NCBI GenBank assembly: GCA_018435055.1
Contig: JAHDOA010000004.1
Location: forward strand, 1-64,000
DNA: 64,000 nucleotides
Origin: Pelotomaculum sp.
GTDB taxonomy: Bacteria; Bacillota; Desulfotomaculia; Desulfotomaculales; Pelotomaculaceae
Direction: 5' to 3'
Shown here one piece after another: positions 1 to 64,000 of this stretch. Position 1 is the stretch's first letter, and every line of letters begins with the position of its first letter. The notes below the pieces were generated by a model that was not told the DNA's origin, did no database searches, and saw only the letters and a list, made by a program, of their open reading frames with translations. A program made the translations under genes and the position numbers.

Positions 1-120
1 CGTTGGGGTCTGTCTGTTAAACGGGCTCGCAGCACCAGGATTATACGACCTCCCTCCGCCAGCCGTAAGAAAGAGATTCTATGAAAGTCATTTTCATCCT
101 TCCGATGGTGCCGCTTTAAC

Positions 121-185
121 GGCATGGATGTCTGTTAATCATTTTTAAATCCTGTTAATCCTGTCAAATTGTTTTATTATTTTTC
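121..185. repeat. AT-rich ATCCTGTTA-type repeat
   Basis: The stretch contains tandem copies of the decamer TTAATCCTGT followed by CAAATTGTTTT, ending just downstream of the trmL stop codon. The same sequence recurs at 10808-11095, 35145-35257 and 60590-60680, so it is a dispersed intergenic repeat. Function unknown. Confidence 0.6.
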
Positions 186-196
186 TCAGATTTAAC

Positions 197-655
197 CTAA
201 CCCAGCCCCGGGAAACCCTGCTGTCTCAGAGCCTCGTACAGCACAACCGCCACCGTGTTAGCCAGGTTAAGCGACCTGGCCTCATTGATCATCGGCACCC
301 GGATTTTAGTCCCCGGGCAGCCGTCCAATATTTCCGGCGGCAGGCCTCTGGTTTCCCTGCCAAAAATCAGAAACCCGTCTGTTTCATACGAAACCTCCGT
401 GTAAAAAAGTGAAGCCTTTGTTGTGGCGAAATAAAACCGTCCACCTTTATAACAGCAGGCAAAATCAGCAAAACTTTCATGGTAGATTACATCCACCAAA
501 TGCCAGTAATCCAGGCCGGCCCGCTTGAGGTACTTATCCGCAGTAGAAAAGCCCAGCGGTTTTATTAAATGAAGCGACGCGCCGGTAACAGCGCAGGTCC
601 TGGCAATGTTTCCGGTATTGGCGGGTATCTCGGGCTCCACCAGCACTATATTCAA
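197..655 (-). CDS. trmL: tRNA (cytidine(34)-2'-O)-methyltransferase TrmL
   Basis: SPOUT-family methyltransferase expected to 2'-O-methylate the wobble nucleotide (C34/cmnm5U34) of tRNA-Leu isoacceptors using SAM. The 152-residue length is typical of TrmL. Visible family motifs are NTGNIARTC near the N-terminus, LIFGRETRGLP in the middle and SLNLANTVAVVLYEALRQ at the C-terminus; the last two form the knotted SAM site. The start is a TTG whose TTGA overlaps the TGA stop of nth by 4 bp, so the two genes are probably translationally coupled. No separate ribosome-binding site is obvious beyond the coupling. Confidence 0.93.
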   Translation of the reverse strand: MNIVLVEPEIPANTGNIARTCAVTGASLHLIKPLGFSTADKYLKRAGLDYWHLVDVIYHESFADFACCYKGGRFYFATTKASLFYTEVSYETDGFLIFGRETRGLPPEILDGCPGTKIRVPMINEARSLNLANTVAVVLYEALRQQGFPGLG

Positions 656-1311
656 GACAGTTCACTTCCTGAGCGGTAAAAACTGCAGTAATCTTTTAAA
701 CAGCATTTATGGCAGGCCGGCTTCCTGGCCAAACAGATTTCCCGGCCATGAAAAATCAACCTGTGGTGAAACGGCATTCTTTTTTCCGGCGGCACACAGG
801 CCGCCAGGTCTTCTTCGACCTTTGCGGGTTCACGCGCCGCGGACAGCCCCAGCCTGCGGGCAACGCGAAAGACATGTGTGTCAACCGGCAGGGCGCTGCC
901 GCCATAAGCCACGCCGATAATTACACCCGCGGTTTTCCGGCCTACTCCCGGCAACGCCTCCAGCTCACTCCTGGTCATGGGTACGCGGCCACCGTGCGAT
1001 TTAATAATTTCTTTAGCCGATTCGATAATAAACCTGCTCTTATTGCGGTACAAACCACAGCTCTTAATCTCTTTCTCCAGTTCCTCCGGCGTCAGGCGGG
1101 CAAAGTCCTGCGGCTGATTATATTTTCTAAACAGGCGGCCGGTAATGCGGTTCACCTGCTTATCCGTACACTGCGCCGACAAAATTGCCGCCACCAAAAG
1201 TTCGAACGGCGTGTCAAAAACCAGCGATGTACCGGCGTCCGGATAGTTTTCCGCCAATAATTTTAAAATAATGGTATATTTTTCTTTTGTCTCACATTGT
1301 ATTTTTTTTAT
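652..1311 (-). CDS. nth: Endonuclease III
   Basis: DNA glycosylase/AP lyase of base-excision repair, removing oxidised pyrimidines. The helix-hairpin-helix LPGVGRKTAGVI carries the catalytic lysine, VDTHVFRVARRLG carries the catalytic aspartate, and the C-terminal C-x6-C-x2-C-x5-C pattern binds the 4Fe-4S cluster. The conventional start would be TTG at 1257 (201 aa). Family-like sequence continues in frame upstream (KEKYTIILKLLAENYPDA), and a good AAAGGAG site at 1320-1326 lies 8 nt before an in-frame ATA at 1309-1311. I therefore extend the gene to 1311 (about 219 aa, the usual length), implying a rare ATA start. Coupled to trmL downstream. Confidence 0.9.
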   Translation of the reverse strand: MKKIQCETKEKYTIILKLLAENYPDAGTSLVFDTPFELLVAAILSAQCTDKQVNRITGRLFRKYNQPQDFARLTPEELEKEIKSCGLYRNKSRFIIESAKEIIKSHGGRVPMTRSELEALPGVGRKTAGVIIGVAYGGSALPVDTHVFRVARRLGLSAAREPAKVEEDLAACVPPEKRMPFHHRLIFHGREICLARKPACHKCCLKDYCSFYRSGSELS

Positions 1312-1532
1312 GAATAAAACTCCTTTATTTGCGCATTCTTAATAAAATTAACTGGTTTTTGCTACCAATTACAAATACTATTTTACCTGCAATATTTTTT
1401 CAAACGCCTGTTTCATCTTTTGCTAATAAAGCATTTATTTCTGGGCAATAATAAAAAAAGCATGCGGATAGTCTAATTATACCATGATTTTTTAGTGGTT
1501 AATCTCTTCTTATTTTAAAGGAGGACAACTTA

Positions 1533-2258
1533 ATGTCTGTGCTATTTCTTTTATTTTTTTCGGCTTTAATACTTTTTGTAGCGGCTGGTATTTTTTTATG
1601 GCCTGCCAGGCGCAGCCGCGCAGCCAAAATCGTTAACCCGCCCCGGCCGCTGATCAACGAGGAATTTGCGGAAGAATTGGGGATAAACATCCCTGACACG
1701 GCAAAGCAGCCGGCTTACACGAAACCGGATATTTATCTGCCGCACAATTACGGGGTAGACCGGATGGTCCTTCTCGCCCGCGACCCGCACTGGCTGTTCG
1801 CCTACTGGGAAATCACAGCCACAAAACAAGAAGAGTTTGCCGGCATATACGGCATAGAAGCCTGGCTCTCCACCCACCCGGTTCTAAGGATCTACGATGT
1901 TACCGGCGTTGACTTCAACGGCAATAACGCCCTTAAATATTTTGATTATCATATGGAAGAAAATATCGACAACTGGCATATTGAAGTTGGTGAACCCGAC
2001 CGTTCATTTTGTGTGGACCTGGGGCGCATGTTTCCCGACGGCCGTTTTATCACCCTGCTGCGCTCCAATATAGTCACTACCCCGCGCGCTTCCCTTTCCG
2101 ACCGTCTGGACGAGGAATGGATGTGGATTGAAGGACTCTACCAATCTATAGGAAGGATTAAATACGGCGCCAGTTCCCCCATGATTATTGAAGAACTGGC
2201 TTTGAGAAAAGGCGCGCTCCCGCTGGAAGTCAGTTCACCGGGAAACTGGCGCGCTTAA
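1533..2258 (+). CDS. DUF4912 domain membrane-anchored protein
   Basis: 241 aa with a single N-terminal membrane helix (residues about 3-23) followed by a cytosolic or extracytosolic DUF4912 domain. The domain signature is visible from LPHNYGVDRMVLLARDP through HWLFAYWEITATK, near residue 70. An AAAGGAGG ribosome-binding site sits 8 nt before the ATG. It lies 33 bp upstream of the GH57 glucan-branching enzyme gene in the same direction, so the pair is likely one transcript. DUF4912 genes are often found beside GH57/DUF1957 and glycogen-synthase-like genes. Its molecular role is not known; a glucan- or cell-wall-associated function is inference from context only. Confidence 0.85.
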   Translation: MSVLFLLFFSALILFVAAGIFLWPARRSRAAKIVNPPRPLINEEFAEELGINIPDTAKQPAYTKPDIYLPHNYGVDRMVLLARDPHWLFAYWEITATKQEEFAGIYGIEAWLSTHPVLRIYDVTGVDFNGNNALKYFDYHMEENIDNWHIEVGEPDRSFCVDLGRMFPDGRFITLLRSNIVTTPRASLSDRLDEEWMWIEGLYQSIGRIKYGASSPMIIEELALRKGALPLEVSSPGNWRA

Positions 2259-2291
2259 CAAAAGAACCGGAAAAATGAAAGGAGCCTGTTC

Positions 2292-3902
2292 ATGTCGAAA
2301 GGATACCTCTGTCTTGTACTGCACGCGCACCTGCCTTATGTGCGCCACCCCGAGCATGAAGATTTTTTGGAAGAGAAATGGCTGTACGAAGCCATTACTG
2401 AAACATATATCCCTTTAATACAGGTTTTTGAAAGACTGCTGGCGGACAACGTTAACTTCCGGTTAACTATGAGCCTGTCCCCGCCACTGATCTCAATGCT
2501 GACAGATCCGCTGCTGCAGGACCGCTATGCCGGTCATTTGACAAAACTGATTGAGCTGGCCGGTAAAGAAGAAGGCCGCACCTACGGCAGCCCCTTTCAT
2601 GAATCCGCCCTGATGTACAAAAAGCGCTTACAGGAAGCTATGTATATTTTTCACGAACAATATAGCCGCAACCTGGTCAACGCCTTTAAAAAATTTCAGG
2701 ATTGCGGGCGGCTGGAGATCGTCACATGTGCTTCCACCCACGGGTACCTGCCTTTTATGATGCTTCAGCCAGAAGCTGTAAACGCGCAGGTGAGGGCGTC
2801 TGTCGACTTGCATACCCGCCACCTGGGCCGGCCGCCACGCGGCATTTGGCTGCCCGAATGCGCTTACGCGCCGGGCATAGATAAAATTTTGAAAAGAAAT
2901 GGCTTGCATTTCTTTTTTACTGACGCCCATGGTGTGCTGTACGCGTCGCACCGGCCTCGTTTCGGTATTTTCGCGCCCATATACTGCCCTTCCGGGGTAG
3001 CGGTATTTGGCCGGGACATCGAGTCTTCCAAACAGGTCTGGAGCAGCCAGGAAGGTTACCCCGGTGATTATGAATACAGGGAATTCTACCGGGATATCGG
3101 GTATGACCTTGATTTCGAATACATTAAACCTTACATCCATCCAGATGGACTGAGGACACATACCGGTTTTAAATATTATAAGATAAGCGGAAAAGTGGAA
3201 CTGGGACAAAAAGAACCCTACATCCCCCGGCGTGCAGATGAAAAAGCGGCAGAACACGCCGGCAACTTTATGTTTAACCGCCAGCATCAGATTCTGCACC
3301 TGGCCGGCATGATGGAAAGGCCGCCGGTCATTGTCGCGCCTTATGATGCGGAACTTTTTGGCCACTGGTGGTACGAAGGCCCCAGGTGGCTGGAATATCT
3401 GATTAAAAAGATCTCCTTTGACCAGAATATTATTGAATTGATCACCCCCAGCGATTACCTGAAGAAATTCAGCTGCAACCAGGTGGCGGTGCCCTGCGCT
3501 TCCAGTTGGGGAAATAAGGGTTATCACGAGGTCTGGCTATGTGAGGCCAATGATTGGATCTACAGGCATCTGCACATGGCTGCCGGGATGATGACCAGCA
3601 TAGCCAGCCGGCGCAGCGGCGCCGGGGGTGTGCTCCGCCGGGCGCTTAACCAGGCGGCGCGGGAATTGATGCTGGCCCAGAGCAGCGACTGGGCTTTTAT
3701 CATGAGTACCGGCACCATGGTTGAATACGCCGTAAAAAGGACCAAAACCCACATCAACAATTTTCTCCGCCTGCATGACGAGATTGAAAGCAACAGGATC
3801 GACGAGGGCTGGCTGGGGGATTTGGAATACCGCAACAATATATTCCCCGATATGGATTACAACTGGTACCGGCAGCTGGCGCCGGAAGAAAAGGCCGTTT
3901 AA
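2292..3902 (+). CDS. GH57 1,4-alpha-glucan branching enzyme (DUF1957)
   Basis: 536-residue glycoside hydrolase family 57 enzyme of the branching-enzyme type, forming alpha-1,6 branches in a glycogen-like polymer. Motifs: LVLHAHLPYVRHPE at the N-terminus (GH57 region 1), GIWLPECAYAPG in the middle (the Glu is the expected nucleophile) and APYDAELFGHWWYEG near residue 350 (the Asp is the expected acid/base). A C-terminal helical DUF1957 region follows. GGAGCC precedes the ATG. It is downstream of the DUF4912 gene; the GT4 synthase, nucleotidyltransferase and CBM25 genes nearby on the opposite strand support polymer synthesis. Confidence 0.9.
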   Translation: MSKGYLCLVLHAHLPYVRHPEHEDFLEEKWLYEAITETYIPLIQVFERLLADNVNFRLTMSLSPPLISMLTDPLLQDRYAGHLTKLIELAGKEEGRTYGSPFHESALMYKKRLQEAMYIFHEQYSRNLVNAFKKFQDCGRLEIVTCASTHGYLPFMMLQPEAVNAQVRASVDLHTRHLGRPPRGIWLPECAYAPGIDKILKRNGLHFFFTDAHGVLYASHRPRFGIFAPIYCPSGVAVFGRDIESSKQVWSSQEGYPGDYEYREFYRDIGYDLDFEYIKPYIHPDGLRTHTGFKYYKISGKVELGQKEPYIPRRADEKAAEHAGNFMFNRQHQILHLAGMMERPPVIVAPYDAELFGHWWYEGPRWLEYLIKKISFDQNIIELITPSDYLKKFSCNQVAVPCASSWGNKGYHEVWLCEANDWIYRHLHMAAGMMTSIASRRSGAGGVLRRALNQAARELMLAQSSDWAFIMSTGTMVEYAVKRTKTHINNFLRLHDEIESNRIDEGWLGDLEYRNNIFPDMDYNWYRQLAPEEKAV

Positions 3903-3908
3903 GCAATC

Positions 3909-3945
3909 GGGGACATACCTCGACCCCAAAGAGAGGTGTGTCCCC
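3909..3945. repeat. REP-like palindrome, GGGGACA..CCTC type
   Basis: Inverted repeat with arms GGGGACATACCTC and GAGGTGTGTCCCC around an 11-nt loop, starting 6 bp after the GH57 stop codon. A related palindrome lies at 4504-4553 on the other side of the 4081-4485 gene; single arms of the same type occur at 15002-15016 and 25563-25576. Confidence 0.7.
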
Positions 3946-4080
3946 ATTCTTCTGTCAAACTCTTCTCACATCTCACGTCACCCATCTCATTTTGTACCTG
4001 TGTTTACACCATTTACAGCTTGAATCCCGGGCAAAACATATAGTAACCTTTGATTAATACTAATAGAAAGGGATGGCCAA

Positions 4081-4485
4081 ATGCGCAAAATTCTACTACT
4101 TGTAGTGTTTACCATGGTTTTGTCACTGGTTTTTTCCACTGCGGCAATTGCCCACCAGCCTGACAGGGTTGTTTTCTACGGTAACAGCCAGAGCGGGTCG
4201 GTTAGTTTCGGTAACCACGGTTATGCCTGGTACCATTCTGATCCCGATAATGATTCCGGCATCTCTATTGTTGACCGCTGGTATTCGTACTTTTACAACA
4301 AAATTGATAAACATAAACATTATAAAGATTGGTATTTCAGGGGTGGGGAACGGTATTTTTACGTGGACGATAATGGTGTGAGCCACTATTTTTACCTTGA
4401 CCCGGACCGGGAGTATGATGTAATCAGTTATAAAGATAAAAACGGCACAACCCAGTATTATATCAAGGCCACAGGCTGGAAATAA
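4081..4485 (+). CDS. Small secreted Tyr/His-rich protein, unknown function
   Basis: I do not recognise this 134-aa protein. It has a clear signal peptide (MRKILLLVVF to STAAIAHQ, cleavage expected after about residue 24). The mature part is rich in Tyr, His, Asp and Lys, with short aromatic repeats such as YSYFYNKIDKHKHYKDWYF and YFYVDDNGVSHYFYLD. These suggest beta-strands or a metal- or carbohydrate-binding surface, but no domain is identifiable. An AAAGGGATGG site precedes the ATG. The gene stands alone between two REP-like palindromes (3909-3945 and 4504-4553). Confidence 0.75.
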   Translation: MRKILLLVVFTMVLSLVFSTAAIAHQPDRVVFYGNSQSGSVSFGNHGYAWYHSDPDNDSGISIVDRWYSYFYNKIDKHKHYKDWYFRGGERYFYVDDNGVSHYFYLDPDREYDVISYKDKNGTTQYYIKATGWK

Positions 4486-4503
4486 AGATACAGACAGCGG
4501 AAT

Positions 4504-4553
4504 GGGGACACATCTCTATTTCAGGCATTCCTTTTGGGACGAGATATGTCCCC
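4504..4553. repeat. REP-like palindrome, GGGGACA..TCTC type
   Basis: Arms GGGGACACATCTC and GAGATATGTCCCC form a hairpin with a 24-nt loop. It is related in its outer arms (GGGGACA/TGTCCCC) to the palindrome at 3909-3945; the two bracket one small secreted-protein gene. It could also act as a 3'-end structure for that gene, although there is no T-run. Confidence 0.6.
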
Positions 4554-4584
4554 GATCGGAAGGGCGGGGTTTAAACCCCGCCCT

Positions 4585-7056
4585 TTAGCTTTTTGACCCC
4601 GTTATTTCATTTATCTTTTTAATGTACATGTCGGTCAGCGATTCTGCTATCTCCATAGTGCTGCCTTCACTGAAAACCCGGCACACCGGTTCATCGGGAT
4701 CAGGCAGTACCAGCGCCCAACCGTCCGGGTGATAAATCTTAATGCCGTCCAGCGTTTCATACCGGCTGGCGGGAGGGTCCTGGACAAGACGCCTGATTAC
4801 TTTTCCTTTGGCTTCCCATGGTACCGGCACATCCCGGCTGTCCATAAAAAACAGCGGTATTTCATCTACCAGGTCAGACAATTTTATTCTATGCCTGGCC
4901 AGATAGTCCAATATATTTACCAGGGCCGACAGCGCATCAAAATGCAGGAAAAACTGCGATATACTATCCGGCGCCGCTGCCTGTGTCAACACCTTATCCA
5001 AAAAATCCTGGACAGCCGTTTTTGTCCGCACTACCTTGCCCCGGTATTGTTCAGCCAGCGATTCGATTACCATTGGCGCGGTTACCGGTACAACCACCGA
5101 GCCGGACTGGCCCTTCAGGATAATCAGCGATATCAGGGCAGTCAGCAAATTATCCTGGATTGTCCGGCCTTTTTCGTCAATTAAAATCAGGCGGTCTGCA
5201 TTGGGATCCAGGATCGCGCCGGCATCCGCGCCGCTTTCAGTTACCGCTTGTGCCAGGGCCGGGAGCGCTTCCAGGCAAACGCTCCAGCGGTAAAATCCCT
5301 TTGCTCCGGCCGGGCGAAAATCCTCGACCGCAAAGCCCAGTTTGTCGCGCAGATCATTAATATATCCGGCGAGGTTTGACCGGTCGTAACAAAGGAGCAG
5401 CTTAAACCCGGCCCGTCGTATACCGGCGTTATCCGGCCCTGTACAAATTGCCGCTATGTATTTATGATAAACTTCGCTAACAACCTGTGGGGGATGCAGC
5501 CTGCCGGCCTCAGAGCGGGGAAAATCCTCCCTGGCCAGCGCGTTTTCAACTTTGCGCTCCAGTCCCCTGGAAATATTGCCGCCGCGGGCGTTCATAAAAA
5601 CCATAACCAGCTTATCCGGGGAGTCCGGGGACACCTTAACATGTATACCGGCGTTGCAGCCCAAAGAGCGCACGGAGTAGCGGCTTTCCGGGGTAATACT
5701 CCCGCTCAGGTTCAGGACCTCTGCTCCCACCGATTGGGCGCCGCTAATCAGCGCTTCCTTGATCATAGTTGAAGCTGTGTAGCTATCACTGCTTATACTA
5801 ATACGCGCCGCCGAACCGTTCACTGAACCGAAGGCCGCGCCGAGCCTGACCGCTGTTTCAGGGGTGATTTCCACATTGACCAAACCGGAAATGCCCTCAA
5901 AGCCAAATATTTTTTTCGGCGAAACAGTACCCCAGATCACGCTCCGGTGTACTGTGGCGCCTGACTCCACCAGCTTGTGGGGCCATAGTTTTACATCAGG
6001 CTTCAACTGGCTGTTTTCACGTATAATTGAATCGTCTCCGACTACAGCTCCCTCGTAGATACCCGCTTTAGCCTGCACCTGGACCCTGCTGCCGACAACC
6101 GCGCCACGCAGGGCGGCGCCGTTACCCACAAAAACATTGTTCCAGATGACGCTCCTCTTTATAGTAGCGCCTCTCTGCACGAGACAGCCGCTGCCCAGGA
6201 TAGTATAAGGTTCTATTCCGGCGCCGGCGCCGATCTGGCAGTTCATCCCGATTATAGCCGGCCCTTTTACTGCGGCCGCCTGATCGATAAAGGCCCCCTC
6301 CCCCACCCAAACCTGTGGGGCCACCTCTTTCCCGGGCATTTTTATTTTAACTTTTCCGGCCAGGATATCGTGGTGCGCTCCCAGGTATTGCTGAAGGTTG
6401 CCGATATCGCACCAGTAGCCCGGCAGGACGACGCCAAACAGGGGCTTTTTTTCCCTGAGTAAAAGTGGAAATAAATCCTTGCTGAAATCGAATTTCTGGC
6501 CAGGCGCGAAATAATCGAGAACTTCCGGCTCAAGGACATATATCCCGGTGTTCACCGTATCGCTGAATACCTCTCCCCAACCCGGCTTTTCCAGAAATTG
6601 CGTTATTTTTCCGTCCTCTGAGGTTATTACCACGCCATATTCCAGCGGACAGTCGACTCTGGTTAATACTAAGGTCGCTATGGCGCCATGCTTTTTATGA
6701 AATTCCACAGCTCTGGACAGTTCCAGGTCGGTAAGGGCGTCCCCGCTAATGACCATAAAAGTTTCATCCAAAAACGAAGCTGCGTTCTTTACGCTTCCCG
6801 CCGTACCGAGAGGCGCATCTTCAACAAAATAATGCAGGTTCACACCGTACTCAGCGCCATTGCCGAAGTGGTCCCGGATGGCCTCAGGCATATACTGCAG
6901 GGTCACCCCGATTTCACTAAAACCATGCTCTTGCAATAGGGCCATAATATGGCTCATAATGGGTTTGTTTAGAACTGGAACCATTGGCTTTGGCCTGCCG
7001 CAGGTCAGGGGTCTTAAACGGGATCCCTCACCTCCGGCCATAATGACAGCCTTCAT
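4585..7056 (-). CDS. Sugar-1-phosphate nucleotidyltransferase fused to a degenerate phosphomannomutase domain
   Basis: 823 aa. Residues 1-235 are an NTP-transferase domain ([18 protein letters not shown], then [12 protein letters not shown]), residues about 250-370 a left-handed beta-helix of hexapeptide repeats, and residues about 380-823 are phosphomannomutase-like. This architecture is usually annotated mannose-1-phosphate guanylyltransferase. In the mutase part the phosphoserine loop TASHNP is replaced by KVSPDSPD, the metal loop DGDADR by DPNADR, and the sugar-binding EEQSGH-type loop is not found, so mutase activity is doubtful. The start is the ATG at 7056, which has GGAGG upstream and matches the family N-terminus. 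It follows the GT4 gene by 29 bp. The true sugar substrate cannot be told from sequence. Confidence 0.88.
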
Positions 7057-7085
7057 ACGAAAACCTCCGTCATTTAAATTTGTAT

Positions 7086-8333
7086 TTAGGAATACCTGGC
7101 CAGTCTCCGGTTGAAGCGCCCGAAAAAACCGGACTGCCTTTCGGGCGCCTCCCACACGGCAGTGCGGCTTGCTTTCAACACTTCTTTATAAACAGAGATC
7201 GTCTGCCTGGCGATACTCTGCCAGTTAAATTCCTCCACAACCCTTTGGTAGGCGTTTTCTTTGAGCTTTTCTCCCAGCTCCGGCTTCTTTAGCAGGGTAA
7301 GGATATTACGGGCGAGGGAATGGCTGTTGCCGGTGCGCACCTTCAGTCCGTCAATTCCCTGTCTGACAATTTCACTGATGCCGCCGCAGTCGGAAACTAC
7401 AACCGGGGTCCGGGCGGCCATGGCCTCCAGGGCCACAATGCCGAAAGGCTCATAAAGGCTGGGAAACACCGCCACATCAGACCAGCTGTATAAACTATTC
7501 CGGACATCATCGTTGATATACCCGGTAAAATATACCCTGTTGGCAATTCCCAACAACTCCGCCTGCTGTTTCAAAGCGCCTAAGTGCGGCCCTTTACCTG
7601 CGATAATAAATTTAGTCTGGGGATAATTTGCTAATATTTCAGGCGCCCCGTCAAGCAAAACCTGCACGCCTTTTTCTTTAACCAGCCTGCCCACATAGAA
7701 AATAATTTTTTCGTCGGGGGCAGCGTAAAAGCTGCGGCTGGCTTTGTCGCTCCTGGTTTGGAAGTTGGCCACATTGACACCGTTGGGTATTATCGCCACC
7801 TTGTCCTGCGGCAATTGAAAAACGTGCTTGATTTCTCCCTCCATGTACCGGCTGCAGCAGATAACCTTCCAGGCTTCATATGTAAGCCACCATTCAATGT
7901 CGCTGATATGTCTCTGCACATCGTTGTGCAGGCCATAATTGCGGCCATATTCGGTAGCGTGGATGGTGACGACCAGGGGCAGCCGCCCGGCGTGTTTGAT
8001 GGCCCTGGCGGCGTAAGCTACCAGCCAGTCGTGCGCGTGGACGATGTCAAAACCGCCCGTATCGGCGAGAAGCGGGATGGCTTTTTCCAGCAGGGCGACG
8101 TTAAATTGCGCTACCCAGGTCACAAAATCGGGGGAGGATACCTGATAGGGTTCCACCCTGTAAACCTTGACACCGTTTACCTGCTCAAACGAGGGCGCGC
8201 CTTTTTCGCCTGCCGTGAGCAGGTGCACCTCCACCCCCTGATCCGGGTAGGCGTTAGTTAAATCGTATACATGCTGGGCCAGCCCGCCGACACTTTTGGG
8301 CGGATATTCCCAGGATAACATTAAAACTTTCAC
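7086..8333 (-). CDS. GT4-family glycosyltransferase, glycogen/alpha-glucan synthase-like
   Basis: 415-aa GT-B fold enzyme. The N-terminal glycine-rich loop [18 protein letters not shown] and the [12 protein letters not shown] motif resemble glycogen synthases of family 4. The C-terminal half has [19 protein letters not shown] and the E-x7-E donor-binding motif [20 protein letters not shown] retaining alpha-glucosyl transfer to a polymer or small acceptor is likely; the donor (UDP-, ADP- or GDP-sugar) is undetermined. AGGAGGCC precedes the ATG. It lies between the CBM25 gene and the nucleotidyltransferase fusion on the same strand, near the GH57 branching enzyme. Confidence 0.88.
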
Positions 8334-8379
8334 TAAACGGCCTCCTGTTCATTTGTAGTTTACCCAAATTGACAATAGC

Positions 8380-8410
8380 AAAAATCCCTACCGGGTTAAT
8401 GGCAGGGATT
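8380..8410 (-). terminator. Intrinsic terminator after CBM25 gene
   Basis: On the minus strand a hairpin AATCCCT/AGGGATT with a 14-nt loop is followed by a run of T residues, 8 bp downstream of the CBM25 stop codon. Confidence 0.75.
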
Positions 8411-8417
8411 GTTCATT

Positions 8418-8792
8418 TTAATATCGCTGGCCCCCGTTATGAATCTCAAAGCTCCAGTTGACTCCGTTGTTGTTGTCCCAGTGATCTGCGCCATCCTTAA
8501 AACAAAAATTGAATCTGCCTTCGCTATCCGGCATTTTCATGTCGCTTACCCAGCCCCAGCCTGTTTTCTCCATCTGGGTACTGCGCACAGTCCGCCATTT
8601 GTTGTGTGGCCCGAATCCGTAATGGAGATAAACCTGCCCGTTTTCTTTTCCCAACAACCCGTCATAAAATACCGTGACTTCTTCACCAGCGGTAATCGGC
8701 GTCGGGTCAACCACAACCCCGCCGGGGTAATCTGCCTTATGCATAGCCCGCAGTTTTGCTTCCCCCTGGCCGAATCTGGTTGGATTAGCCAT
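8418..8792 (-). CDS. CBM25-type starch/alpha-glucan-binding protein
   Basis: 124 aa with no signal peptide, so probably cytoplasmic. One carbohydrate-binding module fills most of the chain: EEVTVFYDGLLGKENGQVYLH, then a Trp in GWGWVSDMKMP and the C-terminal NFCFKDGADHWDNNNGVNW stretch typical of CBM25/CBM53 starch-binding domains. A strong AAGGAGGTGG site precedes the ATG. It has its own terminator. Together with the neighbouring GT4, nucleotidyltransferase, GH57 and DUF4912 genes it may tether enzymes to an intracellular glucan granule (inference). Confidence 0.82.
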   Translation of the reverse strand: MANPTRFGQGEAKLRAMHKADYPGGVVVDPTPITAGEEVTVFYDGLLGKENGQVYLHYGFGPHNKWRTVRSTQMEKTGWGWVSDMKMPDSEGRFNFCFKDGADHWDNNNGVNWSFEIHNGGQRY

Positions 8793-8918
8793 CCGGCTCC
8801 ACCTCCTTAAGTTATGGTATATTCAGGTTTTATTTACACTAGTATGGTTATTTTGTGATTTTTTATGCAAATAATTGAATCGTGTTTGGCCATTCCTTCA
8901 TAAATATCTACTAATAAT

Positions 8919-8969
8919 AAAAGAACCCGCCGGCTTTAGCGTTTTGGCTGCTGTGCCGCGGGCTCTTTT
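8919..8969 (-). terminator. Intrinsic terminator after the small membrane protein gene
   Basis: Arms AAAAGAGCCCGC and GCGGGTTCTTTT read on the minus strand, with a 27-nt loop; T-runs flank both sides, so it could work in both directions. Confidence 0.6.
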
Positions 8970-9016
8970 CTTGTCCGGCTATGCCGGTCGAAATAATGTC
9001 CCTCGTTTGCCTTTCT

Positions 9017-9175
9017 TCATTTTTTTTGAGAATTGTCCTGTTTCGTTTTTTTGCTGTCAGCTTCTCCTCTTTCCCTGTTCAATTCAAATTCCTGCTTGAA
9101 AAAGACCATCCACGCGATGAAAAGGGCGACGGCAAAACCCAAACACAGTTCCCAATTGTTTACAAACCAGTCCAT
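9017..9175 (-). CDS. Small single-pass membrane protein
   Basis: 52 aa, unknown family. From ATG 9175: MDWFVNNWELCLGF, a membrane helix (about residues 8-25) and a charged Lys/Glu/Gln-rich cytosolic tail. An upstream TTG at 9277 would add 34 residues, but these are encoded by the 118-bp repeat at 9212-9329, so I prefer the ATG, although its ribosome-binding site (AGGCGG) is weak. It is the last gene of the gatCAB run and is followed by a terminator. No function can be assigned. Confidence 0.6.
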   Translation of the reverse strand: MDWFVNNWELCLGFAVALFIAWMVFFKQEFELNRERGEADSKKTKQDNSQKK

Positions 9176-9211
9176 ACTTATATCCGCCTGGTTTCTGAAA
9201 GCTAATCTGTT

Positions 9212-9329
9212 TGTTTTCTGCGGCGCCGCCAAAAAACCAGGCCTTGCACCTCCCTCTCTATTAATTAATGGCGGCAAAATTGCCGCTTTTTAAGTTTGCG
9301 CTCCACTGCTGCCAGTTAGTTAACAATGA
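9212..9329. repeat. 118-bp structured repeat, copy 1
   Basis: Closely similar to 31929-32046 over its whole length, including GGCGGCAAAATTGCCGC, CCAGGCCTTGCACCTC and AGTTAACAATGA blocks. It lies 22 bp beyond the gatB stop codon. On the plus strand it contains the hairpin GCGGCA/TGCCGC followed by TTTTT (9271-9291). The other copy lies 15 bp beyond the purN stop in the same orientation. Confidence 0.75.
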
Positions 9330-9351
9330 AGAGGAATCTCTTTGAGGCCGT

Positions 9352-10788
9352 TTAAAGTTTTTTTCTTAGCAGCCTATTTACCAGTTCAGGATTTGCCTTG
9401 CCTTGCGTGGCCTTCATCACCTGGCCGACTAAAAATCCCAGGGCGCGCTCCTTGCCGGCTTTAAAATCCTCCACCGGCCCGGGGTTTTTGGCCAGCACTT
9501 CTTCCACTATAGCAATGACAGCTCCTTCATCGCTGATCTGGAGCAGGCCCTTTTCTTTAACGATGGTTTCAGCATCCCTGCCGCCGGCAAACATCTCCGC
9601 AAAGACTGTTTTGGCGATTTTGCCGCTGATATCGCCCCGCTCAACCAACTTCAGCAAGGCAGCCAAATTTTGCGGCGTAATTTTGCAGCTGGTTATTTCA
9701 ATATCGTGCAGGTTAAGCAGCCTGTTGAAGTCACCCAGGATCCAGTTGCTCACTGCTTTGGGATTCGGGCAGGCTTTGACACATTCCTCAAAATAACCGG
9801 CCAGTTCCCTTGTGTTGGTGAGGATTGCCGCGTCATATGCCGGCAGACCGTACTCTTTCATAAAGCGCTCCCTGCGTTGATCGGGCAACTCCGGTAAGGC
9901 GCCACGGATATCCTCCACCCACCGCCGGTCTATCAGCAGCGGGACCAGGTCCGGGTCGGGCAGGTAACGGTAGTCGTGCGCGTGTTCCTTGCTGCGCATC
10001 GACAGGGTCTCACCCTTCCCCTCGTCCCAGGTCCGGGTCTCCTGGATGATCCTTCCGCCGGCCTCAAGTGTCTTGATCTGGCGTTCTACTTCAAAAATCA
10101 GTGACCGCTGCAGGGCTTTAAAAGAGTTAAGGTTTTTTATTTCAGTTTTGGCGCCGAACCCCCTTGCCCCAACAGGCCGCACTGAAATGTTGGCGTCGCA
10201 GCGCAGGCTTCCCTCTTCCATCTTGCAGTCGGAAACACCGATATACTGAATAATTGTCCGGAGTTTTTCCATGTACCGGCGGGCTTCTTCCGGCGAGCCC
10301 AGGTCCGGCTCGGAGACGATTTCAATCAGAGGCACGCCGGCCCTGTTGTAATCGACCAGAGAGTAGGGTGTGTCGGTGATGGTCCCCTGGTGCACCAGTT
10401 TGCCGCTGTCCTCCTCCATATGAAGGCGGGTGACGCCGATTTTCTTTGGACCATTTTCAGTGTCAATTTCCAGGTATCCGTGCCTGGCGATCGGCAGGTC
10501 ATACTGAGAGATTTGATAGTTTTTGGGCATATCGGGATAATAGTAATTCTTCCGGTCGAATTTAGTAAACTCCGCTATTTTACAATTAAGCGCCAGGGCG
10601 GCTCTAATGGCGTGTTCCACTACCTTTTTGTTTACGACGGGGAGAACACCCGGCAGGCCAAGGCAGACCGGGCAGACATGGGTATTCGGTTCGCCCCCGA
10701 ACCCGGTGGTGGAATCACAAAATATTTTCGCCCTGGTTTTTAGCTCTACATGCGCTTCCAGGCCTATTACCGTCTCATACCGGGGCAA
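9352..10788 (-). CDS. gatB: Aspartyl/glutamyl-tRNA(Asn/Gln) amidotransferase subunit B
   Basis: Subunit B of the GatCAB transamidosome, which activates mischarged Glu-tRNA(Gln)/Asp-tRNA(Asn) for amidation with ammonia from GatA. 478 aa, full length. The N-terminal catalytic cradle signature is visible ([52 protein letters not shown]), as is the C-terminal YqeY-like tail domain ending in [13 protein letters not shown]. The gene is separated from gatA by 304 bp of AT-rich repeat, unusual for this normally tight operon. Confidence 0.97.
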
Positions 10789-10807
10789 AGCCTTTACCTC
10801 CTCCGAA

Positions 10808-11095
10808 TTAAAACAAATTGACAGGATTTACAGGATTAATACAGGATTTACATGATTTTAAAAACCATATTAATTTATTGTAAATAAGTGCTGTAATTTA
10901 TTTTGGATAATAGTTTTTATTTAATCTAATTAACCTTATAATCCTGAATTCAGTGATAATCTTTGTATAACTATTATATTTGTTTCTCAGAATTAGGGCT
11001 TAAATTTAATCAAATAATAGTTTTTTAATCCTGTTAATCTTCTTTTATTATCCTGTTAATCCTGTCAATTTGTTTTTCCCCGTCAATTTGTTTTA
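10808..11095. repeat. AT-rich inverted repeat element between gatB and gatA
   Basis: The left arm reads AAACAAATTGACAGGATTT and the right arm is its complement (ATCCTGTTAATCCTGTCAA then TTTGTTTT). Each arm contains several copies of a TTAATCCTGT-like decamer, and the roughly 170-bp core is very AT-rich and non-coding. This fills the whole gatB-gatA gap. Related shorter copies lie at 121-185, 35145-35257 and 60590-60680. It resembles a palindromic non-autonomous mobile element, but no target duplication is evident. Confidence 0.65.
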
Positions 11096-12550
11096 CAACT
11101 CCGGAAACTGCTTGTGGTAATCTGTATTCTGCTCGAAGGTGTACGCCGTCCGGAGCAGTGTACCCTCGTCGAAGGGCCTGCCCATCAACTGCAGGCCGAC
11201 AGGCAAACCTCCGGCAAAACCGCAGGGAATTGATAGCCCCGGTATGCCGGCCAGGTTAACTGAGATCGTGCAGATATCAGACAGGTACATCTGCAGGGGA
11301 TTATCCATTTTTTCACCGATGCGGAATGCTGTGGTAGGTGAAACCGGTGAAAGGAGCAGGTCGTATTTTTTAAAAGCGCGGTCAAAGTCTTCTTTAATCA
11401 GGGTCCGCACCTTGAGCGCCTTCAGGTAGTAAGCATCGTAGTATCCCGATGATAGCGCGTACGTCCCCAGCATGATTCTTCTCTTAACCTCATCGCCGAA
11501 CCCCTGGCTGCGGGTTCTCATAAACATGTCGATTAGATCATCTGTTCCTTCGGCGCGTATACCATAACGCACCCCGTCGTAACGGGCCAGGTTTGAACTG
11601 GCCTCAGCCTGGGCAATCAGGTAATATGTGGGGAGGGCGTATTCAGTATGAGGGAGGGTGGTATATTCCACCACAGCGCCGAGAGACTCAAATTTTTCCA
11701 TTGCTTTTATGATGACACCGCGCACTGCCGGGTCTATTCCCTCCGCCATATATTCCTCGGGCACACCAAATTTCAAGCCGCGCACATCGTCTTTTAAAAA
11801 ACTGGTGTAATCCGCCGTCCGGTACTTTACCGAGGTGGAGTCCAGCGGGTCATGGCCGCAGATGGCATTCAGCATTAAGGCACAGTCGGTAACATCCCTG
11901 GTAAAAGGCCCAATCTGGTCAAGGGAAGAAGCGTACGCAATCAGGCCGTATCGTGAAACTGCGCCGTAGGTGGGCTTCATGCCGACAACGCCGCAAAACG
12001 AAGCCGGCTGCCTGATGGATCCCCCCGTGTCGGAACCAAGAGCGCAAACAGCGGCGCCGGCTGCTACTGCGGCCGCGGAGCCCCCGCTGGAGCCGCCCGG
12101 CACCCTGCTGGTATCCCATGGGTTCCGTGTGGTGAAAAAGGCTGAGTTTTCGTTGGAAGAACCCATCGCAAATTCGTCCAGGTTGGCCTTGCCGGCAATC
12201 GCGGCGCCGGCGGCCTCCAGTCTTTTAACAACAGTGGCGCTGTAAGGCGGGATGAAATTGGACAGGATTTTCGAACCAGCCGTGGTTTTGATACCGTCAG
12301 TGCATATGTTATCTTTTATTGCCATAGGAATGCCGGAAAGGGGTGTGATTTTCTCGCCATTCCTGATTTGCCTGTCCACTGCCCGGGCCTGGGCCAGAGC
12401 ATTTTCCTCAGTCCTGGTTATATAGGCCCCGATCTGCTCCTCGACTGCATCAATCCTGGCAAAAACAGCCTTGTTTAACTCTTCCGCTGAAATTTCTTTT
12501 TTTATTAGTTGATCGTGCATTTCATGTGCGGTAAGCAGAAAAAACTGCAA
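11093..12550 (-). CDS. gatA: Aspartyl/glutamyl-tRNA(Asn/Gln) amidotransferase subunit A
   Basis: Amidase-signature subunit of GatCAB that hydrolyses glutamine to supply ammonia. 485 aa. The catalytic Ser-cisSer-Lys triad is visible: lysine in [11 protein letters not shown], cis-serine in [14 protein letters not shown] and the nucleophile in [16 protein letters not shown]. GatC is encoded 49 bp upstream on the same strand, and gatB lies downstream beyond an AT-rich repeat, giving the order gatC-gatA-gatB. Its presence implies that Gln-tRNA and/or Asn-tRNA is made by the indirect pathway in this organism. Confidence 0.97.
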
Positions 12551-12599
12551 TGCGCTACCTCCCCAAATGGCGGCAGTTGGCCAAACTAAATTCTACCGC

Positions 12600-12881
12600 C
12601 TAGACAATTTTTGGCACCTTAAAATAATTTTCTTCCCGGTCGGGACAGTTAGCCAGAGCGTCTTCCCGCGAAATATGCTGTCCTACCCAGTCCTCGCGAA
12701 AAACGTTTTGCAAAGGCAGCACATGGGCGGTTGGCTGTACATTTTCTGTATCAAGACGGGAGAGAAATTGAAAATAGTCAAGAATCTCATTCAGCTGCCG
12801 CGTGTACATATCTTTCTCCGGCCCGGTCAATTTCAGCCTGCTTAGCAGGGCAACGTGTTCAACATCTTTTTTTGTGATCAA
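12600..12881 (-). CDS. gatC: Aspartyl/glutamyl-tRNA(Asn/Gln) amidotransferase subunit C
   Basis: 93-aa stabilising subunit of GatCAB. The family N-terminus MITKKDVEHVALLSRLKL is followed by the helical QLNEILDYFQFLSRLDTENVQP-type segment and a C-terminal REENYFKVPKIV tail. It sits between ligA (21 bp upstream) and gatA, so ligA-gatC-gatA is probably one transcript. Confidence 0.96.
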   Translation of the reverse strand: MITKKDVEHVALLSRLKLTGPEKDMYTRQLNEILDYFQFLSRLDTENVQPTAHVLPLQNVFREDWVGQHISREDALANCPDREENYFKVPKIV

Positions 12882-12902
12882 AAATCATTCACCCTTTCCT
12901 GT

Positions 12903-14966
<2,064 letters not shown>

Positions 14967-15080
14967 TCACCCGCCTGGCAACATTCCCCGGGCATCCCGA
15001 TCGGGGACACGCCTCGATCCAATAAAAGCCGATCATTGTGCGGCTAAAGCCGCACCTACAACCAGAAACGTGCCACGAGC

Positions 15081-15108
15081 GTGCCACGAGAACCGTCCCC
15101 TTGACATG
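15081..15108. repeat. REP-like palindrome (degenerate stem)
   Basis: Constant loop AGAACCGTCCCC flanked by GTGCCACG and TTGACATG; compared with the other copies (stem GTGTCAAG/CTTGACAC) the left arm is mutated. It ends 5 bp from the amj stop codon. Confidence 0.65.
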
Positions 15109-15113
15109 TTTTT

Positions 15114-15986
15114 CTATACCAGCAGGGAGGCGGCATATTTGACCAGATAAGCTGCCGGCACAAAAATCAGCTGGGCCAAAGCCGTGCCCAGGATCCTTGT
15201 AAGCGCAAGGTACATGACCATTTGTTTCACATCTTCTTCGCCCCGTTCTCCCTGCATCGCCTGGTCAGTAATAGCTGCGGCGGTAGGCTCTACCACTGTC
15301 GCCGAGAGGATGGTGGCTACCCCGTTCACCACGGCCGAAAGCAAGGCAGCGGTGGAACGGAAATTGGGAAACAGCGCCCCGGCATAAATGGCGGAAAGCA
15401 CCCCGGTGGTATACACGCCAGTAACAATAATATTTAAAAATAAAAATGTCTTGGGAATGGCAACCTTCTTTTTGGGCGCTATTTTAAAAGATTTTTTGCC
15501 CGGTTGGTCAATTTGGCCGCCAGTTCTCATAAACCGGCGGGGTGAAATAATAATACTGCCCAGCATGCGGGGCACTGAGCCGGTTTCTTCGAATGAGAAG
15601 ATAGCACGGTTAAAAATATTGACAAAGACCGGGATCAAGGCAGCGGCAATGACAGTCCCCACAGTCGCAGCCAGGATGACGAACCGGATGTTCTGGCTGA
15701 GCGAGACCAGCAGCGCCTGGTAGGCGGCGCTGTTAATCAGCTGCGCATCCGTCACCCTGACCCCCGCCTGCGTCTGCCCTGTTTTAATCACTATCTCTAC
15801 GATTGAAGCGAGGATCGGCGCCTGAATAGTATTGGCGGTGCTGGCTACAAGAAATATCACGTTATAAATAGATAAGCCCGTGGCCAGTCGCCGGGTGCGC
15901 ACACCCGATATGCGCATGGCATAAGCCAGTGTATTAATAAAATGGATAACCGCTGTAAGGGCGGCCACGATCAGGAGACGCTCCAT
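15114..15986 (-). CDS. amj: Lipid II flippase Amj family protein
   Basis: 290-aa polytopic membrane protein whose N-terminus (MERLLIVAALTAVIHFINTL, then AYAMRISGVRTRRLA) and length match the DUF2837/Amj family. In Bacillus subtilis Amj is an alternative lipid II flippase that backs up MurJ and is induced by envelope stress. About six to seven hydrophobic segments can be read, with a basic loop (FKIAPKKKVAIPKT) in the middle. It lies between pcrA and ligA on the same strand. Family assignment is by recognition of the N-terminal signature; the activity is from the family. Confidence 0.8.
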   Translation of the reverse strand: MERLLIVAALTAVIHFINTLAYAMRISGVRTRRLATGLSIYNVIFLVASTANTIQAPILASIVEIVIKTGQTQAGVRVTDAQLINSAAYQALLVSLSQNIRFVILAATVGTVIAAALIPVFVNIFNRAIFSFEETGSVPRMLGSIIISPRRFMRTGGQIDQPGKKSFKIAPKKKVAIPKTFLFLNIIVTGVYTTGVLSAIYAGALFPNFRSTAALLSAVVNGVATILSATVVEPTAAAITDQAMQGERGEEDVKQMVMYLALTRILGTALAQLIFVPAAYLVKYAASLLV

Positions 15987-16058
15987 AATCCCTCCGTAAC
16001 CGGATTAATAATAGTATTGCCGAAAGAAAGCTATACCAGTAACCCGGTGTACCACATC

Positions 16059-18233
16059 TTATATCCCGTCCGCCTTCTCCAGCGGCGCGAATTTTGCCAG
16101 GAGCACTTTTATACCCTGTTCGGGAAAGGCCACCTGGTACTCTGTGTCATCACCCTCGCCCCGCACCCCGACGATCACACCCGGACCCCATTTACTGTGC
16201 CTGACCCGGTCACCGAGAACATACCGCTTTGATTCTGAAATTATTTTGGCGCCGGTAACCTCTGCTTTTCCCATCCCGGGCCGGCGTTTTTTACCGGTTT
16301 TCCCCGGGAAAACGTCGTCGCTCAAAAGGTGGGGGGGTATTTCTTCAAGAAAGCGGGAGGGCATGTTGTACTTCTCGGCGCCAAAAAGAGTCCTCTTCCA
16401 GCAGTGGGTAAGGTAAAGGCGCTCCATGGCCCTGGTCACGCCGACATAACACAAGCGGCGTTCCTCTTCCAACTCACCCGGTTCCAGCAGTGACCGGGAA
16501 TGGGGAAAGACGCCCTCCTCCAGGCCGGCCAGGAACACAACCGGGAATTCCAGGCCTTTGGCGCTGTGCAGTGTCATCAGGGAAACCTGGTCACTTTCCG
16601 TATCGTACTTGTCCAGGTCAGTTACCAGGGCGATATTCTCAAGAAAACTCACCAGCCCTTTTTCCTCGGCATCCCGGTCAAATTCAATGGTCCCGGAGAT
16701 AAATTCATCCAGGTTTTCCAGCCTGGTGCGCGACTCCACGGTATCTTCGGCCAGCAGTTCCTCCCGGTACCTGGTTTGTTCCAGCACTTCCCTGGCCAGG
16801 CCGGTGACCGCGGCGTCAAATGATTCCTCCGTTAAGCGCCGGAGCAGCAGGCCCAGTTCGCTGCACGCCGCCCTGGCCCTGGCGGAAAGCCCGCTAATTT
16901 CAGTTGATCTGACAAGAGCCTCAACCGGCGTGATTAGATGCGTCTCAGCAAAGGATATAATTCTACTGAAAGAAGCCGGCCCGATACCGCGCCTGGGCAC
17001 ATTTATTATTCTGGCCAGGCTGACTGTGTCCCGCTGGTTTACGAGCAGCCTGAGGTAGGCCAGTATGTCTTTTATCTCTTTGCGGGCGTAAAATTTTAAT
17101 CCCCCGATAATGGTATAAGGCAAACCCGCCCGGACAAAAATTTCCTCGATTACCCGCGACTGAGCGTGGGTGCGGTACAGCACGGCAAAATCACTGTTAG
17201 GCCTGTTTTCCACTTCTTTTAGACTAAAAATTTTCCTTGCTATATAATCAGCTTCCTTGTGTTCGTCCTCAGCAAAAAAGCTTACCAGGCCGGCGCCGGG
17301 ACTGGCTGCGGTCCAAAGGCGCTTTTCTTTGCGGTTTTCGTTGTTTTTGATAATATGATTGGCCGCTTCCAGGATCCGGCCCGTCGAGCGGTAATTTTGC
17401 TCAAGCTTTATTAACGCCGCCTCGGGGTAGTCTCTTTCAAAGCTCAAGATATTTTTGATATCTGCGCCCCGCCAGCCGTAAATTCCCTGGTCCGGGTCCC
17501 CCACCGCGAATAAGTTGCGGTGGACGCCTGCCAGCAGGTTGACAAAAACATACTGGGCATGGTTGGTATCCTGGTATTCATCGACCAGTATATGGCGGAA
17601 GCGGTCCTGGTAATATGCCAGGACCTGGGGGTACTCCCGGAACAGCCGCACCGTGAGAAAAATAAGGTCATCAAAATCAACAGCGTTGTTTCGCTGTAGT
17701 TTTTCCTGGTACAAAACATAAACCCTGATAACGACCTGGTTAAAGCTATCGTAAGCATACTTTTGATAATCGCTCGCGGTGAGCAGCTGGTTTTTAGCCT
17801 GGGAGACGGCCGCCGCGACCGCCCGGGGCGGGTATCTTTTTTCGTCGATATCCAGCTCTTTGATACAGTCCTTGACAACGGTAAGCTGGTCATCGCTGTC
17901 GTAGATCACAAAATCACGGCTGCGCCCGAAAAACTCCTCCTGGCGCCGCAAAATACGCAGGCAGGCGGCATGAAAGGTGCAGATCCAGATGTCACGGGAA
18001 ACCTCCGGCGCCAGGGCTTCTACACGCGCCCTCATTTCCCGGGCGGCCTTGTTGGTAAAAGTGATAGCCAGAATACGGTAGGGCTGGATCCGCATCTCTT
18101 TGATCAGATATGCCGCGCGGCAGGTCAAAACCCTGGTTTTGCCGCTGCCGGCGCCGGCCAGGACCAGCAGTGGTCCATCCCCGTATGTCACCGCCTCGAT
18201 CTGGGCAGGATTAAGATTGTCTAATACGTTCAT
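16059..18233 (-). CDS. pcrA: ATP-dependent DNA helicase PcrA/UvrD
   Basis: 724-aa superfamily 1A 3'-5' helicase acting in repair, rolling-circle replication and removal of RecA. Motifs in order: Q motif LNPAQIEAV, Walker A LAGAGSGKTRVL, motif Ia AITFTNKAAREM, Walker B HILVDEYQDTNHAQY, GDPDQGIYGWRGAD, LEQNYRST, LMTLHSAKGLEFPVVF and YVGVTRAM. The C-terminal tail (residues about 660-715) carries the RNA-polymerase-binding tudor-like segment (GDRVRHSKWGPGVIVGV). It is the first gene of the run pcrA-amj-ligA-gatCAB. Confidence 0.97.
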   Translation of the reverse strand: MNVLDNLNPAQIEAVTYGDGPLLVLAGAGSGKTRVLTCRAAYLIKEMRIQPYRILAITFTNKAAREMRARVEALAPEVSRDIWICTFHAACLRILRRQEEFFGRSRDFVIYDSDDQLTVVKDCIKELDIDEKRYPPRAVAAAVSQAKNQLLTASDYQKYAYDSFNQVVIRVYVLYQEKLQRNNAVDFDDLIFLTVRLFREYPQVLAYYQDRFRHILVDEYQDTNHAQYVFVNLLAGVHRNLFAVGDPDQGIYGWRGADIKNILSFERDYPEAALIKLEQNYRSTGRILEAANHIIKNNENRKEKRLWTAASPGAGLVSFFAEDEHKEADYIARKIFSLKEVENRPNSDFAVLYRTHAQSRVIEEIFVRAGLPYTIIGGLKFYARKEIKDILAYLRLLVNQRDTVSLARIINVPRRGIGPASFSRIISFAETHLITPVEALVRSTEISGLSARARAACSELGLLLRRLTEESFDAAVTGLAREVLEQTRYREELLAEDTVESRTRLENLDEFISGTIEFDRDAEEKGLVSFLENIALVTDLDKYDTESDQVSLMTLHSAKGLEFPVVFLAGLEEGVFPHSRSLLEPGELEEERRLCYVGVTRAMERLYLTHCWKRTLFGAEKYNMPSRFLEEIPPHLLSDDVFPGKTGKKRRPGMGKAEVTGAKIISESKRYVLGDRVRHSKWGPGVIVGVRGEGDDTEYQVAFPEQGIKVLLAKFAPLEKADGI

Positions 18234-18343
18234 CGCTCCTCCAAAAATTTAACATCTTGTTAATAATATTAATTCTAAACAACAGGCGCAAATCCTTCAC
18301 CGGCAGCGGCGCCTGCCGCAGACATTGTTTATTGAGTTTCTAG

Positions 18344-18440
18344 CTCCTAATGATAAAAAAAGCTGATATAGCGCCGAAATGGTGAGCCTTTGATGACAAA
18401 AAACTCACCATTTAACCAAATTATCAGCAAAAGTTAGGAG
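18344..18440. other. Nested three-arm palindrome, terminator-like on the minus strand
   Basis: Three perfect inverted arms are nested: CTCCTAA/TTAGGAG (18344-18350, 18434-18440), GCTGATA/TATCAGC (18362-18368, 18422-18428) and AAATGGTGAG/CTCACCATTT (18377-18386, 18404-18413). Read on the minus strand, the middle arm is followed by a run of seven T residues, so it could terminate the idi transcript. The 97-bp size and the terminal inverted arms also suit a small palindromic mobile element. Confidence 0.7.
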
Positions 18441-18503
18441 TATATGCAATTAATAGATTATATATATAAAGGGACTCCCTCCAATATTCAGCTTAGGGTA
18501 AAT

Positions 18504-19028
18504 TCAATCCAAGCAGATCACCTTTTCTTCCAATAGTTTTTCCCAGGCAATCTTAAACCACGATGTATAAATTTCCGGATTCTTTCTCATGTCTTCGGCT
18601 AGGGCATCTTTGGCAATCCACTTGTAATCAGCCACCTCGTCTGGATTCTCTACCGGCGTTCCATCCCACCTGCCGACAAGGACGTGATCAAACTCCTTCT
18701 CCGTCAAGCCATTGGTAAACCTGGTTTCGTAAATAAATGAAAAAACCTTCACCAACCCGGTGTCAAAGCCCATTTCCTCCTGCAGTCTTCTGTGCGCAGC
18801 CGCCTCAATGGCTTCCCCCGGCCGCGGGTGGCCGCAGCAGGTATTGGCCCACATCCCCGGATTATGGTACTTGCCCCCGGCGCGTTTTTGTATTAATATC
18901 TCACCGCTGCTGTTCGTAATGACCACTGAAAACGCCCGGTGCAATCTCGGGTTCTTGTGAGCATCTATTTTTTCAGCGGTACCAATCATATTATCGTTTT
19001 CATCTACCAGGATGACATATTCTTCCAT
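18504..19028 (-). CDS. idi: Isopentenyl-diphosphate delta-isomerase, type I
   Basis: 174-aa Nudix-fold enzyme interconverting IPP and DMAPP. Visible are the active-site cysteine region WANTCCGHPRPGE, the Nudix-like helix AAAHRRLQEEMGFDTG and the catalytic glutamate region LTEKEFDHVLVGRW. Its start codon lies inside the end of the upstream regulator gene (25-bp overlap), so the two are co-transcribed. Bacteria of this lineage usually use the MEP pathway, which makes DMAPP directly, so idi is not essential. Its place in a UbiD/UbiX locus suggests it feeds DMAPP to prenyl-FMN synthesis (inference). Confidence 0.93.
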   Translation of the reverse strand: MEEYVILVDENDNMIGTAEKIDAHKNPRLHRAFSVVITNSSGEILIQKRAGGKYHNPGMWANTCCGHPRPGEAIEAAAHRRLQEEMGFDTGLVKVFSFIYETRFTNGLTEKEFDHVLVGRWDGTPVENPDEVADYKWIAKDALAEDMRKNPEIYTSWFKIAWEKLLEEKVICLD

Positions 19029-21025
19029 CGCCGACCTCCGGAAACGTAGAATTTTCTTTTAGCGCTTGACGCCTCATTTGGCCGCAGGTTCCCTGTGTCA
19101 AGATCCCCTTTGCTTAAACACCATATTTTCAACGCTAACTGCAAATCAAACCTTTTATTTGGATCTTTCAGGGAAAAGCCGCCTACTTCACATATCTTCC
19201 CAAGGCGATATTTAAAGCCACTCAAAGTTACCATGGTGACTCTGGCTGCTTCTTTCATATTACCGTTGCAGTTAAAATAATTATTCAAAGTTTCTACCAA
19301 CTGGCTGTCGTGGCTGGCATCGTATTTCAGCAGCTCGCCGAGCTGATCATTCATAAAATCTGTCAGGCTGCTCTGGTTGTTGGTATTAAACAGCAGGCCG
19401 AAAGTACCCAGACAATCAAAGGGAATAACCATATTCTTTTGATTCAAAGAATTTATTACTTTCAAGGCCCATTTGGCTTCCCGGTAGGAGTCGCAAAAAT
19501 CTCCCGGGGTATAGCAAACTCTCCCCAAACCAATAGAAACGGTGACCGACGGCAAATGCCTGGCAATCACCTTTTGCATATTCCGCGCCAGCTCAACTGT
19601 ATTGGAAGAAGTCCTGTCTTCCAGCGCTGTTATGATAATAATACTATTGCCGCTGACGGTGGCTGTGCCGGTTCTATTGTACACATTCAGCGCCGTGTTA
19701 ATTACCCCGCAAATCTGTTCTTTTATATCGGAAGTCCGCCCTTCGGCCCGGATAGATTTCCCCAGTGAGCAGGCCGGTTTATCTAAACCGGCGACAAGCA
19801 CCCGGTGCGGCTGCTTAATACTGTAGCCAAGACAGCGCGCTCTTTCAACGATTGAAGTTTCAGATTTAAAGTCGCCCTCAATTAATTCCAGGACGAAATC
19901 ACCTAACAAACGGCTTTCGGTTTTAGCTACCGTACGGTCCTGCGCCATCTTAAGGGCAAAAACCGTAACGATAAATTCCATTGACATCTGATCGTGTTCA
20001 GTAAGCTTTTTTTCAGTTTTAATAAGACTGACATAGCCGATAACCTCCATCTTACTTATTACTGGAAAAACGAACTGGGTTATCGGCCTCTTGGTAAGTT
20101 CCGATGGAAGAATAACAGGCTTGTTTTCCTGGGTTAGTTTAACAGCCAGGTGGCGCAACCGCCAGTCACTAATGATATCCCCGGTTGAAAAAGGCGGCTG
20201 TTGCCTGCCTTCCGTTGTCGCAGTAGGTGAAAAATAAGCGACCGGCTGGAAAGACTGATCCTCCACCATTACTGTTCCATTCATTATTTTGCCTACTGCG
20301 CTTGTAATTGTATATATATCTTCCCCGTTTAACACCATCTTAGTCAACTGTTCATGTATGGCTACTGATTGTCTCAATGCCTCATTCTGCTCCATTACAC
20401 TGGCTTTAGGCCATTCCATACCCTGTCCGAGGGTGGTGCCGTGATAGTACTGCAGCTCGGGACGAATTTCCTCGCCCCAGTCAGACAGTTTCATACCGAC
20501 ATAACGGCAGTGCTGGTCACCCATAGCAGCGCAGGATACTTCCTTTATAATTACCCGTTCACCAAAAAAAGCCGACATAATTCCACTGGCGTAGCCCACG
20601 AGTGTCCAGCATACAGGTTCTGTCGCCGGACCGAAATGCTTGACGTGGTGTTCCGCTTCGTAAGAATCATACCAGCTGCCTTCACACATCCAGGTGTGTT
20701 CGATATCGCTAGATTTTTTTTCAGCAGAAATGACGTTGGCCATCCCAATAAAGGTGTGGAAATTTCTTGCCAGATGATAACGGTCTTCTTTATCTATCCG
20801 CGGAAAATCATTCATGAGATTTTCCACATCCCGGAACCCGTTATTAAAACCGAATCGAATTAAAAATCCTTTAGCTTTTTCTTGGCCCAGGGTATATATC
20901 AGGTCTTTGCGCAGGATACCAATGGCGTTGGCGTTTAGAATAAGTATACGCTTATCCTTTAAATAATTCTTGCCTAACCCCGCCTGCAGTTTTAGCATAC
21001 TTCCCAGATGCATTTCCTGACTCAT
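19004..21025 (-). CDS. Chimeric aromatic-sensing regulator: XylR_N + V4R + PucR-type HTH
   Basis: 673 aa from the ATG at 21025, which has a strong GGAGGG site. Residues about 10-110 match the XylR/DmpR/MopR effector domain and 115-185 the V4R domain. Comparing with my memory of phenol sensors DmpR/MopR, every key residue is conserved with a constant offset of 16: His90 and Trp118 (phenol contacts), Cys139, Glu162, Cys165 and Cys173 (zinc site). There is no AAA+ sigma54 module. Instead a GAF-like middle part (about 215-390), a CdaR/GGDEF-like region and a C-terminal PucR HTH_30 (LNNYFNCNGNMKEAARVT to YRLGKI) follow. Likely an activator of the adjacent ubiD/ubiX genes; overlaps idi. Confidence 0.88.
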   Translation of the reverse strand: MSQEMHLGSMLKLQAGLGKNYLKDKRILILNANAIGILRKDLIYTLGQEKAKGFLIRFGFNNGFRDVENLMNDFPRIDKEDRYHLARNFHTFIGMANVISAEKKSSDIEHTWMCEGSWYDSYEAEHHVKHFGPATEPVCWTLVGYASGIMSAFFGERVIIKEVSCAAMGDQHCRYVGMKLSDWGEEIRPELQYYHGTTLGQGMEWPKASVMEQNEALRQSVAIHEQLTKMVLNGEDIYTITSAVGKIMNGTVMVEDQSFQPVAYFSPTATTEGRQQPPFSTGDIISDWRLRHLAVKLTQENKPVILPSELTKRPITQFVFPVISKMEVIGYVSLIKTEKKLTEHDQMSMEFIVTVFALKMAQDRTVAKTESRLLGDFVLELIEGDFKSETSIVERARCLGYSIKQPHRVLVAGLDKPACSLGKSIRAEGRTSDIKEQICGVINTALNVYNRTGTATVSGNSIIIITALEDRTSSNTVELARNMQKVIARHLPSVTVSIGLGRVCYTPGDFCDSYREAKWALKVINSLNQKNMVIPFDCLGTFGLLFNTNNQSSLTDFMNDQLGELLKYDASHDSQLVETLNNYFNCNGNMKEAARVTMVTLSGFKYRLGKICEVGGFSLKDPNKRFDLQLALKIWCLSKGDLDTGNLRPNEASSAKRKFYVSGGRRWKNMSSW

Positions 21026-21261
21026 ATTACGTCCCTCCGTAAATAAAAGCCTATTTAGAGACATGTTGTCATAATTAATTATATCATCTAATCTACACAA
21101 CTGCCTTTTTTTCGTTTAAAAACCTGTTGGGTATTTAACCGGTAAGGCTCTGATTGCATTAGATAGATTTTGATATTTAATGCGCCTGGGATAGTAGGGG
21201 TTAGGGAGCAGAGCTTAGTAACTCAAAAGATAACAACAGTACACAATCTTTATATATGGAA

Positions 21262-21303
21262 GGACCATCTGAATCCCGTTTTGGAATTCAGACGGCCTTT
21301 TTT
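21262..21303 (+). terminator. Plus-strand intrinsic terminator in the regulator-bsdD gap
   Basis: Stem with the core TCTGAATCCC/GGAATTCAGA followed by six T residues. Both flanking genes are on the minus strand, so it would end an unannotated plus-strand transcript. The rest of the 357-bp gap holds no recognisable gene except a possible 36-codon plus-strand ORF at 21336-21446. Confidence 0.6.
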
Positions 21304-21382
21304 CCACCCATTTACCTGAAAGGAGTAATTAGTCAATGGGCAGATTAAAGCTTGATGATGTGAATATTTTGCTAATTGCCGG

Positions 21383-21607
21383 TTACTTCTTCAGCGGAGG
21401 AACTGGCACCAATATTTGTAAATCCTCCGGCTCTTGTGTGAATTGATAGTCCTTGTCGCGCAGTTCCGGTTTGATTACATCATCTTCTTCGGTATTCCTC
21501 CAGGTAAAGTTGCAACGGCTGCACGCATACATTTCCCATGCGCCAGAGCCGTCCGGCGCCTTAGTTAATAACCCTGCAGTGTCATGTAAACAACGCACAC
21601 ACTTCAT
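21383..21607 (-). CDS. bsdD: Non-oxidative hydroxyarylic acid decarboxylase subunit D (BsdD/VdcD family)
   Basis: 74 aa. Two CxxC pairs (MKCVRCLHD, YACSRCNFTWRNTE) followed by an acidic stretch and a Pro-rich end (LVPVPPLKK) match the small D subunit found with UbiD-type C and UbiX-type B proteins in hydroxybenzoate/vanillate decarboxylases. The FTWR(N/D/S)TE signature after the second zinc-ribbon pair is characteristic. It lies 50 bp downstream of ubiD on the same strand. The D subunit is needed for full activity in some systems, but its mechanism is unclear. Confidence 0.85.
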   Translation of the reverse strand: MKCVRCLHDTAGLLTKAPDGSGAWEMYACSRCNFTWRNTEEDDVIKPELRDKDYQFTQEPEDLQILVPVPPLKK

Positions 21608-21657
21608 GCAATTATCCTCCCTATTGTAAGATTGGTAATATAATGGAACTATTGCTC

Positions 21658-23085
21658 TTACGCCTCCTGGGCAGCCTTTTGCAGGTCGGCAATCACTTTT
21701 TCAAATGGTTTTGATTCAGGATTGTCAATCAGCCTGGTATCGCGCAGCAGTCCGTCCGGATCAGTCGGCACAGTGGCGTCAATGATGAATTTGTTGCCCA
21801 TACCAGCCGGGTAGGAGGTAGGATCAAGCGGCATACCAGGTGTATTTGGGATTACGATTACGTCTTTTTCCGCGCGCACCCTGCAGGATAAGGACCACAT
21901 CACCTGTTCCAGGTTAAACGGGTCGACGTCCTCGTCAACTAAGATGATGTTCTTGCAGTAAGAAATGCCGTGCGGCGTAGAAGCCAGGCGGAAAGCAACT
22001 GATTTGGCATAACCGCCGAAACGGTTTCTGGTGGAAACGATAGTGGTTAAGCCGTGCTGATACATAGCGTTGACCGCGTGTATCTCAGGCATGGTTTCCT
22101 TCAGCTGTTTGTACAGGGGCACGCAGGTGTTGAGGCCCATCAGGTAATCAATTTCTGTCCAGGGGCGGCCCATGAAGAGGTTTTCAAAGATTGGGTTTTT
22201 GCGGTAACTAATGCTTTTCACTTTTATAACTGACTGCAAACGCATACCTGAATAACTGCCCGGGAATTCGCCAAACGGTCCTTCCGGCACCCGCACGCGA
22301 GGCAGCACTTCACCTTCGATTACGTACTCGGCATTAGCCGGGACATCAAGGTCACTGTTCAGGGCCTTGGTTAACTCCATCGGGATACCGTTAATCGCTG
22401 CGGCATACTTGTATTCTGACAGGTCATAGTTGATTGGTGTGCTGGCCATAAAGGTAAGCACCGGATCGTTCCCCAGGGCAATGGCGATCGGCATGGGTTC
22501 GTTTTGTTCTTCCGCATGGGTGATATGGCGGGCGATATCATGAAAAGCGAGGGCCTGTATGCAGATTTGGTCCTTCCCAATTACTTGCATCCTGTAGGTG
22601 CCTACGTTCTGGGTATCAAAATTGTCCATATCATACGGGTCTTTGCTAATTACACATGCCTTGGAAAAGAAGCAGGCGGCGTCCCATTTGTTGATGCGGA
22701 ACAGGGGGATATGCTCAAAAAGGTTGATGTTGTCCTTAACTATTACCTCATGACAGGGAGCCTTACCGCTATCGATATACTTTATTTCACCGGGATATTT
22801 GTCCCAGGCTTCGAGGAAATTAAAGAACTGATCCTGCACTGGCGTATTTTTATCGAGACCCATCATTAAGGCGATGTTTGCCCAGGAGCCGTGCACGTTT
22901 AATGCTACCTTCATGCCTTTCATGCCTTTAATATTGTCCATAATTACGGCAGGCCCGTTCGGCAGGTCGGTTGATGCGCGGCCAATCTCCCGGATAGCCG
23001 GCTCGGGATAGATTGAGTCCTTAATATGGACAAGCTGCCCATTTTCCTCAAGTTTGGCTAAAAACTCACGTAAGTCACGAAACAC
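21658..23085 (-). CDS. bsdC: UbiD-family hydroxyarylic acid (de)carboxylase subunit C
   Basis: 475 aa, the usual length for the prenyl-FMN-dependent C subunit of phenolic acid decarboxylases. Visible are the N-terminal DLREFLAKLEENGQLVHIKD, the flavin/active-site segment EGPFGEFPGSYSGMR with its catalytic Glu, and ILVDEDVDPFNLEQVMWSL, which supplies acidic active-site and metal-binding residues. The reaction is reversible decarboxylation of hydroxybenzoate-type acids to phenols; the real substrate is not determinable. The UbiX partner is divergently transcribed 507 bp away, subunit D follows, and an aromatic-sensing regulator is next. Confidence 0.92.
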   Translation of the reverse strand: MFRDLREFLAKLEENGQLVHIKDSIYPEPAIREIGRASTDLPNGPAVIMDNIKGMKGMKVALNVHGSWANIALMMGLDKNTPVQDQFFNFLEAWDKYPGEIKYIDSGKAPCHEVIVKDNINLFEHIPLFRINKWDAACFFSKACVISKDPYDMDNFDTQNVGTYRMQVIGKDQICIQALAFHDIARHITHAEEQNEPMPIAIALGNDPVLTFMASTPINYDLSEYKYAAAINGIPMELTKALNSDLDVPANAEYVIEGEVLPRVRVPEGPFGEFPGSYSGMRLQSVIKVKSISYRKNPIFENLFMGRPWTEIDYLMGLNTCVPLYKQLKETMPEIHAVNAMYQHGLTTIVSTRNRFGGYAKSVAFRLASTPHGISYCKNIILVDEDVDPFNLEQVMWSLSCRVRAEKDVIVIPNTPGMPLDPTSYPAGMGNKFIIDATVPTDPDGLLRDTRLIDNPESKPFEKVIADLQKAAQEA

Positions 23086-23592
23086 TGTATAATCACACCC
23101 CTTTTTTTACTTTGCCTTAGAACTTTTGTGAAATTACCGTTACTTTGCGCTACAGAACATATGAAGTTTCTGTACTATTTTCCCTGCAGCCACCTCCATT
23201 GACATCGATGTGTTATTCACTTGACAAGGCGCCTGTAAGTAAAAACTTAACGACTCTAACCTATAATGAAGATTACCATTGTGAAATAATCTTTTCTATG
23301 ATCAGAACAGACACAAAAACTGCAAAAGCGCTGTCTGATTTGACAGTGCGAGCCTATTTGAGTGTGGTTAATAATAATTGACTGCCTTATCAGTCTGTTA
23401 ATTGTTAGATATTCAACTTATTTGGCCATAGGAATACAGCTGCCGCCGTGATAATGTTAACAACAGTCAGTTTAATACAGGCCGGGTGTAGAGCTTGTAG
23501 GCGCACATACTTTTATACAGTGTGTCAGGTAACTTCCTGTGCTTTGGGTTTTAATAGTCTGGCGGGATCAATAAAAGGAGGTTGAGGTTTCG
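23086..23592. promoter_or_regulatory. Divergent ubiD/ubiX control region
   Basis: This 507-bp gap separates the divergent start codons. It contains an inverted repeat GCGCTGTC-N6-GACAGTGC at 23328-23349, a candidate operator, a TATAAT at 23261-23266 and a TTGACA at 23221-23226 (not correctly spaced with each other). No gene with convincing coding character is present. The region is where the neighbouring XylR_N/PucR-type protein would be expected to bind. Confidence 0.5.
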
Positions 23593-24192
23593 ATGAGAAG
23601 AGTAGTCCTGGGGATATCGGGCGCTACCGGGGCAATATATGGCATCAGGTTTCTGGAGGAGGCCAAAAAGGCCGGGTTGAAAACACAATTAATCTTAAGC
23701 AATTCCGCCCAAAGAACTATTGAATCTGAAACAGATTATTCATTGGACCATATTAACAGGCTGGCCAGTTGCCATTTTCCCAACTATGACATAGGGGCGC
23801 CGCCGGCAAGCGGTTCCTATGTGCACCTGGGAATGGTAGTAGCCCCCTGCAGTATGAAAACCCTTTCCGCGATAGCAAACGGATATGCTGACAATTTAAT
23901 TAACCGTGCCGCAGATGTAACAATTAAAGAAAGGCGCAGGTTAGTCCTGGTAGTGCGTGAAACACCATTTAGCCCAATTCATCTGGAAAACATGCTCAAA
24001 CTGTCCAGGATTGGGGTAGTCATTATGCCACCGGTACCTTCATTTTACAATAAGCCGAAGACCATTGATGACATTGTCAGGCAAACGACGGGACGGATAT
24101 TTGATCAGTTAGGAATTGAAAATTCCATAGTACACAGATGGTCTGAAACAAGCCAGCCTCTAACCCTGGCTGATGGTCTGGCTATCCGGTGA
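23593..24192 (+). CDS. ubiX: Flavin prenyltransferase UbiX (subunit B)
   Basis: 199 aa. It joins a dimethylallyl group from DMAP(P) to FMN to make prenyl-FMN, the cofactor of UbiD. Motifs: VVLGISGATGAIYGIRFL at the N-terminus, VAPCSMKTLSAIANGYADN and the RRLVLVVRETPFSPIHLENM stretch. AAAGGAGG precedes the ATG. It is transcribed away from ubiD, with an intrinsic terminator at 24240-24281. Its DMAPP-derived substrate could come from Idi encoded in the same locus. Confidence 0.95.
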   Translation: MRRVVLGISGATGAIYGIRFLEEAKKAGLKTQLILSNSAQRTIESETDYSLDHINRLASCHFPNYDIGAPPASGSYVHLGMVVAPCSMKTLSAIANGYADNLINRAADVTIKERRRLVLVVRETPFSPIHLENMLKLSRIGVVIMPPVPSFYNKPKTIDDIVRQTTGRIFDQLGIENSIVHRWSETSQPLTLADGLAIR

Positions 24193-24239
24193 AGTCAGTA
24201 GTTATATAATGTCATTTCAACCGCAAACCCAAAATAAAG

Positions 24240-24281
24240 AGGCAGGACAGCAAACCTGATGCGCGCTATCCTGCCTTTTTT
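24240..24281 (+). terminator. Intrinsic terminator after ubiX
   Basis: Perfect stem AGGCAGGA/TCCTGCCT with a 21-nt loop, followed by a T-run. Confidence 0.85.
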
Positions 24282-24310
24282 CGTTTGAAATATAACCCTT
24301 CCCTTATGTT

Positions 24311-24697
24311 TTAAACGCAAGCGGTTTTAACCAGCTCATTTAATGCTTCCTGGACCATTTCACCGACACGCCGGATATCCTCAGGCCTGATATTATCGTT
24401 ATGTATACCACAGGAAACGACAACCGGCGCATTTAGCCTGCTGGCCAGAAAATGAGCTGCCGGCCGGGCAATCTCATCTTCCTTGTGCCCGGTCAGGGTC
24501 ATTACAGATACGGTGGCGCTGGTTACCGCCGGATTTTGCAGGCTTGGCCGCGGAATACCGAGAGCAACAGCGCCCAGGTGGGGGATTTCCCCGCCGGTAA
24601 TAAGCACATTCCAATCCTTGCCCATGGCTGTTGCCTGCAAAAGCACATGTATGTCTTTGTATTCCTTACTTATTTCAATAATTCCTATTTTACCCAA
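24311..24697 (-). CDS. LpdD-like prenylated-flavin chaperone family protein
   Basis: 128 aa. Segments VLITGGEIPHLGAVAL, GHKEDEIARPAAHFLASRL and VVSCGIHNDNI match the pattern I know for LpdD of gallate decarboxylase operons and related prenylated-flavin chaperone proteins, which are thought to help load or protect prenyl-FMN in UbiD enzymes. It faces ubiX tail to tail and follows hisE by 53 bp on the minus strand, so it could be transcribed either from its own promoter or with the his genes. Assignment is by motif recognition; the partner UbiD is presumably the one at 21658-23085. Confidence 0.72.
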   Translation of the reverse strand: MGKIGIIEISKEYKDIHVLLQATAMGKDWNVLITGGEIPHLGAVALGIPRPSLQNPAVTSATVSVMTLTGHKEDEIARPAAHFLASRLNAPVVVSCGIHNDNIRPEDIRRVGEMVQEALNELVKTACV

Positions 24698-24750
24698 TCC
24701 TTCCGCTATCTTTAAGCGCTGATCTGCAATTATGGGAAGCGTGGCTGGCG

Positions 24751-25050
24751 CTAAGCACGATCACCCGGGTTTTCGTTTCTGCGCGCAGCCAGTTCTGCCA
24801 GGACATCGGACGGAGAAATGCCGTGCCAGGCCAGAAGTACGAGCAAATGGTATGTAAGATCCGCCACCTCACCAGTCAAAGCCGCCCCGCAGCCGTTTTT
24901 GGCGGCAATAATTACCTCAGCGGCTTCTTCACCAACTTTTTTTAATATTTTATCCTCACCTTGCTCAAAAAGGTAAGAGGTGTAAGAACCCTGGACGCTT
25001 TTCTCACGCCTGCCAAGGATGATGCCGTATAATTCCTGTATAATGTCCAT
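24751..25050 (-). CDS. hisE: Phosphoribosyl-ATP pyrophosphatase
   Basis: 99 aa, all-alpha MazG-like fold. It hydrolyses PR-ATP to PR-AMP in histidine synthesis. The metal-binding helix KVGEEAAEVIIAAKNG and the VADLTYHLLVLLAWHGIS segment are diagnostic. It is encoded separately from hisI (59 bp upstream), not as a fusion. Last his gene of the minus-strand operon in this window. Confidence 0.95.
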   Translation of the reverse strand: MDIIQELYGIILGRREKSVQGSYTSYLFEQGEDKILKKVGEEAAEVIIAAKNGCGAALTGEVADLTYHLLVLLAWHGISPSDVLAELAARRNENPGDRA

Positions 25051-25109
25051 TGCTTTGTCTCCGGCGCCAAAGGCACATTTAATCTGACGGCTGGATATCC
25101 TTTGCCCGG

Positions 25110-25499
25110 TCAGGGCTTTTTCCCGTAGACCTGATCCGGGTCGAACTGTTTTTCACCCACTACTGTAACCTTTCCGTCCTGTTCGATGCGGTAGTGAAAA
25201 CAGGAATAAAACCCTTCATGACACGCCGCTCCGTTTTGTTCGACCTTCACCAGCAGGGTGTCCCGGTCGCAGTCGTATAAAATTTCTTTCACCCTCTGGA
25301 CATTGCCCGATGTTTCACCTTTATGCCAAAAGGTTTTTCTGCTCCTGCTCCAAAACCAGGTTTCCCTGGTGGCCAGAGTCTTTTCCAGCGATTCCCTGTT
25401 CATGTAAGCCATCATTAAAACCGCGCCGCCGTCACAATCCTGCACGATGGCGGGAATAAGCCCGGCTTCGTTATATTTAAAATTGCCCGAATCAAACAT
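25110..25499 (-). CDS. hisI: Phosphoribosyl-AMP cyclohydrolase
   Basis: 129 aa. It opens the purine ring of PR-AMP. Zinc/magnesium ligands lie in [18 protein letters not shown] and [29 protein letters not shown] and [11 protein letters not shown] are further family motifs. hisE follows. The 123-bp gap to hisA contains REP-like sequences where hisF is normally found. Confidence 0.95.
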
Positions 25500-25593
25500 T
25501 TAAATATTATTCCTCCAGATTTAAAACACTTATTACCGGTAAAATATCTCCGCCATTCCAATCGGGGACATTCCTCAGCGTCAAAGCCTAAGC

Positions 25594-25620
25594 GTGTCAA
25601 GAGAACCGTCCCCTTGACAC
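25594..25620. repeat. REP-like palindrome after hisA
   Basis: Perfect stem GTGTCAAG/CTTGACAC enclosing AGAACCGTCCC. It ends 2 bp from the hisA stop codon. A single GGGGACATTCCTC arm lies just beyond it at 25563-25576. Confidence 0.8.
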
Positions 25621-25622
25621 GA

Positions 25623-26360
25623 TTAGCCGGCCATTTCGCCGGTCGCTATAGCCAGAGCTTCGCTGATAGTTACAGTCCCGGCGTAAAGCGCCTTGCCCAT
25701 GATCACGGAATCGACTCCATAAGGTTCGAGTTTTTTTAGCGTCAGCAGATCATCCGGGGTTGAAACACCACCCGATGCTACGACTTTCAAACCGGTAGCT
25801 ATGGCAAGTTCCCTGATAGCTTCAAAATTTGGACCCCGCAGGGTACCGTCTCTCCTAATATCTGTAAATACAACCCTGTTTATGCCGAGGGCCTTCATTT
25901 CAGCGGCTAATTCAATAGTCCCCTTCTCTACTGTAACACCCCAGCCTTCAATAGCAACCTGGCCGTTGCGGCCGTCTATGCCCACCAGGATGGCGGCGCC
26001 GTATCTGGAACAGGCCTCCGAAACCAGTTCGGGTTTTAAAATAGCAGACGTACCCAGGATTACCCGCGCGGCGCCCAGTTCCAGGAGTAGTTCTACGGAC
26101 TGCATATTTCTTATGCCACCGCCAACCTGCACCGGTATTGTCAGCACAGATAGAATTTCCTTTATGACGTCGAGATTCTTTGGTGAACCGGCAAAGGCGC
26201 CGTCCAGGTCAACCACGTGCAGCATCTGTGCTCCCTTTGTCTGCCAGTGGGCTGCCATTGCTACCGGATCATTAGAATAAATGGTCTCCTGGTCAAGCTG
26301 GCCTTCCACCAGACGAACGCATTTACCTTCCCGCAGATCAATGGCCGGGATAATCAACAT
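25623..26360 (-). CDS. hisA: ProFAR isomerase
   Basis: 245-aa (beta/alpha)8 barrel catalysing the Amadori rearrangement of ProFAR to PRFAR. The two catalytic aspartates are in IPAIDLREGKCVRL and FTDIRRDGTLRGPN; phosphate-binding motifs QVGGGIRN and VVASGGVST are intact. It lies between hisB and hisI. Neither hisH nor hisF, whose products consume PRFAR, is present next to it. Confidence 0.96.
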   Translation of the reverse strand: MLIIPAIDLREGKCVRLVEGQLDQETIYSNDPVAMAAHWQTKGAQMLHVVDLDGAFAGSPKNLDVIKEILSVLTIPVQVGGGIRNMQSVELLLELGAARVILGTSAILKPELVSEACSRYGAAILVGIDGRNGQVAIEGWGVTVEKGTIELAAEMKALGINRVVFTDIRRDGTLRGPNFEAIRELAIATGLKVVASGGVSTPDDLLTLKKLEPYGVDSVIMGKALYAGTVTISEALAIATGEMAG

Positions 26361-26412
26361 AAATCAACCACTCCCCCGAAAAATTCTAATATCTTGAGGG
26401 GATTCAACCTGT

Positions 26413-27009
26413 CTACCCCTCCAGGGTTCCCTTGGTGGAAGGAATGTCTTCGCCGCCGTCCCTGGCAATAGCCATTTTCAGCGACCGCGCCAGCGCTTTA
26501 AATATAGCTTCGATAATATGGTGGGTGTTTTTGCCATAGAAAAGGCGGACATGCAGGTTAAACTCCCCGTTTATCGCCAGGGCTCTCATAAATTCCTCAA
26601 CCAGTTCCGTGTCAAAATCACCGATCCTGGTCGCCGGCATTGGCGCGTCAAAAACCAGGCGCCCCCTGCCGCTTAAATCAACCGCAACCATAACCAGCGC
26701 GTCATCCATCGGAATAATTGCATGACCGTACCTGTTAATACCTGATTTATCGCCAAGCGCCTTTTTGGTCGCCTGGCCAAGGCACAGGCCGGCGTCCTCA
26801 ACAGTATGGTGGCCGTCCACAGCCAGGTCCCCACGTCCTGTTAGCTCCATGTCGAATGAGGCATGCTTGGCAAACAGCTGCAGCATGTGGTCAAAAAACG
26901 GCGCGCCGGTGGTTACCCAGTAAACCCCGTCCCCATCAAGGTTCAAAGAACAGTTTATTTCTGTTTCTTTTGTCTTTCTTGTAACATATGTAACGCGTGC
27001 TTCAGACAT
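26413..27009 (-). CDS. hisB: Imidazoleglycerol-phosphate dehydratase
   Basis: 198 aa, monofunctional. Manganese-binding motifs DGHHTVEDAGLCLGQA and KNTHHIIEAIFKALAR are both intact, as expected for a two-fold pseudo-symmetric HisB. The 52-bp gap to hisA is where hisH would normally be found. Confidence 0.96.
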   Translation of the reverse strand: MSEARVTYVTRKTKETEINCSLNLDGDGVYWVTTGAPFFDHMLQLFAKHASFDMELTGRGDLAVDGHHTVEDAGLCLGQATKKALGDKSGINRYGHAIIPMDDALVMVAVDLSGRGRLVFDAPMPATRIGDFDTELVEEFMRALAINGEFNLHVRLFYGKNTHHIIEAIFKALARSLKMAIARDGGEDIPSTKGTLEG

Positions 27010-27083
27010 TTTTTCTCACCTCTAAATAATATTTATTAAAATGGGCTGTTTCGCCGCAATTTAATCCGGTAAACATATTAAAA

Positions 27084-28160
27084 CTAACCGCTCTTAATTA
27101 TGCTTTTTAATTTTTCCATGAAGATCCTGTTTTCTTCCGCGGTCCCCAGGGAGACCCGCAGGCATCCGGGCAGAAGAGGCCCATCTACGTTCCTGATCAA
27201 CACACCTTGTCCAAGCAATCCGTTATATATTTTATCCGCCGGCAGCGCGGTCCTGAACATGATAAAGTTCGCCTGCGTCGGGAACGCTTTTACACCTGGA
27301 ATTTTAGACAGCTCTTCAAAAAGTTTTTCTCTTTCCTGTAATATATTTTTAATTCTGTCCTTAAAAGGAGGCAGATTCCGCATAACCGCACAGGCTGCCG
27401 CCTGGGAAAAAACATTCAAGTTATATGGCTGCTTGACTTTAAGCAGCTCATTTATTACCCGGATGTCCGCAAGCAGGTAGCCCACCCGCAGACCGGCCAT
27501 GCCGAATGCCTTGGAAAAGGTCCGCAGGATAACAAGGTTGGCATAACTGTCCAGTAAAGGAACACAGGATTCGCCGCCAAACTCGTTGTAGGCCTCGTCT
27601 ACCACGACAATAGCATTTGCTTGCCGGAGGACCTTTTCGATTTCCCCGGGAAGGACGGCATTGCCCGTGGGACTGTTTGGCGAGCAGATCACGACAACCT
27701 TTACTTCAGGTTTTGAGGCAGCGTTGATCAATCCGTCAACATCTATGCTGAAATCATCTAAACGGGGTACTTCCAGCAAAGTACCGGATGCTATCCGGCC
27801 ATGCACCCCGTACATAGAAAAGGTCGGGGTCGCGACAGCATATTTCGCGCCGGAGGCAAAGGCCAGCATCAGATTAAGGATAAGCTCATCTGAGCCATTT
27901 CCCACCATTATGTTATCCGGCTTGACTAATATATAATCGCTCAGGCATTTACGCAATGTAAGCGCTGCCGCGTCAGGATAACGGCATAAATCCCCGGCGC
28001 TTATTTCCCTGAAAATCTGGTTCAACACTTCCGGCGGGAAACCATACGGGTTTTCATTGGCGTCTAGTTTTATTACATCCGCATAATAAGGCGCGTCATA
28101 CGGGATCATGTCCTGCAAATCTTCCCGCACCAGCGCCGATAAATTGAACGTTCTATTCAT
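27084..28160 (-). CDS. hisC: Histidinol-phosphate aminotransferase
   Basis: 358-aa PLP-dependent class I/II aminotransferase. Visible are the substrate-arm region [26 protein letters not shown] and the PLP lysine motif [16 protein letters not shown]. Its ATG overlaps the stop of the TrpR-like regulator gene by 4 bp, so expression is coupled to it. Confidence 0.96.
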
Positions 28161-28480
28161 TCTATGGACAGCCCCCTTTGTCCTTTCTTTTTCCGCATTT
28201 TTCTATCAAAAACAAGTTTATAGCCGTCGGCGCCATAGTTTAGCGCCCTCTTCACCCGGCTGATGGTAGCCGTGCTGGCCCCAGTACGGCTTGATATTTC
28301 GCCGTAGGTCTGGTTTTCCCGGAGCATTTTCGCCACTTCCAGGCGCTGGGCCAGGGATTTCAATTCTGCCACAGTGCAGATATCTTCAAAAAAACGGTAG
28401 TACTCGTCCAGGTTTTCTAACAGCATTATGGCTTCAAAAAGCCTATCCAGAAGATCATCCTTGAGCTTTCCAGAATACAT
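28157..28480 (-). CDS. YerC/YecD family TrpR-related regulator
   Basis: 107 aa. The N-terminal half is helical, and the C-terminal part is a Trp-repressor-like HTH ([20 protein letters not shown], then [15 protein letters not shown]). It is the first gene of the his operon and overlaps hisC by 4 bp. A role in regulating amino acid synthesis, possibly autogenous control of the his genes, is inferred from family and position. Confidence 0.88.
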
Positions 28481-28519
28481 CGCCGGCCTCCCGGGTTTTT
28501 ACTATGTCACCGCTTTAAC

Positions 28520-28548
28520 ATTTTAACACACTAAAGATACTTGATCAA
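28520..28548 (-). promoter_or_regulatory. SigA-type promoter of the yerC-his operon
   Basis: On the minus strand TTGATC (28548-28543), a 17-nt spacer and TAAAAT (28525-28520) lie about 33 nt upstream of the ATG at 28480. Confidence 0.6.
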
Positions 28549-28720
28549 GAAAAAAGCACTTTTTAAAGCGCCTTTGACTGTCGAAAAATACTATTCCCAT
28601 GTTCATGTTTCGCAAACTATCATGTAATGATAAAAGCAGTGTAAAGAGAGGGCGCCCCCCCGTTCCACTGTCATTGCGCCGACCGCGCCAACCAGCTTCA
28701 CAATGTATTTGCCAATCAAC

Positions 28721-28747
28721 GTGTCAAGAGAACCGTCCCCGTGACAC
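28721..28747. repeat. REP-like palindrome after purD
   Basis: GTGTCAAG, loop AGAACCGTCCC, then CGTGACAC: one stem base differs from the consensus. It ends 2 bp from the purD stop codon. Confidence 0.75.
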
Positions 28748-28749
28748 AC

Positions 28750-30018
28750 TTACAGCCTTTCAATTGCCCGGCGGCCTATATCCTTACGGTACTGCATTCC
28801 ATCGAAGCTGATTTTTTCAACTGTTTTATAGGCGGACTTGATCGCGGCGAGGATGTCCGGCCCCACTGCGGTCACTCCCAGGACCCTGCCGCCGGCTGTA
28901 ACTATCTCGCCGTCTTTTTTCGCGGTACCGGCGTGGAAAACCATGGTTTCAGGAGAAACCTGATCCAGACCTTTAATTACTTTTCCCTTTTCATATGATC
29001 CCGGATAGCCGCCGGATGCCAGGACCACACAAACAGATGACTGTTTTTTCCACTTGATGTCAATCGAGTCCAAACGTTTTTCCAAAATAGCATCGATAAT
29101 TTCGATAAGGTCGGTCTCCAGCAGGGATAGTACCGGCTGTGTCTCCGGGTCACCGAAACGGGCGTTGAACTCCAGCACCTTCGGTCCCGTACCGGTAATC
29201 ATTAAACCAGCGTAAATAACCCCGCTGTAGGCGCGGCCTTCAGCATCCAGAGCGCTGATCATCGGCACGATGATTTCGTCCATTACCTGCCTGTGCAGCG
29301 CCGGGGTATAGACCGGCGCCGGGGCATAAGCCCCCATGCCGCCGGTGTTGGGGCCTTGATCGTTGTCAAAAACACGCTTGTGGTCCTGTGATGAAACCAT
29401 GGGGACAACGTTTACGCCGTCCGTGAAGGCCAGGATACTGACCTCCTCGCCGACAAGGCACTCCTCAACCACCACCAGCTTACCGGCTTCTCCGAAGTCC
29501 CGGTCAACCATGATCGAACGCACCGCGTCAAGGGCGGTTTCTTTATCCATAGCCACAATTACTCCCTTGCCGGCAGCCAGGCCGTCAGCCTTGACCACAC
29601 AGGGAGCGCCAATCTGATTTATATACTGAGCGGCATCCTCCGAACTGGTAAATACCGCGTATCTGGCCGTGGGAATGCCGTATTTGGCCATAATGTCCTT
29701 CGCGACAACTTTGCTGCCTTCGATTTCTGCCGCTGCCCGGGAAGGGCCGAATATTTTCAGGCCTGCTTCCTGGAACCGGTCGGCTATTCCCGCGCATAGC
29801 GGCGCCTCCGGTCCGACCAGGGTAAGGTCGATGCCCTCATCTTTGGCAAAGGCCAGCAGCCCGGGAATGTCTTCCGCGCTAATTTTAACACAGGTAGCCA
29901 AAGCCGCGATGCCGGCGTTGCCGGGGGCGCAGAATATTTCTTTGACGCGGGGGCTTTGTTTCAGCTTCCAGACCAGCGCGTGCTCTCGCCCGCCGCCACC
30001 TACCACGAGAACTTTCAT
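28750..30018 (-). CDS. purD: Phosphoribosylamine-glycine ligase (GARS)
   Basis: 422-aa ATP-grasp enzyme, step 2 of IMP synthesis. N-terminal MKVLVVGGGGREHALVWKL, ATP-grasp loop KADGLAAGKGVIVA, and the metal-binding end VLEFNARFGDPETQ. Last gene of the pur run; 82 bp downstream of purH, with a REP-like palindrome in the gap. Confidence 0.97.
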   Translation of the reverse strand: MKVLVVGGGGREHALVWKLKQSPRVKEIFCAPGNAGIAALATCVKISAEDIPGLLAFAKDEGIDLTLVGPEAPLCAGIADRFQEAGLKIFGPSRAAAEIEGSKVVAKDIMAKYGIPTARYAVFTSSEDAAQYINQIGAPCVVKADGLAAGKGVIVAMDKETALDAVRSIMVDRDFGEAGKLVVVEECLVGEEVSILAFTDGVNVVPMVSSQDHKRVFDNDQGPNTGGMGAYAPAPVYTPALHRQVMDEIIVPMISALDAEGRAYSGVIYAGLMITGTGPKVLEFNARFGDPETQPVLSLLETDLIEIIDAILEKRLDSIDIKWKKQSSVCVVLASGGYPGSYEKGKVIKGLDQVSPETMVFHAGTAKKDGEIVTAGGRVLGVTAVGPDILAAIKSAYKTVEKISFDGMQYRKDIGRRAIERL

Positions 30019-30068
30019 AGGTTTTCACTCCTATCTTGTATTACTGTATTAAAGCCGCACCTGCCAGC

Positions 30069-30095
30069 GTGTCAAGAGAACCGTCCCCTTGACAC
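30069..30095. repeat. REP-like palindrome after purH
   Basis: Perfect stem GTGTCAAG/CTTGACAC with loop AGAACCGTCCC, ending 5 bp from the purH stop codon. Confidence 0.8.
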
Positions 30096-30100
30096 GTTTC

Positions 30101-31639
30101 TTAATGTTTAAAATGTCTCATCCCGGTAAATACCATGGCGATCCCGTTTTCATCCGCGGCTTTGATGGACTCCTCGTCCCGGATTGAGCCGCCCGGCTGG
30201 ATTATGGCTGTTATGCCCGCTTTGGCCGCCTGGAGCACGGTGTCGTTAAACGGGAAAAAGGCGTCCGATCCCAGCGCCGCGCCGCGGGCCTTTTCACCGG
30301 CCTGCTCTGCCGCGATGCGGGCGGAACCCACCCGGTTCATCTGGCCGGCGCCGACGCCCACCAGGCTGCGCTCACGGGTGATGACGATGGCGTTTGACTT
30401 TACATGTTTGACCACAGCCATGGCAAACAAGAGCTCGTCCATTTCCTCTTTGGTCGGCTGGCGCTTTGTTACCACCTTCAATTCGGGCAGGCGCAGGACT
30501 TCCCGGTCCGCCTCCTGCACGAGCAGGCCGCCGTTTACCTTCCTGACCTCAAGGCGGTCGCTGGTCTGGCCGGTGAGCTCCCCGGTCACCAGCAGCCTGA
30601 GATTGGTCTTTGCTTTCAGTATCTTTAAAGCATCCTCTTCGTAACCAGGCGCTATGATCGCCTCTAGAAATATCCTGGCCATTTCCGCGGCGGTTTCGGC
30701 GTCAACAATACAGTTGTACGCGGCAATACCGCCGTAGGCCGAGACCGGGTCCGCCTCCAGCGCTTTTCTGTAAGCAGCCGCCGGGCTGCCCGCGCAGGCG
30801 CAGCCGCAGGGGTTGTTATGCTTGACTATTACTGCCGCCGGCTCGCTGAACTCGCGCACCAGCTCAAAAGCGGAATTCAAATCCAGAATGTTGTTATAGG
30901 AAAGTTCCTTGCCCGATAATTGCAAGGCGTTACCAACGCAGGGGCCTGTAATTGAAGGATCCCGGTAAAAAGCCGCCTGCTGGTGGGGATTTTCCCCGTA
31001 GCGGAGCTCCTGCGCCCTTTTTAGCGATATATTCAAGGTGGGAGGGAACAGTTCTTTATTATTAATACCCTCAAGGTACGCGGTAATTGTGGCGTCATAA
31101 GTGGCGGTATGTGAGAAGGCCTCCCGGGCCAGGTCCAGCCTCAGGTTAATGTCTGCTCTGCCGCCGCGTATGGCGTCCAGGATATCCATATAGCGGCCGG
31201 GATTTACGACAACCAGTACGTTCCCGTAATTCTTGGCCGCCGAGCGGACCATGGCCGGACCGCCGATATCTATATTCTCTATCGCTTCGACCAGTGTCAC
31301 ATCCGGTTTGGCTATCGTCTCCCGGAAAGGATAAAGGTTGACCGCCACCAGGTCAATCGGGGTGATATTATGCTCTTTTAGCTGGCCCAGGTGCCCTTCG
31401 TTCCGCAGGGCTAGGATTCCTCCGTGGACATTGGGATGCAGTGTCTTTACCCGCCCGCCTAATATTTCGGGAAAACCAGTGACATCAGATATGTATGTGA
31501 CGGGCACGCCGGCCTCGCGCAGGGTCTTTGCCGTGCCGCCGGTGGATACTATCTCCACCCCCAGTTCCACCAGGCCCCGGGCAAATTCCACAACGCCTGT
31601 CTTGTCAGAAACGCTAATCATGGCACGCTTGACGTTCAT
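30101..31639 (-). CDS. purH: Bifunctional AICAR transformylase/IMP cyclohydrolase
   Basis: 512 aa. The N-terminal MGS-like domain carries IMP cyclohydrolase ([33 protein letters not shown]). The C-terminal AICAR transformylase has the active-site motif [14 protein letters not shown] and the closing segment [15 protein letters not shown]. These are the last two steps of IMP synthesis. It is separated from purN by a structured 422-bp intergenic region. Confidence 0.97.
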
Positions 31640-31719
31640 ATTAATTTACCTGGTTTTATAAAAGCTAAACAAATCTTATTTATATAAGATTACCAAAATT
31701 TATTTATCTTTCTCCCCCG

Positions 31720-32012
31720 CCGACTAACGGGAGGCAGTTTCACAGGATTGAACTGCTAAGACTATAGACCTTCCATATTACGGGTGGCTTAAAACGCCGC
31801 CCGGCAAACAGTACTGCCCGGAAGGGGGTTACCTGCCGCATGGCCGTTGACTTACGGCAACAGCCTTTCTCAGCGTGTACTGTGCCGCTGTGCAAAATCT
31901 ACGGCCGGGGAGTTACCCCGCTTGCAGTTGTTTTCTGTGGCGCTGCCGAAAAACCAGGCTTTGCACCTCTCTTTTTGTTTGTTCTTTAATAGCGGCGATT
32001 TGCCGCTTTTTT
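31720..32012. ncRNA. Structured purN-purH intergenic region, possible RNA
   Basis: The 422-bp purN-purH gap has no convincing ORF but dense base-pairing potential: CGGGTGGC/GCCGCCCG (31780-31803), CCTTCC/GGAAGG, GCCGT/ACGGC, CGGGG/CCCCG and a long-range GTGCAAA/TTTGCAC pair (31890-31896 with 31960-31966). On the plus strand it ends with GCGGC-N5-GCCGC followed by six T residues at 31992-32012, a good intrinsic terminator. It may be a plus-strand small RNA or a minus-strand leader for purH. It does not fit the ZTP or cobalamin riboswitch consensus. Confidence 0.4.
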
Positions 32013-32046
32013 GATTGCGCCCCGCTGTTCCAGTTGATTAACAATG
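31929..32046. repeat. 118-bp structured repeat, copy 2
   Basis: Similar along its length to 9212-9329. It starts 15 bp after the purN stop codon. Both copies preserve the terminator-like GCGGC hairpin with a T-run on the plus strand, the CCAGGC(C/T)TTGCACCTC block and the terminal TTAACAATGA. Confidence 0.75.
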
Positions 32047-32061
32047 AGATATGCTGCCCGG

Positions 32062-32670
32062 CTAAACCCTAAAAACCTTTCTGCCGTCCAGCCTAAGCCG
32101 CCCCTCCGCTATAAGCCCGATTGCTTCCGGATAAATTTTATGCTCCTGCTCCAGAATACGGTCAGCGAGCGTGTCTACCGTGTCGTCATCGTAAACCGGC
32201 ACCACGGCCTGAATAATAATTGGACCCGTATCCATCCCTTCATCGACAAAATGTACTGTACAACCGCTGAATTTTACCCCGTAATCCCAGGCCTGCTGCT
32301 GGCCGTGCAGCCCCGGAAAGGCCGGGAGCAGGGCAGGGTGGATATTAATGATCAGGTTGGGAAAGGCCTCCAGGAGCACCCTGCCGATTATTCTCATGTA
32401 GCCGGCCAGACAAACCAGCTGCACTTCATGTTCATGCAGTATTTCAAGTATGGCCTTCTCGTATTCATCTTTTGAACCAAAATCCCGCGGGTCCAGGCGC
32501 AGCGCCGGGATCCCCGCCTTTCGCGCCCTTTCCAGGGCGAAAGCGTCCTTGTTGTCGCTGAATACTACGACAACCTCCGCTTTGATCCTGCCGGCGCCGG
32601 CAGCGTCCATAATTGACTGGAGGTTTGAACCCCGTCCGGAAGCCAGTACGCCCAGACGTAATTTGCCCAT
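32062..32670 (-). CDS. purN: Phosphoribosylglycinamide formyltransferase
   Basis: 202 aa, 10-formyl-THF-dependent. KLRLGVLASGRGSNLQSIMD binds phosphate; LAGYMRIIGRVLLEAFPNLIINIHPALLP holds the catalytic Asn and His, and VHFVDEGMDTGPIIIQ the catalytic Asp. It follows purM by 37 bp. Confidence 0.97.
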   Translation of the reverse strand: MGKLRLGVLASGRGSNLQSIMDAAGAGRIKAEVVVVFSDNKDAFALERARKAGIPALRLDPRDFGSKDEYEKAILEILHEHEVQLVCLAGYMRIIGRVLLEAFPNLIINIHPALLPAFPGLHGQQQAWDYGVKFSGCTVHFVDEGMDTGPIIIQAVVPVYDDDTVDTLADRILEQEHKIYPEAIGLIAEGRLRLDGRKVFRV

Positions 32671-32707
32671 TTTATCCCCTCCCCATTTTGATCCGTGGAA
32701 TACCGTC

Positions 32708-33751
32708 TTATATGTAATTGACCTCTTTACGGCCCTCGATCACTTCGCCGATCAAGCGGCTTATTTCACCGTTTGCCGACAGGTCCGCCATAACCGCTTC
32801 AGCCTGGCCGGCGTCAACCACCGCCACCAAGCCGATGCCCATGTTAAAGGTGCGCAGCATTTCCTGCTCTTCTACTCCACCTGTTTCTCTGATTAAATCA
32901 AACACGGGGGGCACGTCCCATGTGCCCCGCTTTATTGTAATACCGGTTCCATCGGGCAACACTCTAACAATATTTTCGGTCAAACCACCGCCGGTAATAT
33001 GAGCCATGCCTTTAATTTTGAACTTTTCGAGCAGGGGCAGCACAGTTTTAACGTAAATTCTGGTCGGTTCAAGCATTTCCTCCCCTACCGTCCGGCCCAG
33101 TTTATCTATGTATGAATCCATTTGATAGCCTCCGGCCTCCAGCAAAACCTTGCGCGCCAGTGAGTAGCCGTTGCTGTGCAGCCCAGAGGAAGGCAGTCCG
33201 ATCAGTACATCACCGGGTACTATTTCCCTGCCGTCAATAATCCGGCCGCGCTCGACCACACCTACCGCGAAACCAGCCAGGTCATATTCTTCCGGGCCAT
33301 AAAATCCCGGCATCTCCGCAGTTTCCCCGCCAATCAGCGCACAACCCGCCTGACGGCAGCCTGCGGCGACACCGCTGACGATGGCCGCCACTTTTTCCGG
33401 CGCCAGCTTGCCCACCGCAAGGTAGTCAAGGAAAAAAAGGGGTTCCGCCCCCTGTACCAGGATATCGTTTACACACATGGCCACCGCGTCAATGCCGACA
33501 GTGTCATGGCGTTCCATCAGCATGGCGATGCGCAGCTTGGTGCCTACTCCGTCAGTGCCGGCCACCAGGACAGGTTCCCGGTATTTGCCGGCGTTAAGGG
33601 CAAAAAAACCGCCGAAGCTCCCTATTTCAGCCAGGACCTCCGGCCGGAAGGTGCTTCGCACAGCGCCGCGCATTAGTTGTACAGCCTTATTACCCGCATC
33701 TATGTCAACCCCGGCGTCCGCGTAAGTCAACCCCTTCTTATTCCCGGTCAT
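32708..33751 (-). CDS. purM: Phosphoribosylformylglycinamidine cyclo-ligase (AIRS)
   Basis: 347 aa, ATP-dependent ring closure to [35 protein letters not shown] and [14 protein letters not shown] are family signatures; [18 protein letters not shown] is in the C-terminal half. Only 57 bp separate it from purB. The purC, purS, purQ, purL and purF genes that usually lie in this gap are absent. Confidence 0.97.
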
Positions 33752-33808
33752 TCACTAGCCCCCCCATTGTTAATTTTATAACACTTCTTCCACCTTTTTC
33801 CTCCCTTT

Positions 33809-35104
33809 TTATAAGCCGAATCTCTTGTATATTTCATCCACGTTCTTCAGGTGATAGTTGTAGTTAAACAGTTCATTTATCTCTTTTGGAGCAAGTTGGG
33901 CGGTCAACTCGCCGTCCGCCAGCAGCAGGTCGCGGAAGTTTTTCCCCGTCCGCCATGCTTCCATCGCGTTGCGCTGCACCAGTTCATAAGCCTTCTCCCG
34001 GGAGAGCCCCTTTTCCTCAACCAGGGCTAAAAGGACCCTCTGGGAAAAAATCAGCCCGTGGGTGCGTTCAATATTCCGCATCATGTTCTCGGGATAAACC
34101 AAAAGATTGGATATGGTATCCGTAAATTTAGCCAGCATGTAATCAAGGATGATGGCGCTGTCGGGCACGATTACCCGCTCCACCGAGGAATGGGAAATAT
34201 CCCGCTCGTTCCAGAGAGGGACGTTTTCCATGGCCGCCAGAGCGTTGCCCCGCAGCAGGCGGGCCATGCCGGATATGCGTTCGCCGATAATCGGGTTTCG
34301 TTTGTGGGGCATGGCCGAGGAGCCCTTCTGTCCTTTTTTAAAATGCTCCTCCACTTCCAGGATATCGGTACGCTGCAGGCTGCGCAGCTCGGTCGCGAAC
34401 TTGTCCAGCGAACTGCCGATCACTGCTATGGTGGTAAGGTATTCCGCATGGCGGTCCCGCTGCAGGACCTGGGTGGAGACATTGGCGGGTTTTAGCCCGA
34501 GCCTTGAGCAGACATGCGCTTCCACCTGCGGGTCAATATTGGCGTAGGTGCCGACAGCGCCGGAGATTTTGCCCACACTGATCGTTTCCACCGCCTGTTG
34601 CATCCGCCTGATATTGCGGTCCGTTTCGTCTACCCAGAGCAACATCTTCAGGCCGAAAGTGATCGGCTCGGCATGGATGCCGTGGGTGCGGCCGATCATA
34701 ATGGTCCGGCGGTGCTGCGCCGCTTTTTCCAGCAACGCTTCCTTTAGCTGTTTCAACCTGTCCAAAATATGTTCCCCCGCCTCCTTCATCAAGGCGGCCA
34801 GGGCGGTATCCAGCACGTCCGATGATGTCAAGCCCAGGTGAATGTATTTGGCCGCGTCTCCCACGTATTCACCGACATTAGTGGTAAACGCGATCAGATC
34901 ATGGTTGGTCACAGCTTCAATTTCAGCAATGCGCTGCACATTGAAGTTCGCCTTTTCTTTAATGGCCGCCAGGGCCTCCTGCGGCGCCTTGCCCAGGCCG
35001 GCCATAGCCTCACAGGCAAAAATCTCCACATCCAGCCATTTGCGGAATTTGTTTTCCACCGACCAGATCCGCCTCATTTCCGGCAGGGTATAACGATCAA
35101 TCAC
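33809..35104 (-). CDS. purB: Adenylosuccinate lyase
   Basis: 431 aa, fumarase/aspartase superfamily. It cleaves SAICAR and adenylosuccinate. The signature KGSSAMPHKRNPIIGERI is intact, with the His-containing TMIGRTHGIHAEPITFG. I start it at GTG 35104, because GGGGG lies 7 nt upstream and MIDRYTLPEMRRIW is the usual N-terminus; ATG 35128 lacks a ribosome-binding site. Separated from purE by an AT-rich repeat. Confidence 0.95.
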   Translation of the reverse strand: MIDRYTLPEMRRIWSVENKFRKWLDVEIFACEAMAGLGKAPQEALAAIKEKANFNVQRIAEIEAVTNHDLIAFTTNVGEYVGDAAKYIHLGLTSSDVLDTALAALMKEAGEHILDRLKQLKEALLEKAAQHRRTIMIGRTHGIHAEPITFGLKMLLWVDETDRNIRRMQQAVETISVGKISGAVGTYANIDPQVEAHVCSRLGLKPANVSTQVLQRDRHAEYLTTIAVIGSSLDKFATELRSLQRTDILEVEEHFKKGQKGSSAMPHKRNPIIGERISGMARLLRGNALAAMENVPLWNERDISHSSVERVIVPDSAIILDYMLAKFTDTISNLLVYPENMMRNIERTHGLIFSQRVLLALVEEKGLSREKAYELVQRNAMEAWRTGKNFRDLLLADGELTAQLAPKEINELFNYNYHLKNVDEIYKRFGL

Positions 35105-35144
35105 AATAAGGCCCCCTAACCTCACCATAATTATTATTATTTCA

Positions 35145-35257
35145 CATGATTTACAGGATTTTTTGGATTTACAAAATTTTTAATAAATACAGGTTTTTAT
35201 CCTCAATAATTTTTAGTCCTGTTAATCATGTTTTAATCATGTTAATCCTGTAAAAAA
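35145..35257. repeat. AT-rich inverted repeat between purE and purB
   Basis: Left arm CATGATTTACAGGATTTTTT and right arm TCCTGTTAATCATG/ATCATGTTAATCCTGT are roughly complementary around an AT-rich core. A short relative of the 10808-11095 element. Confidence 0.6.
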
Positions 35258-35260
35258 CTC

Positions 35261-35788
35261 TTACCTGTCTTTCGGTCGCGCCAGGTAGCCGCCTATGCCC
35301 AGTTCGGCCAGCAGGGAATCCTTTTCGCCGACCTGCCCGGCCAGCTTCTCCTTATAGGCGGCAATCTTTGCTCTTACCGCGGGATTGCCCGCGCCAATGA
35401 TCTGGGCGGCCAGGATACCGGCGTTTTTAGCGCCGTTGATGGCCACAGTGGCTACGGGCACGCCGGAAGGCATCTGCACTATGGCGTACAGGGCGTCTAT
35501 ACCTTTTAAGGCGCCGGATTCAATAGGTACGCCGATCACCGGCAGGGGCGTATAGGCGGCAATGACACCGGGCAGGTGCGCAGCCCCGCCGGCGCCGGAA
35601 ATAATTACCGCCAGTCCGCGCTCCACGGCGCTCCGGGCGTAATCCGCTGTTTTATCCGGCGCCCGGTGGGCGGAGGAGATCACTACCTCGCTGGAAATGC
35701 CCAGCTCGTCCAGAATGCGCACAGCTTCCTGCATGATCGGCAGGTCGGAGTCACTGCCCATTACAATGCCAACCAGTGGTACCGCCAT
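35261..35788 (-). CDS. purE: N5-carboxyaminoimidazole ribonucleotide mutase
   Basis: 175 aa. PLVGIVMGSDSDLPIMQEAV and the SSAHRAPDKTADYA motif (catalytic Ser-Ala-His) mark class I PurE; GGAAHLPGVIAAYTPLPVIGVP follows. First gene of the pur run, 112 bp downstream of the PRPP riboswitch. No purK is adjacent, though one could lie elsewhere in the genome. Confidence 0.96.
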   Translation of the reverse strand: MAVPLVGIVMGSDSDLPIMQEAVRILDELGISSEVVISSAHRAPDKTADYARSAVERGLAVIISGAGGAAHLPGVIAAYTPLPVIGVPIESGALKGIDALYAIVQMPSGVPVATVAINGAKNAGILAAQIIGAGNPAVRAKIAAYKEKLAGQVGEKDSLLAELGIGGYLARPKDR

Positions 35789-35865
35789 TATTTATTCATC
35801 CTTTTAAATAGTTTATTTGGTTTATTATAGGCACTGAGCTAAAAATCATACCGCCATAAATGTGA

Positions 35866-36090
35866 AGCCCGGGCGTGCAGGATTTCGTTTATGAGCGAAA
35901 CCTACCCGCCTGGGCTTTTATCCCATACCGGTGTAGCACCCTGTCCAGAGGTTTAATCCGTGAGGTCCAAAAATTCGGGAGTTTATAAGCTTTCTTGAAC
36001 CTTGAACCGTATTTCTATTTCGAGGATGCCTGCGCCGCTTGGACCGAACCGCCCTACCGGACGTGGAACCCTAGGCGCACTTTCTCTCCC
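35866..36090 (-). promoter_or_regulatory. PRPP riboswitch (ykkC subtype 2b) upstream of purE
   Basis: On the minus strand the ykkC hallmarks occur in order: CCTAGGGTTCC (36075-36065), GGTTCGGTCCAAGCGGCGCAGG, then GGGATAAAAGCCC (about 35923-35911) continuing into GGCGGGTAGGTTTCGCTC. This order, the GGTAGGTTTC tail and the purine-gene context match subtype 2b, which senses PRPP. The expression platform is visible: GCCCAGGCGGGTAGGTTTCG (35915-35896) can pair with CGAAATCCTGCACGCCCGGGC (35887-35867), competing with the aptamer 3' end. The segment between the two conserved halves is expanded to roughly 100 nt. Confidence 0.88.
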
Positions 36091-36250
36091 AGTTTTAAAA
36101 TGTGGTTATTCATAAACACAATAATTGCCCGTATCAATAGACCGGGCTGAATTGCTAACCAATTTTATATTAACATATTAAGAAATACTGTCAATACTCT
36201 AAAATAATGGTTTTTAATAAAATTAAGCCTCTGAAACCCTTTATTTTACT

Positions 36251-36284
36251 GGGTTCAGAGGCATTTTAACGTCTATTCCCACTC
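36251..36284. repeat. Left attachment-site repeat of the guaA element
   Basis: 34-bp sequence identical to 41370-41403, starting GGGTTCAGAGGCATTTTAAC and ending in CTATTCCCACTC. Similarity extends some 35 bp further left. The right copy spans the guaA stop codon, so this is the displaced 3' end left by integration of an element. Confidence 0.88.
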
Positions 36285-36538
36285 TATCATTAAACTTTAT
36301 CTTGAGGTTATTCCCTTTGATTTCAGCTATTTCTATTGTCTCACACTCTTATATTCTTATCTATTTTTGAGTGTAGCAGTTTTTTGCTGCCATAATGCTA
36401 CCACGGTGTTTGCCAGAATCGGCCTTTAAATCCAGGGTTTATTCTACCTTTTTATCATGTCAGGCTATCTTTTTTGAGGGCCAACCCCATGGTCTGTAAT
36501 GCATTCATCGTATACCCGTGGGCCTTTCCCCATTTGGC

Positions 36539-36871
36539 TTAGACCTTGAACTCCCTTCGGTACCACTGGTGGAGATCGTCCGTTGTCTTTAGCTTTGCGG
36601 CCATGACTTGCCCGCCTTCCACCAGCTTGTAGTATTTGTGTTTGAACGCTTCAATGGTCAAAAGCATAAATTCCCAATCACCTGGATCGTTACCTGTAGC
36701 TGTGAAAACAAAGCTATTTGCCGTCTCTTTTTTAATTTTACCGGGTATTTCACGTCCTCTAATGGTGTCGGAGAATCGAAGCGTCTCACCGTGAATATGT
36801 GCATCAAGAGCCAGCCCAGCGCATGTAGTCTCACCTGGGAGCGTATAAAAATAAACTGCTCGTCTGTCCAT
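36539..36871 (-). CDS. Hypothetical protein of the integrated element
   Basis: 110 aa, not recognised. It looks like a soluble, mixed alpha/beta protein (MDRRAVYFYTLPGETTCAGL at the start, EAFKHKYYKLVEGG near residue 75). A GGAG site 8 nt before the ATG supports translation. It is the last of a minus-strand run with the 58- and 29-codon ORFs upstream. Confidence 0.6.
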   Translation of the reverse strand: MDRRAVYFYTLPGETTCAGLALDAHIHGETLRFSDTIRGREIPGKIKKETANSFVFTATGNDPGDWEFMLLTIEAFKHKYYKLVEGGQVMAAKLKTTDDLHQWYRREFKV

Positions 36872-37043
36872 AATCTGGCTCCTCTCTTTGGGTTTACTCT
36901 TCCCCTGTCACTCGCAGTAGACGGTGATGGGTAATAGGTAGAAGGTAATAGGGTACCAGTAATAGGCGTGGCTTGTCCGGTGCTTGTATGGTGCTTATAC
37001 CGTGCAATCTCGGTACCCCTTTTGTGCCCTCCAGTGCCCTATA

Positions 37044-37133
37044 TCACAATCCTTTTGCGGCCTCCAGTGAAGCCTTCTGTTCCTTTTCTTCCAACCTGGC
37101 CTTCAGAGCCTTTAGTTCAAGCACATCAGCCAT
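37044..37133 (-). CDS. 29-aa helical peptide ORF
   Basis: A short ORF encoding MADVLELKALKARLEEKEQK and nine more residues, strongly helical and charged. It is preceded by a consensus AGGAGGTG ribosome-binding site, 8 nt from the ATG. It sits between the DUF3873-like gene and the 110-aa gene in the same direction. Function unknown; the ribosome-binding site is the main support. Confidence 0.5.
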   Translation of the reverse strand: MADVLELKALKARLEEKEQKASLEAAKGL

Positions 37134-37174
37134 GCAAATTCACCTCCTGTCTTTAATTAGTGTGGTTGGGTCGT

Positions 37175-37351
37175 CTACTTGATCCATTTTCCCTTTGCCC
37201 GCCTGCAGGCTTCGAGCGTGGGCTTGATGCAGGAAAAAAGCTCTCCGTCGGTGTGCCTGTAGTCGTATTGCACTGCGTTCTTTCGGGTTACACTGCTTCT
37301 GAAGGTTTCGTGTTGTTCTTGGCCGTTGGCCAGGTTCCTTGGGTTTAGCAT
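37175..37351 (-). CDS. DUF3873-like small element protein
   Basis: 58 aa, with AGGAGG upstream of the ATG. The C-terminal segment QYDYRHTDGELFSCIKPTLE followed by ACRRAKGKWIK resembles DUF3873 proteins, which are common on conjugative and phage-related elements of Firmicutes and Bacteroidetes. The function of the family is unknown. It is the first gene of a minus-strand run, divergent from the HTH-Fic pair. Confidence 0.65.
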   Translation of the reverse strand: MLNPRNLANGQEQHETFRSSVTRKNAVQYDYRHTDGELFSCIKPTLEACRRAKGKWIK

Positions 37352-37455
37352 TCCTTGATTCCTCCTACCTTCATGGTATGTTTATATTATAAATGCTATT
37401 GTTTATCCGGTCAATATGTTGTTTAATGTTTTTCAATATAATAGAAATGTCAATG

Positions 37456-37484
37456 TTGATTTACCAAACATATTCCTATATAAT
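37456..37484 (+). promoter_or_regulatory. Promoter of the HTH-fic operon
   Basis: TTGATT, a 17-nt spacer and a perfect TATAAT, 24 nt upstream of the HTH gene start codon. Confidence 0.7.
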
Positions 37485-37508
37485 GAGAATATCGAAAGGG
37501 GTGGTGGT

Positions 37509-37724
37509 ATGTCAGTGTCAGAACAGTTAAAAATCCTATGTGTGAAACTGGATATAAGCGTTGCCGAGCTTGCACGGCTTTTCGGGAGAAGCCCCCAGGC
37601 CTTCGGCCAAAAGATGAAACGGGAGAGCTTCACCGTTGATGAATTAAAGGAAATTGCCGAAGCGGCCGGTTGCAAATATACAGGGGCCTTTGAACTGCCG
37701 AACGGCGAGAGGGTAGAATATTAA
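37509..37724 (+). CDS. Small HTH (XRE-like) protein upstream of Fic
   Basis: 71 aa. A single helix-turn-helix (residues about 17-50: ISVAELARLFGRSPQAFGQKM) plus a short C-terminal extension (CKYTGAFELPNGERVEY). The start is ATG 37509, with AAAGGGG upstream; longer readings start inside the promoter. It lies 44 bp ahead of the fic gene and shares its promoter, so it may be an autorepressor or antitoxin-like partner. Confidence 0.75.
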   Translation: MSVSEQLKILCVKLDISVAELARLFGRSPQAFGQKMKRESFTVDELKEIAEAAGCKYTGAFELPNGERVEY

Positions 37725-37768
37725 TCAATTGAAAATCCGCATATGAATGGTGAAAGGTGGGTACCCGA

Positions 37769-38518
37769 ATGAACCTGATTAATAAAATTGATCTTTATCA
37801 GGCTGCCATAAATGAGATTCGGCCTTTCGAAGGCCATATGTTGAAGGAAATCAAATCCTATTACCGGGTCGGCCTAACATGGTCCTCCAATGCCCTTGAG
37901 GGGAACACCCTGACCGAAACCGAAACAAAGATATTACTGGAAGATGGGCTGACGGCCGGGGGGAAACCGCTGCGCGATACCTTCGAGGCACTGGGGCATG
38001 CGCAAGCCTATGACTTTATGTTCTCCTTGCTCCACTCCCGGCAGATTACCGAGGCCGATACACTGACCATGCACCGGATGTTCTATGGGGACATTGACGA
38101 AGCCTACGCCGGCAAATACCGTGATAGGCAAGTATTCATCACCGGATCGAAGCATCGGGTATGCAAACCGCATCTTATCGCCGGCCGGATGGGGGATCTT
38201 TTTACCTGGGTTGCCGCAGGCAGGAACGAATTCCACCCAGTGGAGTTCGCCGCCCAGCTTCATAAGCGGTTTGTTTTTATCCACCCCTTCATTGATGGGA
38301 ATGGAAGGGTCGCCAGGCTTTTGATGAATACTGCGCTTATCCAGGATGGGTATATGTTGGCGATAATCCCCCCAGTTCTGCGTCAGGAATATATAAATAC
38401 ATTGGAGCATGCGCATAAGGACGATGGCCCTTTCGTGACCTTCATCGCCGAACGGGTCTATGAAACGCAAAAGGAGATTATGAGGCTACTGCATATCCCG
38501 TTTCCCAAGCTTCCATAA
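37769..38518 (+). CDS. Fic-domain protein (probable AMPylase), class II-like
   Basis: 249 aa from ATG 37769 (AAAGGTGG upstream). The Fic active-site motif HPFIDGNGRVAR begins near residue 172, with the catalytic His and all Gly/Asn/Arg residues present, so transfer of AMP (or another NMP) to a target hydroxyl is expected. An N-terminal inhibitory helix motif S-N-A-L-E-G (residues 40-45) fits the (S/T)xxxE(G/N) consensus of self-inhibited class II Fic proteins. It is located on the integrated element. Target unknown. Confidence 0.88.
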   Translation: MNLINKIDLYQAAINEIRPFEGHMLKEIKSYYRVGLTWSSNALEGNTLTETETKILLEDGLTAGGKPLRDTFEALGHAQAYDFMFSLLHSRQITEADTLTMHRMFYGDIDEAYAGKYRDRQVFITGSKHRVCKPHLIAGRMGDLFTWVAAGRNEFHPVEFAAQLHKRFVFIHPFIDGNGRVARLLMNTALIQDGYMLAIIPPVLRQEYINTLEHAHKDDGPFVTFIAERVYETQKEIMRLLHIPFPKLP

Positions 38519-38894
38519 AAAAACAAGCAGGGTCCATTTGGGGATTCCGCTTTTATAATATTTTCCTACTGGCCGGCCAAGGTTTTGCCAGGCCCATAAA
38601 AGAAAGGGTGTATGGGGTTATTCTTCCTTAGCGTCGGCAAATACTTTGCCCGGGCCTCCCGGGCTTTATTTTTGGCTGTGGCGCTTATTTCGCCCAAAAT
38701 AGGGGGTTATAACCTTTACCCCTTACTGCCCCACTGGTGCATAAAGCGCCGCACACAGGGCGGACTGGGCCGCCTACGGTGGTAATATGCCGCCATGCCC
38801 TGCCCATGTTCTGCCCCGTTCCTGCCCCCGCCTAGTTATAAAGAAAAGGGGCGAATATTGATCCGCCCAATAGCTTCCTCTTTGTTAATCTAGC
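38519..38894. other. Element segment without a confident gene
   Basis: 376 bp between fic and the gp10-like gene. On the minus strand an in-frame stretch reading KNKAREARAKYLPTLRKNNP (about 38590-38690) ends in a stop codon and looks coding. It has no good start and may be the tail of a lost gene. Nothing else is recognisable. Confidence 0.35.
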
Positions 38895-39326
38895 CTAATA
38901 AGGCTGATTAAATATCCTTCGTATGTTCGGCATCGCGTGCTCAATAATTGGTTCTTTAAATGGACGCGGTGCCATTTTGGGGGTTCCTTCATCAAGCCAC
39001 GGTGCATACTTTACGTCAGTTGTAATAGCCGGTCTAGCTGTCAAATCTTTGCCTGCGCCCTCCGATGCTGTTCTTTGCCTCCAGCTCATCCGAAGGCTCC
39101 CGCTGCGCAATGCTGGTGCTTCTCCGGGAGCAGAGGCGGTATAAGTAGCCTTTTTCGTAAACGGCTTTCTGTATACCTTGCCGCTTCTCTTTCTTTTGTT
39201 GCTCAGGACATCAAGCGCCGAATCACGTAGCGCTGTTGAGGCTCGATAGGCTCTCGATTTTACTTCGTGGGTTATGTTTTCTACAACCTTAGCAACTTCA
39301 CCCTCTAAATTAATATTCAGGCCCAT
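38895..39326 (-). CDS. HK97 gp10-like phage tail/head-completion protein
   Basis: 143 aa from ATG 39326, which has a strong AAAGGAGG site. The C-terminal YAPWLDEGTPKMAPRPFKEP motif is the hallmark of HK97-gp10-like minor structural proteins that act between the head connector and tail. No other virion gene is nearby, so this is a phage remnant. It overlaps the preceding small ORF by 10 bp. Confidence 0.75.
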   Translation of the reverse strand: MGLNINLEGEVAKVVENITHEVKSRAYRASTALRDSALDVLSNKRKRSGKVYRKPFTKKATYTASAPGEAPALRSGSLRMSWRQRTASEGAGKDLTARPAITTDVKYAPWLDEGTPKMAPRPFKEPIIEHAMPNIRRIFNQPY

Positions 39327-39469
39327 GATCCTCCTTTCACCGGCATATTGGCAAATATCCGCGCCAGCCATGTCCGATGTCGTTGCCAGGTCCAGCCCGT
39401 CCGCTGCGGCAAGGCTCTCCTTGCCACGGCCCCGATCCGGGGAATTATAAACCTCTTAAAAAATCCCAT
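39317..39469 (-). CDS. Small phage-like ORF before the gp10-like gene
   Basis: 50 aa (MGFFKRFIIPRIGAVARRAL, then PQRTGWTWQRHRTWLA). Basic and tryptophan-rich, with no recognised domain. The 10-bp overlap with the gp10-like gene supports it, but there is no clear ribosome-binding site, so this could be a truncated gene or a spurious ORF. Confidence 0.35.
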   Translation of the reverse strand: MGFFKRFIIPRIGAVARRALPQRTGWTWQRHRTWLARIFANMPVKGGSWA

Positions 39470-39511
39470 ATTCCAGATTGCAGCCATAACCGGGATAACC
39501 TTCGGGCTTAA

Positions 39512-39796
39512 AGACACCAAGCTGCAGCAATAAAGGCTGCAGAAAAGACGCCTTATGAGAAGATTTTGACAAGCTGGATTCACTCCAACGGCGTATTAAT
39601 GGCATTCAGGGAGGGGATCCCAGAAATGAAGAGCATATAATCACCTCTTTAAAGCTATATTAGCGGGGCCAAGCAGCAGCCGGCGGCTGCACCGCAAGGA
39701 GCCGGGAGTAAACCGGATGCCCTTGCAGGATTTAAGACAATCGACGACTACCCCTTTTACTCAAATAATGGTTTGACTGTCGGCAAGCAAAAATAA
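39512..39796 (+). pseudogene. DnaD-like/phage replication gene remnant
   Basis: Two in-frame blocks with coding character but internal stops. The first, 39512-39640, reads AAIKAAEKTPYEKILTSWIH then SNGVLMAFREGIPEMKSI and resembles the C-terminal end of a DnaD-like replication protein. The second, about 39657-39796, reads KPDALAGFKTIDDYPFYSNN and ends at a stop codon. Neither has a start, and a stop precedes each. Low-confidence interpretation as a broken phage replisome gene. Confidence 0.35.
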
Positions 39797-39875
39797 AAAC
39801 AGGAGCTTTTTCAAGCCCCCGCTTCGTATTATAGTCACCTGCTATTATTCTATCACGGAGGGGGGGAGCGCTCAA

Positions 39876-40622
39876 GTGACAAATGAAGAGCTGGCGGCCA
39901 TAGCAGCCCAGGGGGAGAGGGAAAGCCTATACAAACTTTACTTCGCAGTGGCGCCTCTGCTCTACAAGCTCATAAGCCGGTTTTTCCCGCTATGCAGGGA
40001 AAAAGCATATATCGAACCGGAGGACCTACTACAATGCGGTTACTTTGCATTTTTAGAGGCTGTAAGAAGCTTTGCCCCAGAGAAGGGATTCGTTTTTGTT
40101 TCATACCTGAGATATCCGGTGCAAAATATATGCTACAGTGAATTAGGCCTAAGAGGTAAAAAACAGGTGAAGACGATATCGCTTGAAACGCCCCTAACCA
40201 CCATGACCGACGATGGATCCTTAACCCTGGAGGATATCATTGAGGACCCTGATGCAAATACATATAACTATTGCGAGTTAAATGCCATGCAGCTTGTTAT
40301 TAGGGAAGAAATAGACAAGCTCCCCTCCCGCGAGAAATGTGTTATTTATGGCAGCTTCTACGAAAATAAAACTGTAAAGGAGCTGGCTTCATGGCTTGGC
40401 TGGGACGCCGGGGTTGTACGGTCGGTAAAATATTCCGCATACAGTATGCTTCGGGGATCTGAAAACATGCAGGCCTTGAGGAAAACCTATCAATTCCATG
40501 ACAATTTAACCCCGGAATGTATGATTGTTTCATTTGGAGTGCAAATAAGCGATATTCTGGGTTTTTGTTTGAATGAATACAGGCCGGGGGCCGGTACAGG
40601 GGTTAGAAAGGCGGATGGGTAA
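39876..40622 (+). CDS. Sigma-70-family-like factor of the integrated element
   Basis: 248 aa. Region 2-like sequence (DLLQCGYFAFLEAVRSF, then FVFVSYLRYPVQNICY, residues about 49-88) and region 4-like HTH (KLPSREKCVIYGSF, then KTVKELASWLGWDAGVVRSV, residues about 148-185) are recognisable; region 3 is short. The GTG start at 39876 has a long purine-rich GGAGG site. Such factors occur on phages and conjugative elements. The last 45 residues are unlike sigma factors. Confidence 0.75.
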   Translation: MTNEELAAIAAQGERESLYKLYFAVAPLLYKLISRFFPLCREKAYIEPEDLLQCGYFAFLEAVRSFAPEKGFVFVSYLRYPVQNICYSELGLRGKKQVKTISLETPLTTMTDDGSLTLEDIIEDPDANTYNYCELNAMQLVIREEIDKLPSREKCVIYGSFYENKTVKELASWLGWDAGVVRSVKYSAYSMLRGSENMQALRKTYQFHDNLTPECMIVSFGVQISDILGFCLNEYRPGAGTGVRKADG

Positions 40623-40715
40623 ACTAGGCGAGCGTGTAGGAAGGGGGGGGTAATAATTGGATATGTAAATAATTTCGTGTAAATGGAATTCTTTATCAAG
40701 GTTTTGGTTAAGCTA

Positions 40716-41313
40716 GGAATTCAAGCTTTTTGCTGAGGCTGTTTTAGATAAACCTGCGGCATATGCCGTTTTTAATACTTTGTTCTGGACAGGTATGCGT
40801 TCCGGTGAGCTCCTGGCGCTCACCCTTAATGATGTAAATTTCGAGGCTAAAACTATCAGCATAACAAAAAGCTATGCCCGAGTTAATTGTAAGGACATCA
40901 TTTCACCCCCCAAGACGTCCAAAAGCCGCCGGGTAATCACAGCCCCCAATTTTCTACTGGATATCCTGCAGGATTACACCAGCCGTTTGTTTGATTACGA
41001 GCCATCGGATCGCCTCTTTGAATATTCAAAGCATTTCCTGCAAAACGAAATGTCACGCGGCTGTAAAAAATCGGGTGTTAAAAAAATACGTGTTCATGAC
41101 ATCCGTCATTCCCACGCATCTTTACTTATTGAACTTGGTTTCTCGCCACTGCTAATATCGGAGCGCCTTGGCCATGAAAACGTGGAGACTACTTTGGAAA
41201 CTTACGCCCATTTATACCCTGATAAGCATGGGGAAGTATCCAGCAAGCTGAACGAGCTCTTTTCCCCAAAAACTAACCCTAAAACGCAAATTTATCCGGG
41301 TATTTCAGAATAA
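40716..41313 (+). pseudogene. int: Tyrosine recombinase (integrase), N-terminally truncated
   Basis: The reading frame opens right after a TAG with EFKLFAEAVLDKPAAYAVFN and continues through an intact catalytic domain: first Arg in WTGMRSGELLALT, HDIRHSHASLL (His-x-x-Arg), GHENVETT and the nucleophile in ETYAHLYPD. About 180 N-terminal residues (arm-type and core-binding domains) are missing, and the only start inside the block is TTG 40780. It lies next to the right att repeat, as expected for the integrase of the element. Confidence 0.82.
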
Positions 41314-41334
41314 TGCTTCCATACTGCTACCACA

Positions 41335-41388
41335 AACAAAATTAAGCCCCTGCAACCCTTTTATTTATCGGGTTCAGAGGCATTTTAA
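41335..41388 (-). terminator. guaA terminator
   Basis: Minus-strand stem GCCTCTGAACCC/GGGTTGCAGGGGC followed by a T-rich tract, just after the guaA stop. The hairpin overlaps the att repeat and is duplicated on the left at 36216-36265. Confidence 0.65.
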
Positions 41389-41403
41389 CGTCTATTCCCA
41401 CTC
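41370..41403. repeat. Right attachment-site repeat (guaA 3' end)
   Basis: 34 bp identical to 36251-36284. It covers the last codons and stop of guaA plus one arm of its terminator, so guaA stays intact after integration. Confidence 0.88.
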
Positions 41404-42933
41404 GATCGTCGCCGGGGGCTTGGAGGTGATGTCGTAGACCACCCGGTTGAACTCCTTGATTTCGCTGACGATGCGTGACGAAATTGCTTCCAATACTTCG
41501 TAAGGCAGGCGCACCCAGTCTGCGGTCATGGCGTCGACACTGTTTACCGCCCGGATTGCCACGGTGTGCGCGTAAGTACGTTCGTCCCCCATCACACCGA
41601 CGCTCTTCATGTCCGGCAATATAGCAAAGGATTGCCAGATTTGCCGGTAAAGGCCGGCCTTGCGGATCTCCTCCTCGACAATGGCGTCCGCCGCCTGTAT
41701 CAGGTCTATTTTTTCTTGTGTTACCTCACCCAGGATGCGCACAGCCAGGCCGGGGCCGGGGAAAGGCTGGCGCCAGACCACTTCCTCAGGCAGGCCCATC
41801 TCCTCGCCCAGTAGTCTCACCTCGTCTTTAAACAGCCAGCGCAGCGGCTCCACCAGTTCAAAGCGCATGTCTTCCGGCAGGCAGCCGACATTATGGTGGC
41901 TTTTTATCACCGAGGCGGTGGCTGTGCCGCTTTCCACCACGTCGGGGTAAAGCGTGCCTTGCACAAGAAATTCAATGTTCCCCAGCCGGGCGGCTTCGTC
42001 TTCAAATACCCTGATAAACTCCTCTCCAATGATTTTCCTTTTTTGCTCGGGGTCGGTCACACCTGCCAGTTTTCCAAGAAACCGCCGGCGGGCGTCCACA
42101 AAAATTAAATTGATCTTGAATTTTTCCTTGAAGGTTTTTTGCACCTGGTTGGCCTCGTCCTTGCGCAGCAGGCCATGATCCACAAAAACGCAGGTCAGCT
42201 GTCCTCCCACTGCTTTTTGTACCATTACCGCGGCAACGGATGAATCAACCCCGCCGCTCAAAGCGCACAAAACCTTCCTGTTCCCTACCTGCCCGCGTAT
42301 TTCGGCAATAGTCCTTTCAAGAAAGGAACCCATAGTCCAGAGACCGCGGCAGCCACAGACATCATAAAGAAAAGCTTTTAATATATCCTGTCCCCTGGTT
42401 GTATGCGCAACCTCGGGGTGAAACTGTACAGCGTAAAGATTTTTGCCCGGTTGGGCCATGGCCGCGACCGGCGCTTTTACAGTACGGGCTGTAACAGTAA
42501 AGCCTGGAGGCGCTGATTCTACCAGGTCGCCGTGGCTCATCCAGCACTGCTCGACAGGACCCAAGGCGGATAGAATATCACCTCTATCCAGGACTATTAA
42601 TTCAGTTTTCCCGTACTCCGGGTGGTTAGCCGGCGATACCCGCCCGCCCAAATGCCGCGCCATTAACTGCATGCCGTAACAAATTCCCAGCACAGGGATC
42701 CCCAGTTCATAAATAGCCGGGTCGCACACCGGAGCATTGTCCTGGCAAACGCTGGAGGGACCGCCCGAAAAAACAATCCCCCTGGGCCTCTTCTTCTTTA
42801 TTTCCTCGACGGAAGTCGAAAATGGCAGCATTTCGCAAAATACCTTTAACTCACGGATGCGTCGGGCAATCAGGTGGCTGTATTGGCCCCCAAAATCAAG
42901 TACTATGACCAGTTCCTGCTCGGGCAGACGCAT
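41392..42933 (-). CDS. guaA: GMP synthase (glutamine-hydrolysing)
   Basis: 513 aa from ATG 42933 (GGGGGA upstream). The glutamine amidotransferase domain has [19 protein letters not shown] and the nucleophile in [15 protein letters not shown]. The ATP-pyrophosphatase domain has [17 protein letters not shown], and the dimerisation domain ends PPATIEWE. It converts XMP to GMP. Its start lies 1 bp after the hpt stop codon, so hpt-guaA is an operon. Its 3' end was used as an integration site. Confidence 0.97.
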
Positions 42934-42934
42934 A

Positions 42935-43483
42935 TTATTCCCCCTTGTCCATATATACTTTGGGATGCAAAACCATGATGCAGGGAAGATTCCTGTAGCG
43001 ATCGCTGTAATCAAGGCCATATCCCACTACAAATTCATCAGGGATAACAAAACCTTTATAATAAATCTCCACCGGTTCAATCCGGCGTGAAGGCTTGTCC
43101 AACAGGGTGCAGATTTTAACGCTGGCCGGGTCACGGGAATTGAGATCCTTCGCCAGGCTGTTCAGCGTAAGGCCGGTATCGACTATATCCTCTACAATAA
43201 TAATGTGGCGGCCTGCAACCCCGCAAGGCAGATCTCTTAGAATGCGCACCTTGCCGGATGACTTAGATGATGCGCCATAGCTTGAAACAGCCATAAAATC
43301 ATACTGGGTCGGGATGGATATTTCCCGGACCAGGTCGGCCAGAAAAATCATAGCGCCTTTCAAGATCCCAACCATAAGCAATTCCTTGCCGGCATAATCG
43401 TTGGAGATACGCCTGCCCAGTTCCATTACTTTGGCGCGGATTTCATTTTCGGAAATAAGAACGCGTTTACAGTCCGGATGCAC
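42935..43483 (-). CDS. hpt: Hypoxanthine phosphoribosyltransferase
   Basis: 182 aa. It salvages hypoxanthine and guanine with PRPP. The PRPP-binding motif [15 protein letters not shown] is intact, with [19 protein letters not shown] near the N-terminus. I start at GTG 43483, which is preceded by AGGGGG at 7 nt and gives the usual [16 protein letters not shown]-terminus; TTG 43510 upstream has no site. Confidence 0.94.
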
Positions 43484-43586
43484 CTTGTAGCCCCCTTTGG
43501 TAATCTGCAAAAAAGCTCATAACTTTCCGGTTAATACCTTTCTTATGTCAAACATTATATCCTGTATACTACTATTAATAAAGTTC

Positions 43587-43609
43587 AAAAAAAAATCCGG
43601 CGTAGCCGG
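43587..43609 (-). terminator. Intrinsic terminator after the 43618-44355 gene
   Basis: Short perfect stem CCGGC/GCCGG followed by nine T residues on the minus strand. Confidence 0.8.
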
Positions 43610-43617
43610 TACAGACC

Positions 43618-44355
43618 TTAAAATGCCGGGATTGGCGGATCAATTGTAATATTTTTGTCATAGTCCCAAAAACGCAGGGTAATTTCAATGCCGCCGGCGG
43701 GGTTTTGTTTATCTCTGGCCTGAAGCGTGGCCTGCCGCAGACGATAGTCTTCGGGACTTAGCCATACTTTAAAAAAATAATCACTTAAACGCAGTTCAAG
43801 AAAGGGATCCATCAGGTTTGGGCGCATTTCCAGAAGAATCAGCTTTTCACCGTTTACCTTTTCCAGGCCTATATACTTTAAATTGGGGATGTCTTTGAAA
43901 TTGAAATAGGCCAGGGGATTAAGTTCAGCGTAAAAAAGTTCTGAATCCGAAAGTTTGTTTCCGGGCAGTGAGAGCCATTGGCCGGTCTGTTGATCCTTGA
44001 CATAAGCACTGGCGCCTACCTGCACAAACTCAATAGGTGTATTCATCATCACACCTGTCATATGCACCTTATCCGGGGCCACCCGTTCCCCTTCCACCTT
44101 ACTGAAAAAATCATTGCCGGCGTTTCCTGCGGTGATCAGCCTGGTCTCCGTCTGGTAGCGGAAGCTGGCGCTGGATCTGGTTTTTTCGATACCGGTCGCC
44201 AGCATTTGCTGCGGGGGCATCATCTTCCCTATTCCTCTGGGCATAAAAACCCCCACGCCCTTGATTACCAAGAATAAAAAGAGAATTAGGGCAAGCGCAA
44301 ACAATACGGACCTTTTATTCAGAACAACCCACTGCGATCGCAGCACTAAAGACAT
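43618..44355 (-). CDS. Membrane-anchored extracytoplasmic protein, LolA/LppX-like fold possible
   Basis: 245 aa with one N-terminal membrane helix (about residues 17-37) and an extracellular domain of alternating strands. The pattern 'SFRYQTETRLITAG ... VHMTGVMMNTPIEFVQVG ... YVKDQQTGQWLSLPG ... LKYIGLEKVNGEKLILLEM' resembles the half-barrel of LolA/LprG-like or DUF6612-like proteins. No lipobox cysteine is present. Stand-alone gene with its own terminator. Function not assignable. Confidence 0.75.
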   Translation of the reverse strand: MSLVLRSQWVVLNKRSVLFALALILFLFLVIKGVGVFMPRGIGKMMPPQQMLATGIEKTRSSASFRYQTETRLITAGNAGNDFFSKVEGERVAPDKVHMTGVMMNTPIEFVQVGASAYVKDQQTGQWLSLPGNKLSDSELFYAELNPLAYFNFKDIPNLKYIGLEKVNGEKLILLEMRPNLMDPFLELRLSDYFFKVWLSPEDYRLRQATLQARDKQNPAGGIEITLRFWDYDKNITIDPPIPAF

Positions 44356-44497
44356 CCCCCTGTCCGGATGATCATTGACTTATCCCTATCATACGAAAAC
44401 GAGAAGGGAATTATGACAGTATACCGAAGAGCTATATAGTAAATAATTCTATCAATAACCCCATACCCCCGCACAAAATTGTTAAGGAGCTGTAACC

Positions 44498-44815
44498 ATG
44501 GAAATTAAAGACATGCAGGGAGAAGTGGACAAATGGATTACCCAGTTTGAGGAAGGCTACTGGAGCCCTCTTTCCATGCTGGCCCGGCTGGCGGAAGAAG
44601 TAGGGGAATTCGCGCGGGAAGTCAACCACCAGTATGGCGAGAAGACTAAAAAACCGGAGGAGCCGATCGGTGATTTGGCGCTTGAGCTGGGTGATATTTT
44701 ATTTATCGTGGTGTGTTACGCTAACTCCTTAAATATCGATCTCGAAGACACCTTTAAAAGGGTACTGGCCAAGTACCGCTATCGCGATAGCGACAGATGG
44801 ACCAGGAAGGAATAA
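44498..44815 (+). CDS. MazG-like nucleotide pyrophosphohydrolase
   Basis: 105 aa, a single MazG domain. The metal-binding E-E-x-x-E and E-x-x-D motifs are seen in LAEEVGEFAREVNHQ and LALELGDILFIVVCY. It probably hydrolyses non-canonical or surplus NTPs/dNTPs. An AAGGAGC site precedes the ATG. It is transcribed divergently from the membrane-anchored protein gene and lies 110 bp upstream of the DUF1015 gene. Confidence 0.9.
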   Translation: MEIKDMQGEVDKWITQFEEGYWSPLSMLARLAEEVGEFAREVNHQYGEKTKKPEEPIGDLALELGDILFIVVCYANSLNIDLEDTFKRVLAKYRYRDSDRWTRKE

Positions 44816-44925
44816 CTTTATTTGTTTTTTGTACCCGGTTATATTACAATTTAACTAGATAATAAAAATATGCCGGGTAGCAAACCATTAATTAATCATT
44901 ATTTTCTTGGGGGGATTATTTTTAA

Positions 44926-46359
44926 ATGGCCGTAATTATACCCATTAGAGGCCTGCGTTATAACCCGCGCAAAATAGAAAACATGGCTGACGTGGTGACA
45001 CCGCCTTATGACGTTATCGATGCCGCTGCCCAGGAACGTTATTACAAGCGCAACCCCTACAACATTATCCGACTGGAATACAGCAAGATACTGAGCGGAG
45101 ACGATGATAAAAACAATCGCTATACCAGGGCGGCGAAAGATTACAGGGACTGGCTGCGGGAAAACATCCTGATCCGGGAACCGGAGCCCGCCATATACCT
45201 GTACGAGCAGGAGTTCCAGGCAGGAGGGGAAAACAAAGTCCGCAGCGGGATCACCTGTGGTTTCAGGCTGGAGACCTACGAAAAAGGCAATGTCCTCCCC
45301 CATGAAGAGACCATACCCAAACATAAAGCCGATCGCCTCAAGCTGATGCGCGCCTGCAGGACAAATTTCAGCCCTGTCTTCAGCCTTTACACTGACCGGG
45401 AGAACAGGATTGTCGGCGCCCTGAAAAACGTGGCAAAGGGAACCCCACCGGATATAAACTTTACTGACGACTCGGGTGAATCACACAGAATGTGGGTGGT
45501 CACTGATCCTGGCGCTATCGGAGAGGTGCAGCGGATAATGGCAGATAAACGTATCTTTATCGCGGACGGGCACCACCGCTATGAAACCGCCCTGAACTAT
45601 AAAAGAGAACGGGAAACCAGCGGCGGCACAGATCGTGGAGATACTATTATCAACGCTGCCGGCTCATGTTTCTCCGCACCCGGGGGGGCAGCATCAACCC
45701 CCACAGGGTTTGAACCAGCTTACAATTACGTAATGATGACTTTGGTCAATATATATGATCCCGGGCTGATAGTGCTCCCCACCCACCGTTTGATTAAAAA
45801 TATAAAGTCACTGAATATAAACTGCCTGATTGATCAGATTAAAGAGAACTTTGCAGTTGATGAATATGATTTACAGTCGGATAAGAGAAATTTCCCGCAA
45901 CTCCTGGATATGCTGGAAGGCAAGGGCCTTGGTGAACGGCCCGGCGGCAAACCGCAAAACAAGGACGGACACCGCCATGTGTTCGGCCTTTATACCGGCA
46001 ATAATAGATTTTACCTCCTTACCTTAAAGGATGATTTGGACCTGGCGCAAATGATGCCGGCAGAAAAATCTCCCGCCTGGCAGGAGCTTGACGTATCAAT
46101 CCTGCACACACTTGTCATTGAAAAATACCTTGGCATCTGTGGAGAGCTCAGGGCTAAAGCCGACCATATCACCTATACCCGCGAGGAGGAGGGCGCCCTT
46201 GACGCTGTGGACAGGGGCGAATACCAGCTGGCGTTTTTTCTAAACCCCACCCTTGTCGACGAGGTCACGGCCATAGCGGGCCAGGGAGAAAAAATGCCGC
46301 AGAAAAGCACCTTTTTTTACCCGAAACTAATCACCGGGCTAGTAATAAACCAGTTATAA
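44926..46359 (+). CDS. DUF1015 family protein
   Basis: 477 aa. The family signatures PIRGLRYNPRKIENMADVVTP/PYDVID at the N-terminus and FIADGHHRYETALNYK near residue 210 are present. DUF1015 proteins are widespread in anaerobes and ParB-like in a small part of the fold, but no activity is established. A GGGGGGA tract precedes the ATG. A bidirectional terminator shared with tRNA-Val follows. Confidence 0.88.
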   Translation: MAVIIPIRGLRYNPRKIENMADVVTPPYDVIDAAAQERYYKRNPYNIIRLEYSKILSGDDDKNNRYTRAAKDYRDWLRENILIREPEPAIYLYEQEFQAGGENKVRSGITCGFRLETYEKGNVLPHEETIPKHKADRLKLMRACRTNFSPVFSLYTDRENRIVGALKNVAKGTPPDINFTDDSGESHRMWVVTDPGAIGEVQRIMADKRIFIADGHHRYETALNYKRERETSGGTDRGDTIINAAGSCFSAPGGAASTPTGFEPAYNYVMMTLVNIYDPGLIVLPTHRLIKNIKSLNINCLIDQIKENFAVDEYDLQSDKRNFPQLLDMLEGKGLGERPGGKPQNKDGHRHVFGLYTGNNRFYLLTLKDDLDLAQMMPAEKSPAWQELDVSILHTLVIEKYLGICGELRAKADHITYTREEEGALDAVDRGEYQLAFFLNPTLVDEVTAIAGQGEKMPQKSTFFYPKLITGLVINQL

Positions 46360-46377
46360 AGGTTATTCAGACGTTAA

Positions 46378-46410
46378 AAAACCCGGCAGCTTTGTGGTTG
46401 CCGGGTTTTC
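46378..46410. terminator. Bidirectional terminator between DUF1015 and tRNA-Val
   Basis: Stem AACCCGGCA/TGCCGGGTT with A and T runs on both sides. Confidence 0.8.
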
Positions 46411-46411
46411 C

Positions 46412-46486
46412 TGGTGGGGATGACTGGTTTCGAACCAGTGGCCTCTTGAATGTGAGTCAAGCGCTCTCCCGCTGAGCTACACCCCC
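46412..46486 (-). tRNA. tRNA-Val (anticodon CAC)
   Basis: Cloverleaf read by eye on the minus strand: acceptor GGGGGTG/CATCCCC, D-arm GCTC...GAGC, anticodon arm CTTGA-CTCACAT-TCAAG (anticodon CAC), T-arm ACTGG-TTCGAAA-CCAGT, discriminator A and an encoded CCA. Confidence 0.95.
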
Positions 46487-46602
46487 GTATTTATTTGGTT
46501 GAAGCGCAAAAGAATTTTACCATATAGCAGCCGAAAAAACAAGGGGTAAAGAATTGCCATGCCTCGCGGCTACACTATTGTCAAATTTAGCCGGCTGCAG
46601 GA

Positions 46603-47169
46603 TCATTTTATAGTTAGTTGCCCGCTAGCTAGCGCCCGGTATATTTCCTCCCAGGAGTGCTTTCTATAAACAAGCTGGGGCAGCGCCCCACGGTTATAAG
46701 GGGCGTCCATCAGCAGCACCGGGATCCCGGCGGCGCTTACCTTTATACCTATTTCGAGGGTGTCTTCTATCAGCACTTTCAAATCCTTCTCCAGGCAGAA
46801 TTCCTTTTTTTCGTGGCTGCCGAGCAGCAAAAGTTCATCATATGGCAGGTTGTTTTTCTTCAGCCAGTTATAAGTTTCCTGATAATATCTTTTATCTCTG
46901 GCCGTAATGATGCATATTTCATGATGCTGTTTAAGCTTGCCGAGGTAATAGGAAGATCCAGTTACCGGCGCCGGTTCACTCATTAAGAATCGGCCTTTGC
47001 GCTCAAGAAATAATTTAAGTTCGTTAAAAGTAACACCATAGGTCTTATGGATTTCGTAAAGGTGGATCTCCTCTAACTGCTTGTTTTTATTGAAAAATTT
47101 ATTAAGCTCTGTCACCCAGAGAGGCAAGCTGTTTGCCAGCACCCCGTCTATGTCCACGCCAATTTTCAT
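46603..47169 (-). CDS. HAD-superfamily 5'-nucleotidase, NT5C type
   Basis: 188 aa. The nucleophile motif GVDIDGVLANSLP, ICIITARDKRYY (motif II) and KVLIEDTLEIG (motif IV) fit NT5C-type 5'(3')-deoxyribonucleotidases and their relatives. The lysine of motif III is probably HEKKEFCLEKD. The second ATG (47169), 6 nt from GGAGG, is the better start than the first at 47175. Substrate uncertain. Confidence 0.82.
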   Translation of the reverse strand: MKIGVDIDGVLANSLPLWVTELNKFFNKNKQLEEIHLYEIHKTYGVTFNELKLFLERKGRFLMSEPAPVTGSSYYLGKLKQHHEICIITARDKRYYQETYNWLKKNNLPYDELLLLGSHEKKEFCLEKDLKVLIEDTLEIGIKVSAAGIPVLLMDAPYNRGALPQLVYRKHSWEEIYRALASGQLTIK

Positions 47170-47261
47170 TCTCATCCTCCGCTGCGCTTAAAATTCTCTA
47201 TCAGTATATTCTTGAACCATGCCGGGATACCCTGCAAATCAACGCCTCTTCTATAAATTGC

Positions 47262-47286
47262 AAAAAAAAAGCCCGTTAGGGCTTTA
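47262..47286 (-). terminator. Intrinsic terminator after sleB-like gene
   Basis: Minus-strand stem AAGCCC/GGGCTT followed by nine T residues. Confidence 0.85.
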
Positions 47287-47312
47287 TCATATACTGTTTT
47301 TGAAGTTGTCCT

Positions 47313-48125
47313 TTAATATGAAAAAATCACACTTCCAATCGTTTTGCTTACCGGCCTGGCCCACAGCCAGTTGCTTTTTGAGTAGTCGGCAAAGAAATAG
47401 GTTGCCCCGTTTGTCGGGTCAGCCCCCCCCAGGGCTTCTTTTGCCGCCCTTAACGAATCACTGCTGGCTGGCCTGCTGATCCACCCGTTTTGTACCGGCT
47501 CAAACTGGTAAACCCCATTTCCATGCTCGTATATCACGTCTTGTATTGTCTTGGGGAATCCAGGGGTAAACACCCGGTTTAAAACCACTGCCCCGACTGC
47601 TACCTTTCCCTCATATGGTTCGCCGTCTGCCTCGGCGGTAATCAACCTGGCCAGCAGATCGACATCCGCCAGGGTAGGCCTGATCAATATTCCTCCCCTG
47701 CTTACCTGCGGCATAGCCTGGGCTACTGCCCCGGCGGGCAAATTCAGGACCATGCCGGGGTAAATACCGGTGCTTTCCAGGTTATTGGCTGCCATAAGAT
47801 CCTGATAGTTTACACCGTATTTTTGCGCAATCAGCCAGAGAGAATCCCCAGCCTGCACAGTGTAGACCGGCCTGCGGGTATCCGCAGTATTGCCCAGGCC
47901 AGTCTGAAACCCCGGTATACTGAGTTTCTGGCCGGGGTAGATCAGGTAGTCTTTTACCCCATTGGCTTCCATTAAAGAAGCAACGGTTATACCGTAGTCG
48001 CGGCTGATAGTATAGAGGCTTTCACCCGGCAAAACAGTATGTGTGGCAGCAGCCAGCGCCGGGACGGGCATAAAAAGAACGCCCAAAACAAAAACATACA
48101 AAAACATACGAGAAAACAAAGACAT
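47313..48125 (-). CDS. Secreted cell-wall hydrolase: two LysM + SleB/hydrolase-2 domain
   Basis: 270 aa. Signal peptide to about residue 26 (PVPALAAA), LysM 1 (HTVLPGESLYTISRDYG, residues about 28-72), LysM 2 (YTVQAGDSLWLIAQKYG, about 86-131), then a SleB-type domain (LLARLITAEADGEPYEGKVA, with the catalytic Glu in TAEADGE) to the end. SleB enzymes are lytic transglycosylases of spore-cortex or vegetative peptidoglycan. The gene is directly controlled by a c-di-AMP (ydaO) riboswitch in its leader, the classic pairing for LysM/cell-wall hydrolase genes. Confidence 0.92.
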   Translation of the reverse strand: MSLFSRMFLYVFVLGVLFMPVPALAAATHTVLPGESLYTISRDYGITVASLMEANGVKDYLIYPGQKLSIPGFQTGLGNTADTRRPVYTVQAGDSLWLIAQKYGVNYQDLMAANNLESTGIYPGMVLNLPAGAVAQAMPQVSRGGILIRPTLADVDLLARLITAEADGEPYEGKVAVGAVVLNRVFTPGFPKTIQDVIYEHGNGVYQFEPVQNGWISRPASSDSLRAAKEALGGADPTNGATYFFADYSKSNWLWARPVSKTIGSVIFSY

Positions 48126-48139
48126 ATAATCCCTCCTTT

Positions 48140-48307
48140 GGCCTCCGAGGTTAGCTGACGGGTTCGGGCTGAGGGCGCCCTACAGCTTAGTCGTGGGTAG
48201 TTGGTGGTTGGTGGTTGGTAACGACCAAAGACCAACGGCTAACGACTAAATTGATTCACCCCAAAAAATTTTATCCCCCGTTCCCCGGTTTTACCGGGGT
48301 TTCGGCC
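48140..48307 (-). promoter_or_regulatory. c-di-AMP (ydaO/yuaA) riboswitch upstream of the SleB-type gene
   Basis: On the minus strand the ydaO consensus is unmistakable: CCGGGGAACGGGGGA, then TTTTGGGGTGAATC, and at the 3' end AGCCCGAACCCGTCAGCTAA followed by CCTCGGAGGCC. The terminal GGCC/GGCC can close P1, and the AAAGGAGG of the gene follows at 48129-48136. The variable hairpin between the two conserved halves is expanded to about 70 nt (48185-48253) by repeats of ACCAACC/GGTTGGT flanked by TTAGTCGT/ACGACTAA. Confidence 0.95.
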
Positions 48308-48401
48308 TATTGCATTATTGTACAAGGATCTCCATAGTTTGACTAGAGCACAAAATTTTACATCTATTAAATCATGAAGCCCCAGTAGCTGCGCCAAACC
48401 A

Positions 48402-48446
48402 TAAAAAAACCCGTCACTGGACTGCCTGATCAGAGACGGGTTTTTG
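48402..48446 (-). terminator. Terminator after the zinc-ribbon protein gene
   Basis: Stem AAAAACCCGTC/GACGGGTTTTT around a 22-nt loop, with T-runs on both strands. It separates the zinc-ribbon gene from the riboswitch-controlled gene. Confidence 0.85.
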
Positions 48447-48478
48447 TCTTTACATGCTCTTAGGTAAAACCATGTTCT

Positions 48479-48871
48479 TTACTCGGCGGGGGGATTTTCC
48501 TTTTCGAGTTTTTCACCGCAGTTCATGCAGAAATTAGCAACAGGCAGGTACTCTGTGTTACATTTGGGGCAAACGGGTGGCTTGGGGTGCAGTTTCTCAA
48601 CCTGTACCTTCAGGTCAGCGATTTCTTCTTCAAGGGTTTTAGTTGTGTTAAGTAGTCTTTCAATCTCTTTCTCATGGTCCTTTTCACCCTTAAACTGCAG
48701 AAAAACGAGATTGCCCAGGGCGGAAATATTGTTTTCTACTTCTTTTTCCAGCTTTGAAATCTCAAACTTTATTTTGGTGGATTCCACCAGGTCACCAGCC
48801 CTGCCCCCAATTGTTTTGGCTCCCTCACCCAGGGATTTTGCGCCTTCAGTAACCTTTTTAAGAAAAGTCAT
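48479..48871 (-). CDS. Coiled-coil zinc-ribbon protein
   Basis: 130 aa. Residues about 25-95 are a long amphipathic coiled coil (EISKLEKEVENNISALGNLV, EKEIERLLNTTKTLEEEIAD). The C-terminus is a zinc ribbon with two CxxC pairs (CPKCNTEYLPVANFCMNCGE). This is a common, uncharacterised Firmicute protein type. An AGGGAGG-like site precedes the ATG. Confidence 0.85.
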   Translation of the reverse strand: MTFLKKVTEGAKSLGEGAKTIGGRAGDLVESTKIKFEISKLEKEVENNISALGNLVFLQFKGEKDHEKEIERLLNTTKTLEEEIADLKVQVEKLHPKPPVCPKCNTEYLPVANFCMNCGEKLEKENPPAE

Positions 48872-48904
48872 GCCATTGCTACCTCCCTTTTTAAACTAGT
48901 ATTT

Positions 48905-49348
48905 TTATTTTTGCTGTTCCAGCCACTCCATGTAACTGTCCAACTCTTTGTTGACTGCCGCGTCAGCCAGTTTATTTTCCTCCCGGGGTATGTGCCTCAC
49001 GGTAACCTTAAGCCCGGGTGTGATAACAAGGTTTTCCCATACCCTCTCAGCTATTTCCCGCAATGACGGCTCTTTGATTTTGTACTGACGATTAAATTGG
49101 CGGACAACAAGCTCACTGTCAGCCAGTACCTCCGCAGTCAGATCGTCGTGCTCGCCCGCCAGGTAAACCAGAGCGGTGATAGCGCCTTCCAGGGCGCTCC
49201 ACTCAGCAAAATTATTTGTCAGCCCCGTGCCGAGAAACTTGCTCTTTGTTGCCACCACTTTACCATATTCATCAGTAATAACCATGGCCGCTGCCGACGG
49301 CCCGGGATTGCCCCGGCTGCCTCCGTCTATATTTACAGTGATCTTCAT
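48905..49348 (-). CDS. Ribonuclease HI family protein
   Basis: 147 aa from ATG 49348. RNase H fold with the four acidic residues in place: NIDGGSRGNPGPSAAAM (Asp), NNFAEWSALEGAITAL (Glu), VLADSELVVRQFN (Asp) and NKLADAAVNKELD (Asp). It resembles the short RnhA-like proteins of Firmicutes that lack the basic handle. It degrades the RNA strand of RNA-DNA hybrids. GTG 49357 is an alternative start. Confidence 0.9.
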   Translation of the reverse strand: MKITVNIDGGSRGNPGPSAAAMVITDEYGKVVATKSKFLGTGLTNNFAEWSALEGAITALVYLAGEHDDLTAEVLADSELVVRQFNRQYKIKEPSLREIAERVWENLVITPGLKVTVRHIPREENKLADAAVNKELDSYMEWLEQQK

Positions 49349-49554
49349 ATCCAACACCCCGTTGTATGTAATTTTACCACATATGCTTCTCTACTACCAG
49401 TTAATCCAGATATTCATATTAAACAGATTATATCCTCACTATTTTGACATAATAATGCAGGATTAAACCTGTCACATGTCGAATCCAACGAAGGTTTTAA
49501 AAATCGGAACCACCGGAAGTAAGCAAATGGATCTAATAAGTGAGGTGCAAAAAA

Positions 49555-49755
49555 ATGACTGACAGCTTATATGATGAAATTTATTTAAAACACGCCCGGG
49601 AACTTTATGAGCGGCTGAATTTTATTAAACAGAGTGAAACCTTTGAAAAAGGAGAGGATCTCTTAACAAGACTGTCAATAGAAACATTGCAGCAGTCTAT
49701 CAAGGCCTGTGTTGAAATCTGCCAGGAACTATGCATAAAAAAGAATAATGAATAA
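49555..49755 (+). CDS. HepT-like (DUF86) N-terminal fragment
   Basis: 66 aa from ATG 49555 (GAGGTG upstream). The helical pattern YLKHARELYERLNFIKQSET and LSIETLQQSIKACVEICQEL resembles the first two helices of HepT toxins of HepT-MntA systems. The family's C-terminal half with the R-x4-6-H-x-Y active site is missing, and no MntA-type nucleotidyltransferase lies nearby. Either a truncated relic or a stand-alone small protein; assignment tentative. Confidence 0.45.
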   Translation: MTDSLYDEIYLKHARELYERLNFIKQSETFEKGEDLLTRLSIETLQQSIKACVEICQELCIKKNNE

Positions 49756-49873
49756 CCTTGCCACAGGTATTTGCGTTTTAGCCAAATTATCCCCAAACTA
49801 TCTCCATTACGCTAACTGTTTCGCTGACAGTAGAAAGCCAGTACCCGCAAACCTTTGCGAATACTGGTTTCTT

Positions 49874-49948
49874 TGGAGCCGATGGTCGGATTCGAACCGA
49901 CGACCTGCGCATTACGAGTGCGCTGCTCTACCCCTGAGCCACATCGGC
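49874..49948 (-). tRNA. tRNA-Thr (anticodon CGT)
   Basis: Minus-strand cloverleaf: acceptor GCCGATG/CATCGGC, D-arm GCTC...GAGC, anticodon arm GCGCA-CTCGTAA-TGCGC (anticodon CGT), T-arm GTCGG-TTCGAAT-CCGAC, discriminator T and an encoded CCA. Confidence 0.95.
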
Positions 49949-50354
49949 AATTATATATTATATGAAAAAGCACATTTAATTTTACCTTACCAAACCTGAA
50001 AAGTCAACGCGCCAAAGGGGTGTCAGGGGGACGGGGTTGTTGACAACCTGAGGGTACTTGTGCAAATATATCAAGGCCTTGCCCCCGCAGCCGTATGTAT
50101 TCCTGTCAGGACTGCCCAAGTGAACTACCCCTCCCTTCGCTAACGCTCTTAGAAGGGGGTCTTCCCGGCGGGTGAGTTAAAATTTATCCCAAGGGGTTTC
50201 AAAAGTAAATGATTTAGGCCCTGACCCTAATTCCAATTCAACCCATTCACCAATTCATCTCAAGTAAATATTTCAAGTCTCCCAATTCTAATCCTTTCAG
50301 CCTGATCCCAATTCAATTTTTATTCTAATCTCTCCCGGCTGTTCATAGTATGTC
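49949..50354. other. Non-coding gap with a degenerate REP and a possible IS605-type end
   Basis: 406 bp with no convincing gene. A degenerate REP-like palindrome (GTGTCAGGGGGACGGGG...TTGACA) lies at 50020-50045. A hairpin followed by GGGGTAGTTCACTTG on the minus strand (50117-50166) resembles right ends of IS200/IS605-family elements. The remainder to 50340 is a pyrimidine-rich AATTC/CCAATTC tract. Confidence 0.45.
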
Positions 50355-51686
50355 TTGAAGAATGAACAGGCGCCGGGGGTGGTTTATATTTTCAGGTTCA
50401 AAATTTATGCGGCTGCGTCGGCGCTGTGCTTATTAGCTATGCTTTTTTCCCCGCAGTCGGCCCTGACCGAGCATAGAATTCTGATCGACAAAGGCACGAA
50501 CCAACTGGCTTTTTTTGCAGACAACCTGCTTATTGACGTGTTTCCTGTCGCTACCGGCCGCCAGACGCACTTTACGCCGGAAGGAAACTGGCAAGTGGTA
50601 AACAAGCTTGTCTACCCTGCCTGGCGGGATCCCAACGGTGGGCCGCTAATACCAGGCGGTGTGCCAGAAAACCCGCTCGGCCCGCGCTGGCTGGGGCTGA
50701 ACGCTCTGGGCACCACCGGCAGCAGCTATGGTGTACACGGCAACAACAACCCCTATTCCATCGGCACTTATGCCTCATCCGGCTGCATCAGGATGCGCAA
50801 TGAAGACATCCTCTGGCTTTATGAGCGTGTCCCGGTCGGCACTAAAGTGCAAATTACCAGTACCGGGCAGGATTTGTTATCTTTAAAAAAATATGACCGG
50901 GTCTTTGTCAACGGTGTAGAACAGGAGTTTGCCCGGTACCTGGGGCCGGTACAGGCAGAAGAGACTACCTACCTGCCTCTGCGTACCCTTGCGCCGGCAT
51001 TTGGCTGCAGATTGACCTGGGAAAGCGCCTCCAACAGCCTCCTCGCCGCCAATATTGACTGTGAGGTCAAGTTTGCCATAGGGAGCAAGGAGATCACTAT
51101 CAACAACATCACTTATGAAACTAACGACGCTCCTATACTGCTGGAAGATATGACATATATTCCTGATTACTATTTGAAGGATTTTTTTGGCGCTGATTTT
51201 CTTGGTGAGGAAAACAGGGCGCTGAAGATAGATGCCCACATTGATCCGACCGAAAGAAAATTGGTTAAATATCATTTTGATCTGTCAGTTAACGGAAAAA
51301 CAATTAATTTACCTGAGACCCTGACACCGCTCAGTGACGGCGAAAACCTGCTGGTTCCGCTGCGGCCGTTATGCGCGGCTGTCGGAGCGGAAATAGGCTG
51401 GAATAATGATGCCCAATGCGTGGAAATTAAAACGAAAGGGCGGCTGCTGTCCATACCGCTGAACGGGTCTCCCGCCCAGCTTGACAATGCCGTTTTGACC
51501 CGGCAGGCACACATCTTTGTTCGTGCCGGGGCCTCTTATGTCAGCCTGGACTTCCTGCAAGAGCTGCTCGGCTTTAAAGCTGAGGTAGATTACGTAGCCC
51601 GCATTTTAAAAATTTCAAATACAAAAAAAGCCCGCATTGCCGCCCAGGTCCTGCCCCCGATCCAGATGTCCTTTAGAATAGCCTGA
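50355..51686 (+). CDS. L,D-transpeptidase (YkuD) with copper-amine-oxidase-like repeats
   Basis: 443 aa. A hydrophobic N-terminus (about residues 16-36, signal or anchor), a YkuD domain (about 40-175) with VHGNNNPYSIGTYASSGCIR (catalytic Cys in SSGCIRM), then two copper-amine-oxidase-N-like stalk domains (about 180-295 and 308-425), presumed wall-binding. It crosslinks peptidoglycan 3-3 or attaches proteins to it. The start is uncertain: TTG 50355 has no ribosome-binding site, while an ATG at 50362 (after GAAGA) is in another frame, so a frameshift near the G5 run at 50375-50379 is possible. Confidence 0.85.
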   Translation: MKNEQAPGVVYIFRFKIYAAASALCLLAMLFSPQSALTEHRILIDKGTNQLAFFADNLLIDVFPVATGRQTHFTPEGNWQVVNKLVYPAWRDPNGGPLIPGGVPENPLGPRWLGLNALGTTGSSYGVHGNNNPYSIGTYASSGCIRMRNEDILWLYERVPVGTKVQITSTGQDLLSLKKYDRVFVNGVEQEFARYLGPVQAEETTYLPLRTLAPAFGCRLTWESASNSLLAANIDCEVKFAIGSKEITINNITYETNDAPILLEDMTYIPDYYLKDFFGADFLGEENRALKIDAHIDPTERKLVKYHFDLSVNGKTINLPETLTPLSDGENLLVPLRPLCAAVGAEIGWNNDAQCVEIKTKGRLLSIPLNGSPAQLDNAVLTRQAHIFVRAGASYVSLDFLQELLGFKAEVDYVARILKISNTKKARIAAQVLPPIQMSFRIA

Positions 51687-51694
51687 TACCGGAT

Positions 51695-52645
51695 CTAATG
51701 CTTGTTCCACTGACTTACCCTGTCATCAGCGATAACAGATACATGGGTGTAAGAAATTTCCTTGAATTTTTCTTTTACCAGCCTGTTTACACAAAAACCG
51801 ATGTCGTCACAATCCTCCAGGCCAAATATCTTATCCGCCTCCACAACCATCTCCAGCAGGTAGCTGTTCGGCCCTACACACATTGAACGGACATTGTGTA
51901 TGTCCCTGATACCGGGGATGGTCATTACAAAATCACCGATTTCTGTGATCAAATCGGGGTCGGCGGATTCGCCCAGGATGGCCGAGGCGTTTTCCCTGGC
52001 GGTGCCAAAACCGATAAAGAACAGCAAAATACCAATGACAATAGAAGCCACCCCATCGAAAACGATGTCGCCCGTATATTCAACGATTAGGATTGCCGAG
52101 CCTGCGACAACCAGCCCAAATAGCGCGGCTGTGTCCTCCAGGAAAATAAACCGGGTGGATGGGGTAGCCCTGGTCAATGCGGGAACAACACTGAAAACCA
52201 TTTTCAGCCCGCGTGCCTCTATTCCAGTCTCGTGGGCAATCGCCCGCACAGCCATGGCAAATGAGTAGCATTCAAACAAAATACTTAGCGTTATCACTGT
52301 CAGGTTAAGCAGCACAAACCCGATAGGTTCCGGGTGGATGATCTTCAGCACACCACCGTAAATGGAAAGCGCTCCCCCGATGAAAAGCATACTCAAGCTG
52401 GCAACGAAGCTCCAGAAGAATACGCGCTTGCCGTGTCCAAACTGGTAGCGTTCGTCGCTGGGCCGATGTGCCTGCCTGATCCCAATCATTAGAAAAAAAC
52501 CATTGGCCCAGTCACCCAGTGAGTGTTTAAATTCGGCCATCATCGAGGCGCTGCCGCTCATGATTGCAGCGATCAGTTTCATTGCGGCAATCAACCCGTT
52601 GGCCACCAACGCAGCCTTTACAGCTGATGCACTATCATGAGCCAT
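51695..52645 (-). CDS. Cation diffusion facilitator (CDF) transporter
   Basis: 316 aa with about six transmembrane helices and a C-terminal ZT-dimer-like cytoplasmic domain (about 215-310). The metal-binding helix II motif is EFKHSLGDWANGFFL (His-x3-Asp) and helix V has FLEDTAALFGLVVAG. This matches the subgroup resembling ZnT9/TMEM163-type proteins, so the transported ion (Zn, Mn or other) is uncertain. It converges tail to tail with the L,D-transpeptidase gene, 8 bp apart. Confidence 0.88.
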   Translation of the reverse strand: MAHDSASAVKAALVANGLIAAMKLIAAIMSGSASMMAEFKHSLGDWANGFFLMIGIRQAHRPSDERYQFGHGKRVFFWSFVASLSMLFIGGALSIYGGVLKIIHPEPIGFVLLNLTVITLSILFECYSFAMAVRAIAHETGIEARGLKMVFSVVPALTRATPSTRFIFLEDTAALFGLVVAGSAILIVEYTGDIVFDGVASIVIGILLFFIGFGTARENASAILGESADPDLITEIGDFVMTIPGIRDIHNVRSMCVGPNSYLLEMVVEADKIFGLEDCDDIGFCVNRLVKEKFKEISYTHVSVIADDRVSQWNKH

Positions 52646-52887
52646 GGAATAACCCCCTGTTTAAAATTCAAAAGCGCCCTACCGCTTAACTAGGAGCATC
52701 CTGAGTCAACCGGCTCCCGGGAGCCCCGTTATATATATTAATAATATACATATTAACAAAGAAATGTAAGTTGGGCAAGTTCCAGCGCCCTGGTAACAGA
52801 GCCTGCATATACAGAAGTTTTTAGCGCTTTTAGCGCTATGCGGGGAATCATCAGGTATTATGCGCTGGTATTGCTTTCTTAACACAG

Positions 52888-52926
52888 AAAAAAAGCTGGG
52901 TTTGAAAATAACCCAGCTTTTTTATC
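52888..52926. terminator. Bidirectional terminator after the AOR gene
   Basis: Perfect stem AAAAAGCTGGGTT/AACCCAGCTTTTT with a 7-nt loop, 12 bp after the AOR stop. Confidence 0.88.
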
Positions 52927-52937
52927 GCTGTTATACC

Positions 52938-54662
52938 TTAGAAATTAAAAACCTCATCGATCTCCTCATCTGTGAAGTCCCAGGTAGTGTTGTGAGGCGG
53001 GCACTCCTCTGCGAAGAACTCCGGCAGGCGGTCATGGGCCCTGGTGAATCCCGCCTTTTCGTTAAAACCACGCTCTGCTTTCAGGATCGCCTGACCCAGG
53101 GCGGTTACGTCGTCTGCCGTGAGAGCCAGCCCGTACTGGGCGTTAATCATATCGATCAGGGCGTTAAAGCCGTCCTCTATATCCAGTATCGCAAAGGCGA
53201 TAAACAAGCACATACCGGTGCTATCCACGGCGGCGGTCGCTATCTGCAGGTTGCGGGACAGATCCACCTGGCCTTCTTTCTTTAAAGGATCAACGAACCC
53301 CCCCGACCTGAGGATGTTAGTCGCCACAGCATAGCCCGCGGTATGGTCGGCGCCCATCGGAGATGTGGCATAGGTCAGGCCGACACCTTTCACCGCGCGC
53401 GGGTCGTAGGCGGGAATCGCCTGGTTTTTTACAACAGGCACCCTGGTCATACCGAAGACCTTGCCGGCAACCGCGGCGCCGCTGCCAATAATCCTGCCCA
53501 GCGGGGTCCCTTTGCTGATCTGCTCAACAAGATCAAGCGCCGCCTTGCCGTCACCCCACGGTATGACCCCTGCTTCCATCGCCACTACTATTGTAACGCC
53601 TGTTTCAATACTGTCGATGCCTGCGTCATCCACAGCGCGGTCAATATAAGCAATTTCGTCTAAATCTTTAATGCATGCACAGGCGCCAAGGCTCCAAATT
53701 GTTTCATATTCAAAACCGCTGGTAAGATATTGGCCCGCCTGATCAAAATATTGCTGGGAACAGCGAATAATACAACCTGTCTGGCAGCCGTGAGTGGGCC
53801 TGCCGCCGCGCTCTTTAATTGTAGCGGCCATTGTTTCACCGCCGATATCATTTGCCCATTCGTTGCGGCCTCTGCGGAAATTTTGCGTTGGTAGTCCGCC
53901 GGCCTCGTTGAGGATGTTAACTAAGATATCAGTGCCGTAAGCGGGCAGGCCCTGTCCGGTAACCGGGTGGTCCAGCAGCGCTTTGGCAAACCTTTTGGCA
54001 GCAGCGTTAAACGCGTCCACATCAGCGACAGGTACCCCCGGAGCGCCGGTGTCGTCCACGACAACAGCTTTCACCTTTTTTGAACCCAGCACGGCGCCCA
54101 GCCCGCCGCGGCCGGCGCTGCGCATGTTCCCGTCAGGGTCTTTGATGGAAACGTTGGCTGCCGCCAGCCTCATTTCCCCTGCCGGGCCGGCTATGGCAAT
54201 ACCCACCTTCTGGCCGTATTTTTCGTTGAGGACCTTAATTGCCTCGTAGTTTCCTTTGCCGCTGATTTCCCGGGGAGCCTCTTCTATAGTTACCCCGGCT
54301 GTATTCACATTGATCACATAGAGATTGTCTTCATCAGGCATTCCTTCAATAACGAGCGCCTTGACGCCGAGCCTGGCCAACTTTTGTGAAAATGAACCGC
54401 CGGCGTTGCTTTCCTTGATGCCACCGGTCAGCGGGCTTTTGGCGCCCACTGAAATACGCCCGGAGTTAGGAGCGGTTGTGCCGCTGAGCAGGCCCGGGGC
54501 AAAAACGATCTTGTTGTTCTTCCCTAAAGGGTGGCAGGTTGGCTTTACTTCATCTGCCACAATCATGGAAGTGAGACCGCGGCCTCCTAACCCCGCATAT
54601 TTCCGGGGGACTTCCTCAACCCTGACTTCTTTCGTCGTCATGTCTACGCGGATGAATTTCAT
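52938..54662 (-). CDS. aor: Aldehyde:ferredoxin oxidoreductase (tungsten/molybdenum pterin)
   Basis: 574 aa. It oxidises aldehydes to acids (or the reverse) with ferredoxin, using a tungsto-bispterin and one 4Fe-4S cluster. Pterin-binding N-terminal domain: GGRGLTSMIVADEV, LSGTTAPNSGRISVGAKSPL and AGRGGLGAVLGSKKVKAV. Cluster cysteines: HGCQTGCIIRCSQQ plus a later Cys in DSTGMCLF; DDAGIDSIETG is the pterin motif. The gene has its own leader with an intrinsic terminator, and a molybdopterin operon lies 3 kb upstream, so metal-cofactor-linked control is plausible. Confidence 0.93.
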   Translation of the reverse strand: MKFIRVDMTTKEVRVEEVPRKYAGLGGRGLTSMIVADEVKPTCHPLGKNNKIVFAPGLLSGTTAPNSGRISVGAKSPLTGGIKESNAGGSFSQKLARLGVKALVIEGMPDEDNLYVINVNTAGVTIEEAPREISGKGNYEAIKVLNEKYGQKVGIAIAGPAGEMRLAAANVSIKDPDGNMRSAGRGGLGAVLGSKKVKAVVVDDTGAPGVPVADVDAFNAAAKRFAKALLDHPVTGQGLPAYGTDILVNILNEAGGLPTQNFRRGRNEWANDIGGETMAATIKERGGRPTHGCQTGCIIRCSQQYFDQAGQYLTSGFEYETIWSLGACACIKDLDEIAYIDRAVDDAGIDSIETGVTIVVAMEAGVIPWGDGKAALDLVEQISKGTPLGRIIGSGAAVAGKVFGMTRVPVVKNQAIPAYDPRAVKGVGLTYATSPMGADHTAGYAVATNILRSGGFVDPLKKEGQVDLSRNLQIATAAVDSTGMCLFIAFAILDIEDGFNALIDMINAQYGLALTADDVTALGQAILKAERGFNEKAGFTRAHDRLPEFFAEECPPHNTTWDFTDEEIDEVFNF

Positions 54663-54689
54663 TTTAAACCCCTCCTTTATTTGAACTAT

Positions 54690-54790
54690 AAAAAAAGGAA
54701 GAGGTTATCCCTCTTCCTTTGCGCGCCGGCAGGTATGGCAATTGCTCACCATACCCTTTCGTTTGTTACATCCCGTAAGGAGTACAACAA
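54690..54790 (-). promoter_or_regulatory. Terminator-containing leader of the AOR gene, candidate riboswitch
   Basis: Minus-strand leader with a hairpin GGTATGG/CCATACC (54755-54749 with 54738-54732), a conserved-looking CGGCGCGCAAAGG linker, and then a perfect intrinsic terminator GGAAGAGG/CCTCTTCC plus seven T residues at 54718-54690. This ends 27 nt before the AOR start codon (AAAGGAGGGG in between). A terminator between promoter and gene implies attenuation. It does not obviously match the Moco/Tuco riboswitch as I remember it, so the class is unknown. Confidence 0.6.
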
Positions 54791-54875
54791 ATCGGAAGTT
54801 TTGTTAAATTAAATATACTATAAATATTAGATAAAATTATGAATATTTCATTAATTTTTTATTAATTTTATATTG

Positions 54876-54902
54876 GAAACAAGGGGACGTTCTTTTTGTT
54901 TC
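54876..54902. repeat. REP-like palindrome, variant stem
   Basis: Arms GAAACAA and TTGTTTC around GGGGACGTTCTTT. The loop is the complement of the AGAACCGTCCCC loop of the other REPs (one base shorter), but the stem is a different, still self-complementary, sequence. The rest of 54663-55262 other than the AOR leader shows nothing recognisable. Confidence 0.65.
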
Positions 54903-55262
54903 AATTTCTTTAAAGAGACATCACAAAGGTTAAAGTCTAATGATGCAAGGCCCCGTAAATTTCAAATTGTACAGGCCTCAGAACCAGCAGCCAGGCTAAT
55001 TACCGGGGATTAAGTGTTAACAAGTAAATATTTGTGGTAAAATAGACCATTTATGTATTATGTATAAAAAAGAAAACAACAAGAAGGACTAGCCCTTATG
55101 TTACAAGGCCAATAAAGAATAAAGAAAGAGGCATCCCAAAAATTCAGCGAATTAATGAGAGGCCTCTTGCCTGAAGGTTAGCACTCCGTGATCATTTCGT
55201 GATCAAATGTGGACCACAGTACAGGATCGCCCACTAATTTCAAGGGCTAAGGGGGGCGCCAG

Positions 55263-56936
<1,674 letters not shown>

Positions 56937-57224
56937 CTATTTCTCGATTACGCCGAGGATATCGGCTTCACGCATGATCAAATATTCTACGTCGTCAATC
57001 TTAACTTCGTTGCCGGCGTACTTGGAGAAAAGAATCCTGTCACCTGGTTTCAGGTCGATAGGAACACGCTGGCCGGTTTCCAAAATCTTACCGGAACCTA
57101 CGGCTACAACTTCCCCCTCCTGGGGCTTTTCCTTGGCCGTGTCCGGCAGGACGATGCCGCCTTTTGTTCTTTCCTCGCTGGGCAGCGGTTTAACAACTAC
57201 CCTTTCGCCTAATGGTCTGATCAC
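56937..57224 (-). CDS. groES: Co-chaperonin GroES
   Basis: 95 aa. [20 protein letters not shown] at the N-terminus, the mobile loop [17 protein letters not shown] and the C-terminal [16 protein letters not shown] are typical. First gene of the groESL operon; AGGAGGGG precedes the ATG. Confidence 0.99.
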
Positions 57225-57267
57225 TTAAACCCCTCCTTGTAACTGGTTGGTTTGGTTTACTTATTTG

Positions 57268-57294
57268 TTAGCACTCGATATCAATGAGTGCTAA
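57268..57294 (-). promoter_or_regulatory. CIRCE operator (HrcA binding site)
   Basis: Perfect inverted repeat TTAGCACTC-N9-GAGTGCTAA in the groES leader, the canonical HrcA operator for heat-shock repression of groESL. Confidence 0.98.
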
Positions 57295-57306
57295 CATTAC
57301 GTAAAT

Positions 57307-57335
57307 ATAATATAGAATTGAATTATTAAAAGCAA
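57307..57335 (-). promoter_or_regulatory. SigA-type promoter of groESL
   Basis: Minus strand TTGCTT, a 17-nt spacer and TATTAT, immediately upstream of the CIRCE element, so HrcA binding would block early elongation or initiation. Confidence 0.75.
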
Positions 57336-57509
57336 ATTAGCTCATCCCATAATATTCCCTTTCCTGGTTCAAAAAGGGCAATTATCGTGTTATTGCTTTT
57401 AATATCTTCTTCTATCTTATCCTCCGGGGTTTTTTTAAGGCCCCTCTCTAGCATATTTTCCCACAGAATTACACCTTTTATACAGGACTAAAAAAGAAAA
57501 AACCCGACT

Positions 57510-58001
57510 TTATTCAGCCGAGCCGCACTCCCCGCCCCTGCCAGTAAGAATTTCCAAACCATGAGGCAGGGCGGGCATTATTACCGCAAGACATTCCCGC
57601 ACCGCTTTAACGCTGCCGGGCAGGTTTATAATTAAAGTATTGTTACGAATACCGGCAACAGCCCTGGAAAGCATCGCCCGGTTGGTTCTTTTCAAGCTGT
57701 CCGCCCGCATGGCCTCGACCAGGCCGGGCGCCTGTTTTCTGATCACAGCCAGGGTTGCCTCAGGGGTGTTATCCCTGGAGCTAAAACCTGTACCGCCGGA
57801 GGTGAAAACCAGGTCAAGCTTTTCCTTATCCGACATACTGATCATTGCTTCTTTTAAAAGATCCAGGTCGTCAGGTACGACGATGTAGCTTGTCACTTCA
57901 CCCAAGGATTTTACCATCTCTTTAATAACTGGTCCGCTTTCGTCCACCCGCTCACCGCGGGAGCCTTTATCGCTGACAGTAATAATTCCTATTTCGTACA
58001 A
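57510..58001 (-). CDS. mog: Molybdopterin adenylyltransferase (MogA/MoaB family)
   Basis: 163 aa. GIITVSDKGSRGERVDESG, the pterin-binding loop VFTSGGTGFSSRDNTPEA and LPGSVKAVRECL match MogA/MoaB proteins that adenylylate molybdopterin before metal insertion. The TTG start has AGGAG 9 nt upstream. Last gene of the molybdopterin operon, 77 bp after moaC. Confidence 0.93.
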   Translation of the reverse strand: MYEIGIITVSDKGSRGERVDESGPVIKEMVKSLGEVTSYIVVPDDLDLLKEAMISMSDKEKLDLVFTSGGTGFSSRDNTPEATLAVIRKQAPGLVEAMRADSLKRTNRAMLSRAVAGIRNNTLIINLPGSVKAVRECLAVIMPALPHGLEILTGRGGECGSAE

Positions 58002-58078
58002 GGCAATCCACTCCTATTTTATAATTCGGGGATTTTCTCCGGCCCGGCAGGGCAGTTTTCCACCCGGCGTCCCGCTAT

Positions 58079-58573
58079 TTAAGACCAGATTTCTTCACCT
58101 GCGCGCTGAAAGACACCGCTTTTACCCCCGCTCTTATGTACCAGCCTGATGGCGCCGATAACCATCTCCCGGTCTACCGCCTTGCACATGTCATAAATGG
58201 CCAGAGCCGCCGTTGACACAGCGGTAAGGGCCTCCATTTCCACCCCAGTCTGCCCGGTCGTCCTCGCTTTGGCCTCGATTTCCACCCTGCTGCGCTCGCG
58301 GTCGGAACGAAAGCGCACATCAACTCCCGTCAACGCCAGGGGGTGACAGAGGGGTATTAAGTCCGGCGTCTTTTTGGCGGCTATGATTCCGGCCACCCGG
58401 GCTACGCCAAACACCTCTCCTTTGGAAACTTTACCGGCAAGGATCATTTCTAGCGTTTCCGGACGCATGGACACTTCTCCCCGGGCAACCGCCTCCCTGC
58501 GAGTAATTTCTTTTCCTCCCACTTCCACCATCCTGGCCTGGCCTTGTTCATCCAGGTGAGTTAAACCACTCAA
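58079..58573 (-). CDS. moaC: Cyclic pyranopterin monophosphate synthase MoaC
   Basis: 164 aa. It acts after MoaA to form cPMP from 3',8-cH2[22 protein letters not shown] and [20 protein letters not shown] then [11 protein letters not shown] carry the active-site residues; the [10 protein letters not shown] end is typical. The start is TTG 58573 with AGGAG 8 nt upstream. Confidence 0.96.
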
Positions 58574-58637
58574 AGCAACATCTCCTTATAATAGTTCTTG
58601 TTGTCTGATCATTATTAGAATATCAAACAACAGGCTA

Positions 58638-60560
58638 TCAATTCCGCCACATTACCTTACCGCAGTCGCGCAGGTCATAGCCACCCAGTTTGGCTACCTC
58701 TGCCTGAAACTCGGGCATATTTATTATTTCCAGCATCCGCTGTATATAAGGCGTGTCCCAGTACTCTTCGGGTATGCACAGATCATAGCGCTCCTCAACA
58801 ATACTGGTAAAGTCCAGGCCGAGGGCGCGGGCCGCCGCCCGTATGCCCAGTCCGGCGTCCGCCGCCCCGGCTTTAACCGCGACGGCTACGGCCATATGGG
58901 TATACTCCTCGTGCTCGTAGCCGTTGATTTGCTCCGGATCAATGCACTGCTTCCGCAGCAGGTAATCAAGCAGGATCCTGGTACCGGCGCCGCGCTGCCG
59001 GTTAACATAGCTGACGCCTGCCCTGGCCAAATCTGCGAGATTACGGATGTTCATGGGGTTGCCTTTAGTCAGGATCAGCCCTTGTTCACGGTAAACCAGG
59101 TTGACAAGTTTTACCTTTCTGCCGGAAAGCAGCCTTTTTACATAGGAAACATTGTAATCGCCTGTTTCCTCGTCAAGCAGGTGGATACCCGCGCAGTGAG
59201 CCTCGCCGCGCCTTAAAGCCGTAAATCCCCCCAGGCTGCCGACATGGGCTGACGAAAGGGCGGCCTCGGGATATTTACGTCGTAAAAAATCGGCAAGCAC
59301 ATCCAGGGCCAGATCGTGGCTGCCGATGATCACGGTGGTCTCCCCGATTTCCTGCGGTGTTTTAAAAAGTTCTACCGGGGCTTTGTCACCGGCGTTAAAC
59401 CCCTCTGATTTCTGCGGGATCCTGATCATCCCGTCAGCCAAAACCAGTGACATCATGATCCCGGCGCCGCGGGATATCGGGGTGGCTACGACTCTATTCC
59501 CCACTTGTCCAAGCTTGACCCTGACAAATTCCTCCACGCCTATAGGTGAGACCATTTTTCTGGACACCGTGGCTTCGATTTTTTCAATGGGAGGAGGTAC
59601 AGCGCCAAGTTTTTTAAAAATGACCGGCTTGACGAAAAGGTCCAGATCTATGTATGCGGATACCGGATAACCCGGTACGCCTATCGCCGGCTTGCCGTTT
59701 ATTTCACCGAGTATAACAGGTTTACCCGGTTTGGTTGCTACCCCGTGCACCAATACCGTTCCCAGAGACCTGATCGCGTCAACGGTAAAATCCTCGGACC
59801 CTGCTGAAGAACCAGCATTAATCAGTACGATATCCGCGTCATCCGAAGATCTTAAAAGCATTGCCTTAATATCGGCAAAATCGTCAACCGTTATCTCCCT
59901 GCGCAGAGCAATGCCGCCCCATTTCTCCACCATTGCGCCCAACATCCTGGAGTTATACTCGATGATATCCCCCGGCTGCAAATCAGAGCCTGGTTGAACC
60001 AGTTCCGTACCGGTCGGCAAAATAGCCACCCGCGGGCGGGGATAAACATAAATACTGTCGACACCGCCGGCCAGCATGGCGCCTATGTCAACCGGCCTGA
60101 CCTGGTGGCTGGAGGATAATATCATTTCAGTCGCCACCATATCTTCCCCCACAATCCGTACATGCCGCCAGGGGGGCACAGCCTCAATGATCTCGATCAG
60201 ATCCGGTTTTAAATAGTGCACTTCCTCAATCATTATTACCGCATCACAGCCGTCCGGCAGCGGGTCACCCGTGTCTACCGGGACCGCTTCCTGGCCCACA
60301 ATCAACTGCCTGGGGGTTGTTTCCGAAGCGCCGTATGTAATTGAAGAACGGACGGCCATGCCATCCATAGCTGAAGCATGGTAATGGGGAGAGGAGATCC
60401 TGGCATAAACAGGGGCCGCTGTAATCCGGCCAAGGGCTTCTTCAACCGAAATCAGCTCCGGCCGTCCCGGATGCAATGCCCCAATACCATCAAGATAGCC
60501 AAGGTATCGTTCGAGTGCTTCCTCCCAGGGCAGATCATCAAGATAAATTTTTCGCTTCAT
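58638..60560 (-). CDS. MoeA-like molybdopterin molybdotransferase fused to a PBP-like domain
   Basis: 640 aa. Residues about 1-405 are MoeA-like (PVYARISSPHYHASAMDGMA, INAGSSAGSEDFTVD, GVPGYPVSAYIDLDLF). Residues about 425-640 form a periplasmic-binding-protein-like domain (SSAHVGSLGGFTALRRGEAH, YREQGLILTKGNP, NRQRGAGTRILLDYLL) thought to bind molybdate/tungstate or another ligand. ATG 60560 is preceded by GGGGTG. It is followed by moaC and preceded by a second, stand-alone moeA; pairs like this are common in organisms with tungsten enzymes. Confidence 0.92.
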   Translation of the reverse strand: MKRKIYLDDLPWEEALERYLGYLDGIGALHPGRPELISVEEALGRITAAPVYARISSPHYHASAMDGMAVRSSITYGASETTPRQLIVGQEAVPVDTGDPLPDGCDAVIMIEEVHYLKPDLIEIIEAVPPWRHVRIVGEDMVATEMILSSSHQVRPVDIGAMLAGGVDSIYVYPRPRVAILPTGTELVQPGSDLQPGDIIEYNSRMLGAMVEKWGGIALRREITVDDFADIKAMLLRSSDDADIVLINAGSSAGSEDFTVDAIRSLGTVLVHGVATKPGKPVILGEINGKPAIGVPGYPVSAYIDLDLFVKPVIFKKLGAVPPPIEKIEATVSRKMVSPIGVEEFVRVKLGQVGNRVVATPISRGAGIMMSLVLADGMIRIPQKSEGFNAGDKAPVELFKTPQEIGETTVIIGSHDLALDVLADFLRRKYPEAALSSAHVGSLGGFTALRRGEAHCAGIHLLDEETGDYNVSYVKRLLSGRKVKLVNLVYREQGLILTKGNPMNIRNLADLARAGVSYVNRQRGAGTRILLDYLLRKQCIDPEQINGYEHEEYTHMAVAVAVKAGAADAGLGIRAAARALGLDFTSIVEERYDLCIPEEYWDTPYIQRMLEIINMPEFQAEVAKLGGYDLRDCGKVMWRN

Positions 60561-60589
60561 ATTTATCCGCACCCCAATTTAAACAAACT

Positions 60590-60680
60590 GACGGTATTTA
60601 CGGGTTAAATTGAATATATTAATTCTAATAGTCCTGTTAATCTTATGTAATCCGGTCAATCCTGTCAAATTGTTTTAAAA
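60590..60680. repeat. AT-rich ATCCTGT-type repeat between the two moeA genes
   Basis: Contains AGTCCTGTTAATCTTATGTA then CCGGTCAATCCTGTCAAATTGTTTT, which turns back into AACAATTTGACA (a short hairpin overlapping the moeA stop). Same family as 121-185 and 10808-11095. Confidence 0.6.
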
Positions 60681-61916
60681 CAATTTGACATCCACTATTT
60701 CGCCGGCCTCAACACCCTCTTTGCCGGCAGGGATATGGGCCAGACCGTTTGCTTTGATCATGGTATTGATCAGCCCCGATTTGCCAAGTACCGGCTCGGC
60801 AAAAAGCTGCCCCCCCTTACTGCTGACCTTAACACGAAAATAATCCTTGCGCCCGGCTGCGGAATGAAGGTTGCGGGTAATAATCGCTTTAACCGGAAAT
60901 TCCAGGGCAGACTCTTCTTCAGTTGCCGGGTAAGCGCCGTCACGCAAAAGCGGCGCGACCAGCACATCGAAGATAACCAGCGCTGACGCTGGATGACCGG
61001 GCAGCCCGAATAACGGTTTACCCCCTATAACTGCTCCCGCCGTAGGTTTGCCGGGCTTAACAGAAATCCCGTGAAAAACCACACCGGGCTTCCCGGCGGT
61101 ATCTATTACCTTGAAGGTTACATCACGTGCGCCGACAGAGCTTCCCCCGGAGATGAGGACCATGTCGTTTTCATCCAGCGCGCGGGCCAGGGTTTTTCTT
61201 AGTTTGTCATAATCATCCGGCACAATGCCGTAGAGGCGGGGCCGGCCGCCCGCGGCCAAGACAGCTCCGTATAGAATGTAGGAGTTGATGTCCCTGATTT
61301 CACCGGGAGAAGGTTTTTCCAGCGGGTTGATCAGTTCATCGCCGGTAGAGATAATTCCTACCCTGGTTATACGGGTTACCTCCACCTCGGTGACGCCGAT
61401 GGAGGAGAGTAGCCCCAGATCCTGGGGTCTGATCCGGTGGGATGCCGGAAGCGCGATATCCCCGGCGGTAATATCCTCCCCCCGGCGGATAACATTTTCA
61501 CCCGGCGCCACCGGCCGGTTAATCCCGATCGTGCGGCTGTCCAGCTCTTCAGTGTATTCGACCATTACAACGGCGTCAGCGCCCGCAGGAATCATAGCCC
61601 CGGTAGCAATGTACCAGGTTTGCCCCGTATCGACCCGACCGGCGGGTACCTGCCCGATTAGCGCCTCACCGCTGACATCAAGGTACGACGGTATTCCCTC
61701 TGAAGCGCCATAAGTATCCTTAGCTTTTACGGCGTACCCGTCTACTGTTGACCTGTTGAAGGCGGGTACATTATCCACAGCCCGCACATCCGCAGTCAGA
61801 CGGCAGCCGAGGCTTTCCAGTATGGGTACCTTTATACCTGTTTTTTCTGCCGGCAAGTGGCTCATTATGGCAGCCCTTGCCTCAGCCAGCGTTAACACCT
61901 TAAAAAGTTCTGCCAT
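60675..61916 (-). CDS. moeA: Molybdopterin molybdotransferase MoeA
   Basis: 413 aa, full-length single MoeA. It inserts molybdate or tungstate into adenylylated molybdopterin. Motifs: NVPAFNRSTVDGYAVKAKDT, WYIATGAMIPAGADAVVMVE, VGIISTGDELI, LISGGSSVGARD and GLPGHPASALVIFDVLV. It is 15 bp from the small CELGCF protein gene upstream. The stop codon lies in the AT-rich repeat. Confidence 0.96.
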   Translation of the reverse strand: MAELFKVLTLAEARAAIMSHLPAEKTGIKVPILESLGCRLTADVRAVDNVPAFNRSTVDGYAVKAKDTYGASEGIPSYLDVSGEALIGQVPAGRVDTGQTWYIATGAMIPAGADAVVMVEYTEELDSRTIGINRPVAPGENVIRRGEDITAGDIALPASHRIRPQDLGLLSSIGVTEVEVTRITRVGIISTGDELINPLEKPSPGEIRDINSYILYGAVLAAGGRPRLYGIVPDDYDKLRKTLARALDENDMVLISGGSSVGARDVTFKVIDTAGKPGVVFHGISVKPGKPTAGAVIGGKPLFGLPGHPASALVIFDVLVAPLLRDGAYPATEEESALEFPVKAIITRNLHSAAGRKDYFRVKVSSKGGQLFAEPVLGKSGLINTMIKANGLAHIPAGKEGVEAGEIVDVKLF

Positions 61917-61931
61917 TAGCGCGCTCCAACC

Positions 61932-62111
61932 TTAAAAACATCCGAGTTCACAAGATTTGATTTTAATTTCCAGCTCATCAGCCGCCTTCCCGATGATCCG
62001 CGGCGCAACCTTTAAATCCCTCGCCATTTTCCTGGCTTCCGTGCAGGTGAGCCGGCCGTCCTTTGCCGCCTGCCTGACAGCGTCCAATACCTCCCGATTG
62101 ATTTCAGACAT
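61932..62111 (-). CDS. Small conserved Moco-operon protein with CELGCF tail
   Basis: 59 aa from ATG 62111 (AAAGGAG 8 nt upstream). Three predicted helices, the middle of which is HTH-like (LTCTEARKMARDLKVAPRII), and a Cys-containing C-terminus KSCELGCF. I know similar small ORFs ending in C-x-LGCF in molybdopterin loci of anaerobes, but not a function. Position between mobB and moeA suggests a role in metal or sulfur handling for the cofactor; the two cysteines could bind metal (inference). Confidence 0.75.
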   Translation of the reverse strand: MSEINREVLDAVRQAAKDGRLTCTEARKMARDLKVAPRIIGKAADELEIKIKSCELGCF

Positions 62112-62191
62112 TGTCAACACTCCTTTCGATTGGGGAAATTACGAACGGGACATTCCATAGCATGCAGGAACGCATCCACGTTCATAAAGTT

Positions 62192-62698
62192 TTATCTTAT
62201 CTTTCTTAAAACCGCCTGTTCGATATGATCAGCCACTCCCGCCGCATCGTCTAGAGCAAAACGGGGGGCCGTGGTTAAATATGGCGCGTCACTGACCACA
62301 GCCAGCAGCTCGTTTTCCGGAACATCAAGCCGCTCAGCAGTCCCAAGCCGGTAAAAAACCTCTATTTTTGGCCAATTTTCCTTCTTGTATCCCTCAACAA
62401 TGATTAAATCCAGTTCACCAGCCATGGAGATTAAAACCCCCGGGCCCGGGTCACCATCAGTTTTCTTGAATAAGGAATAACCGCCCGGCGCCGCCAGGGC
62501 CACAAAATCAGCGCCCGCCCGGGCGTGCCGCCAGGCGTCCTTGCCCGGTTGGTCGAATTCCACGTTATGGTGGGTATGCTTAATCACACCGATCCTGTAT
62601 CCGCGGCCTTTTAGTTCAATAATCAGTTTCTCCAAAAACGTGGTTTTGCCGGCGCCGGAATAACCGGCCAGACCAACCACGGGAACCGGCTTCCCCAT
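62192..62698 (-). CDS. mobB: Molybdopterin-guanine dinucleotide biosynthesis protein MobB
   Basis: 168-aa P-loop GTPase. Walker A GYSGAGKTTFLEKL, IGVIKHTHHNVEFD and LDLIIVEGYKKENWPKIEVF are characteristic. It assists MobA in attaching GMP to the cofactor. It begins directly next to the MOSC stop codon, so the two are translationally coupled. Confidence 0.94.
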   Translation of the reverse strand: MGKPVPVVGLAGYSGAGKTTFLEKLIIELKGRGYRIGVIKHTHHNVEFDQPGKDAWRHARAGADFVALAAPGGYSLFKKTDGDPGPGVLISMAGELDLIIVEGYKKENWPKIEVFYRLGTAERLDVPENELLAVVSDAPYLTTAPRFALDDAAGVADHIEQAVLRKIR

Positions 62699-63136
62699 TT
62701 AAGCCTCCATTACCTCTATATGGTCACCAGTTTTAACCGGACCGCCCTCCAGGACCCTGATGAAGATCCCCTCCCTGGGCATGACACAATCCCCGGCCTG
62801 GTAGTAAATGGCGCAGCGTTTGTGGCATTCCTTCCCAATCTGGGTCACCTCGCCTACTGCCTCAGGACCGATTTTCACACGTGTGCCGACAGGGAGGTTA
62901 ACAAGATCTATTCCCTCTGTAGTGAGGTTTTCGGCAAAGTCACCGGGTCCCACGTCTAAACCCCTGGCTCGCATCTTTTCTATGCTCTCGACGGCGAGAA
63001 GGCTGACCTGGCGGTGCCAGGGGCCGGCATGCGCGTCATCTTTCAAGCCGTGTTCCTTGAGCAGCAGTCCTTCTCCGCTGTTTTTTTTCCGCATCCCTTT
63101 TCCAGGGCTTGTACACACTGCCTTTATTATACCCAT
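62699..63136 (-). CDS. MOSC-domain protein of the molybdopterin operon
   Basis: 145 aa. GEGLLLKEHGLKDDAHAGPW, RQVSLLAVESIEKM, GDFAENLTTEGIDL and the conserved cysteine in IGKECHKRCAIYY match short MOSC proteins, thought to bind or carry sulfur/cofactor in Moco metabolism. It lies 8 bp after moaA. TQIGKECHKRC contains two nearby cysteines. Confidence 0.9.
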   Translation of the reverse strand: MGIIKAVCTSPGKGMRKKNSGEGLLLKEHGLKDDAHAGPWHRQVSLLAVESIEKMRARGLDVGPGDFAENLTTEGIDLVNLPVGTRVKIGPEAVGEVTQIGKECHKRCAIYYQAGDCVMPREGIFIRVLEGGPVKTGDHIEVMEA

Positions 63137-63144
63137 TTGCTCAG

Positions 63145-64000
63145 TTACCCTCCTATTTGTGACATTACCCGTTTTCTGTCCGCCCAGCCCTCATGCATAT
63201 GATGCCGGTCAGGTTTCATGTCAATCGCGTCCATTATTAAATCAATTAGTTCCCTTTCTTCCGCTCCCCTGCGCAGTGGTGTTTTCAAGTCAATTTCCCT
63301 GCTGTCATAAAGGCATGGTCGCAGACCCCCGCTTGAGGTCAGGCGCAGACGATTGCAGTTTCCACAGAAATGATTGCTCATGGCGGTAATAAAGCCGACT
63401 GTTCCTTCAGCGCCTTCAAAACGGTAGTATTTGGCCGGTCCGTCACCCTCGATCGACCTGACGGGATGCAGTCTGCCGATCCTGCGGCTGATCTTCTCCA
63501 TTATTTCTTCAGCCGGCACAAAACGTCCCTCGGCCCACGAATTGCCGTCACCGATAGGCATTATTTCGATGAAACGGATGTGCAGGGGCCTTTTCAGGGA
63601 AAGGTGGGCCATGGCCTCCACCTCGTCATCATTAATACCACGGGTTACTACGGTATTTATCTTAACCGGGTGCAGCCCGGCGTCAAGGGCCGCCTGTATC
63701 CCTTTCCAGGCACACGCCAGGTCACCAATTCTGGTAATTTCCCGGTAACGTTCACTTTTTAAAGTATCCAGGCTGATATTTACCCTTTTTAATCCGGACT
63801 TCTTTAACGCCGCCGCATGGGAAGGCAGAAGAAGGCCGTTCGTAGTTAGTGTTATGTCATCAATACCCGGAATATTCGAAATATTACGGACCAGGTCATT
63901 GATCCCCTTGCGGACCAGGGGTTCCCCTCCGGTGAGGCGTATTTTCCGGATCCCTACTTTGGTTGCGGCCCGGATTACAGCCTCGATTTCTTCCGCACGC
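63145..64000 (-). CDS. moaA: GTP 3',8-cyclase MoaA (5' end beyond the window)
   Basis: The reading frame is open to the right edge of the window, so only the C-terminal 284 codons or so are present. Visible are LTGGEPLVRKGI, LTTNGLLLP, VNISLDTLKSERY, the C-terminal second 4Fe-4S motif CGNCNRLRLTSSGGLRPCL and the terminal Gly-Gly needed for activity. The radical-SAM C-x3-C-x2-C motif lies outside the window. First visible gene of the operon moaA-MOSC-mobB-orf-moeA-moeA/PBP-moaC-mog. Confidence 0.96.
   Translation of the reverse strand, partial: RAEEIEAVIRAATKVGIRKIRLTGGEPLVRKGINDLVRNISNIPGIDDITLTTNGLLLPSHAAALKKSGLKRVNISLDTLKSERYREITRIGDLACAWKGIQAALDAGLHPVKINTVVTRGINDDEVEAMAHLSLKRPLHIRFIEIMPIGDGNSWAEGRFVPAEEIMEKISRRIGRLHPVRSIEGDGPAKYYRFEGAEGTVGFITAMSNHFCGNCNRLRLTSSGGLRPCLYDSREIDLKTPLRRGAEERELIDLIMDAIDMKPDRHHMHEGWADRKRVMSQIGG

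Follow-up and report, generated by a model that had tools for sequence, protein, structure and literature searches.

The Moco RNA motif (RF01055) combines stems P1, P2, P4 and P5, a GNRA-capped P4 and a TCCGA / AGGG / AAAGG core, and lies before genes of pterin-metal enzymes. Regulski et al. (2008) split these RNAs according to stem P3 and assigned the P3-less form, 58 of 176 RNAs, to the tungsten cofactor, an assignment that is correlative because its basis is co-occurrence with tungsten genes (PMC2408646). Typical P3-less Tuco/Wco RNAs keep the GAAA loop and its receptor, and precede tungstate-transport-like, formate dehydrogenase or MoeA-like genes. Regulski et al. also noted four Moco RNAs in which a GCAA loop goes with absence of the tetraloop receptor; the main text of that study describes for them no group, no link to aldehyde ferredoxin oxidoreductase (AOR) and no ON platform (PMC2408646).

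The RNA studied here was found in a 64,000-nucleotide stretch of Pelotomaculum sp. DNA, hereafter the window. It has exactly a GCAA loop and no receptor, the loop/receptor correlation of the four RNAs of 2008, and precedes the tungsten gene coding for AOR. Like the P3-less subgroup it has no P3 and stands before a tungsten-enzyme gene, and it shares stem order, P4 cap and core with RF01055. It differs from the common motif in lacking P3, the GAAA loop and the 11-nt receptor, and in a P5 that reads GC:GC where canonical Moco RNAs have CC:GG.

Leader anatomy and family identity

The AOR gene (52938-54662, minus strand) codes for a 574 aa protein with Pfam domains AFOR_N (E 3e-65) and AFOR_C (E 1e-73), 74-86% identical to its orthologues within the window's family. 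Its leader occupies positions 54805-54690 of the minus strand. The hairpin, linker and seven-T terminator that the original prediction placed 5' of the AOR ribosome-binding site are all present on this strand. Read from 54805 down to 54660, they are the hairpin GGTATGGTGA-GCAA-TTGCCATACC, the linker CGGCGCGCAAAGG and the terminator AAAGGAAGAGG-GATAA-CCTCTTCCTTT, an 11-bp stem-loop (54694-54720, about -16.8 kcal/mol) that runs into TTTTTTT at 54696-54690. AAAGGAGGGG, the ribosome-binding site (54669-54678), lies 3' of the terminator and is followed by the AOR ATG at 54662. On the plus strand the terminator has no U-tract, and termination is directed solely toward AOR.

The range first proposed, 54690-54790, holds the terminator and linker and clips the RNA, which starts at about 54805, leaving the P1 5' strand and part of P2 outside. 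The whole aptamer spans 54713-54805. From 5' to 3' it is composed of the P1 5' strand CUUCC (54794-54798, partner at 54713-54717), a long P2 stem-loop (54762-54791), the P4 hairpin (54731-54756, tetraloop at 54742-54745) and a short P5 (54721-54730), followed by AAAGGAAG, terminator, ribosome-binding site and start codon. The leader folds at -47.2 kcal/mol versus -32.6 kcal/mol for shuffles (z -3.7) and beats 200 of 200 dinucleotide shuffles.

A fast-filter Rfam scan of the whole window gave no match at the leader, which the RF01055 whole-genome search also missed. The blank of the fast-filter scan is misleading, since a permissive cmscan of 700 bases aligns RF01055 in full length to 54809-54698 (39.5 bits, E 7.5e-8), exceeding the curated cut-off of 36 bits by only 3.5 bits. 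Weak Rfam matches of caiA and Termite-leu on the leader are far below cut-off and were rejected as terminator look-alikes. P1, P2, P4, P5 and the conserved junction core are all present in the Rfam consensus alignment and by pair counts, and the P3 columns are empty. The GNRA tetraloop of P4 is GCAA in the window and GUAA or GGAA in relatives. A receptor in P2, which is usual but not universal in RF01055 and hence not strictly defining, is absent from all nine aligned AOR leaders. The leader thus belongs to the known Moco/tungsten-cofactor riboswitch family, as a compact and divergent member.

Orthologous AOR leaders carry the RNA in five further genomes of the window's family and also in Sporomusa, whose AOR genes were located independently by searching named genomes at the protein level. 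In one of the five (L047 of G088) a perfect palindrome at the contig end is an assembly artefact, and its P1 side was left unused. An alignment of nine AOR leaders, from which covariance model R1 was made, keeps P1/P2/P4/P5 pairing in 95.7% of cells. It contains nine compensatory pairs changed on both sides, five in P2 and four in P4, whereas sliding the partners leaves two at most; within this nine-sequence set the P1 pairs hardly vary and so show little covariation. The search for covarying stems suggested at the outset was productive, and the terminator is conserved as well. A conserved aptamer 5' of a conserved terminator bears out the proposal of an attenuator or riboswitch leader for AOR.

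Other elements were observed in the window. Upstream of groES-groEL and AOR, the same strand carries pterin-metal cofactor genes (two moeA-like, moaC and moaB-like; 57510-61916, minus strand), and a Moco RNA was found before none of these. A CIRCE-like inverted repeat, GTTAGCACTC-N9-GAGTGCTAAC, is located at 57265-57296 upstream of groES. A c-di-AMP riboswitch (RF00379, 78.2 bits; 48126-48317, minus strand) precedes a LysM / cell-wall hydrolase-like gene.

Strand sharing between P1 and terminator

In the window leader, GGAAG (54713-54717) serves both as P1 3' strand and within the terminator 5' arm. In every compact RNA with a called terminator (29/29), the overlap between terminator and P1 is 3-7 nt, whereas at least 2 nt are shared in 16 of the 110 other Moco RNAs of an order survey (Fisher p 9e-19, which is optimistic given phylogenetic non-independence). 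Compact RNAs with no visible terminator (L276, L265) or with interrupted U-tracts (L270, L274, L280) were not counted as ON. In L262 both partners tracked the shared strand: it became GGAGU, the P1 5' strand ACUCC and the terminator 3' arm GCUCC. Folding predicts that the full RNA adopts the terminator with P1 open while the nascent aptamer is able to form P1, and that enforcing P1 costs 10-14 kcal/mol with loss of the terminator base. No antiterminator helix was seen in the window leader or in those of its closest relatives, where complements reach 2-3 bp at most.

We are confident in reading the leader as a P3-less, compact, AOR-specialised subtype of RF01055 that most likely acts as a transcriptional ON switch. 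As the P1 3' strand doubles as terminator arm, a ligand-stabilised P1 should block termination. When ligand is missing, the AAAGGAAG strand would leave aptamer P1 to form the base of the 11-bp terminator, and transcription would stop some 28 nt short of the AOR start codon. Direct binding of the cofactor, most likely in its tungsten-pterin rather than a molybdenum form, would lock P1 (CUUCC/GGAAG), block the terminator base and let RNA polymerase read into AOR. In the pbuE adenine riboswitch, an ON-type transcriptional switch, aptamer P1 and terminator likewise compete for one strand, though the two aptamers are unrelated.

A Moco-family riboswitch could alternatively turn AOR off at abundant cofactor, as does the E. 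coli moaA member, which represses (PMC2408646) and for which an OFF layout at the level of translation has been proposed, in place of the transcriptional ON layout of the window RNA. Several canonical RNAs of the same genome (L005, L007, L009) have an OFF-like layout, with a terminator loop able to pair with the P5/P1 region; automatic classification left most canonical terminators undecided, so that no general OFF claim is made for them. For the AOR leader we consider repression improbable. An OFF layout requires an antiterminator and none is seen, the terminator arm being the P1 strand itself; there would be little sense in repressing the enzyme while its cofactor abounds; and the Sporomusa ovata homologues rise with tungstate (PMC4973070).

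These published expression data support the ON direction preferred here. When Ammam et al. (2016) raised tungstate from 1x to 10x, qPCR showed S. ovata aor1-2 up 30.4-fold and aor4 up 14.3-fold, with aor3 unchanged (PMC4973070); the consulted sections of that article make no mention of an RNA element. In the S. ovata genome, two tandem intact compact RNAs precede each of the AOR copies at C1:579 kb and C1:584 kb (aor1 and aor2), and one intact compact RNA precedes each of the two AOR genes of contig 5, one of which is aor4. The leader of the AOR gene at C1:1265 kb (aor3) retains P2 and P4, while neither P1 strand nor the terminator is left. Genes were matched to loci by contig, order and frameshift: locus-tag numbers agree with contig positions for aor1, aor2 and aor3, and a one-base frameshift near the start of the 584-kb copy fits the truncated Aor2 of the article (PMC4973070). 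Intact leaders thus go with tungstate induction and the decayed aor3 leader does not, which agrees with the ON prediction and is opposite to OFF, in a correlative comparison drawn from a different Bacillota class where promoter-level control is possible.

Elsewhere in the Pelotomaculum genome, tandem P3-less Moco RNAs (L005 and L006; G000:C70:1816-1935 and 1966-2085) precede an S-layer-domain gene. Judged by eye, the L005 terminator is ON-like, sharing the P1 strand, and that of L006 OFF-like. If this is true, the pair would place opposite switches in series and could work as a band-pass.

Compact AOR-linked RNAs

The compact RNAs have a non-GAAA GNRA tetraloop, no receptor and a P5 rebuilt as GC:GC. 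In the window R1 gives a single match, the leader (85.8 bits, E 2.4e-22), a score owed in part to the inclusion of the window leader in the seed. R1 finds matches in 85 of 398 phylum genomes. The 24 best matches outside the window were examined, all above 61 bits; the second matches of G234 and G200, also above 61 bits, were left out. Twenty-two of the 24 precede AOR genes or operons, a link explained in part by common descent of the AOR operon since R1 was seeded with AOR leaders. An AOR reading frame starts within 1.5 kb downstream in 20, and two head NuoE-NuoF-[2Fe-2S]-[4Fe-4S]-AOR operons. L280 has the same start as these operons on a contig that ends before AOR and was not counted as AOR-linked, and L276 precedes a sigma-54 activator. 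In an order-wide RF01055 survey of mostly canonical GAAA-loop RNAs, AOR is downstream of only 2 of 140, the others preceding tungstate/molybdate-type solute-binding proteins, formate dehydrogenases, MoeA-like proteins and others. The tie that the original prediction drew between the leader and the tungsto/molybdopterin need of AOR is upheld.

The same prediction spoke of an unknown class, possibly a new cofactor- or metal-sensing RNA, and advised an RF01055 check. Such a class, merely Moco-like and sensing tungstate, molybdate or another signal, would account for the compact architecture, the missing receptor, the rebuilt P5 and the weak Rfam scores, and we hold it to be very unlikely. The RF01055 check was positive when run unfiltered, many members score above that cut-off, and stem order and core are the same. 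Detection is reciprocal: R1, built from AOR leaders, retrieves canonical RF01055 RNAs encoded in the window's genome, with lower scores (E 2e-9 to 5e-7). The leader had also been called unlike the Moco/Tuco motif; its divergence is real, yet it remains an RF01055 RNA. That impression is understandable given the loss of P3, receptor and GAAA loop, and because most close relatives fall below or just above the Rfam cut-off. A plain terminator of the transcript of groEL, which lies about 600 nt upstream on the same strand, or a chance hairpin of no regulatory role is hardly credible, as aptamer and terminator are conserved with AOR and not with groEL across genera and classes, and closer to groEL, near 55170-55125, stands another hairpin whose tail is T-rich (GAGGC...GCCTC-TTTCTTT).

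We regard the RNA as a compact, AOR-linked and probably ON-type variant within a known family, one that is under-detected by standard annotation. With its default search Rfam recovers 4 of the 20 compact RNAs that were tested; in a permissive RF01055 search of the 20, seven are above the cut-off, five below it and eight beyond E 0.05. Even at E 1, RF01055 detects none of the four tandem RNAs that precede S. ovata aor1 and aor2. The literature searched reports no such under-detection and ties no Moco-family RNA to ON-direction control of AOR. Apart from the four GCAA sequences reported in 2008, it gives no description of the compact subtype; the supplementary figures of that study may list some members.

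Several observations concern the surroundings of these and related RNAs. A sigma-54-like -24/-12 promoter (TTGGTAC-N5-TTGC) lies about 20-35 nt upstream of P1 in four AOR orthologues (L046, L048, L049, L052); none was observed for the window leader. Several compact RNAs have sigma-54 activator-like genes nearby (L276, S. ovata C1:1276 kb). At L311 (S. ovata C5:344.8 kb), and also at L085, a divergent compact RNA whose P1 and terminator share a strand in the same way faces a moeA-like gene, so that AOR is not strictly the only target of the ON subtype. P3-less Moco RNAs also precede NAD-type aldehyde dehydrogenase genes (L010, L166, L223, L247), possibly coding for a tungsten-free substitute of AOR. 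Another Moco-family RNA (L009, G000:C70:33413-33535) lies before an ECF-type transporter gene (ABC_cobalt family) whose substrate could be a metal or a pterin precursor.

Meaning for the proposed tungsten-cofactor sensing

The compact AOR-linked RNAs might form a separate specificity class tuned to the AOR cofactor, the tungsten bis-pyranopterin without nucleotide, as opposed to the form sensed by canonical P3-less RNAs. We find this doubtful; if true, one genome would read two cofactor forms through related aptamers with opposite logic, ON for AOR and OFF for uptake/synthesis.

Rfam annotation under-reports the compact AOR-linked RNAs. The literature searched holds no direct test of the proposed tungsten-cofactor riboswitch, with no binding or reporter assay for the window RNA or any P3-less member, and the purified cofactor needed for a binding test is unstable (PMC2408646). 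The compact subtype offers a clean test, as it combines a small RNA, a simple transcriptional platform and one enzyme gene, and S. ovata supplies a natural contrast between intact, tungstate-induced aor1/2/4 and the decayed, non-induced aor3. The ON switch would provide an RNA explanation for the published 14-30-fold tungstate induction of AOR, the enzyme used for making alcohols from CO2 and acids.
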